IMG/VR virus record: IMGVR_UViG_3300042371_000216
Coordinates: 1-32,838 of that record
Reading direction: 5' to 3' (one strand)
DNA: 32,838 nucleotides
Source: a virus
Numbering within the stretch: position 1 is the stretch's first letter; each line of letters begins with the position of its first letter. The notes beneath the pieces were generated by a model, which saw only the letters and a list, made by a program, of their open reading frames with translations, searched no databases and had not been told where the DNA came from. Shown piece by piece: positions 1 through 32,838 of this stretch. A program made the translations under genes and the position numbers.

Positions 1-136
1 CGCTGTCGGTGCAGCATATTCAGACAAAATAGTTTTAGGCTCATCAATCCACCGAGACAAAACAAAAGCCGAAGAAGAAGTTTGGAAAATGCTACACATA
101 GCAGAACAATTAGGTATCGTGCCTAAAAGCAACAAA
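1..136. repeat. Left copy of terminal direct repeat (contig closure)
   Basis: Bases 11-136 match 32713-32838 exactly, and bases 1-10 match 32702-32711. The right copy has one extra G at 32712. Repeats like this at contig ends usually mean that a circular, or circularly permuted, genome was assembled past its own start. Only the right copy keeps the flavoenzyme reading frame open, so the left copy probably lost a G through an assembly or read error at 10/11. Confidence 0.93.
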
Positions 137-286
137 TGGAATCTGATCATCAATGTTCGGGCAACATCACCCGAACCGACCCTGCCCGAACTAGGAAACC
201 CAACAACAATAATAGGTTCACTAGCACGATCTGGATACGGAATCGCCCCACAAGCAATAGAGAAATGGATAAAGAGCCTCGTATGA
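1..286 (+). CDS. FAD-dependent oxidoreductase/lyase, C-terminal part (continues from the right end)
   Basis: This is the 3' part of the flavoenzyme gene that begins near 32173 and crosses the contig junction. The frame runs from base 11 to the TGA at 284-286; bases 1-10 are out of frame because a G is missing relative to the right-hand copy. The C-terminus contains GSLARSGYGIAPQAIEKW, a Gly-rich segment of the kind that closes the FAD site in DAO/ThiO-like enzymes. Joined across the junction, the protein would be about 271 residues, which is short for the DAO family. Its stop overlaps the ATG of the P-loop kinase (ATGA at 283-286), so the two are probably translationally coupled. The proposed role is trimming the amino acid placed on the modified thymine; see the entry at 32173. 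Confidence 0.8.
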   Translation, partial: AVGAAYSDKIVLGSSIHRDKTKAEEEVWKMLHIAEQLGIVPKSNKWNLIINVRATSPEPTLPELGNPTTIIGSLARSGYGIAPQAIEKWIKSLV

Positions 287-831
287 TAATCGTTTACTTG
301 ATCGGTGTAGCTGGCGTAGGCAAAACAACAACCGTGCAACAACTAATAAAAGATTGGAAGTTTCGTTGCCAGATAGACAAACCTTTCGCCCACTCCCACT
401 ACAACTCAACTCACGGCAAAAGCATCGTGTTGGGCAAAAACAAATTGCCCTTTGCTGGAACAGACACACTATCTTGGACAGCCATCAACCATTGGGAAAC
501 CTTCCTCAACACCTGCCTGACGCACAACATCAAACTAATCATCGGTGAAGGTGATCGCTTCTCAACAACAAAGTGTTTTGAAACCGCACAACAATATGGC
601 CAACTACTGACCTACCACCTAGAAGCACCAGACCGAACTACCCTTGAACGCCGACAACAAAGAGCCACCCAATACAAAAAGCCACTGCAAAACGAAAGTT
701 GGGTAGCAGGCAGAAAAACAAAGACCAACAACCTCGCCCAAAAGTTTAACTGCCGATCACTAAACGCCGACCTACCCACCGAAACAATCGTTGAAACCAT
801 TTACCAAGACATAAACAATGCCAATCAATAG
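283..831 (+). CDS. P-loop kinase, predicted 5-hydroxymethyl-dU DNA kinase
   Basis: This 182-aa protein has a clean Walker A motif, GVAGVGKT, at residues 8-15. An acidic LIIGEGDR segment at 85-92 is a possible Walker B or catalytic region, and an Arg-rich LERRQQR stretch at 121-127 resembles a lid. The ATG at 283 puts the P-loop at the N-terminus and overlaps the upstream stop, so I prefer it to the longer in-frame start at 136. Small P-loop kinases next to aGPT-Pplase genes in thymidine-hypermodifying phages phosphorylate 5-hydroxymethyl-dU within DNA (known for this gene context). Assigning that role here rests on the neighbours, because the sequence alone shows only a small nucleotide-kinase-like fold. 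The last 14 bases overlap the HNH gene. Confidence 0.72.
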   Translation: MIIVYLIGVAGVGKTTTVQQLIKDWKFRCQIDKPFAHSHYNSTHGKSIVLGKNKLPFAGTDTLSWTAINHWETFLNTCLTHNIKLIIGEGDRFSTTKCFETAQQYGQLLTYHLEAPDRTTLERRQQRATQYKKPLQNESWVAGRKTKTNNLAQKFNCRSLNADLPTETIVETIYQDINNANQ

Positions 832-1129
832 ACCTTGTTTGAACTGCCGAACACTAACAAGGAACGCCACTCGCTGCACCAAATGTCAAACACTCTGGTA
901 TAAACAACACCCAAAACCAGACAGACCGCACTACAAAGGCGACTACCGCAAACGAGCCAAACAGATCAGAGATCACGCCGTAGCTTGCTGGATATGCGGT
1001 GAAGGCAAACGAGTGAACGACCCATTCACGGCAGACCACCTCATACCAGCAGACCCCAACAGCCCTCTCGCAGCAGCCCACCGATCTTGCAACTCACGCC
1101 GACAAAACAAACCGATCACCCCGAACTGA
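818..1129 (+). CDS. HNH endonuclease with zinc-binding cysteines
   Basis: This 103-aa protein carries an N-terminal CxxC pair (Cys7/Cys10) and a second pair at Cys20/Cys23. A further CWIC pair (57/60) precedes the HNH core ADHLIP (His74) and HRSCNSRR (His88, Cys91). Small HNH proteins commonly lie just before terminase genes in HK97-type phages, where they assist DNA packaging or cos cleavage; TerS starts only 148 bases downstream here. The gene overlaps the kinase end by 14 bases, so it also sits at the end of the hypermodification operon. A role in cutting unmodified DNA is possible but not shown by the sequence. Confidence 0.8.
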   Translation: MPINRPCLNCRTLTRNATRCTKCQTLWYKQHPKPDRPHYKGDYRKRAKQIRDHAVACWICGEGKRVNDPFTADHLIPADPNSPLAAAHRSCNSRRQNKPITPN

Positions 1130-1159
1130 ACGCCTAAAAGCAAAAGCGATTTTTCCTAC

Positions 1160-1196
1160 GGGGTTTGCTTGATTACCCCTGTGCCCGATAGGGGCA
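1160..1196 (+). terminator. Two short adjacent hairpins between HNH and TerS
   Basis: GGGGT (1160-1164) pairs with ACCCC (1175-1179), and TGCCC (1182-1186) pairs with GGGCA (1192-1196). No U-tract follows directly, although a run of seven T lies further on near 1217-1223. The hairpins separate the modification operon from the packaging operon and could be a weak terminator. An AT-rich stretch at 1215-1277 probably holds the promoter for the late genes, but I cannot pick a convincing -35/-10 pair. Confidence 0.35.
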
Positions 1197-1277
1197 GGCA
1201 TCGTCGGCAAAACAAGTTTTTTTGGGAAAAGGTTTATGGCATACTTTGTATCCGATTAGATACGAGGCTAAAAATTT

Positions 1278-1757
1278 ATGGGTGGCAAAGGTAGCGGAGG
1301 ACACAACAGGAAACCTGTTGAACGCAAACGCCGTATCGGTAATCCGTCTGGTCGTAAGTTGCCTGAGATCGTTTCTTTGGCTGAAGTGGTATTTATGGGC
1401 AACACGATCGCACCCGAACCGCAGCGACCTTTAGGCGAGCAAGGCAAAAAGTTGTGGACACAAATTTGGGCTTCGGGTGCTGGTTGGTTGAAGCAGCAGA
1501 TGGATTTTGAATTGGTGTTGATGTTATGCGAGGCAACCGAAGAACGAACTAGATTGCGTATTCGTTTGCAGCAAAATCCTGATGCGTGGCGTGATCGCCG
1601 TGCGCTTCGGGAACTTGATCGTCAAATCATTACACTGTTAGGTCAGGTAGGCTTCAGCCCATCAGAGCGAGGACTTTTAGGTGTCGGTGAAACAACAAAG
1701 CATGATATCAGCGACCTCAATAAGCGGATTGCCGAAAAGCGTTCAGCCAGCCGATAA
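1278..1757 (+). CDS. Terminase small subunit (P27-like)
   Basis: This 159-aa protein sits directly before the large terminase. It has a basic, Gly-rich N-terminus (GGKGSGGHNRKP), a helical middle and a C-terminal segment with GVGE. This is the layout of P27-type small terminases, which bind the packaging site and hand DNA to TerL. The ATG at 1278 is the first good start after the intergenic gap. The 3' end overlaps the TerL start region by about 56 bases. The family call rests on general pattern and position, with no catalytic motif to confirm it. Confidence 0.78.
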   Translation: MGGKGSGGHNRKPVERKRRIGNPSGRKLPEIVSLAEVVFMGNTIAPEPQRPLGEQGKKLWTQIWASGAGWLKQQMDFELVLMLCEATEERTRLRIRLQQNPDAWRDRRALRELDRQIITLLGQVGFSPSERGLLGVGETTKHDISDLNKRIAEKRSASR

Positions 1758-3207
1758 GTGGAAGCCTGCGTTTTATACGCAGCGCAAGAATCGTGCAACC
1801 GATGGCGATGAGATAATCAACTTCGCTGAAACCTATTTCAATGTGCTGAAAGGTTTTCGGGCAGGCCAACCTTTACGCTTTACGACTTGGCAAAAGTGGT
1901 TGATGCGCTCGCTTTATGAGCGTGATGATGTAACGAGCAGGCTTCGTTATCGCCGTGCGCTAATCGGTTTGCCTCGTAAGCAGGGCAAAAGTTTGATGAT
2001 GTCTGCTGTCGGTGTGTATGGAATGATCGCAGGCGAAGCAGGTTCAGAGGTTTACGCTGTGGCGAACGACAGACAGCAGGCACGAATCATCTTCAATGAA
2101 GCGAAGCAACAGATCGTGAACAGCCCTTTGCTGAATGCTGAGTCAAAGATTTATCGTGATGCGATTGAGATGCCACGCTTCGGTTCGGTGTTCCGTGTTT
2201 TGTCATCAGACTTCAAAGGGCAAGCTGGATTGAATCCATCGCTGGTGCTGTTTGACGAATTGTGGGGGCAGGCGAATCACGATCTCTATGACCAGATGAC
2301 ATTAGGTTCAGGCGCACGAATAGAACCACTCACTATCAGCATTACGACTGCTGGCTACGATCTTGATTCGCTTGCAGGCAAGTTGTATCAATATGGCAAA
2401 CAAGTTGCAGCAGGCGAAGTTGATGATGACTCTTTCGGTTTCTGGTGGTGGGAAGCACCTGAAGATTGTTTGATAGATGATCGCAAAGCGTGGCGTGTAG
2501 CGAATCCGAATCTTGCCGAAGGTTTACTTGACCCAGATGATCTAGCAGTAGCAGTCAAGCAGACTTCGGAGATGGGTATGCGCCGTTGGCGTTTGAACCA
2601 GTGGGTGCGATCTCAAGAATCGTGGCTACCTGTTGGTGCGTGGGAACAATGCGTGTCAGATCGTCAGTTGGATTCGGAGTTGCCTGTGTGGGTGGGGATT
2701 GATATGGCTTTGAAGCACGACAGCATCGGTGTCGTGATCGCTCAGCCTCAAGATGGTTGCACTGTTGTTCGCTCAAAGATTTGGCAACCTTCGCTTGAAG
2801 GCGTTGATGTTTCTGAAGTAGAAGTTTATTTGCGTGAAGTTCACGCCACCTATCGGGTGCAAGAGTTCGCCTTTGACCCTGCTTACTTTCAGAGAAGCGC
2901 AGAAGCGTTAAGCGATGACGGGCTACCGATGGTTGAGTTCGGGCAATCGGCAGCACGAATGATTCCTGCTTGCGGTAACGCCTATGAGATGATCGTGAAC
3001 AAGAAAGTGGCGCACGATGGCTCACCAACTTTCACAGATCAGGTGCTATCTGCTGCACAACGAATGACTGACACTGGTTGGCGGTTAAGTAAAGGCAAGT
3101 CAAGGCGTAAGATAGATGCGTGTATTGCTATGGTGATGGCGTTAGATCGTGCAACAACTAGAGCGACAGCAGTTATTGAACCATCAGTATTGGACATTTG
3201 GAAATGA
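1702..3207 (+). CDS. terL: Terminase large subunit (HK97-type)
   Basis: This is the packaging motor ATPase and headful/cos nuclease, 501 aa from the ATG at 1702. It shows a Walker A-like motif in LPRKQGKSLMMSAVG, a Walker B in PSLVLFDELWGQ, and RNase H-fold nuclease acidic residues in WVGIDMALKHDSIG and KIDACIAMVMALDRA. Its length is typical for the HK97-type family. A GTG at 1681 would extend it by seven residues; I prefer the ATG because it shortens the overlap with TerS. The stop overlaps the ATG of the next small gene (ATGA at 3204-3207). Confidence 0.93.
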   Translation: MISATSISGLPKSVQPADKWKPAFYTQRKNRATDGDEIINFAETYFNVLKGFRAGQPLRFTTWQKWLMRSLYERDDVTSRLRYRRALIGLPRKQGKSLMMSAVGVYGMIAGEAGSEVYAVANDRQQARIIFNEAKQQIVNSPLLNAESKIYRDAIEMPRFGSVFRVLSSDFKGQAGLNPSLVLFDELWGQANHDLYDQMTLGSGARIEPLTISITTAGYDLDSLAGKLYQYGKQVAAGEVDDDSFGFWWWEAPEDCLIDDRKAWRVANPNLAEGLLDPDDLAVAVKQTSEMGMRRWRLNQWVRSQESWLPVGAWEQCVSDRQLDSELPVWVGIDMALKHDSIGVVIAQPQDGCTVVRSKIWQPSLEGVDVSEVEVYLREVHATYRVQEFAFDPAYFQRSAEALSDDGLPMVEFGQSAARMIPACGNAYEMIVNKKVAHDGSPTFTDQVLSAAQRMTDTGWRLSKGKSRRKIDACIAMVMALDRATTRATAVIEPSVLDIWK

Positions 3208-3347
3208 TTAACAAAACAAATATAACTACAGCGATGGAAATTGTTGGTGGCGTATTGATCGTGTTGGGTGTTTCGGCTTTTAGTGTGCCGATTAGTGTTA
3301 TTGTTGCTGGAGTTCTTTTGATTGTTGCTGGAGGTCTAGCAGTATGA
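3204..3347 (+). CDS. Small membrane protein between terminase and portal
   Basis: This 47-aa ORF is coupled at both ends by ATGA overlaps, with TerL at 3204 and the portal at 3344. After a short polar N-terminus (MINKTNITTAMEI) nearly the whole protein is hydrophobic, giving one or two membrane-spanning segments. The strict overlaps on both sides argue that it is translated. I do not recognise a family. The position is typical of tiny membrane proteins in actinophage head operons. Confidence 0.68.
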   Translation: MINKTNITTAMEIVGGVLIVLGVSAFSVPISVIVAGVLLIVAGGLAV

Positions 3348-4507
3348 GTTTGTTTCGCAGGTCTGAACAACGAGCGTTGCCGACTTCTATTGACCCATAT
3401 CAGATCACGGCTCGCCCGTATTATCCAAACTACACAGGCGAAATCGTTACCGAACTCACAGCGTTAGCGCACAGCGCAGTCATTTCAGCAGTAACTATTC
3501 TTGCTGATTCAATCGCTGCGATGCCACTTGAACTTACTCGCACTCGTGGTGGTCGCATAGAGAAACTTCCCACACCATCGGTTCTGCAACGCCCGAACGA
3601 TAGACAAAATATGTTTGAGTTCGTTCACCAAACTATGGCAACTCTTGCTTTGCACGGCAACGCCTACATTTATGCGCCTCAAGGTTCAAACGGTTTGCCT
3701 TTAGAGATGCGAAACATTCACCCTAAAGCAATCAACAAAATCGCAGTAACCGACACAGGCGAAATGATTTATGAGATGGGCAAACAAGAATACTCAAGCA
3801 AAGACATTCGTGCAATCCACTGGTTGATCTTGCCGAATCAGTTGCGTGGCGTTTCACCGATAGACACAATGCGAAACACTGTCGGTATGGGCTTAGCGAT
3901 GGACAGATTCTTGGCACAGTTCTATGGCGAAGGCGCAACACCATCATCAGTTTTAGAAACAGATGGCGCATTAACACCAGATCAGGCACGACAGATTCGT
4001 GATTCGTGGGAAGAATCACATTACAAACATCGTAAACCAGCCGTGCTTCAAGGCGGATTGAAGTGGAGGCCAATCACAACAAGCGCAGCCGATATGCAAA
4101 TGTTGGAACATAAAGAGTCAATCATTCGTGATATCGCCCGTGTGTATCGCATACCGCTTCACTTAATCATCGGCACAGGCGGAGACAGCCAGACATATCA
4201 GAATCTTGAAGCAGTCGGTTCAGCGTTCTACCAATACACGCTTCTAGGTTGGGTGCGTAGATTAGAAACAGCGTTCAGCGAAATGTTGCCTATCAATGAG
4301 CAGGTTCGTTTCAATGCTTCAGAGTTCTTGCGAGCCGACTTGATGACCCGTGTTAAGGCACAGCAGTTGCAAATACTTTCTGGCACGATGACACCGAACG
4401 AAGCACGAGAGATTGAGAACCGTGAACCTTACGATGGTGGCAACGATTTCAGCGCACCTTCAATCACACCGAACATTGGCAGCGATGCCATACCGCCAGA
4501 AAAGTAG
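3344..4507 (+). CDS. Portal protein (HK97 family)
   Basis: This 387-aa protein follows the terminase and precedes the protease. It has the HK97-portal N-terminal signature HSAVISAVTILADSIAAMPL (about residues 43-62) and later GNAYIY, IHWL, GVSPID and DIARVYRIPLHLI segments that recur in this family. It would form the dodecameric ring through which DNA enters the capsid. The length is in the usual range for the family. Confidence 0.93.
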   Translation: MSLFRRSEQRALPTSIDPYQITARPYYPNYTGEIVTELTALAHSAVISAVTILADSIAAMPLELTRTRGGRIEKLPTPSVLQRPNDRQNMFEFVHQTMATLALHGNAYIYAPQGSNGLPLEMRNIHPKAINKIAVTDTGEMIYEMGKQEYSSKDIRAIHWLILPNQLRGVSPIDTMRNTVGMGLAMDRFLAQFYGEGATPSSVLETDGALTPDQARQIRDSWEESHYKHRKPAVLQGGLKWRPITTSAADMQMLEHKESIIRDIARVYRIPLHLIIGTGGDSQTYQNLEAVGSAFYQYTLLGWVRRLETAFSEMLPINEQVRFNASEFLRADLMTRVKAQQLQILSGTMTPNEAREIENREPYDGGNDFSAPSITPNIGSDAIPPEK

Positions 4508-4516
4508 CAAACATTT

Positions 4517-4774
4517 ATGATTTCAAAAGCAGTAACAGTTACAACTTCACCAACTTTGATTGTGCCTGCCGACAATATTCCTAGAACTGTTTACATTCAC
4601 AATGGTGGTGGCGCAAAAATTTATTTAGGTGGCGCAGATGTTTCAACAGGGAACGGATTTCATTTAGGAAACGGTGAATCGCAAGATATTTTTGTGCCAA
4701 CAAACGAAAAACTTTACGGCATTGTTGCTAGTTCAACGCATACGATCAATGTTTTGACTCCAGATTTGGATTGA
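4517..4774 (+). CDS. Small predicted beta-rich virion protein
   Basis: This 85-aa protein is rich in beta-forming and small residues, with segments such as IYLGGADVSTGNGFHLGNG and YGIVASSTHTINVL. That pattern is common in small jelly-roll-like head or fibre decoration proteins. It lies nine bases after the portal gene and just before the next head gene, so it is probably a structural or decoration protein. No specific family is recognised. Confidence 0.6.
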   Translation: MISKAVTVTTSPTLIVPADNIPRTVYIHNGGGAKIYLGGADVSTGNGFHLGNGESQDIFVPTNEKLYGIVASSTHTINVLTPDLD

Positions 4775-4776
4775 TA

Positions 4777-5811
4777 ATGCCTTACGAAGTAATTATGAAC
4801 GCCGAAAATTGTGATGGACACGCCGTTGTCAAGGTTGGTTCAATGATTCCTGTTGATGGTGGTTGCCACGCAACACATCAAGAGGCGTTAGATCAGATGA
4901 TTGCGTTGAATATTGCTACAGCAGATGAGCGAAGCGAACGAAATGAACAGATGGTTGCTGCGATTGATGAGGCGATCAATCTTTTGTTGCAAGCGAAGAT
5001 GACTTACGAAGCCGATGAAGAAGAAGATGAAGATGAGCCAATGGATTCAAGCGAGATGGAAGATGATGAGGAATATAGGGCGGTGAACCTTGTTGCGCCT
5101 GCTTTTATGCGAGCATCTGCCAAGCGTGGGCTGGCATTACACGAACAAGGCGAATCAGGTGATGGGCTTGTGCCTGCAACTGTCGCTGATGCTCGCCGTA
5201 TGGCGAACGGTGAAGCGTTAAGCGAGAACAAATGGCGCAAAATATCCCCGTGGATTGCTCGCCACATCGTTGATCTTGACGCAGTTCAAGGCGATGAGAT
5301 CACTGCTGGACTTGTAGCGATGCTGTTGTGGGGTGGCGGTTCAAGCAAAGCGAGCGCAAGACGAACGCAAGCATACGCAGAACGAATCGTGAACCAGTTA
5401 GAGAACGAAACTCGTGCGCCTGCACCTAAGAAAGATCAGATCAAAGGCAGTGAGAAGAACCCTGAAGGCTCAGCACAAGGCAAAACAGGTGGCATAGTTC
5501 TTAACGAAGCAACGAACAAAGCACTTGAAAACAAAGTTAAGGAACATAATGAGAAGATGAAGGAACGCAACCGACCTGATTGGACTCGCACATCTTTGGG
5601 TGCAGTCAAGTCGGTCTATCGGCGTGGCGCAGGTGCGTTCTCAACATCACACAGACCTGGAATTGGTAGAGCACAGTGGGCGATGGCAAGAGTGAACGCC
5701 TTTCTGTTCTTATGCCGAACAGGTGCGCCAGCAAACTCAAATTATATAACTGACAACGATCTGCTCAAGCCTTCACACCCGAAGTATTCAAGCAGTAGCG
5801 AAAACAAATAA
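4777..5811 (+). CDS. Conserved phage head-region protein of unknown function
   Basis: This is a 344-aa protein starting at the ATG 4777, two bases after the previous stop; a TTG six bases earlier is possible. It has an N-terminal region of about 90 residues ending in a Glu/Asp-rich stretch (residues ~73-90). A central segment reads WIARHIVDLDA followed by AMLLWGGGSSKASARR. The C-terminus contains RAQWAMARVNAFLFLCRTG followed by YITDNDLLKPSHPKY. I have the impression that the last two segments recur in phage proteins encoded beside prohead proteases, but I cannot give a tested function. It may contribute to capsid assembly or scaffolding (inference from position). Confidence 0.68.
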   Translation: MPYEVIMNAENCDGHAVVKVGSMIPVDGGCHATHQEALDQMIALNIATADERSERNEQMVAAIDEAINLLLQAKMTYEADEEEDEDEPMDSSEMEDDEEYRAVNLVAPAFMRASAKRGLALHEQGESGDGLVPATVADARRMANGEALSENKWRKISPWIARHIVDLDAVQGDEITAGLVAMLLWGGGSSKASARRTQAYAERIVNQLENETRAPAPKKDQIKGSEKNPEGSAQGKTGGIVLNEATNKALENKVKEHNEKMKERNRPDWTRTSLGAVKSVYRRGAGAFSTSHRPGIGRAQWAMARVNAFLFLCRTGAPANSNYITDNDLLKPSHPKYSSSSENK

Positions 5812-5833
5812 TATCAACTAATGTGAGGTAACT

Positions 5834-6430
5834 ATGAGCCAAACATTTAACTGGATTGCAAAACCGATTGACGAGAAAAGAACTATCGCCTACAGCAATC
5901 TTGAAGTTCGTGCCGAAGGTGATGGCAACACTTTGATTGGTTACGCTTCAGTGTTTGATTCGCCATCAGAGCCAATGCCATTTGTTGAATATGTGAAGCG
6001 TGGTGCGTTCAGCAAAACGATTAACGATGGCGCAGATGTTCGCTTGTTGATTGATCACGAGGGAGTTCCGTTGGCAAGAACAAAATCTGGAACACTTGTC
6101 TTGGAAGAAGATGAGCGTGGCTTGCGTGTAGAGGCAGACCTTGACCCAAGTAATCCTGATGCTGCACGAATTATCTCAGCGATGAAGCGAGGCGATCTTT
6201 CACAGATGAGTTTTGCTTTCCGCACAATCAAAGATAACTGGTCAGATGATCGTTCAGTTCGTGAACTTCGTGAGGTTCAGTTGTTTGATGTGAGCGTGGT
6301 TACTTTCCCTGCATACGAAGAAACGGTGGCAGAGTTGCGTAACGCTTCTGCACCTGTTACTATCGCACCGACTTCAAAGTTGCTTCTGCGAAAATCGCAG
6401 ATCGCAGTTGAGAAGTTACGCAGCCGTTAA
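5834..6430 (+). CDS. HK97-family prohead protease
   Basis: This is a 198-aa serine protease that cleaves capsid and scaffold segments during head maturation. The family landmarks are visible: GYASVFDS near residue 36, VKRGAF near 55, the catalytic His in LLIDHEGVPLART (His75), and the catalytic Ser in GDLSQMSFAF (Ser126), followed by FDVSVVTFPAY. It sits directly before the major capsid gene, as in HK97. The RBS is GTGAGGTAACT before ATG 5834. Confidence 0.95.
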   Translation: MSQTFNWIAKPIDEKRTIAYSNLEVRAEGDGNTLIGYASVFDSPSEPMPFVEYVKRGAFSKTINDGADVRLLIDHEGVPLARTKSGTLVLEEDERGLRVEADLDPSNPDAARIISAMKRGDLSQMSFAFRTIKDNWSDDRSVRELREVQLFDVSVVTFPAYEETVAELRNASAPVTIAPTSKLLLRKSQIAVEKLRSR

Positions 6431-6503
6431 ACAGCCGAACATTTGTTCACTGAGTTTTGACACTCCGAAGAAAACAAAAACTATAAGACCATTGGAGGTC
6501 GTA

Positions 6504-7826
6504 ATGTCATTTAGCACAACACTTATTGAAAAGCGTGATGCTGCACTTGCAAAGGCTGAAGCAATCGTTTCGGCAGCAACAGCAGACGCACGAGAACTTA
6601 CAGTTGAAGAAGATGCAGAAATCACTGCTTCTCTTGCTGATGTTCGTTCACTTGATGAACAAATTGAAAAGCACACTGAACTTGAAAAGCGTTCAGCAGA
6701 AGCAGCAGAACTTCGCAAAGAAAAGAAGTTTGATGTTGCTGTCGGCGGAACAGTCGTAAAGTCAGAGGCTCGCACCTACTCGCCACAAGCAGAATCATCG
6801 TTCTTGAAAGATGCCTACGCAGCACAATTCAACAACGATTACTCAGCACAACAGCGTCTTGCTCGCCACATGAACGAAGAAAAGATTGAACGCCGTGATG
6901 TAACCAGCGCAAACTTTGCTGGCTTGATCGTGCCTCAATTCTTGACTGAGTTGGCTGCACCGTTCGCTCGTGCAGGTCGCCCGTTCCTTGATGTTGCTCG
7001 CAAGCACCAACTACCTGATCAAGGTTTGGTTATCAGCATCAGCAAAGTAACGACAGGTTCAGCAACCGCAGTTCAAACTGAAGGTGCTGCTGTTCAAGAA
7101 ACCAATATGGATGACACGAAACTTGATGTGTCAATCGTAACTGTTGCTGGTCAGCAAAATGTTTCACGCCAATCTATTGAGCGTGGCACAAACATTGACT
7201 CGCTTGTTATGGCTGACCTTGTTAGCGCATACCATACGAACCTTGACAGCCTGTTTGTAACAACAAGTGCAACATCACTAACCAATGTGATCACACAGGT
7301 CGTTACTTACACAGACGCATCACCTACAGTTGCAGAGTTGTATCCGAAGTTGGCTGACGCAATTCAGCGAATTCAAACAAACTTCTTCGCTGGCCCGAAC
7401 TTCATTCTGATGCACCCACGCCGACTTGCTTTCATTTTGGCTGCACTTGATGATCAGAAGCGACCATTGGCTGTGCCAGTGCCTAACTTCAACGGTCAGC
7501 CTGCTGTTGCTTCAGGTAACGGTGCGCCAGTTTACGGTAACTCGGGATACACAATCTTGGGTTTGCCAGTAATCACTGACGCAAATGTGATCACAACAAA
7601 CGGTGCAGGTGCTAACGAAGATGTCATCATTTTCGGTAACACACAAGAAGCACACTTGTTTGAACAAGGTTCAGGTGAGCCAATGATGTTGCGCTTTGAG
7701 CAACCAAAGGCTGCTGAACTTGATGTAACGATGATTGTTTATGGCTACTCAGCGTTCACAGCAAATCGTTATCCAAATGCCTTCTCACTTATCGGTGGCA
7801 CAGGATTAGTAACACCAACATTCTGA
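6504..7826 (+). CDS. Major capsid protein (HK97 fold)
   Basis: The 440-aa protein starts at the ATG 6504, preceded by a good RBS (TTGGAGG at 6492-6498). Longer in-frame starts would run back into the protease gene. Residues 1-110 are highly charged and helical, matching the delta/scaffold domain removed by the prohead protease. The rest has the family pattern, including GLIVPQFLTELAAPFARAGR near the start of the mature part and GLPVITDANV and IIFGNTQEAHLFE in the C-terminal half. A strong hairpin follows at 7846-7883. Confidence 0.95.
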   Translation: MSFSTTLIEKRDAALAKAEAIVSAATADARELTVEEDAEITASLADVRSLDEQIEKHTELEKRSAEAAELRKEKKFDVAVGGTVVKSEARTYSPQAESSFLKDAYAAQFNNDYSAQQRLARHMNEEKIERRDVTSANFAGLIVPQFLTELAAPFARAGRPFLDVARKHQLPDQGLVISISKVTTGSATAVQTEGAAVQETNMDDTKLDVSIVTVAGQQNVSRQSIERGTNIDSLVMADLVSAYHTNLDSLFVTTSATSLTNVITQVVTYTDASPTVAELYPKLADAIQRIQTNFFAGPNFILMHPRRLAFILAALDDQKRPLAVPVPNFNGQPAVASGNGAPVYGNSGYTILGLPVITDANVITTNGAGANEDVIIFGNTQEAHLFEQGSGEPMMLRFEQPKAAELDVTMIVYGYSAFTANRYPNAFSLIGGTGLVTPTF

Positions 7827-7845
7827 TCTAGGTCAGACATCGCTT

Positions 7846-7883
7846 AAAGGTTGCTGATATCCTTCGGGGTGTCAGCAACCTTT
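7846..7883 (+). terminator. Perfect hairpin with UUCG tetraloop after the capsid gene
   Basis: AAAGGTTGCTGA (7846-7857) is perfectly complementary to TCAGCAACCTTT (7872-7883). Inside this 12-bp stem the pairing continues through two G-U wobbles to CC-TTCG-GG, so the whole element is a 17-bp stem closed by a UUCG tetraloop (7863-7866). Only TTT of the stem and an interrupted T-run follow. It may act as a partial terminator or as a 3' stabiliser that raises capsid mRNA over downstream genes. Confidence 0.8.
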
Positions 7884-7901
7884 AGCATTTACGGAGTGTT
7901 T

Positions 7902-8111
7902 ATGAGCAAACAAATTGATGCCCTGCTTCAAGAACGGGCAGGCTATGTGAAGCGCAATCTGCCAAAGCGTGTTGAATCTGTTGATGCTGCTTTGCGTGAA
8001 CTAGGTTTTGACAACAAATATATGAGCGAAGAACCACAAGTTGAGACAGCGAGCATTGAAGTTGAGGTTGAGAAATCAGTTTTGAAGCGTGGTAAGAAAA
8101 AGAAGGCATAA
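7902..8111 (+). CDS. Small charged head-region protein
   Basis: This 69-aa protein starts at the ATG 7902, behind an ACGGAGTG RBS and just after the UUCG hairpin. It is hydrophilic and probably helical. The N-terminus (MSKQIDALLQERAGYVKRNL) is amphipathic and the C-terminus is a Lys-rich tail (KRGKKKKA). Small proteins of this form follow the capsid gene in many actinophages. The function is unknown; a minor head or completion role is inferred from position. Confidence 0.68.
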   Translation: MSKQIDALLQERAGYVKRNLPKRVESVDAALRELGFDNKYMSEEPQVETASIEVEVEKSVLKRGKKKKA

Positions 8112-8114
8112 CTA

Positions 8115-8717
8115 ATGGCAATCGTCAATGGTTACTGCACTTTGGCAGAATTGAAATCGGCTCTCAGAATTACTGACAGCACAGATGACACGCTTCTAGA
8201 GAACGCTATTGAATCGGCTTCACGCCGTATTGATGGCTACTGTGGGAGGTTTTTTTATCAGACCACTAGCACGGCTGTTCCGATGTTCCCTTTCAACGAA
8301 TATTTGCTGGTGTTCAATAGGGATGTTGCGACTGCCACAATCACGATCAAGATTGATTCGTTAGGTAACGGCACTTATGCTCAGACTTTGACGCAAGGTG
8401 TGGATTATGTTTTACAGCCACGAAATGTTCCAATCTTTCCACGCCCGTATGAGTCGGCACGAATGGTTGGTGGCAATACTTTTCCGCTTCTGACTACGCC
8501 AGCATTTGAAACGGTGCAAGTTACAACGGTTTGGGGTTGGGCTGCTGTTCCTGACGATGTGAACCAAGCAACAATTCTGCTCGCTATGCGCCAGTTCGCA
8601 CGACTCAACGCTGCTCTAGGTGTGGTTGGTTTCGCAGATATGGCGATCACGGTTCGGGCTGTTGATCCTGATGTGCGTGATCTTCTCTCGCCATATCGCA
8701 GGTTCGGTATCGCTTAA
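8115..8717 (+). CDS. Head-tail connector / adaptor protein
   Basis: This 200-aa protein begins with YCTLAELKSALRITDSTDDT (~residues 7-26) followed by LENAIESASRRIDGYCGRFF. This is the signature of the gp6-like/Ad1 head-tail connector family that binds beneath the portal. It starts three bases after the preceding stop, and its last base is the first base of the next gene. The C-terminal part (TVWGWAAVPDDVNQATILLA) is also typical for this family in actinophages. Confidence 0.87.
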   Translation: MAIVNGYCTLAELKSALRITDSTDDTLLENAIESASRRIDGYCGRFFYQTTSTAVPMFPFNEYLLVFNRDVATATITIKIDSLGNGTYAQTLTQGVDYVLQPRNVPIFPRPYESARMVGGNTFPLLTTPAFETVQVTTVWGWAAVPDDVNQATILLAMRQFARLNAALGVVGFADMAITVRAVDPDVRDLLSPYRRFGIA

Positions 8718-9124
8718 TGCCTGCCACAGTCTCTCAGGTAGCTTCAGGACTTGCTACACGCCTCGCTACGATCTCTGGCCTTCGCACTTCGGCATATCAG
8801 CCTGAGCAACTGAATCCGCCGTTTGCTTTCCCTACTTTGAACTCAATCAACTATCACAGGGCGATGGGTGGTGGCGATGTCGTAATGGATTGGACTATCA
8901 ATGTGGTGGTCGGCAGATATGTTGATCGTAATTCGTTCACGATTCTTGATGGATTTCTTTCTTATTCTGGTGCGACAAGTATTCGTGCAGCGATTGAAGG
9001 AGACAAGACGCTTGGTGGCGTTTGTCAAACTTTGGTGCTACCATCGGGTGCGAACATAACGAGTTTAAGTTCTGCTGACGCAGAGTTTTTACAAATACAA
9101 TTCCAAGTAACGGTTCACGGATAG
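8717..9124 (+). CDS. Predicted tail terminator / neck protein
   Basis: This 135-aa protein has N-terminal helices (SQVASGLATRLATISGLRT) and a beta-rich rest that includes MGGGDVVMDWTINVVVGRYV. The segment FLSYSGATSIRAAIEGDKTL also looks familiar from phages with this gene order. Its position between connector and tail tube fits a tail-terminator or head-tail joining protein. The assignment is positional rather than motif-based. Confidence 0.65.
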   Translation: MPATVSQVASGLATRLATISGLRTSAYQPEQLNPPFAFPTLNSINYHRAMGGGDVVMDWTINVVVGRYVDRNSFTILDGFLSYSGATSIRAAIEGDKTLGGVCQTLVLPSGANITSLSSADAEFLQIQFQVTVHG

Positions 9125-9132
9125 GACACACA

Positions 9133-9303
9133 ATGGCAAACTATAAAGTGATGAGCGAAAATTGCGCACTCGGCAAACAGGGTGCAACTTTAAGCGCAGA
9201 TGATCTTGAAGGTTTCAACATTGATGCGCTGCTTGACGGTGGACATTTGGCTGAAGTTAATGTTAAAGTTCCTAAACAGGACACGAAAGAAAGCGACAAA
9301 TAG
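9133..9303 (+). CDS. Small hypothetical protein before the tail tube gene
   Basis: This is a 56-aa ORF (MANYKVMSENCALGK at the start, KVPKQDTKESDK at the end). It fills the gap between the tail terminator (ends 9124) and the tail tube gene (starts 9306) with no other plausible frame. It looks like a compact acidic/polar domain. I do not recognise a family. It is likely a minor virion or assembly protein. Confidence 0.6.
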   Translation: MANYKVMSENCALGKQGATLSADDLEGFNIDALLDGGHLAEVNVKVPKQDTKESDK

Positions 9304-9305
9304 TT

Positions 9306-9713
9306 ATGGCAGTTTTAGTTTTGACAGATGCAGATATCACCGTGAACGGCGTGGTGCTTTCCGATAGGGCGAACAGCGTTACATTGAATTATGAAATTGA
9401 CAGCGTTGAGACAACGGCGTTCGGTTCAGTCGGGCACAAGTTCACTGGTGGGTTGCAAAACAATTCGTGCGACATTGAATTTATGCAAGATTTCGCAGCA
9501 ACAGAAACTGAAGCTACGATCTATCCTCTTGTCGGCACAACGACAACAGTTACTGTTCGTGCAAGTAGCGCAGCGACAAGTGCAACCAACCCTCTTTACA
9601 CTTTGAGTGGAACATTCTTGGCAGCACACACACCTGTGGCAGCAGCCGTGGGAGAGTTGGCAATGACTTCACTCTCGTTTACTGGTGGAACGCTCGTCAA
9701 AACAACCGCATAA
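9306..9713 (+). CDS. Major tail tube protein
   Basis: This 135-aa protein is almost entirely beta-forming: VLVLTDADITVNGVVLSDRA near the N-terminus, then ETTAFGSVGHKFTGGLQNNS and ELAMTSLSFTGGTLV at the end. This is the pattern of small siphovirus tail tube proteins. Its position immediately before the frameshifted tail chaperone genes and the tape measure is the standard order. It would stack as hexameric rings to form the tail tube. Confidence 0.83.
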   Translation: MAVLVLTDADITVNGVVLSDRANSVTLNYEIDSVETTAFGSVGHKFTGGLQNNSCDIEFMQDFAATETEATIYPLVGTTTTVTVRASSAATSATNPLYTLSGTFLAAHTPVAAAVGELAMTSLSFTGGTLVKTTA

Positions 9714-9739
9714 ATAAAAACTAATCAGAAGGAGAACGA

Positions 9740-10006
9740 ATGAAAATTGCTTTACAAGTTGAATACCTTGACGGCACGATTGAACCTGTTGATGCTGTGT
9801 TCGCTGACTTTGTTGGCTTTGAACGCACTTGGCAAAGATCAGTTGTGAAGTTTGAAACAGAGATGCGCCTCACCGATCTTGCTTGGTTGGCGTGGTCAGC
9901 ATTGACGCACAGACAGAAAACTAAATTGAAGTTTGACCCTGATTGGATTGCGACTGTAGCGCAGGTTATTCCACGAGATGAGAGTGAAAGCCCTTTAGAG
10001 AAATAA
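9740..10006 (+). CDS. Tail assembly chaperone, unshifted product (G)
   Basis: This 88-aa protein, behind an AAGGAGAACGA RBS, lies between the tail tube and tape measure genes, where G/T-type tail chaperones are found. It contains the hydrophobic patch LTDLAWLAWSALTHRQK. The 0 frame ends at a TAA (10004-10006) seven bases past a canonical -1 slippery heptamer (9991-9997). The short form would be the main product. These proteins coat the tape measure protein during tail assembly and are absent from virions in studied phages. Confidence 0.85.
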   Translation: MKIALQVEYLDGTIEPVDAVFADFVGFERTWQRSVVKFETEMRLTDLAWLAWSALTHRQKTKLKFDPDWIATVAQVIPRDESESPLEK

Positions 10007-10164
10007 AGTTCGGTGATGATTCAGCGCATTGGCTGATCGCTCATCTGGCTCACGAATACCATATTGCGCCTTCGCTTCTTTTGAATGAGAGCGAATCAAT
10101 GTTGAACACGATGCTCGCTTATCATAAGTGGGTGGTGAAGCAAACGAATCGCAGACGCAGATAG
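9740..10164 (+). CDS. Tail assembly chaperone, -1 frameshift product (GT)
   Basis: The slippery sequence C CCT TTA occurs at 9991-9997, in the X XXY YYZ register of the 0 frame. Slipping back one base gives join(9740..9997,9997..10164), a protein of about 141 residues. The new C-terminus begins REIKFGDDSAHWLIAHLAHE and ends KQTNRRRR at the TAG 10162-10164. The downstream frame has no start codon of its own near its beginning, so the frameshift explains the otherwise empty 10007-10181 interval. The G-to-GT arrangement is a conserved siphovirus feature. Confidence 0.87.
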
Positions 10165-10181
10165 TTGTATGATGTGCGCCT

Positions 10182-10721
10182 ATGACTATTAGATTTGAGA
10201 CTTACGGCATCAGGGAAGCAGTCGCCGAACTTCGCAAATATGATCGTGCGATGTATGAAGTCATCATGAAAGATTTACGCACAAACGGTCAGCCTTTAGT
10301 GAATAAGGTGGCAAGTGCGTTTCCGATGCAACCGTTTCGGCGTGTAAGCAACTGGCACACAATAGGCAGAAGCAAAAGCGGATTCCCACCGTATGACGGG
10401 GCGAGGGTTCGTGCTGGCGTAAGACCTGAAATTAATACACAAAAACCTAGAACAATCGGCGGTGCGACTGGTATCTATCGCATAATTCAAAAAGATGGTG
10501 GCGGTGCTGTATATGACGGTGCAGGTCGTAAAACTTCTGGCCAGTTCACCACCAATCTTGACCGACCATATTCAACGAAATCATCGCAAGGCAAAATTCG
10601 TTCCCGTGTAATGTATGGAACAATGTTGGCGAATATGGACATGGTTCAAGGAATCATTGACAACGCAATCAGTAAAACCAATCAGATCGTGCAAGACAAC
10701 ATCTTGAGAAATGCAGCATAG
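10182..10721 (+). CDS. Tail-region protein, HK97 gp10-like in general form
   Basis: This 179-aa basic protein begins TIRFETYGIREAVAELRKYD, a form seen in tail-completion/gp10-like proteins, and contains a Gly-rich middle (DGGGAVYDGAGRKTSGQF). It lies between the tail chaperones and the tape measure gene, an unusual place for a gp10-like protein since that family usually precedes the tail tube gene. It is probably structural. I cannot assign the family firmly. Confidence 0.55.
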   Translation: MTIRFETYGIREAVAELRKYDRAMYEVIMKDLRTNGQPLVNKVASAFPMQPFRRVSNWHTIGRSKSGFPPYDGARVRAGVRPEINTQKPRTIGGATGIYRIIQKDGGGAVYDGAGRKTSGQFTTNLDRPYSTKSSQGKIRSRVMYGTMLANMDMVQGIIDNAISKTNQIVQDNILRNAA

Positions 10722-10724
10722 GTT

Positions 10725-13217
10725 ATGGCAAGAGCATTAGGCGTAAACATTGTCAGCACCTTTGACAGCAAAGGTATCCGCAAAGCGATAACCGATTTCA
10801 ACAAACTTGAAGGCGCAGGAAACAAAGCGACATTCGGATTACGCACGATTGATAAAGCGTTTACAAACGGTGCAAAGAACATCGCAAAGTATGGTGGGCT
10901 GCTCGCTGCTGGTTTAGGTGCTGCTTCTTTTATGATGGTCAAGGGTGCGGAGTTAGCGAAGCAGGCTGATGATCGTTTGGTGGCTGTTGCTAAATCTATG
11001 GGGCTGTTCGGTGCTGCTTCGCAACAGGTAACAGATCGGCTCATCAAACTCGCTGACGCTCAAGAATATGAGTTGGGTGTTACTGCCGAAACAATAAAAC
11101 TAACTCAAGCAAAGTTGATGACTTTCAAAGAGTTGGCTGTTACTGCTGGCGAAGTTGGTGGTGCGTTTGATCGTGCGACTGTTGCTGCTGTTGATTTGGC
11201 TGCTTCTGGTTTCGGTGAAGCATCACAGAACGCCACACAATTAGGTAAGGCGTTAAATGACCCGATTAAGGGCATCACGGCTCTTGCTCGTTCGGGTGTT
11301 ACTTTTACTGCACAAGAGAAAGAGAAAATTAAAGCACTTGTTGAGTCTGGCAAGATGCTTGAAGCGCAAGATACTTTGTTGAAGGCGATTGAAACTCAAG
11401 TCGGTGGCACGGCTGCTGCAACAGTTACAGACACATTTAAGATTTCAATGGCGTTTGGCCATGTGCGAGATGTGATCGGAACTTTGTTGTTGCCAATCTT
11501 TGAGAAGTTGGCAAACTTTATGGTGAACACTGTTGTTCCTTACGCTACAAAAGTTGAGGAAGCGTTTGGTGAACGGGGTATTGCTGGCGGTTTGAAGTTT
11601 CTTGGTCAAGGTTTCTTGAATGTAACAACAGATATGGGCAAGTTCGGGAACACGATGCTTGTTTTGATTTCTTTGTTTGTTGCTATGCGTGGTGTGGCGA
11701 TTGCTGCTGCTATCGCACAGAACTTGTTTAATGTCGCTTTGTTAAACAATCCGATTGGCAGAGTGGTAGCGATCTTGATTGTTTTAGGTGTCGCTGTTGT
11801 GGCTGCATATCTCAAGTTTGAAGGCTTCCGAAAAGTTGTGAACTCTGTAGTCAATTTCATCATCGGATACATAGAAAATATGGTGAACCTTTGGATAAAA
11901 GGATTCAACCTGATCATTTCTGCGATCAACATTCTGATCAAGGCAGCAAATTTCTTTGGTGCAGGTCTGCCAGAAATAGCGAAGATTGGTGAAGTTTCTT
12001 TCGGGCGTATCAGCACCGCAGCACAAAAAGCATCAACACAAATATTCAAGACGATTGATGCGATTAGGCAAGCGAAAAACGCTGAACGAATGGGTGGCGT
12101 TCTCACACCCAAGGCTTCTGGTAGCGGTGGCGATGATCTGTTTGATGGCGCAGGTGGCGGTGGCGGTAAAACTGAATCACCGATTGAGAAAGCCAAGAAA
12201 GCGTTAGAGAAATACACTGACGCAATCAAAGGCGTAACTCAAGCGCAACGATCTTTGAAAGATGCCAACAAGAGCCTGAACGAATCAAACAAGAGCCTGC
12301 TAGAGAAAACACAGGCACTTGCCGAAGCGCAAAAGCGTTTCAATCTAATCACGAACGGCTACGGCAGAGATTCCAAAGAGGCGAAAGATGCTGACAAAGA
12401 GCGAAGCAAAGCGCAGCGAGGATTGGAACGGGCTAACTATGGGCTTGAACAGGCGGTGTTCGCCGTTAAAGATGCTGAGAAAGCGTTGGCTGATCTTCGC
12501 AAAGACCCTGAAGCGACACCGCAGGCGATTCGTCAGGCTGAGATCAGTTTGGCTGAAGCGAAACTTTCTGTTGCTGACGCTACAGATAGCCAACAGCAAT
12601 CCACGCAATCATTGACTGAGGCGCAACTTCGTTTAGATGAAGCGATCTCTGGTGCGAAAGAGGGAAGCGAGACATATAAAGATGCGTTGAAAGAGTTACA
12701 AGACGCACAGAAGGCTGAGGCTGATGCGGTTGATTCGGTTACGGCTGCGCTTGAGCGTCAAGCTGATGCGGTTGAGAAGTTGGCTGACGCTGAGAAGAAA
12801 CGCCGTGAGGCTGGCAAAGATGTTCCTGCCACTGATCGTCTTGCTGCTGATACTGCAGAAACTTTTAGAGAAATCATTGAAGAAAACATTTCTATTACTG
12901 TGCCAAAAACTGCTGAGCAGATCGCTGTTGAGAAAGGTTTGCTAACACCTGAACAGGGTCGTGATTTAGAGCGTAGGCGTGGCATTGTTCCGTTTGCTTT
13001 GGGTGGGATTGTTACTGCGCCGACTGTAGGGCTGGTTGGTGAGCGTGGTGCTGAGGCTGTGATTCCGTTAGATCGTTTAGGTTCAATGGGCAGCACATAC
13101 AACATTTCTGTAACTGCTGGTATGGGTGCTGACGGGAAAGATATCGGCACACAAATTGTGAACGCTTTGAAACGGTATGAGCGAACGAATGGTGCTTTGC
13201 CTCTGACGGTGGCTTAA
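10725..13217 (+). CDS. Tape measure protein
   Basis: This 830-aa protein is the longest in the genome and sets tail length. The N-terminus (GVNIVSTFDSKGIRKAITDF) leads into helical and hydrophobic segments: about 58-74, and two strongly hydrophobic spans around 307-330 and 345-363. A Gly-rich hinge follows (GDDLFDGAGGGGG), then a long Ala/Lys/Glu coiled-coil region at about 485-700. The C-terminus has LGGIVTAPTVGLVGERGAEA, a motif common at tape-measure C-termini. Its position after the frameshifted chaperone pair agrees. Confidence 0.92.
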   Translation: MARALGVNIVSTFDSKGIRKAITDFNKLEGAGNKATFGLRTIDKAFTNGAKNIAKYGGLLAAGLGAASFMMVKGAELAKQADDRLVAVAKSMGLFGAASQQVTDRLIKLADAQEYELGVTAETIKLTQAKLMTFKELAVTAGEVGGAFDRATVAAVDLAASGFGEASQNATQLGKALNDPIKGITALARSGVTFTAQEKEKIKALVESGKMLEAQDTLLKAIETQVGGTAAATVTDTFKISMAFGHVRDVIGTLLLPIFEKLANFMVNTVVPYATKVEEAFGERGIAGGLKFLGQGFLNVTTDMGKFGNTMLVLISLFVAMRGVAIAAAIAQNLFNVALLNNPIGRVVAILIVLGVAVVAAYLKFEGFRKVVNSVVNFIIGYIENMVNLWIKGFNLIISAINILIKAANFFGAGLPEIAKIGEVSFGRISTAAQKASTQIFKTIDAIRQAKNAERMGGVLTPKASGSGGDDLFDGAGGGGGKTESPIEKAKKALEKYTDAIKGVTQAQRSLKDANKSLNESNKSLLEKTQALAEAQKRFNLITNGYGRDSKEAKDADKERSKAQRGLERANYGLEQAVFAVKDAEKALADLRKDPEATPQAIRQAEISLAEAKLSVADATDSQQQSTQSLTEAQLRLDEAISGAKEGSETYKDALKELQDAQKAEADAVDSVTAALERQADAVEKLADAEKKRREAGKDVPATDRLAADTAETFREIIEENISITVPKTAEQIAVEKGLLTPEQGRDLERRRGIVPFALGGIVTAPTVGLVGERGAEAVIPLDRLGSMGSTYNISVTAGMGADGKDIGTQIVNALKRYERTNGALPLTVA

Positions 13218-14476
13218 TGGCTACCACTCTTGCTTCAGGTGAGCAGATCACCGTTCTCGCTGAGGTTGGTTTCATCACCAACTTCTTTGTGCTTGACGAT
13301 ATTGATGCAGGCGTTTTAGATAACACACAGTTTGTTCTTGACGGAAACCTTGAAGGCGTGGACATCACCGAATATTGTCAAGAGGTTTCTATTACTCGTG
13401 GCAGATCAGACCAGTTCTCACAGTTCAATGCTGGTCAATGTTCAATCACTTTGCTGAATAATGACAGACGGTTTGACCCGATCAATACTGCTTCGCCTTA
13501 TTATGATGTTACGGCTGGGCGTTCAGGTGTTGTGCCACGCCGAAAACTTACAGTGAAATCTGGAACAAACTTTCTTTTCACAGGGAGAATCACCGATATT
13601 GATGTGATCTACAACTACAACCTCAGCACGGTTCAGTTTACGGCTGCCGATGATTTTGTTTTGTTAGCGAACACGGTTGTTGAGAATGATGTAACGCCTA
13701 GCGTTGAGTTGTCTGGTTCACGGGTTGATTTTCTTTTGGATTTGCCTGAGATTGATTACCCTTTGGCTTCACGGGACATTGACACAGGGCAAACAACGCT
13801 TGGCGCATATCAAATCAATGCGAACACAAACGCTTTAACTTATTTGCAGTCAATCGCTACGAGTGAACAGGGTGCTTGTTTTGTGGCTGCTGATGGCAAA
13901 CTGACTTTCACTGATCGGTTGTCTGCTTCGTTTGCACCGACTGTGGCGGTGTTCTCTGACGCTGGCACAGACATTCCTTACACGGCGTTGCAGGTTATTT
14001 ATGGGCAAGAGTTTCTTTATAACCGTGTTCAGGCAACGGTTGAGGGTGGCACAGTTCAGGTCGCTGACAACGCCAGTTCGCAAACAGAGTTCGGTATCAG
14101 CACTTTTGCGTTACCTAATTTGTTGCTTCAAGATGATGCTGCTGCTTTGACTTTGGCAAACTATTTGGTGGCTTTGTATGCTGAGCCACAGTATCGCTTT
14201 GACGATCTTGGGCTGGTCGTTTCGGCTATGAACGCCACAGATCGGAACACGATTAACGCTCTTGAACTGCAAGATGTGGTTGAGATCACCCGAACCTATA
14301 CGACTGGCAGCCCTGCTTCGGTTACAGAACTTTATGCGGTTGAGCGTTTGAATCATTTGATTACGGCTGGTGAGCATCGGGTGTCTGTCGGTTTGTTTAA
14401 TACTGAGGTGCTGTTTCAGTTGGTTCTTGATGACGCAGTTTTTGGTGTGCTTGATAGCACAAATGCGCTCGCCTGA
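13217..14476 (+). CDS. Minor tail protein (distal tail type)
   Basis: This 419-aa protein follows the tape measure gene with a one-base overlap. Features include VDITEYCQEVSITRGRSDQF and NAGQCSITLLNNDRRFDPIN, a pattern recurring in siphovirus distal-tail and baseplate-hub proteins. The N-terminal region contains LDDIDAGVLDNTQFVLDG, and the C-terminus carries the related LDDAVFGVLDSTNALA. This suggests a repeated short element at both ends of the chain. It probably caps the tail tube and anchors receptor-binding proteins. Confidence 0.78.
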   Translation: MATTLASGEQITVLAEVGFITNFFVLDDIDAGVLDNTQFVLDGNLEGVDITEYCQEVSITRGRSDQFSQFNAGQCSITLLNNDRRFDPINTASPYYDVTAGRSGVVPRRKLTVKSGTNFLFTGRITDIDVIYNYNLSTVQFTAADDFVLLANTVVENDVTPSVELSGSRVDFLLDLPEIDYPLASRDIDTGQTTLGAYQINANTNALTYLQSIATSEQGACFVAADGKLTFTDRLSASFAPTVAVFSDAGTDIPYTALQVIYGQEFLYNRVQATVEGGTVQVADNASSQTEFGISTFALPNLLLQDDAAALTLANYLVALYAEPQYRFDDLGLVVSAMNATDRNTINALELQDVVEITRTYTTGSPASVTELYAVERLNHLITAGEHRVSVGLFNTEVLFQLVLDDAVFGVLDSTNALA

Positions 14477-14492
14477 TATACACTAGGCAACT

Positions 14493-14774
14493 ATGGCAAA
14501 CACTCAAGTCAAAGTTCCGTTGTTCGCAGCAGCAGAAGTGCTGACCGCAGCGAATATGAATATCAGCGCAGGCACAGGAATCCCCGTGTTCGCCACAACA
14601 GTAACCAGAGATGCAGCGTTCGGTGGTGCTGGCGAAAAACTTTTGGCTGAAGGACAGTTCGCATACATTGAAGCGACAGACGAATTACAGTATTATGACG
14701 GTGCGAATTGGGTTGCTTCAGGAACATCAACCACAAGTGATCAACTGATTTTATCAACTCAAGTATTTAGTTAA
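14493..14774 (+). CDS. Small tail-tip / fibre-associated protein
   Basis: This 93-aa protein begins MANTQVKVPLFAAAEVLTAA and contains EATDELQYYDGANWVASGT, a pattern I associate with fibre or baseplate attachment segments of phage tails. It lies between the distal tail and the glycine-rich protein genes. Structural role inferred; no enzyme motif seen. A TATACACT sequence just upstream (14478-14485) resembles a -10 element but has no good -35. Confidence 0.62.
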   Translation: MANTQVKVPLFAAAEVLTAANMNISAGTGIPVFATTVTRDAAFGGAGEKLLAEGQFAYIEATDELQYYDGANWVASGTSTTSDQLILSTQVFS

Positions 14775-14783
14775 AGGAACACG

Positions 14784-15146
14784 ATGGCAACATTCAGCAA
14801 GATCGCTTTATCAGGTAGCACAGACGGGCGAATGATTAAGGTCGCTGCGACTGCTACGGCTGGCACGACACTTCATACTGGTTCGGCTACTGCTACGACT
14901 TTTGATGAGATTTGGTTGTATGCGGTGAACTCGGATACGACTGCTCGTAAATTGACTGTTGAGTGGGGTGGTGTTTCATCGCCTGATGACTTGATTGAGT
15001 TTACTGTTCCTGCTGAGTCAGGTTTGTATTTGATTACGCCTGGTCTTGTTATTAAAGGCAACGCAACTCCGTTAGTTGTTCGTGCGTTTTGTGCGACTGC
15101 CAATGTGGTTATGGTTTCAGGCTATGTAAATAGAATCACGGCGTAA
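14784..15146 (+). CDS. Small beta-rich tail/virion protein
   Basis: This 120-aa protein is dominated by Thr, Ala and Val and by predicted beta strands (MIKVAATATAGTTLHTGSAT, KLTVEWGGVSSPDDLIEFTV). It has a ten-residue-scale alternation typical of small virion jelly-roll proteins. It resembles the protein at 4517 in composition. It starts behind a GGAACACG RBS. No specific family is recognised. Confidence 0.62.
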   Translation: MATFSKIALSGSTDGRMIKVAATATAGTTLHTGSATATTFDEIWLYAVNSDTTARKLTVEWGGVSSPDDLIEFTVPAESGLYLITPGLVIKGNATPLVVRAFCATANVVMVSGYVNRITA

Positions 15147-15157
15147 GGATTATCTAG

Positions 15158-16060
15158 ATGTCTAGGTTTGGTCAACGCACACGAGTTAGCACAGCAGTTT
15201 CTTCGTGGATGCCGACAGGTGATGAAACCACTTACTCATTTGAGTCTTTAGTTGTCGGTGGTGGTGCGAGTGGTGGATTTGGTAATTATCACGGTGGCGG
15301 TGGCGGTGCTGGCGACATGATTGAAACTGCATCAACTACAATTACTGCTGGTTCAACATATACGATTACTGTTGGCGGTGGCGGTGCAGGTAGCACAGGT
15401 TTGATTGCGCCTAGCGGAACAGCATCAACAATTGTTTTAGGTGCGACGACTTTAGTTAATGCAGTTGGTGGTGGTGGTGGTGGTCTTTTTAACACTTCAA
15501 GCGGTGGCATTTATCTTCCTGGCAGGTCAGGTGGCTCAGGCGGTGGCGGTTGTGGTGGCTCAGCCAGTAGCAACGCAGGTGGTGCACGAACTGGAACTGG
15601 TTTTTCAAATATCGGTGGCACGGCTGGGCTAGGTTCTGGTGCAGGCGGTGGCGGTGGTGCAGGTGCGGCTGGCGCAAGTGTGCCTTCAGGAAGTGTTGGT
15701 GGTGCTGGTGGTGCTGGTCGCAGTAATTCAATAACTGGTTCAGCGGTGAACTATGCAGGCGGTGGCGGTGGTGCAGGATATGCAAGTTCAGCAGGTGGTA
15801 CAGGTGGCTCGTCAATTGGCGGTAACGGCGGTAATGACAGTTCCACTAACCCAACAGCAGGCGCAGTGAACACAGGTTCAGGCGGTGGCGGTGCTGAACG
15901 ATTCGGCACGGCGACTGGTGGTGCTGGTGGAAGTGGAATAGTAATTCTTTCAGTAGATGACAGTTTGGCAGTAGCCACGACGACAGGCTCACCAACTGTG
16001 ACGACATCAGGTGGCAAGCGCATCTACAAGTTCACCGCATCTGGAACTATAATTTTCTGA
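15158..16060 (+). CDS. Glycine-rich tail fibre / adhesin protein
   Basis: This 300-aa protein is low in complexity across residues ~30-265, with many GGGG, GGAGG and GGSGG runs. It ends in SGIVILSVDD and KRIYKFTASGTIIF, the C-terminal signature of phage and bacterial glycine-rich-domain proteins. Polyglycine-II folds of this kind form receptor-binding tips on phage tails. The downstream 88-aa gene starts at its last base. The reverse strand shows long Pro/His-rich open frames here, which are shadows of GGT/GGC repeats. Confidence 0.8.
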   Translation: MSRFGQRTRVSTAVSSWMPTGDETTYSFESLVVGGGASGGFGNYHGGGGGAGDMIETASTTITAGSTYTITVGGGGAGSTGLIAPSGTASTIVLGATTLVNAVGGGGGGLFNTSSGGIYLPGRSGGSGGGGCGGSASSNAGGARTGTGFSNIGGTAGLGSGAGGGGGAGAAGASVPSGSVGGAGGAGRSNSITGSAVNYAGGGGGAGYASSAGGTGGSSIGGNGGNDSSTNPTAGAVNTGSGGGGAERFGTATGGAGGSGIVILSVDDSLAVATTTGSPTVTTSGGKRIYKFTASGTIIF

Positions 16061-16326
16061 TGGCACACTTCGCAAAAGTTGTTGATGGCATCGTGGAGTC
16101 TGTCATTGTTATTTCTAATGACAGTTGTGGCGGTGGCGATTTTCCTGAGAGCGAACCTATCGGTCAAGCGTTCATCGCAGACATATTAAAGTTTGATGGC
16201 GAGTGGCTTCAGACAAGTTATTCAGGCTCGTTTCGTGGCATCTATGCTGGAATTGGTTATTCGTTTGACCCTGTTAGCGATGTTTATTTGCCACCATATT
16301 TACCACCAATCATTGACGAGCCGTAG
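16060..16326 (+). CDS. Tail-fibre-associated small protein
   Basis: This 88-aa protein begins MAHFAKVVDGIVESVIVISN and has FPESEPIGQAFIADIL, then WLQTSYSGSFRGIYAGIGYS. I recognise this architecture from small proteins encoded beside fibre genes in cyanophages and freshwater phages, but no biochemical function is known to me. It ends Pro-rich (LPPYLPPIIDEP). It is likely a virion or fibre accessory. Confidence 0.72.
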   Translation: MAHFAKVVDGIVESVIVISNDSCGGGDFPESEPIGQAFIADILKFDGEWLQTSYSGSFRGIYAGIGYSFDPVSDVYLPPYLPPIIDEP

Positions 16327-16328
16327 AT

Positions 16329-17783
16329 GTGGGTCGCAATTTAAGTAGGTGGTTGATACCGCTACCAGCAATATTGTTTGCAGTTTTTCCGCAAACCGCT
16401 AACGCTGAACCTGTCTTAGGTTTGAACGCTGTCGGCTACACGATTAGCGAGATACCGCCAACCAGATCAGATACCGCATATCAGACTTGCGGAAGCGAAA
16501 CAGAAAACAACATCAACCGAAACTTTGAAGGCGAACCATTCCAACAATGCGGTGATGACCTATTTATGATTCATTACACAGGGTTCATTACTGTTCCTGA
16601 GAACGACACGATTCAGTTTATGATCGCAGCCGATGACGGTGGCACGGTGCAGATCGGTGAAACTTTGTTTGGCACTTGGGGTGATAAAGGCTGCTCGTGG
16701 TCTGAGATAACTACCGATTCTTTTGATGCTGGCGTGTATGCGCTTAATGGTTGGTTTTACGAGAACGGCGGTGCGAGTTGCTTTATGTTGGCGTGGAACA
16801 TTGATGACGAAGGTTGGGCGATTGTCCCTGATGAAGCGTTCACTACGAACGGCGTATCCACCACCACAACTTCAACAAGCACCACTTCCACGACAACCAC
16901 GACCACAACAACTTTGCCCGAAACAACAACCAGCGCATCTACAACAACCCTTCCTCAAGAAAGTTCCACAACGACTTCGCAAGTTCAGTCAAGCACAACC
17001 AACCAAACGACAACAACAAGCACAAACCCTCCCACCACAACGACAACAACCGCAGCACCATATACGCCACCTCAGACATCTACTACCGAACCTGAACCCG
17101 AACCCACGACAACAACAACCACATTAGAAACCACCACGACCACGACCAGCCTGCCAGAATCCACAACAACAGAGACAACAGAAGAAACATTTGTTCAGAC
17201 TACCGTTGCCGAATCCGAACCTGAGAGCAGCACTACCACAGAGCCATCAGATTCAACCGTGCCTGACGAAACAGTGCCACCCCTACCCTTACCCCCAGAT
17301 AACGATTCGGAAGCGTTAGAAACGATTGTAGAGCCTGTGTTTGAGGTAGAAACAGAGGAATCGGGCGAGATCAGCGAAGAAGTGTTTGAAGAAATCCTTG
17401 AAGCAATCTCTGAGGCAACACCTGAAAAGGTGGTCGCAATCGTGGAAGCGATCTTGGAAACAAAGGTGAGTCAAGAGCAGGCGATTGAACTGGTTACATC
17501 GGTGGAAGTGTTGGCTGCTGTAACTGAGGAACAGGCTGAACAAATCTTTGAGGAGATCGCACCTGAAGAATTATCTGAAGCGCAAGCCGAAGCAATAACT
17601 GAGGCGGTGCAGAACGCACCAAACAAAGTTAAGAAAGCATTTGAAAACATCATCAACATATTCGGTTCACAATTTGAGTCGTATCGTGCGCTTGGTTCAA
17701 ACATTCCCGTATCTCAACGGCGCAGCCTGATCGCCATTGGTAGTCTTTTCACGATGATGCCACCACCTGTAAGGATTAAATGA
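16329..17783 (+). CDS. Secreted PA14-like protein with Thr-rich stalk
   Basis: This 484-aa protein starts at GTG 16329; the nearby ATG at 16327 stops after five codons. A signal peptide fits residues 1-26 (RWLIPLPAILFAVFPQTANA, predicted cut after ANA). Residues ~30-170 look like a PA14 carbohydrate-binding domain (FMIHYTGFITVPENDTIQF, then AADDGGTVQIGETLFGTW). A Thr/Ser/Pro-rich stalk covers ~175-320. A Glu-rich helical segment follows (~330-450) and then a basic C-terminus (SQRRSLIAIGSLF). The signal peptide and stalk are typical of host cell-surface proteins, so this may have been taken from the host. It could decorate the infected cell, bind glycans or serve at the tail tip. Confidence 0.75.
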   Translation: MGRNLSRWLIPLPAILFAVFPQTANAEPVLGLNAVGYTISEIPPTRSDTAYQTCGSETENNINRNFEGEPFQQCGDDLFMIHYTGFITVPENDTIQFMIAADDGGTVQIGETLFGTWGDKGCSWSEITTDSFDAGVYALNGWFYENGGASCFMLAWNIDDEGWAIVPDEAFTTNGVSTTTTSTSTTSTTTTTTTTLPETTTSASTTTLPQESSTTTSQVQSSTTNQTTTTSTNPPTTTTTTAAPYTPPQTSTTEPEPEPTTTTTTLETTTTTTSLPESTTTETTEETFVQTTVAESEPESSTTTEPSDSTVPDETVPPLPLPPDNDSEALETIVEPVFEVETEESGEISEEVFEEILEAISEATPEKVVAIVEAILETKVSQEQAIELVTSVEVLAAVTEEQAEQIFEEIAPEELSEAQAEAITEAVQNAPNKVKKAFENIINIFGSQFESYRALGSNIPVSQRRSLIAIGSLFTMMPPPVRIK

Positions 17784-17950
17784 TGAAAAAGGTTTTGAAC
17801 TATCTTGCCGATAACACTTGGACTTGGGCTGGCACAGGGCTGGTCTTAATCACTTTGTCTGGCACAACTTTTAAGCAGGCTCTCACGCTCACAGCGATTG
17901 CGATTGTTATACACTCTGTTATCACTTTAGGCACAAAGGAAGATCAATGA
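17783..17950 (+). CDS. Small two-span membrane protein, holin candidate
   Basis: This 55-aa ORF starts at ATG 17783, overlapping the previous stop by one base (TGATG). It ends at 17950, overlapping the next ATG. It contains two hydrophobic segments, around WTWAGTGLVLITLSG and ALTLTAIAIVIHSVITLG, separated by a short polar loop. Its position just before a second holin-like gene and the endolysin suggests part of the lysis cassette. Size and topology fit a class II holin or a holin partner. Confidence 0.65.
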   Translation: MKKVLNYLADNTWTWAGTGLVLITLSGTTFKQALTLTAIAIVIHSVITLGTKEDQ

Positions 17951-18204
17951 AAAAAGCACAAGACATCGCACAAAGATTACTTTCACTCTTTATGGCAAAC
18001 GCTTTGGCCATCGTTACAGGTTCAGCAATCGTTGGCGGTATCCCTGTTTGGAAAGCAGCAGCACTCGCAGGGTTCACGGCTGTCGCTCAGGTCGCTGAGA
18101 AACTGGCGAAGGCTTCGGTTGATGGCAGTTTGACTGCACAAGAAATCTCTGACGCTTTCGGAGGCAACGGGAAACAGATCGCTAAGAAGAAGGCTGCAAA
18201 ATGA
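17947..18204 (+). CDS. Holin (r1t-like)
   Basis: This 85-aa protein has an N-terminal helix, a hydrophobic centre (ALAIVTGSAIVGGIPVWKAA then AALAGFTAVAQVAEKLA) and a Lys-rich C-terminus (QIAKKKAAK). This pattern matches r1t-type holins of Gram-positive and actinobacterial phages. The TAA/ATG overlap at 18201-18204 couples it to the endolysin. It would permeabilise the membrane at the end of infection. Confidence 0.75.
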   Translation: MKKAQDIAQRLLSLFMANALAIVTGSAIVGGIPVWKAAALAGFTAVAQVAEKLAKASVDGSLTAQEISDAFGGNGKQIAKKKAAK

Positions 18205-18695
18205 AACGCCCATACACGGGCAACACAGACGGACTCGCACAAGGCGAGCGAAAAGGTTTAGCAGTTTTCATTAAAGAGTTGTGTGCTTTGTATCCTGCGC
18301 TTTGGAACAACGGAAGTTTCGTGAATCGCCCGAAACGGGGTTCATCAAGTATGAGTGTTCACGCAACTGGTCGTGCCTGCGATCTGTCTTACAGATTTAT
18401 GGCAAAAGAAAAGCGTGGCATCAAAGAAGGTGGCAGAAAACAAGCGATGGAGGCAATAGATTTTGTTGTCAAGAACGCTGATGCTTTTGGGCTTGAAGCA
18501 ATCCTTGACTATTTCCCGATGCCTCACGGCAGAGGGTGGAGGTGTGATCGTGGTGGCTGGTCTATTTACACGAAGGCAACGATTCACGGTGCGCCTATGG
18601 GTGATTGGGTTCACTTTGAGATTGCGCCGTTACTCGCAGATAATCCTGAAGCGATGCGTGAAGCGTTCGCCAAAGCAAAGCAACAGGTCGCATAA
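18201..18695 (+). CDS. Endolysin, M15-type peptidase
   Basis: This 164-aa protein shows the zinc-peptidase signature SVHATGRACDLSY, with His54 and Asp61 as ligands. The second half, GDWVHFEIAP, supplies His138 preceded by an acidic residue at 135. This is the M15/VanY-like arrangement found in phage L-Ala-D-Glu or D-Ala-D-Ala peptidases. There is no separate wall-binding domain. It follows the holin with a four-base overlap and so belongs to the lysis cassette. Confidence 0.83.
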   Translation: MKRPYTGNTDGLAQGERKGLAVFIKELCALYPALWNNGSFVNRPKRGSSSMSVHATGRACDLSYRFMAKEKRGIKEGGRKQAMEAIDFVVKNADAFGLEAILDYFPMPHGRGWRCDRGGWSIYTKATIHGAPMGDWVHFEIAPLLADNPEAMREAFAKAKQQVA

Positions 18696-18949
18696 TGAGC
18701 GAGTCGTTGGCTGCCATCATCGTTGCTCTCATCAGCACGATTGGGGTTGTGCTGGTAGGTTTAATGCAGTTATTCAAAAAGGAAGCAAGAGAAAATGCGA
18801 GAGTTAATAACGAAGATCACGCAATAGTTCAGCAACAGTTAAGAATGATATTCAAATCGGTTGGCAGAGTAGATGACAAGTTAGAGAAGCACTTAGATCA
18901 ACACACAGAAGGAACGACAAGTGGGAAAACTCTTAAAAGAAATCCGTGA
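18695..18949 (+). CDS. Membrane-anchored small protein, spanin- or holin-accessory-like
   Basis: This 84-aa protein has one N-terminal transmembrane segment (LAAIIVALISTIGVVLVGLM). A long charged helical region follows (KKEARENARVNNEDHAIVQ, then VGRVDDKLEKHLDQH). Proteins of this form next to actinophage endolysins are treated as lysis accessories. It starts on the last base of the endolysin stop. The function is inferred from topology and position. Confidence 0.65.
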   Translation: MSESLAAIIVALISTIGVVLVGLMQLFKKEARENARVNNEDHAIVQQQLRMIFKSVGRVDDKLEKHLDQHTEGTTSGKTLKRNP

Positions 18950-19154
18950 TACGCCACCAGTTAGAGGCGGATTACCAAAGAAGATTGACATTATTCTTGA
19001 ACAGTTAGATGAGCAAGATCGTAAAGATTTATTAGACGCACTCAACGATCACACGATTCAAGCGACAACAATTTATCGTGTGTTGAAGAAGCGTGGCTTT
19101 GATATCGGGCGCAAATGTATCAACCGATATAGAGGCTTTTACAATGAGTCTTAA
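18921..19154 (+). CDS. Small basic protein with HTH-like character
   Basis: This 77-aa protein starts at GTG 18921, behind AAGGA and within the 3' end of the preceding gene. Its second half, DALNDHTIQATTIYRVLKKR then FDIGRKCINRYRGF, resembles small phage proteins that predict a helix-turn-helix for choosing DNA or peptide partners. The following phosphoesterase gene starts inside it at 19144. A DNA-binding or regulatory role is plausible, not proven. Confidence 0.6.
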   Translation: MGKLLKEIRDTPPVRGGLPKKIDIILEQLDEQDRKDLLDALNDHTIQATTIYRVLKKRGFDIGRKCINRYRGFYNES

Positions 19155-20190
19155 AGACGAGATCACTAATGTTGATACCGATTTGATTCGGATTCGTAAA
19201 CAGCGTGATGCTCTAAACAATCAGAACGCCAGACTGACCACAAGACTTGAGGAGTTAGAAAAGACTCTTGCGATTGTTGATCGTGTGAACGGTGTAATCA
19301 TTGACCCTCCTTCTTGGCTTGCCCCGAAGAAACCTAAATCATCGGCAGCGACTCTTGTGGTGATATTGAGTGATACACACTTTGACGAAGTGGTAAACGC
19401 CGAAGAAATGGAAGGCTTGAACTGTTACAACCGTGATATCGCTGTAATGCGATTAGAGAAGTGGACACAGAATGTGATCAAACTTTCACGCCACTATTTG
19501 TCGGGCGTTACTTATGACGGTGTGGTTGTTATTTTGGGTGGCGATATTTTTACGGGCGATATCCATGAAGAACTCGCACTCACAAACGAGGACACAATGA
19601 TTGGCTCGCTGTTGTTCTGGTCTGAACAGGTTGCTGCTGCTATCGGGCTGCTCACTGACGAGTTCGGCAAATGTTATGTAACGAGCGTGGTTGGTAATCA
19701 CGGGCGCACGACACGCAAACCACGAATGAAGCAACGGGTGAAAACAAACTTTGATTATCTGCTTGCGAAGATGGTTGAAAGAAACTTCAGAACAGACAAG
19801 CGGATTACTTTTGATATTCCTGAATCGGCTGATGCCTTGATCAAGATTTATGAACATGGCCATTTGATTACGCACGGCGATCAAGTTTCTGGTGGTGGTG
19901 GTATCGGCGGAATCTATCCACCGATTATGCGAATGAGAGCAAGGAAGCAAGCACGATATATGGCAACAGGGAAATCGTTTCAAACACTTTGGCTTGGTCA
20001 TTGGCATCAATACATTTCAACACCGTCAATGATTGTGAACGGAAGTCTCAAGGGCTTTGATGAGTATGCGATGTTGATGGGCTTCTCACACGAGCAGCCT
20101 CAACAAGCGTTGGCGATTGTTACGCCTGAAAGAAACATTACGATTCAAGCACCAGTGTTTTGTTTAGATCGCAAGAAAGAAGGCTGGTGA
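19144..20190 (+). CDS. Calcineurin-like metallophosphoesterase
   Basis: This 348-aa protein starts at ATG 19144; the frame is open upstream, but that would add an out-of-place N-terminus. Residues ~1-45 form a coiled coil. The metal-binding motifs occur in order: LSDTHFDE (Asp77, His79), GGDIFTGDIHEE, VVGNHGRTTRKP, THGDQ and GHWHQY. This is the complete two-metal set, so an active phosphodiesterase or nuclease is expected. Phage relatives may act in DNA metabolism. It links the lysis cassette to the gap before the early genes. Confidence 0.87.
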   Translation: MSLKDEITNVDTDLIRIRKQRDALNNQNARLTTRLEELEKTLAIVDRVNGVIIDPPSWLAPKKPKSSAATLVVILSDTHFDEVVNAEEMEGLNCYNRDIAVMRLEKWTQNVIKLSRHYLSGVTYDGVVVILGGDIFTGDIHEELALTNEDTMIGSLLFWSEQVAAAIGLLTDEFGKCYVTSVVGNHGRTTRKPRMKQRVKTNFDYLLAKMVERNFRTDKRITFDIPESADALIKIYEHGHLITHGDQVSGGGGIGGIYPPIMRMRARKQARYMATGKSFQTLWLGHWHQYISTPSMIVNGSLKGFDEYAMLMGFSHEQPQQALAIVTPERNITIQAPVFCLDRKKEGW

Positions 20191-20193
20191 GTT

Positions 20194-20457
20194 ATGGGAA
20201 CGATTGTGCTGATTATTTGGCACGATGCTCATTCGGTAGCTTCTACTTGGATTGATGTTGCCGATATTGATGTTGAGCCTGCGGTTGTTGAGAGTGTCGG
20301 TTTTTTGTTGCCTGATGCGAAGCCTAGACATATTGTGTTGGCGCAAAGTTTGACTGGCGATGAATGTGATCATATTTTGGCTGTGCCTGTTGAGATGGTG
20401 CGCTCTATCAAAGTTTTATCCGCCGATGGATATGCAAAAATAAATCAGGTATTGTAA
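20194..20457 (+). CDS. Conserved small phage protein
   Basis: This 87-aa acidic protein starts three bases after the phosphoesterase stop. Its sequence includes IIWHDAHSVASTWIDVADID, VGFLLPDAKPRHIVLAQS and DECDHILAVPVEMVRSIKVL. I have the impression this pattern recurs in aquatic phage genomes, but no function is known to me. It is the last gene before the hairpin-rich gap, so it ends the late transcription unit. Confidence 0.7.
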   Translation: MGTIVLIIWHDAHSVASTWIDVADIDVEPAVVESVGFLLPDAKPRHIVLAQSLTGDECDHILAVPVEMVRSIKVLSADGYAKINQVL

Positions 20458-20465
20458 AAAGTTGT

Positions 20466-20533
20466 GCGGAGTGTTCTCCTTCTCCGCTTCGCATACGAGT
20501 TGAGTTGCCCTCGCAGGAATGTTTGGGCAATTC
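20466..20533 (+). terminator. Two hairpins closing the late operon
   Basis: GCGGAG (20466-20471) pairs with CTCCGC (20482-20487), with a ten-base loop. A second stem, GAGTTGCCC (20502-20510) with GGGCAATTC (20525-20533), has nine pairs including one G-U wobble and a 14-base loop. Neither is followed by a clear U-run. Together they fill the first half of the 189-base gap and are reasonable candidates for late-operon termination or RNA stabilisation. Confidence 0.45.
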
Positions 20534-20575
20534 CTCGTCTGCCCTAGAACCTGTAGTAGATAGGGTCAAATCGGT

Positions 20576-20604
20576 TTGTTGTCAAATTGGCTATGGGGTA
20601 GAAT
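20576..20604 (+). promoter_or_regulatory. Candidate early promoter
   Basis: TAGAAT at 20599-20604 fits an actinobacterial -10 (TAnnnT). TTGTTG at 20576-20581 gives a 17-base spacer. The better-matching TTGTCA at 20579-20584 gives only 14. It lies 43 bases before the ATG of the first early gene and upstream of a leader hairpin. The placement is good, but the match is modest. Confidence 0.4.
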
Positions 20605-20612
20605 AGACCTAT

Positions 20613-20646
20613 CGGGCAAACGCCCGAAAGTTCAAGAGGAGGACTT
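20613..20646 (+). promoter_or_regulatory. Leader module copy A: hairpin plus strong RBS
   Basis: CGGGC (20613-20617) pairs with GCCCG (20622-20626) around an AAAC loop. AAGTTCAAGAGGAGGACTT follows directly before ATG 20647. The same RBS cassette recurs at 21056-21074, 26867-26883 and 27135-27154, and a closely related hairpin precedes the copy at 26867. AGAGGAGGA is a near-perfect Shine-Dalgarno sequence. Confidence 0.7.
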
Positions 20647-21048
20647 ATGAAAACCGAAGAAGCAATTAACGAGTTCAAAAAAACGATAGATCAATTTGGT
20701 GTTCCGTGTTGGGTGGCGCATATCAGTTGCCCGATTCGTAATGCCGTTCCGAAAGAAATCAAAAAACAATTATTGGCAACAGCAAAAGTTTCGGAAGGTT
20801 GGTCAAAACAATTTGATGGCCAATTCGTTTTCGGCAAAACACGGACAGACGATAAAGAAAACATTTTGGAATGGGCGAAACAAAATGTTTTCCAAATGGT
20901 AACAATCAAAGAAGTCGCAGATGCTTGCGATGTAACTCAAAGTTGTGCGAGGCGCACGATGAACGCCCGACCAGATGTGTTCAAGAAGTTCGGTAAAGAA
21001 TATGAGATACGAGATGCTGAGGCAGATCGCAAAGCACAGAAGAAATAA
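20647..21048 (+). CDS. Early protein with C-terminal winged-helix-like region
   Basis: This is the first gene after the early promoter region, 133 aa. Residues ~80-110 (MVTIKEVADACDVTQSCARR) look like a helix-turn-helix followed by a wing, ending in a charged tail. The N-terminal half has two Cys (CWVAHISCPIRNAVPKE) and KVSEGWSKQFDGQFVFGK. It may be an early DNA-binding regulator. No named family is recognised. Confidence 0.65.
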   Translation: MKTEEAINEFKKTIDQFGVPCWVAHISCPIRNAVPKEIKKQLLATAKVSEGWSKQFDGQFVFGKTRTDDKENILEWAKQNVFQMVTIKEVADACDVTQSCARRTMNARPDVFKKFGKEYEIRDAEADRKAQKK

Positions 21049-21055
21049 TCAACCA

Positions 21056-21074
21056 AAGTTCAAGAGGAGGACTT
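21056..21074 (+). promoter_or_regulatory. Leader module copy B: RBS cassette without hairpin
   Basis: AAGTTCAAGAGGAGGACTT precedes ATG 21075. It is identical over 19 bases to the cassette before 20647, but the hairpin is missing. An identical RBS cassette in front of unrelated genes suggests duplication of the leader or strong selection for the same translation rate. Confidence 0.7.
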
Positions 21075-21782
21075 ATGACAAAGCAAGTGAGATGGAAATG
21101 CGAGAAGTGCGATGACGGATTGTTAGCACCGACCCGACCACGCAAGAACGATGTCAGGCGATACTGTCTGCCTTGTTCAGCGAAGTCGGGCAAGCTGGTT
21201 GATCGTGTCGCACCTTCGTTAGAGAAGAAGCGAGAGAAGCGCACGGCGATTGTTCAGCAGAAGCAGAAAGCGAAGCGTGTGCGTATTGCAACAAAGTTGC
21301 AGCCAAAGAAAGAACGATGGAAACGAATGGAACAAAGACAAGCGATCTTCAACAAAGAAGCAGATCGCATTTGGGAATTGTTTCACCCGCAAGGCACAAA
21401 TCGTAAACGACCTACAATTTCAATTGTGTTCGCTCGTAATCGTGATTGTAGCGGTTATTACAATGGTGGCGTTTTGATTCGGATTCCTCGTTGGTCTTCG
21501 GGTGGGGCTTGGGCTTGGGAAGTCTTGGCGCACGAACTTTGCCACGCTGTCGTTCCGACAAGCATTCGTGATGGTTCGCACGGCAAGGCGTTTTATGTTG
21601 CTCTCAAGAATGTGATTGAGGCAAGATGGAAAGTTCAAATGGACTGGTCATCAATAAATGGTTACACAACTTCATCTCACTCGTGGGGCTACAAAGTTGA
21701 TTACTTGATGACAGGGCAGTTAGAGAAAGCCGATGTTGTGAAGTTCAGTTATCCAGCAGATCAGATAAATGAGAAACCCTAA
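21075..21782 (+). CDS. SprT-like zinc metalloprotease
   Basis: This 235-aa protein has an N-terminal zinc ribbon (Cys9/Cys12 and Cys31/Cys34). A long basic linker follows (~50-95), then a zincin domain with the HExxH motif LAHELCHAVV (His153, Glu154, His157) and a likely third ligand at His169 in DGSHGKAF. This is the SprT/Spartan arrangement; cellular members cut proteins crosslinked to DNA. In the phage it may clear protein blocks from DNA or process a phage or host protein (inference). It shares the leader cassette with the previous gene. Confidence 0.78.
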   Translation: MTKQVRWKCEKCDDGLLAPTRPRKNDVRRYCLPCSAKSGKLVDRVAPSLEKKREKRTAIVQQKQKAKRVRIATKLQPKKERWKRMEQRQAIFNKEADRIWELFHPQGTNRKRPTISIVFARNRDCSGYYNGGVLIRIPRWSSGGAWAWEVLAHELCHAVVPTSIRDGSHGKAFYVALKNVIEARWKVQMDWSSINGYTTSSHSWGYKVDYLMTGQLEKADVVKFSYPADQINEKP

Positions 21783-21792
21783 AGGAGACAAA

Positions 21793-22029
21793 ATGAAATC
21801 AGAAAAACAAGAAATTGAAGCAATGAAAGAAATACTTGAGTTCGGTGATTACTACCTAATCAAAGTAATCAACGGTCATAAAGATTATGACGGGCAGATA
21901 GTAGGCATGAACGAGAACAGCCTTGTCATTGAATGTTGGAATGTCGTCAAAGGCAACTTGTGTGAGACTGAAATCAAGTTCTCAGACATTGAAGAAATCT
22001 GGGCGTTGGAAGAAATGGTGTGGGGCTGA
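21793..22029 (+). CDS. Small acidic early protein
   Basis: This 78-aa protein starts at ATG 21793 behind AAAGGAGACAAA, the strongest RBS here. A longer frame would begin inside the protease gene. It has an SH3- or Sm-like strand pattern (DYYLIKVINGHKDYDGQIVG then NSLVIECWNVVKGNLCETEI). The function is unknown; it may be a small beta-barrel accessory. Confidence 0.65.
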   Translation: MKSEKQEIEAMKEILEFGDYYLIKVINGHKDYDGQIVGMNENSLVIECWNVVKGNLCETEIKFSDIEEIWALEEMVWG

Positions 22030-22093
22030 TAACTCCACAACACCCCTGAGTAATAATGAGATCAACATAAACAAACGAACTGAGGAGGTTCAA

Positions 22094-23041
22094 ATGAAAC
22101 AGATACCGAAACCGAAACACGGAAGCAAAGAGTGGTTACTTGAAAGATGGCGTGATGAGCAAGGCAGGTGCGTGTTCGGGGCTTCCGATATTCCTGCGCT
22201 TATGAACGCTTCGCCATACAAGACAAGAGGCGAACTGTTTGCAGACAAACTAAACGAACCAGTTGAGCAAGCAGAGTCAGCGATCTTTCGGCGTGGCAAT
22301 CTTTTAGAGCGACCTTTGCTTGAAGCAGCAAGCGAACAGTTGGGCTACACATTCAATACACCCGACACCATCTATCGTGATGGCAGGCTTTCGGTTTCGC
22401 TTGACGGTGTTGATAATGAGATTGCACCAAGCATCGTGATTGAGGCAAAGACTTCAACACGATATTCAATCCACGATTCATCTGATCTGCCTACCGAATG
22501 GTTGTGGCAAGGCTGGGCTCAGCAAGCGGTGCTTCAATGCCCTGTCTGGTTCAGTGTGCTTGATCGTGATTTGCGTATCAGCGTGGTTGAGTTGCCTGAG
22601 AATGCAGCAGCGATTGACACTCTGCGTCTTGAAGCCGAAGTGTTCGGTGAATGGGTTGATACAAACAGCGCACCGCTTGACGAGATCAACAACTTCTCTG
22701 CTGACGCAATCGCACGAATCTTTCAGGTCGCACCGACCACGATTGATTTGCCGAACGGCGCAGGCGAGTGGGTTCTACAACTTGAAGAAGCACGAGCATT
22801 GGCGAAGCAGGCTGCTGAGCAGGAAGCCAAAGCTAAAGATGCGCTGGCACAAATGCTGTTGGGTAACGAGATCGGGTTATTGCACGGTCAGCGAGTCGTA
22901 TCGTGGAAGCAGCAAGATGGTAAGACTTCGTTGGATACGAAAGCGTTGCGTGAGGCGCACCCAGAGTTAGTTAAGCAATATGAAAAGCAAGGTAATCCCT
23001 ATCGTGTGATGAGAACACACAGAGAGAAGGCAAAGAAATGA
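22094..23041 (+). CDS. YqaJ/lambda-Exo-type 5'-3' exonuclease
   Basis: This 315-aa protein starts at ATG 22094 behind GAGGAGG. Family motifs are present in order: GASDIPALMNASPYKT (29-44), FRRGNLLERPLLEAAS (65-80), SLDGV with Asp104, and IVIEAKTS with Glu117 and Lys119. These are the PD-(D/E)XK catalytic residues of viral recombinases. The C-terminus is helical. It would resect double-stranded ends for strand annealing and pairs with the annealing protein encoded at 23289. Confidence 0.88.
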   Translation: MKQIPKPKHGSKEWLLERWRDEQGRCVFGASDIPALMNASPYKTRGELFADKLNEPVEQAESAIFRRGNLLERPLLEAASEQLGYTFNTPDTIYRDGRLSVSLDGVDNEIAPSIVIEAKTSTRYSIHDSSDLPTEWLWQGWAQQAVLQCPVWFSVLDRDLRISVVELPENAAAIDTLRLEAEVFGEWVDTNSAPLDEINNFSADAIARIFQVAPTTIDLPNGAGEWVLQLEEARALAKQAAEQEAKAKDALAQMLLGNEIGLLHGQRVVSWKQQDGKTSLDTKALREAHPELVKQYEKQGNPYRVMRTHREKAKK

Positions 23042-23292
23042 CAGCAAAGTTGTCTGTTATTTGTTCGTGTGGTGGGAATCTAATTATTTTAAGTGATCTA
23101 CGCCCATGCGAAAGAATAGGATTTTTTGAAAGTGTTCAAGTTTTTTTTCACGAAGGCGAAACCGAATGTAAAGAAAATTCACTTTGTGAATACCTTTACG
23201 AAACAAAACAACATGATCAATATTTTAATGTAATTCAAACTTATTTACTTAGTAAACAAAATAAACCAAAAAGGGAGAAGGTAAAAAAATGA
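23038..23292 (+). CDS. Small Cys-containing protein in the recombination operon
   Basis: This 84-aa ORF overlaps the exonuclease stop by four bases and the next gene by four. It has CSCGG near the start, scattered Cys residues and a basic C-terminus (KQNKPKREKVKK). Its bases are visibly richer in A and T than those of its neighbours, which suggests a later insertion into the exonuclease-annealase pair. The function is unknown. Confidence 0.65.
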   Translation: MTAKLSVICSCGGNLIILSDLRPCERIGFFESVQVFFHEGETECKENSLCEYLYETKQHDQYFNVIQTYLLSKQNKPKREKVKK

Positions 23293-24053
23293 GTAATGAA
23301 ACTGAAGCAGTTATGTTGAAAGCGGTGCTGGAACAATATGCCACTCCAGACCCGAAGATAGTTGGAACGATTCCACGCAACGGAATCAATCTGGCTTATG
23401 TCAGCCACGCAGAAATCACTCGCATCTTGATTGAGATTGACCCGATGTGGAACTGGCAACCGATTAATTGGGTTGATGGCAGACCTGCGATACACGAAGC
23501 AAACGGTGTCGCAACGATGTGGGCAACGCTCACGCTGTTAGGCAAATCGCTTGTCGGTGTCGGTTCGGTTCGTTCCGATAAACCTGATCTTGACAAAGAA
23601 CTTGTCGGAGACTTCTTGCGGAACGCTGCGATGCGATTCGGTATCTGTCTTTCGCTTTGGTCTAAACAAGATTGGGAAGTGAAAGGGAATGTGGCAAGCA
23701 TTTCTACCGTTCAACCTCGTAGGGCAGATCAGGTGCAAGAGTCTAAAAACGCTCACCCTGCGAATGTTCAGCCAAAAACCAGCCCTCCAGATGCGTTGAG
23801 AGATGATGAAATAGAAGCAGCGTTCACTACTACACCACCGCCAGCAACGAAGATCGGGAGTTTGATCAGCGACAAGCAGAAAGGTCTAGTGTCATCTTTG
23901 GCCAAAGAAGTCGCTGACGGTGATGTGAAACCGATTACCAAAACTTTGTTCAGCAAAGAAAACTTGAACACGCTCACAACCAAAGAAGGTTCAGAACTGA
24001 TCAAACATTTAATGGGTATGAGAAAGCAATCATCTAATGAGCAACCCTTCTGA
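23289..24053 (+). CDS. Single-strand annealing protein, Rad52/Sak-like (probable)
   Basis: This 254-aa protein has a compact N-terminal domain with SHAEITRILIEIDPMWNWQP, VATMWATLTLLGKSLVGVGS and KELVGDFLRNAAMRFGICLS. This is the pattern I associate with Sak/Rad52-type annealases of phages. The rest is a Pro-rich linker (ATTTPPPATK at ~185) and a helical C-terminus (LTTKEGSELIKHLMGMRKQ). Its neighbour is the exonuclease, as in two-component recombination systems. An ERF-type annealase is the main alternative. Confidence 0.68.
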   Translation: MSNETEAVMLKAVLEQYATPDPKIVGTIPRNGINLAYVSHAEITRILIEIDPMWNWQPINWVDGRPAIHEANGVATMWATLTLLGKSLVGVGSVRSDKPDLDKELVGDFLRNAAMRFGICLSLWSKQDWEVKGNVASISTVQPRRADQVQESKNAHPANVQPKTSPPDALRDDEIEAAFTTTPPPATKIGSLISDKQKGLVSSLAKEVADGDVKPITKTLFSKENLNTLTTKEGSELIKHLMGMRKQSSNEQPF

Positions 24054-24222
24054 GGAGTTGCAGATGGCTTACGAGTTTGCGATTGGTGTCTTGATTGATT
24101 GCGCCCGAAGGGTCGTGGTTTTTGATGGCACTGATCGTGAATCGTTAGACAGTCTGCGTGAAGCCGTGTTGAAGTTTGGCGAGGTAAACGATTTGATTGC
24201 GAAGTTTTACAGTGAGTCGTGA
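24037..24222 (+). CDS. Small hypothetical early protein
   Basis: This 61-aa helical protein overlaps the annealase end by 17 bases and the WhiB start by 11. It contains EFAIGVLIDCARRVVVFDG and SLREAVLKFGEVNDLIAKFY. The tight overlaps on both sides suggest it is a real gene. There is no recognisable family. Confidence 0.6.
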   Translation: MSNPSEELQMAYEFAIGVLIDCARRVVVFDGTDRESLDSLREAVLKFGEVNDLIAKFYSES

Positions 24223-24469
24223 ACATTGGTCGGAAGATGCAGCTTGCCGTGGCAAGAGTGCGAGCGTGTTCTTCCCTGATCACATTGGCTTTAATGATCA
24301 TCGTTACGATGAGGCTCTGGCTATCTGTGCGAATTGCACGGTGCGTCAAGAATGTTTAGAGATGGTTATTGTGTTGGAAGACACTGATGATCGTTGGGGT
24401 GTGTTCGGTGGTTTGACTCCACCACAGAGAGCGAAGTTGCGTAGAGAGTTGAAAGAGATGTTGAGATGA
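24212..24469 (+). CDS. WhiB-like iron-sulfur transcription regulator
   Basis: This 85-aa protein starts at GTG 24212; a TTG 15 bases earlier is possible. It has the four Fe-S cysteines of the Wbl family, Cys12 (AACRGKS), then Cys39, Cys42 and Cys48 in CANCTVRQEC. The diagnostic turn RWGVFGG is at 61-67, and a basic C-terminal helix follows (PQRAKLRREL). Wbl proteins bind sigma factor region 4 and redirect transcription; mycobacteriophage members interfere with host WhiB2. The family is confined to Actinobacteria and their phages, which fixes the host phylum. Confidence 0.94.
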   Translation: MSREHWSEDAACRGKSASVFFPDHIGFNDHRYDEALAICANCTVRQECLEMVIVLEDTDDRWGVFGGLTPPQRAKLRRELKEMLR

Positions 24470-24555
24470 AAGCAAAACTTTGTGCGTGTTTAGTGAAGCG
24501 TGTTGTTCCGATAAAGCCTTACTGCGGAGAGAAGTTAGATGATGATGATGAGTGA
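24466..24555 (+). CDS. Very small Cys-containing ORF after whiB
   Basis: This 29-aa frame (LCACLVKRVVPIKPYCGEKL then DDDDE) starts at ATG 24466, overlapping the WhiB stop. It ends at 24555, inside the next gene. Without it there would be a 69-base gap. Three Cys and an acidic tail give it a peptide-like look. Overlap coupling is the only support. Confidence 0.4.
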   Translation: MKAKLCACLVKRVVPIKPYCGEKLDDDDE

Positions 24556-25045
24556 AGATCGCAAAGGCGAATGTCAAGGCAACAAAGAGAAATGCAAACT
24601 CGCTGATTGCCCGAAGTTCGGAACACTTGGCAGACCAGCAAAAGATGGCAACAGACGGGTCAAAGGTTGCGCTGACCCGACAGCGAGAGGTAAGCGATCA
24701 CGCACGAAAGGATTAACGAAGCAGCGTGTCGCTCGTAAGCGTTTAGGTGTCGCACCGTCTAACAAGTTCGGTGATGGTAACGAGGAGATGTGGCAAGATG
24801 TTTTGTTTGCTAACGAAGTCAAAGCAGGTAAGCAGATCGGGGCTGCTGTAACGGCGTGGAATCGTATTGAGGCTCAGGTGCGTTCTAACGAGGCTGATTA
24901 CGGTTCACGCCGTAAACCTACGAGAGCGATTCTGATGCCTGACGATTGGGGCAAGGAAGGGCTAGTGATGATCAGATTGAGCGTCTGGGAGGAATTGGTG
25001 CGCCCTGCGATGCACGAATACTACGAAGGAGGCGCAAGTGAATAA
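24539..25045 (+). CDS. Possible Holliday-junction resolvase-like PD-(D/E)XK protein
   Basis: This 168-aa protein has a Cys-rich N-terminus (CQGNKEKCKLADC) and a central basic segment with GCADPTARGKRSRTKGL. An EVKAG motif lies near residue 97, the E-x-K half of a PD-(D/E)XK active site, with an upstream Glu-Glu pair (NEEMW). The C-terminus is SVWEELVRPAMHEYY. Similar actinophage proteins sit in recombination regions. Four consecutive ATG codons (24539-24550) make the exact start uncertain; GGAGAG at 24525 favours the first. Confidence 0.5.
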   Translation: MMMMSEDRKGECQGNKEKCKLADCPKFGTLGRPAKDGNRRVKGCADPTARGKRSRTKGLTKQRVARKRLGVAPSNKFGDGNEEMWQDVLFANEVKAGKQIGAAVTAWNRIEAQVRSNEADYGSRRKPTRAILMPDDWGKEGLVMIRLSVWEELVRPAMHEYYEGGASE

Positions 25046-25469
25046 ACCATTCAGCCAGCAGCATTACGACGAAGATGACCACGCCAAATACCAGATATTG
25101 GAATGGCTACGCACAAAAGGCTACAAGGTTGAAATCAACCCTGATCAATACGGCATAGACATTCTTGGCAGTCGTTGGGGCAAAAACTTTCAATTTGAAG
25201 TGGAGGTCAAACATAACTGGCACGGAAAGTTCTTCCCTTACGAATGTATTCATTTCTCAGCAAGAAAACGCAAGTTCGTTACCCTTGATGCCGATACTTG
25301 GTTTGTGATGTTGAACCACGAGCGCACACACGCCCTTTTTATTGACGGTGAACATTTTATGAAATCGCCGTTCGTGATGAAGGATACGAAATATTCGGTA
25401 AATGAAGCGTTTGTTGAAGTTGATGTTCAATGGGGTATATTCAGAGACTTGCTAGAGGAGGCAAAATGA
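25038..25469 (+). CDS. PD-(D/E)XK-fold nuclease-like protein
   Basis: This 143-aa protein has the core GIDILGSRWGKNFQFEVEVK at ~residues 40-59, with Asp and then E-x-K in adjacent strands as in restriction-like nucleases. A helix with a charged face precedes it (YQILEWLRTKGYKVEI). Two such proteins in a row next to recombination genes suggest junction or end processing. The exact substrate cannot be told from sequence. It starts within the previous gene's end. Confidence 0.6.
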   Translation: MNKPFSQQHYDEDDHAKYQILEWLRTKGYKVEINPDQYGIDILGSRWGKNFQFEVEVKHNWHGKFFPYECIHFSARKRKFVTLDADTWFVMLNHERTHALFIDGEHFMKSPFVMKDTKYSVNEAFVEVDVQWGIFRDLLEEAK

Positions 25470-25867
25470 CACCAGCACAAATAGAGGGCTTTATAGATCG
25501 CATTTGCGGTCTATTCCCCACAAGTCAGATCGGGCGCAACACAGTAAAAAATGCGTGGACAGCAGATGATTTCCTTTTGTTTCAAGATGTTGATGACGCT
25601 CGGAAAGTTATTCCGTTAATTATGGAACACCACGACAAGTTTCCGAGCCTCAAAGAAGTTCACAAAGCATTTGCATTACTTCGTAAACCAGCGACAGATC
25701 AAACAGTAATCGTATGCGAGATTTGCGATGGCAACGGTTGGGATAACGGCAAACGATGGAACTACATGGCCAAAGAATTGATCTGCGAAGGCTTCACTAA
25801 AACAGTTTTAGGTCGCACATACTCTTATGTTGTGCCTTGTAAATGTCGGGAGTTCGGCGCAGCTTAA
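25466..25867 (+). CDS. Replication-accessory-like protein with C-terminal zinc motif
   Basis: This 133-aa protein starts at ATG 25466 behind GAGGAGG. The N-terminal two thirds are helical (IEGFIDRICGLFP and FPSLKEVHKAFALLRKP), reminiscent of helicase-loader or replisome-organiser N-termini. The C-terminus has CEICDGNGW followed by CKC, like one half of a DnaJ-type zinc module. As the only candidate replication protein, it may help recruit the host replisome. This is a guess from form. Confidence 0.5.
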   Translation: MTPAQIEGFIDRICGLFPTSQIGRNTVKNAWTADDFLLFQDVDDARKVIPLIMEHHDKFPSLKEVHKAFALLRKPATDQTVIVCEICDGNGWDNGKRWNYMAKELICEGFTKTVLGRTYSYVVPCKCREFGAA

Positions 25868-26101
25868 AAAAAAGAAACGAAAACGAGAAGAAGACTCACA
25901 CAGACCTAAACCATTCGCACGGTAGTTGGTAACACTCGGGAACGAGGGTAGATCACGCTGTAAGTAATTACGGTGTGAGGCGAATAATTTGTTTGGGAAT
26001 CGCAGTGAGGCAGAGCGATAGGGGCAATTCATAATCTCTAAAGTTCGCTGTTGCTTTAAAATATATATATATATTCAAATCACACAGACGAACTGGTAGG
26101 G
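25868..26101 (+). other. Non-coding gap with several hairpins and an AT-rich tract
   Basis: I see no convincing gene here. CTCG-GGAA-CGAG forms a small hairpin at 25935-25946. CACGCTGTAA (25954-25963) pairs with TTACGGTGTG (25968-25977), ten pairs with two G-U wobbles, around a GTAA (GNRA) loop. TCGC/GCGA flank a third possible stem at about 25999-26017. A run of alternating TA lies at 26063-26076. Together these look like a structured RNA or a replication-origin-type region. Confidence 0.5.
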
Positions 26102-26212
26102 TTGAGTTATACGCCGACTGAGGCGAACGATGAGCGACTGCGCCACGACCTGTCAAGGACAGAACAAAGAAAACTACTGAACCATATCCAAGCCAAGAAG
26201 GAGGCAAGGTGA
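26102..26212 (+). CDS. Possible 36-aa ORF before the secreted lysozyme gene
   Basis: TTG 26102 opens a frame with SYTPTEANDERLRHDLSRTE and a basic C-terminus (KLLNHIQAKKEAR). It stops at 26210-26212, overlapping the next GTG. A GGTAGGG lies just upstream as a weak RBS. Charge pattern and overlap support it; the start codon is uncertain. Confidence 0.4.
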   Translation: MSYTPTEANDERLRHDLSRTEQRKLLNHIQAKKEAR

Positions 26213-26733
26213 ACGGAGTTACTGTGAATAAATTGTTGATTGTATTTGTTGCGAGTGTTATTGGTTGCGCCAGTGTCGCTGATGCTGCAAACGCACCACA
26301 TCATATTGAGCGTGTCGTTATGCGTCAGCACCCGTTTGATTTTGTGCCAGAAGCAAAGCGAAGTGTTCCTGCTTGGGCGAAGTGTCCTGAGATATGGAAT
26401 CGGTTGCGTGATGCTGGTTGGCTTGAGAAAGATGTCGTGAAGGCTGACGCAATTATCTGGCGTGAGTCTCGTTGCATCGCTACAGCGCACAATAAGAATG
26501 ACCCGAACACCGTGCAAAGCGTAAAAGGTTCGCTTGGTCTGTTCCAGATAAATTTGTTTTGGATTCAGCGAACAACTTATTACCCAAAAGGATATTTGCA
26601 AACGGTTTTGAATCGTGAGTTGATGCCAGCAGATTTGTTTGATGTCGCCGTAACGATTGACGCAGCGCAAGCGTTAATTCGTTATGACAGGGCGCAGGGC
26701 GGTTGTGGCTGGTCGGCGTGGTTAAGCTGCTGA
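26209..26733 (+). CDS. Secreted lytic transglycosylase / lysozyme-like protein
   Basis: This 174-aa protein starts at GTG 26209 (RBS AAGGAGGC); a second GTG at 26224 gives a classical signal peptide. The signal region VNKLLIVFVASVIGC ends in VIGC, a lipobox-like sequence (Cys20), although cleavage after ADA is also possible. The SLT-type core includes IIWRESRCIA with the catalytic Glu at 86 and SVKGSLGLFQINLFW. A phage protein exported in this way in the early region could remodel the wall, anchor to the membrane or block superinfection. It is separate from the lysis cassette. Confidence 0.75.
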   Translation: MNGVTVNKLLIVFVASVIGCASVADAANAPHHIERVVMRQHPFDFVPEAKRSVPAWAKCPEIWNRLRDAGWLEKDVVKADAIIWRESRCIATAHNKNDPNTVQSVKGSLGLFQINLFWIQRTTYYPKGYLQTVLNRELMPADLFDVAVTIDAAQALIRYDRAQGGCGWSAWLSC

Positions 26734-26745
26734 AATGTGTGCTAT

Positions 26746-26776
26746 TTGAAAAGTTTTTTTAAGATTTCTTTATAAC
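26746..26776 (+). promoter_or_regulatory. Candidate promoter before the small-gene cluster
   Basis: TTGAAA (26746-26751) and TATAAC (26771-26776) resemble -35 and -10 elements, but the 19-base spacer is long. They lie in the 150-base gap after the lysozyme gene, upstream of leader copy C and ATG 26884. Confidence 0.4.
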
Positions 26777-26845
26777 CCTTACTAGATAAGGCTTTGCAGC
26801 GTTCAAAAGATTTGTTTGATGGTCGTAGATCGGGCAAGATTAAGT

Positions 26846-26883
26846 TATCGGGCAAAGAGCCCGATAGTTCAAGAGGAGGACTT
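26846..26883 (+). promoter_or_regulatory. Leader module copy C: hairpin plus strong RBS
   Basis: TATCGGGC (26846-26853) pairs with GCCCGATA (26859-26866), eight perfect pairs around AAAGA. GTTCAAGAGGAGGACTT follows, then ATG 26884. The arrangement copies the leader at 20613-20646, with a longer stem. A partial copy (ATCGGGCAAGA) also lies at 26829. Confidence 0.7.
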
Positions 26884-27072
26884 ATGAAAAAGACAATATT
26901 AATTAATGGCAAAGAATATAAAAACCAAAGAATGTTATTGCCAAAACAATTAACAGAGCAAATCAGCAGCGTCAAAGAACAACTTGAGAAAGTTGCTTTT
27001 TCAAATCAAACAACAGATGTTACTGCTGATTGGCTTTACAATCTGTGTGATCTTCTAGACGAAATAATTTAG
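26884..27072 (+). CDS. Small early protein before the first hammerhead
   Basis: This 62-aa protein starts at ATG 26884 behind leader copy C; the open frame further upstream lacks an RBS. It contains LINGKEYKNQRMLLPKQLTE then ISSVKEQLEKVAF and TADWLYNLCDLLDEII, a helical acidic protein. Its stop codon TAG (27070-27072) abuts the hammerhead. No family is recognised. Confidence 0.65.
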   Translation: MKKTILINGKEYKNQRMLLPKQLTEQISSVKEQLEKVAFSNQTTDVTADWLYNLCDLLDEII

Positions 27073-27128
27073 TCAGACCGAAACCCCGAAAGGGGTCTAG
27101 CGATTTCTTCGCTACTGATGAGGTCAGA
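27073..27128 (+). ncRNA. Type II hammerhead ribozyme 1
   Basis: All parts of the hammerhead core are present in type II order. Stem II 5' strand is GACC (27076-27079), followed by GAAA (27080-27083). Stem III is CCCC-GAAA-GGGG (27084-27095), then U-C (27096-27097) with the cleavage site after C27097. Stem I is TAGCGA-TTTCT-TCGCTA (27098-27114), then CTGATGA (27115-27121) and stem II 3' strand GGTC (27122-27125). The 10.1-11.1 pair is G-C, as usual, and the cleavage triplet is GUC. A T-A and C-G pair beyond an A-A mismatch extend stem II to 27073-27128. It begins directly after the upstream stop codon. Confidence 0.92.
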
Positions 27129-27134
27129 AATCTC

Positions 27135-27154
27135 AAGTTCAAGAGGAGGACTTA
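27135..27154 (+). promoter_or_regulatory. Leader module copy D: RBS cassette after hammerhead 1
   Basis: AAGTTCAAGAGGAGGACTTA follows hammerhead 1 and precedes ATG 27158. TGAG (27119-27122) could alternatively pair with CTCA (27132-27135), which would disrupt the ribozyme core and stem II just before the RBS, so cleavage and translation may compete. Confidence 0.6.
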
Positions 27155-27157
27155 GAA

Positions 27158-27568
27158 ATGGAAACACTAAAAACAAATATCCTGAATCTGATTTCAGGAG
27201 AACACGAAAGCGCTTACAGTCTTGCGAAAGAAGTTCTTGCAGGAATTGAAAGCGAAAACGAAACGCCAGAAGGCAGAACCGCTCACTCAATGTTCAATGC
27301 GATCATCAGATTCGCAGACAGCCGAACAGATATTGACAAAGCATTGATGGGACTGATTTCTACAGCCAAGTCAGAGCAGGCCAGACTTCAGAACGGTGCA
27401 AGACTTGATCTCGGTTGGATCAATCCGAGTCGCTTTGAAGAAGCCGTGCAAGAGTCAAAAAGATTGGAACACGAGATCAACACTCTTGCTTACTTGGCTG
27501 GTCTTACTGGAGAGCAGAGATCAGAACTTTTCCACAAGATTCAAGAATTGACCGTTTACAGCAATTAG
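27158..27568 (+). CDS. Early protein flanked by the two hammerheads
   Basis: This is a 136-aa, mostly helical acidic protein (ESAYSLAKEVLAGIESENE, RFEEAVQESKRLEHEINTLA). No enzyme motif or named family is seen. It is notable for position: hammerhead 1 ends 30 bases before its ATG, and hammerhead 2 starts right after its TAG (27566-27568). Cleavage of both ribozymes would leave this gene alone on a 496-nt RNA (27098-27593). Confidence 0.7.
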   Translation: METLKTNILNLISGEHESAYSLAKEVLAGIESENETPEGRTAHSMFNAIIRFADSRTDIDKALMGLISTAKSEQARLQNGARLDLGWINPSRFEEAVQESKRLEHEINTLAYLAGLTGEQRSELFHKIQELTVYSN

Positions 27569-27624
27569 TCAGACCGAAACGCTGAGAAGCGTCTAGCGAT
27601 CACTTCGCTACTGATGAGGTCAGA
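27569..27624 (+). ncRNA. Type II hammerhead ribozyme 2
   Basis: This is a second complete copy. GACC (27572-27575) and GAAA (27576-27579) are followed by stem III CGCT-GAGA-AGCG (27580-27591), then U-C (27592-27593) with cleavage after C27593. Stem I is TAGCGA-TCACT-TCGCTA (27594-27610), then CTGATGA (27611-27617) and GGTC (27618-27621). Compared with copy 1, stem III changes on both strands (CCCC/GGGG to CGCT/AGCG) while pairing is kept, both tetraloops stay GNRA, and the loop of stem I drifts. That is the pattern expected of selected RNA structure. Confidence 0.92.
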
Positions 27625-27650
27625 AATCTCAACCAAGAGGAGGAACAGAA

Positions 27651-27956
27651 ATGAAAACAGAAAAATTTGATCGGGAAGTCATTGATCTAATTAACTCGGT
27701 AAAAGACAAAGACATACAACACGAAATGATACAAATCAATAAAAACTATACGCAAGTCATTGTTGGCTTACGCATCGCAAAAAATTATCTAACAGAAATT
27801 GACGAAACAACTGGCACAGACCACAACGAAATGATCTCAAACATAATTGAACTAATCGGTCAGGCCAAAAACTCAGAGATCGGCTTGCTAGAAATGTCAG
27901 CGTTCTACAGCAACGATTGCTACAGTGGCGAACACCAAGAGGAGGCAACAAAATGA
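27651..27956 (+). CDS. Early protein downstream of hammerhead 2
   Basis: This 101-aa helical protein (KFDREVIDLINSVKDKDIQH, QVIVGLRIAKNYLTEIDE) sits behind AAGAGGAGGAACAGAA, a relative of the repeated RBS cassette. Translation is coupled to the next gene (TGA overlaps ATG at 27953). Function unknown. Confidence 0.65.
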   Translation: MKTEKFDREVIDLINSVKDKDIQHEMIQINKNYTQVIVGLRIAKNYLTEIDETTGTDHNEMISNIIELIGQAKNSEIGLLEMSAFYSNDCYSGEHQEEATK

Positions 27957-28270
27957 ACCAGACAGACAGAAACCAATACACCAGCATCAACCAGATCATC
28001 AGCGAAGCAGAAAGGGCAGGTTCACACTTCTTCAGCAAAGCTACGCTGAGGTTTTTCAGCAGTCGCATTCATACCGAAATCTACGGTGGTTGTTACTTCA
28101 TCACCAGCGAGCGTGATCACTACCGAGACAGCAACCCACGCTTCTATACGATCAGAAAGTATGAAGGCGGTCTGAAGGTTGAAACCGTTGGCGAGTTCTG
28201 CCAATACACTTCAAAAGCCCAAGCGATATCAGCAGTCAAAAAACTTATCAAAACAGAGGAGACAAAATGA
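27953..28270 (+). CDS. Small basic early protein
   Basis: This 105-aa protein starts at ATG 27953, behind AAGAGGAGGCAACAA. It contains NQIISEAERAGSHFFSKATL and GGCYFITSERDHYRDSNPRF, suggesting a small alpha/beta domain. Basic and aromatic residues hint at nucleic-acid contact. No family recognised. It ends with a four-base overlap with the next ATG. Confidence 0.62.
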   Translation: MNQTDRNQYTSINQIISEAERAGSHFFSKATLRFFSSRIHTEIYGGCYFITSERDHYRDSNPRFYTIRKYEGGLKVETVGEFCQYTSKAQAISAVKKLIKTEETK

Positions 28271-28569
28271 AAGTAACAAAACATTCACTAGATCACATAG
28301 AACTGATCTCAAGCGGAGACACAGCCCTATTTGAAATCAGATTGATCGTGGCGATGCAGGACTGGTCAGACGAAGAATCAGGCTTAGACGAAATGGGTGC
28401 GCTGAGTTGGCTTATGAACTTGCTGAGCCTTGCAGCATCAGGCGAGGACATAGAGACAGGCGCACAAGAGTTCCTGAAATCAATGATGACCCTCAACGAA
28501 GAACGAGTGCATCTTTGCAAAGTAGAAAAAATCAATTACAACATTGACGAGATCGGGGAAACAAAATGA
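28267..28569 (+). CDS. Small acidic early protein
   Basis: This 100-aa acidic protein (LDHIELISSGDTALFEIRLI, then MQDWSDEESGLDEMGALSW) is in an overlapping run of four small genes (27651-28787). Acidic charge and helical content resemble small phage inhibitor or DNA-mimic proteins, but this is only a compositional remark. Overlaps support translation. Confidence 0.62.
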   Translation: MKVTKHSLDHIELISSGDTALFEIRLIVAMQDWSDEESGLDEMGALSWLMNLLSLAASGEDIETGAQEFLKSMMTLNEERVHLCKVEKINYNIDEIGETK

Positions 28570-28787
28570 AACCACAACTATCGCTGACCATTTCGCTCGC
28601 ATCAATTGCAGCCCTACTGCTGATGATGCTCGCACCAGCCGAAACCGAATCCACTACAGCAGGCTGGGTGGGCTACGGCATCATCATCGGGCTACTGCTC
28701 AGTGTCGCCCTCAGAGCGTCTAGCACTTTGCTTTATCAGCGAAGCTACAAACAATCTAAGAAGGCATACCTCAATCGCAGCCGATAG
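28566..28787 (+). CDS. Small membrane protein with two spans
   Basis: This 73-aa protein has two hydrophobic segments (LTISLASIAALLLMMLAP and VGYGIIIGLLLSVALRAS) and a basic tail (YKQSKKAYLNRSR). It ends the overlapping small-gene run. It may act in the host membrane, for example in exclusion, or be a second holin. No family recognised. Confidence 0.62.
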   Translation: MKPQLSLTISLASIAALLLMMLAPAETESTTAGWVGYGIIIGLLLSVALRASSTLLYQRSYKQSKKAYLNRSR

Positions 28788-28798
28788 GCTCAAAATCG

Positions 28799-28874
28799 TT
28801 CCCTGTGGCAATCTGCGCTTCGCTTTCTTCCCCTCTTGAGCGTGAAGCCCTACCTGAAATGGTGGCACAGGGAA
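28799..28874 (+). ncRNA. Intergenic long-range hairpin
   Basis: TTCCCTGTG (28799-28807) pairs perfectly with CACAGGGAA (28866-28874) and encloses 58 bases with further partial pairing (CTTCGCT with AGC-GT-GAAG). The interval 28788-28902 contains no gene. It could be a terminator, an operon separator or a structured small RNA. Confidence 0.45.
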
Positions 28875-28902
28875 TGTTCACCGATTAAGGAAGCGGAGTG
28901 TT

Positions 28903-29037
28903 ATGACATTAAAAGATTTACAGAGTGCTGTAGCATTTCTCAGAAGGCTGAGTGTCGGGCAAATGGAAGCCGAAGAACTGATAGCGACAGTTGAAGCGTT
29001 AGAAGCAGAGATCAAGAAACGGAGAACGAAAAGATGA
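28903..29037 (+). CDS. Small coiled-coil protein
   Basis: This 44-aa protein starts at ATG 28903 behind AAGCGGAG. It is wholly helical (LKDLQSAVAFLRRLSVGQ, ELIATVEALEAEIKKR). The ATGA overlap at 29034-29037 couples it to another coiled-coil gene, so the two may form a complex. Confidence 0.6.
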   Translation: MTLKDLQSAVAFLRRLSVGQMEAEELIATVEALEAEIKKRRTKR

Positions 29038-29249
29038 GCGAGAGTTTGAACGCCGAACTACAGCATTGGCAGGCACGAACCGATGATCTACAAGTCGCTT
29101 TAGAGCGTGTGCGTGAAGAACGAGATCAGTTGCGGATTGATCTAGAGACACTTCAACACGGCTACGATACGGCGACACGAGAACTTGCGATGTTCAAGCA
29201 GATGGTTGATCGTATGCGAATCGCTATGTCGCAAGGCGCAGAACTATAA
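29034..29249 (+). CDS. Coiled-coil protein
   Basis: This 71-aa protein is almost entirely heptad-like (LQHWQARTDDLQVALERVRE, ATRELAMFKQMVDRMRIAMS). It is translationally coupled to the 44-aa gene before it. Function unknown; a structural or adaptor role is plausible. Confidence 0.65.
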   Translation: MSESLNAELQHWQARTDDLQVALERVREERDQLRIDLETLQHGYDTATRELAMFKQMVDRMRIAMSQGAEL

Positions 29250-29254
29250 AAACG

Positions 29255-29413
29255 ATTAAATGTTTGCGCTGCGAATACACGCTGACGCACAACCCAAATT
29301 ATCTGGTTGGGTGTGGTTGCGACCCTGACGCACCTTCTTGGATTGCGCTACAATCTGATGGCAGGCTTCTAAAGATGTCTGACGCAAATTATGAAACTTT
29401 GACGGAGGAGTAA
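29255..29413 (+). CDS. Small zinc-ribbon-like protein without a canonical start
   Basis: The frame reads KCLRCEYTLTHNPNYLVGCG then CDPDAPSWIALQSDGRLLKM, ending YETLTEE at TAA 29411-29413. Cys pairs CLRC and CGC, separated by about 15 residues, resemble small phage zinc-ribbon proteins. The frame has no ATG, GTG or TTG before the first Cys; ATT 29255 or ATA 29246 would be needed, or TTG 29264 would lose one Cys. It fills the only gap between 29249 and the ParB gene, which supports a real gene with an odd start or a sequence error. Confidence 0.5.
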   Translation: MKCLRCEYTLTHNPNYLVGCGCDPDAPSWIALQSDGRLLKMSDANYETLTEE

Positions 29414-29415
29414 AT

Positions 29416-30030
29416 ATGGCACAGAGAGAAATAGAACACCTGATCGTAGATATTGATTCGGTGAAACCGCACGAAAAGAATGTGCGACAAGGCGACATCG
29501 GGGCAATCTCTGAATCGTTAAAAGCCCACGGACAGTATCGCCCGATAGTGGTTGATCGGCGCACCAAGAAAATCTTGGCAGGTAATCACACTTGGAAAGC
29601 AGCAAAAGCATTGGGCTGGCAACAGATAACGGCAGGCTTCATAGAAACCAAAGACGATAACGAAGCGTTACGAATCTTGTTGGCAGACAATAAAGCGAAT
29701 GACCTAGCAACTTATGACGAAGCAGAACTGATTGATTTGTTGAAACAAATTGCCGATACGAGCGAAGGGCTATTGGGAACTTTGTTTGACGGAGATGATC
29801 TTGATGATTTGGTGTTCGCATCGGAATACACGCACGGCAACACTCAACAAGGCACTGAGGCAGGCGCAGACACCGAAGAATACTTCAACAAGGGCATACG
29901 AAGTCTCATTTTGATTTTTGAAGAAGATGTCCACACAGAAATAACTGAAAAACTTAAAATTATTTGTGAAAAACTTTCTATTGATAATCACTCGGAAGCC
30001 ATCAAATATTTAATTGAGTCATGGAACTAA
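29416..30030 (+). CDS. ParB/sulfiredoxin-fold protein
   Basis: This 204-aa protein starts at ATG 29416 behind GGAGGAG. Residues ~10-75 have the ParB-like pattern: IDSVKPHEKNVRQGDIGAIS, then GQYRPIVVDRRTKKILAGNH and TWKAAKALGW. The C-terminal half is acidic (DNKANDLATYDEAELIDLLK). ParB/Srx-fold proteins often accompany DNA-modification genes and may have nuclease, NTPase or DNA-recognition activity. It overlaps the dioxygenase gene by 10 bases, so the two are almost certainly co-translated. Its role in targeting or quality control of modification is inferred. Confidence 0.85.
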   Translation: MAQREIEHLIVDIDSVKPHEKNVRQGDIGAISESLKAHGQYRPIVVDRRTKKILAGNHTWKAAKALGWQQITAGFIETKDDNEALRILLADNKANDLATYDEAELIDLLKQIADTSEGLLGTLFDGDDLDDLVFASEYTHGNTQQGTEAGADTEEYFNKGIRSLILIFEEDVHTEITEKLKIICEKLSIDNHSEAIKYLIESWN

Positions 30031-30872
30031 TCTATAAATCTTTGATTCATTGGGAACCATCAAAAGATCGTCAAAATCGTTTCGCTGAATTATCTGATGG
30101 TCGTGCAAACGATTTGATGATATGCGATGCAGATACAGGGCAAATATCTGTCGTGCAAAAGCGTGTTGATTTAGCGTCAATGATTGATATAAAAAAACTT
30201 TTATTGAATCTTCGTTTTCGTGGTTTTTACAATATGCCCAAAGATGGCGCACGAGCGAGGGCTTCTGGCATTCTCGCTAAAGAACAATGGTTCGGTTTTA
30301 TACCGCCAGACGAATTGAAAAGGCGTTTCGCAACCACTCGCCCATCTCTTTATAACAAAAATGCTGATCTCGGTTTTATGCTTGAAAACTTGACACCGAT
30401 GTTGTGGGGCGTTCTACAAGAGATTGCGCCCGATCAAACCAGAGATCACGAAGATTTGGTGAGAAAAACAATTCACAAAGATTGGTTGTTATGCGATATG
30501 CCATTTACATCTGGCATCATCAATCACACGAATGTGTTGCCGTATCACAAAGACTCTGGCAACTTGGGCGGTTCGTGGTCTATGATGCTGGCATTAAGAA
30601 AAGGCGACTCTGGCGGTCAATTACATATTCCAGAATATGAAGAAACTTTGGCGATACCCGATTGTTCGCTGACTTTCTTTAACGGCCAACAATATTGGCA
30701 CGGGGTTACGCCAGTGTGTCTTCGTGATAAAGACGCTTATCGCTTTACGATGGTTTGGTATGTTAAAAACAGAATTAAAGATTCTGGTTCTTCAAAAGAA
30801 GAATTACATCGGGCTAGATTGTCGGCAACAAAATCAAGTAATTTGATTAGACCCAAAAGAAAAAAAGATTAA
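30021..30872 (+). CDS. TET/JBP-type 2-oxoglutarate, Fe(II) dioxygenase
   Basis: This 283-aa protein carries the double-stranded beta-helix iron site: HxD in LPYHKDSGNLGGSW (His176, Asp178), the distal His in QQYWHGVTPV (His227), and an Arg for 2-oxoglutarate in AYRFTMVWY (Arg241). The segments KGDSGGQLHIPEYEETL and SLTFFNGQQYWHG match the spacing in phage TET/JBP enzymes. These oxidise 5-methyl groups on bases in DNA. There is no C5 cytosine methyltransferase in the genome to make 5mC, so I predict oxidation of thymine to 5-hydroxymethyluracil, as in JBP. It precedes the amino acid:DNA transferase by ten bases. Confidence 0.83.
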   Translation: MELIYKSLIHWEPSKDRQNRFAELSDGRANDLMICDADTGQISVVQKRVDLASMIDIKKLLLNLRFRGFYNMPKDGARARASGILAKEQWFGFIPPDELKRRFATTRPSLYNKNADLGFMLENLTPMLWGVLQEIAPDQTRDHEDLVRKTIHKDWLLCDMPFTSGIINHTNVLPYHKDSGNLGGSWSMMLALRKGDSGGQLHIPEYEETLAIPDCSLTFFNGQQYWHGVTPVCLRDKDAYRFTMVWYVKNRIKDSGSSKEELHRARLSATKSSNLIRPKRKKD

Positions 30873-30882
30873 ACAAAACTTG

Positions 30883-31779
30883 ATGAAAGACAATAATTTG
30901 TGGAACGATTATGTCGCTTTTCATAAAGAACAAATGAGATCGTGGGATATTGACCCCGTATATCCAGTCTTGAAACACATAATAAAAGATGTAGAACCCG
31001 AATCAGGTTTATGGCTGACTTTCCTTCATGTCGCCTACTACAACATTGGTTCTGCTTTGGCTGTTTGGCATCGTTATCCAATGCCGACACTTCCTGAAGA
31101 TGTTTTCTTGAAATATCCTTGCGGAACAGAACGGAGAGCGCATCGCAGTCCAGAAAAACTTAAAAAACATTTGATTGATCTCTTGACTAATGCGCCTTTA
31201 ACCACTTTTGTCAATAAAGCAATCGTTGATAATCCTCTACGGTCTTGGTCAAGAATGGAAATTATGTTGCAAAGCGTTTGGGGCAACGGCAGATGGGCAA
31301 CATTTAAGACTTCGGAGATGTTGATGAAAGTCAATGATCTGCCTTTACAAGCGACCGATATGGGGCATAAGAACGGTTCAGGCTCAAAACACGGTCTGAA
31401 ACTTTTGTTCCCGAACTCGCCAACTGGTAATTCGCCAAGAGAAATCGCTGTCTTAGATAAAATCTCACAAGATTTGGTTGATCGTTTAAGACAACATGGC
31501 GCAACAGCGACACTTGAAACAGCAGAGACTTCGTTATGCGACTTTCACTCAATGCTTCAAGGCAGATATTATGTGGGGCACGACATAGACGCTATGCAAC
31601 AACAGTTGCTATCATTCCCTTCAATGCTCACAAAGAAAGCGTTTGAAGCAAGATCAAATTCAATACCCGTTGAATATCTTGGTGAAGTCAATGGTTGGGA
31701 GAAACCTGATGAACAAAGAAAACGAGCATACAGACAAAACCAACAATTGTTATTCCGTCAAAACAGCAACAATTCTTGA
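30883..31779 (+). CDS. aGPT-Pplase / amino acid:DNA transferase
   Basis: This 298-aa protein starts at ATG 30883, with a TTG three bases earlier as an alternative. It has the pattern of the alpha-glutamyl/putrescinyl thymine pyrophosphorylase clade: LWLTFLHVAYYNIGSALAVW (43-62), GNGRWATFK (134-142), GSGSKHGLKLLF, and the signature ETSLCDFHSML (215-225) with GRYYVGHDID (227-236). In thymidine-hypermodifying phages this family replaces the phosphate on 5-phosphomethyl-dU in DNA with an amino acid. Which amino acid is used cannot be read from sequence. Its 3' end overlaps the GNAT start by 71 bases. Confidence 0.87.
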   Translation: MKDNNLWNDYVAFHKEQMRSWDIDPVYPVLKHIIKDVEPESGLWLTFLHVAYYNIGSALAVWHRYPMPTLPEDVFLKYPCGTERRAHRSPEKLKKHLIDLLTNAPLTTFVNKAIVDNPLRSWSRMEIMLQSVWGNGRWATFKTSEMLMKVNDLPLQATDMGHKNGSGSKHGLKLLFPNSPTGNSPREIAVLDKISQDLVDRLRQHGATATLETAETSLCDFHSMLQGRYYVGHDIDAMQQQLLSFPSMLTKKAFEARSNSIPVEYLGEVNGWEKPDEQRKRAYRQNQQLLFRQNSNNS

Positions 31780-32185
31780 TAGGCAACTCATTGAATCTAT
31801 TGTGCGCCAATGCGGTAAACAAGTTTCAGACTATTTCGGGATCAGAAACCTCGTAGATTTTTACCGTAAAAAAGAAGTTTATTGGGTTGAAAGCACTGAA
31901 CCGATAGCATTTGCCATCGCCAAACCGTTAATCAAACAGCAGGTTATCTCGCTTTACGAAATAGGAGTGATACCTAGTATGCGTGGAATGGGTGTTGCAT
32001 CTACTTTGATTTACCACATCAACGACCTATATCCAAACAGACTTTGGAGACTTGTCGTAAACGAAGACAATCAAACGGCAAGAATTGCGTATCAACGGCT
32101 CGGATTGAAAGAATATGCGTATGACAAAACAAAAGGTGGGCGACCTATTGTGCGAATGGAAGGCATACTGAAATCAAAACATTAA
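31709..32185 (+). CDS. GNAT-family N-acetyltransferase
   Basis: This 158-aa protein starts at ATG 31709, preceded by GGGAGA; ATG 31691 is a longer option. The acetyl-CoA motif A is in EIGVIPSMRGMGVASTLIYH (RxxGxA from Arg92), and motif B is NEDNQTARIAYQRLGLKEY. The closest context role is acetylation of an aminomethyl group on modified thymine after amino acid transfer. It overlaps the transferase by 71 bases, an unusually long overlap, so the two are tightly coupled. The alternative, acetylating a protein or toxin, has no support from its neighbours. Confidence 0.82.
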   Translation: MNKENEHTDKTNNCYSVKTATILDRQLIESIVRQCGKQVSDYFGIRNLVDFYRKKEVYWVESTEPIAFAIAKPLIKQQVISLYEIGVIPSMRGMGVASTLIYHINDLYPNRLWRLVVNEDNQTARIAYQRLGLKEYAYDKTKGGRPIVRMEGILKSKH

Positions 32186-32838
32186 CGATCATCGGCTCTG
32201 GCGTTGCTGGTTCATCAGCGCAACGAATCGCTCAACACTATGGTTGGCAAACAACCGTCATTGACGATTCGCCAGAGATCGCTGCTTCTCGTGCTGCTTT
32301 AGCAACAATACGCCCACAATGGTTGGGCGTAAACGGTAAACAATTAGCAGAAGAATCTTGGCGTTGGTATAAACAATGGGGAAGCGACATCGTGCAACAG
32401 GCTGCAATCTCTAGTTGGCGAAACCCAAAGACCGTGATGCAAAAGGATTGGTGGCTAGTGAACCCGATCAATATGTTGGTTAAACCAGACATTGAAGATC
32501 GTGCAACAAAGATCATCGGAACAACCGTTACAACAGCGAAGGGTCAAACAATTAGTTCTGACGCTGTATTGATTGCTGTAGGTGCTCACGACAAGAACCT
32601 TTACCCGAACTTCAAGCCGATGTTCGGCTGCACCTTGATCAATTCGGAGATAAAGATGAACGAAGCACCTCTACGAATACATCACCTGCGACCATTTCAC
32701 TCGCTGTCGGTGGCAGCATATTCAGACAAAATAGTTTTAGGCTCATCAATCCACCGAGACAAAACAAAAGCCGAAGAAGAAGTTTGGAAAATGCTACACA
32801 TAGCAGAACAATTAGGTATCGTGCCTAAAAGCAACAAA
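32173..32838 (+). CDS. FAD-dependent oxidoreductase/lyase, N-terminal part (continues at the left end)
   Basis: The frame opens after the stop at 32122 and reads TLTIIGSGVAGSSAQRIAQ, the Rossmann GxGxxG for FAD, then VIDDSPEIAASRAALATIRP and later SSDAVLIAVGAH. It is a DAO-like flavoenzyme. The rest is at 137-286 beyond the junction (about 271 residues in total). No ATG, GTG or TTG lies in frame before the Rossmann fold: the candidates are ATC 32173, nine bases after GGAAGG, or a -1 frameshift fusion with GNAT. Flavin-dependent lyases are a known class in thymidine hypermodification; here it may cut glycine back to an aminomethyl group. Confidence 0.72.
   Translation, partial: MKTLTIIGSGVAGSSAQRIAQHYGWQTTVIDDSPEIAASRAALATIRPQWLGVNGKQLAEESWRWYKQWGSDIVQQAAISSWRNPKTVMQKDWWLVNPINMLVKPDIEDRATKIIGTTVTTAKGQTISSDAVLIAVGAHDKNLYPNFKPMFGCTLINSEIKMNEAPLRIHHLRPFHSLSVAAYSDKIVLGSSIHRDKTKAEEEVWKMLHIAEQLGIVPKSNK
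32702..32838. repeat. Right copy of terminal direct repeat
   Basis: This is the near-identical partner of bases 1-136, with an extra G at 32712. In this copy the flavoenzyme frame reads through without a break (SLSVAAYSDKIV), so it is the better version. Confidence 0.93.

Follow-up and report, generated by a model that had tools for sequence, protein, structure and literature searches.

Serial hammerhead ribozymes that flank single genes are known from prophages, and Perreault et al. (2011) proposed that they process mRNA (PMC3088659). Cleavage has been shown in vitro for serial hammerheads of three bacteria, and for one set in E. coli as well (PMC3088659). Neither the type II hammerhead nor its serial occurrence in prophages nor the idea of processing is therefore new. 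A 2017 review names the role of prokaryotic hammerheads as one of the field's open questions (PMC6155905).

Here we analysed a 32,838-nucleotide stretch of viral DNA (IMG/VR record IMGVR_UViG_3300042371_000216, positions 1 to 32,838), hereafter the window. We confirm that it holds two motifs of the self-cleaving type with intact type II cores, whose cleavage is predicted (Table 1). Both copies run from the 5′ strand of stem II through GAAA, a capped stem III, UC, a capped stem I and CUGAUGA to the 3′ strand of stem II. The core elements CUGANGA, GAAA and UH at the cleavage site are present in each, and three helices surround the core with stems I and III capped and stem II open. Copy 2 repeats the layout of copy 1 shifted by 496 nt, differing in a GAGA loop on stem III and a TCACT loop on stem I. 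Two stem III pairs are altered on both sides between the copies, a compensatory change that the sequence-only reading of this DNA had already pointed out; it had also placed the two complete cores exactly, and we arrive at the same predicted cleavage sites.

Table 1. Positions of the features discussed (window coordinates unless L107 is given)
Feature	Position	Strand	Basis or remark
Type II hammerhead ribozyme, copy 1	27076–27125	+	Intact core read from sequence; folding, descriptor, covariance models
Copy 1, invariant A on both sides of stem II	27075 and 27126		
Copy 1, stem II	27076–27079 with 27122–27125		GACC with GGTC
Copy 1, core strand	27080–27083		GAAA
Copy 1, stem III	27083–27087 with 27092–27096		ACCCC with GGGGT; GAAA loop
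Copy 1, predicted cleavage site	27097–27098	+	After C17 = C27097; core numbering from sequence
Copy 1, stem I	27098–27114		TAGCGA/TCGCTA; loop TTTCT
Copy 1, core strand	27115–27121		CTGATGA
Type II hammerhead ribozyme, copy 2	27572–27621	+	Intact core read from sequence; folding, descriptor, covariance models
Copy 2, predicted cleavage site	27593–27594	+	After C17 = C27593; core numbering from sequence
ORF 1, 62 aa, no confident family, upstream cistron	26884–27072	+	Stop TAG 27070–27072
Shine-Dalgarno AGAGGAGG and ATG (27158) of ORF 2	27142–27160	+	Sequence
ORF 2, 136 aa, unknown function, cistron between both hammerheads	27158–27568	+	15 IMG/VR relatives
Shine-Dalgarno AGAGGAGG and ATG (27651) of ORF 3	27636–27653	+	Sequence
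ORF 3, 101 aa, unknown function	27651–27956	+	ORF call, family search
Phage-encoded WhiB transcription factor	24197–24469		
ParB-like protein adjoining TET/JBP-like oxygenase	29416–30030 and 30021–30872		Oxygenase under Pfam cut-off
T-elements of Streptomyces phage OzzyJ (L107), six	1212–1253, 1959–2000, 3027–3068, 3718–3759, 4444–4485, 5009–5050		All at gene junctions, unannotated
Repeated palindrome ahead of several OzzyJ T-elements (L107)	around 1190–1212, 3690–3718, 4425–4444		GTGTGxTACCTTCGCAC-like

The minimum-energy fold of both copies is the hammerhead structure, with the folding energy of copy 2 counting as weak evidence (14 of 200 shuffles fold equally well). The motif descriptor matched twice in the window and never in 100 shuffles, and the structural scanner found no match in 1.74 Mb of shuffled phage DNA. 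A search pattern that prescribed the core, stem II and, for stems I and III, the outermost pairs alone was then run against 2.9 million viral contigs. Matches to the same sub-variant occurred in 75 contigs, and this prevalence, like the others given below, rests on patterns seeded by the window. Covariation was assessed on 55 distinct pattern matches at the inner pairs that the pattern left free, namely stem III pairs 1–3 and stem I pairs 1–5. Nearly all of these pairs form in 54–55 of the 55 matches, with many compensatory changes, and their covariation lies well over the maximum of 2000 random re-pairings. Moreover, 22 aligned sequences retain 15/15 pairs with 48 double changes, a signal that is lost when the structure is slid. 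The helices are thus supported by covariation. Stem II is invariant among the A1 sequences because the search pattern fixed it; the variants GGAC/GTCC and GATC/GATC are present in contig L045. A simple test found the full core in 72 of 75 distinct covariance-model matches, the exceptions being one alignment artefact (GAAA lies further upstream) and two core changes. The catalytic core is kept in about 73/75 distinct matches while the stems diverge.

The Rfam type II model (RF02276) aligns end to end with copy 1 at 20.9 bits, below its gathering cut-off of 37, because stem II of the model has 2 bp and a pseudoknot tail is modelled as well. An Rfam gathering search of the whole window and nine hammerhead-bearing loci gave no matches. 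The sequence-only reading had named a covariance score below threshold as grounds for refutation; formally the RF02276 score is one, yet we do not accept it as such, since a covariance model built solely from other phage lineages gives 66.5 bits for copy 1 and 64.4 bits for copy 2, and the helices covary. Bases that the search pattern fixed are fixed in that model too, and the cleanest test is therefore the covariation of the free inner pairs in the 55 matches. The missed Rfam gathering score is what could speak for a chance or non-functional resemblance, but the covariation already refutes it and, with no shuffle match and the placement described below, we regard it as practically out of the question. 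A search for type I and III hammerheads returned two weak matches only, one of them a type II copy re-read, and a hammerhead pattern scan of bacterial and archaeal genomes gave a sole match in a Sulfobacillus MAG (L089, 5417–5468).

The sub-variant has a 4-bp stem II, and in 49 of the 55 pattern matches stem I has 6 bp and its loop 5 nt. Beyond the core, its alignment shows three further bases that never vary: the two As that flank stem II and the U that opens loop I (U27104 in copy 1). The Watson-Crick pseudoknot between loop I and the 3′ tail that published type II ribozymes have could form five pairs in copy 1 (UUUCU with AGAAA) and 3/5 in copy 2. Because the pairing is so short in copy 2, fast cleavage would depend on a putative loop contact. 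With U27104, A27075 and A27126 as pointers, the alignment suggests that the sub-variant may use a non-canonical contact between loop I and stem II.

Each hammerhead begins 3 nt past the TAG stop of the preceding ORF (ORF 1 and ORF 2), and from the end of stem II to the next start codon there are 32 nt in copy 1 and 29 nt in copy 2. The sequence-only reading was therefore right that each copy fills the space between a stop codon and a ribosome-binding site. ARAGORN found no tRNA genes at the junctions, no intrinsic terminators were found at the hammerheads, and no relatives of ORF 3 were found in viral contigs. The phage-encoded WhiB transcription factor points to an actinobacterial host, and the terminases nearest to that of the window come from Pontimonas and Streptomyces phages; both support the actinophage origin that had been proposed. 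Further downstream, the ParB-like protein adjoining a TET/JBP-like oxygenase possibly relates to DNA base modification.

Placement was counted for 112 distinct type II motifs in viral contigs and phages; the contigs are fragments and their ORFs were called by simple rules. A stop codon no more than 12 nt from stem II together with a start codon and Shine-Dalgarno sequence 19–45 nt downstream on the same strand was found for 80/112 motifs, against 2.4% of random same-strand positions and 2/112 on the opposite strand. The motifs thus lie on the strand of the genes, between a stop codon and the ribosome-binding site of the neighbour. In one motif set the commonest arrangement is an overlap by one base, the stop codon ending on the base with which stem II begins. 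Contig L045 carries eight hammerheads with near-identical stems in 3.3 kb, and none at its junctions with overlapping start and stop codons. Pelagibacter phage HTVC106P, a relative of a marine contig, yielded no hammerhead with RF02276, nor with the scanner in the stretch scanned.

The R4-like Streptomyces phages (Arquatrovirinae), to which we were led by a weak match of copy 1 in phage Janus, carry type II hammerheads in series, 9–12 per genome: 11 each in Janus and GirlDinner (each E < 1e-5), 9 in R4, 11 in Alvy, 12 in Salutena and 10 in Triumph. The right-arm operons of five R4-like phages together have 36 annotated gaps of 60 nt or longer, and 33 of these contain a hammerhead. The records of these phages carry the hammerheads without any annotation, and we found no paper on them in a search of the open-access literature, with subscription literature mostly outside its reach. 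The sequence-only reading had considered a tandem, intergenic, mRNA-processing arrangement unusual. This is not supported, given the serial copies of Perreault et al. (PMC3088659) and the 9–12 copies that are usual in R4-like phages. In the gap analysis, 5/8 motifs of R4 fall inside annotated CDS. The annotated starts of gp81, gp76, gp72 and others in R4 (NC_019414), and of several CDS in Alvy (NC_054669), lie upstream of or inside hammerheads, near the 5′ ends of the CDS, suggesting that motifs within CDS reflect misplaced start-codon annotation.

Among the relatives of ORF 2, the upstream junction carries a hammerhead or nothing. The downstream junction, which is the site of copy 2 in the window, mostly carries a different RNA that we call the T-element (after the ORF 2 homologue in L001–L006, L010–L012 and L014). 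Some junctions of L007–L009 are without an element, which is thus dispensable at some relatives' junctions. The genes upstream of ORF 2 vary among relatives, and the leader is retained. The T-element combines an acceptor-like stem of 5 bp with an 11-nt strand that contains GGCA and a T-arm of 6 bp whose loop reads TTCRANN, in all 40 nt plus AC (consensus GgGtGa..GGCA.aCacc..GGTTCgAGtCC..ggCaCcCAC), and reaches up to seven copies per locus. Its pattern occurs in >120 viral contigs. Covariation is strong: all six pairs left free by the pattern form in 97 of 104 distinct 42-mers. Moreover, 154/172 T-elements lie no more than 60 nt after a stop codon. No Rfam family covers it, the nearest being the tRNA-like mascRNA, far under the cut-off. 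A T-arm scan also gave a second tRNA-like hairpin stack, GTTTGG.AG.GTCGG(TTCAACC)CCGAC.CCAAAC, in two relatives (L029 at 2245 and L002 at 10122).

Streptomyces phage OzzyJ, a relative, has no hammerhead match and carries six T-elements (Table 1). For two of these, the orthologous junction in Triumph holds a hammerhead. The first lies before an OCR-like gene, where neighbouring proteins of the two phages are 65% and 36% identical; the second lies before a small gene upstream of the pair at the OCR-like junction and rests on a short match. Several OzzyJ T-elements have the repeated palindrome 5–20 nt ahead of them, perhaps a promoter or repressor site, and are followed by another hairpin ahead of the Shine-Dalgarno sequence.

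The GGCA strand of the T-element resembles G18–G19 of the tRNA D-loop, which docks in the T-loop. An acceptor stem plus T-arm is enough for RNase P (PMC11143913), which requires the T-loop and can dispense with the D-loop (PMC4919913). From this likeness and this sufficiency we think that the T-element may well be a substrate of host RNase P. We would put at even odds the broader proposition that two separate actinophage groups swap a hammerhead and the ~42-nt T-element, as either a minimal RNase P substrate or a new self-cleaving ribozyme, at orthologous junctions. Such replacement suggests selection on making an mRNA end at that place, not on the ribozyme itself.

What can be read directly, namely sequence, structure, covariation, strand and placement, leads us to give a probability of about 70% to both window elements being self-cleaving type II hammerheads that lie between the cistrons of a co-directional phage operon and cut its polycistronic mRNA into units. 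Self-cleavage is most likely the mechanism, judging by established chemistry and placement. Each hammerhead would cut the nascent mRNA after C17, freeing the 136-aa cistron as its own message. Owing to the type II topology both new ends would bear a hairpin: the upstream message would end in stem III with a 2′,3′-cyclic phosphate, and the downstream message would open with the stem I hairpin bearing a 5′-OH, ahead of a strong ribosome-binding site. Since stem II starts on the stop codon or next to it, it would be covered by a ribosome that is terminating, and cleavage would probably be delayed until the ribosome leaves. The expression and decay of neighbouring genes could in this way be uncoupled, as RNA punctuation. 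Our best reading of the sequences is that hammerheads and T-elements may be interchangeable punctuation of this kind, giving structured mRNA ends, although a 5′-OH need not stabilise an mRNA. The placement statistics agree with the processing role that the sequence-only reading had assigned; that role, with cleavage, end protection, coupling to the ribosome and benefit to the phage, is what we infer.

The stem I and stem III hairpins either side of the cut, together with T-elements and other hairpins at the same junctions, might instead mean that the structures act only as stable 5′ or 3′ hairpins, as barriers to decay, with catalysis incidental or lost. Were hairpins all that mattered, a catalytic core outside them would hardly be expected to persist in about 73/75 copies, and we consider this improbable. 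Somewhat less improbable, though still unlikely, are selfish or hitch-hiking modules that mark the boundaries of gene cassettes and spread by recombination without benefit to the phage. These could account for the varying genes ahead of a retained ORF 2 leader, for presence, absence and replacement at one and the same junction, and for the near-identical stems within L045. However, they sit poorly with the kept core and compensated stem changes, with the strict strand and position, and with the substitution of an unrelated RNA at the same place, which implies a need there. The ends left by hammerheads are those that RtcB joins. With one cistron flanked by two hammerheads, the excised ORF 2 RNA might thus be closed by a host RtcB-type ligase, through its 5′-OH and 2′,3′-cyclic phosphate, into a circular mRNA or RNA; RtcB is present in the actinobacterium Corynebacterium glutamicum, the control of our search. 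Against this, no RtcB was found in 18 phage records, window included, the second hammerhead is missing or replaced by a T-element in relatives, and Perreault et al. detected no circular or spliced products from hammerhead arrays (PMC3088659). We hold circularisation to be improbable too, in the same measure as hairpins alone.

Cleavage into separate messages remains our preferred reading. As far as we searched, three things appear new: the sub-variant that Rfam misses, with its stem II of 4 bp, the presence of hammerheads in nearly all gene gaps of R4-like phages, and the exchange with T-elements. Current annotation misses both RNAs, as Rfam is without the sub-variant and without the T-element. 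With replacement at the same boundaries, the long-standing question of why phages carry hammerheads becomes open to testing. Moreover, R4 is a classic phage of S. coelicolor with nine unannotated copies, and thus offers a laboratory system for tests of cleavage, mRNA ends and fitness.

Among known systems, the Theta (HDV-like) ribozymes of gut phages are likewise self-cleaving ribozymes in phage genomes; they differ in fold and are tied by the title of that paper to tRNA-based recoding rather than to mRNA junctions (PMC10879173). RNase P processing at tRNA-like structures also sets RNA ends, as in tRNA punctuation, the C4 RNA of phages P1 and P7 and a bacterial polycistronic mRNA (cited in PMC11143913). 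T-elements resemble substrates of this kind, whereas hammerheads need no enzyme and leave a 5′-OH rather than a 5′-phosphate. The published type II hammerhead (PMC3088659; RF02276) shares with the window copies the permutation open at stem II, the core, the GUC triplet, and a phage or prophage context with multiple copies flanking single genes. The sub-variant differs from it in the 4-bp rather than 2-bp stem II, the 6-bp stem I with 5-nt loop of most pattern matches, a score under the cut-off, an invariant A flanking stem II on both sides and a Watson-Crick pseudoknot that is not conserved. The arrays of R4, Janus, GirlDinner, Alvy, Salutena and Triumph resemble the window in placing type II hammerheads between stop codon and ribosome-binding site, there in most gaps of the operon; unlike the window copies, they have a stem II of about 3–4 bp and a GCC-containing tail like the Rfam consensus, and mostly score above the RF02276 cut-off.
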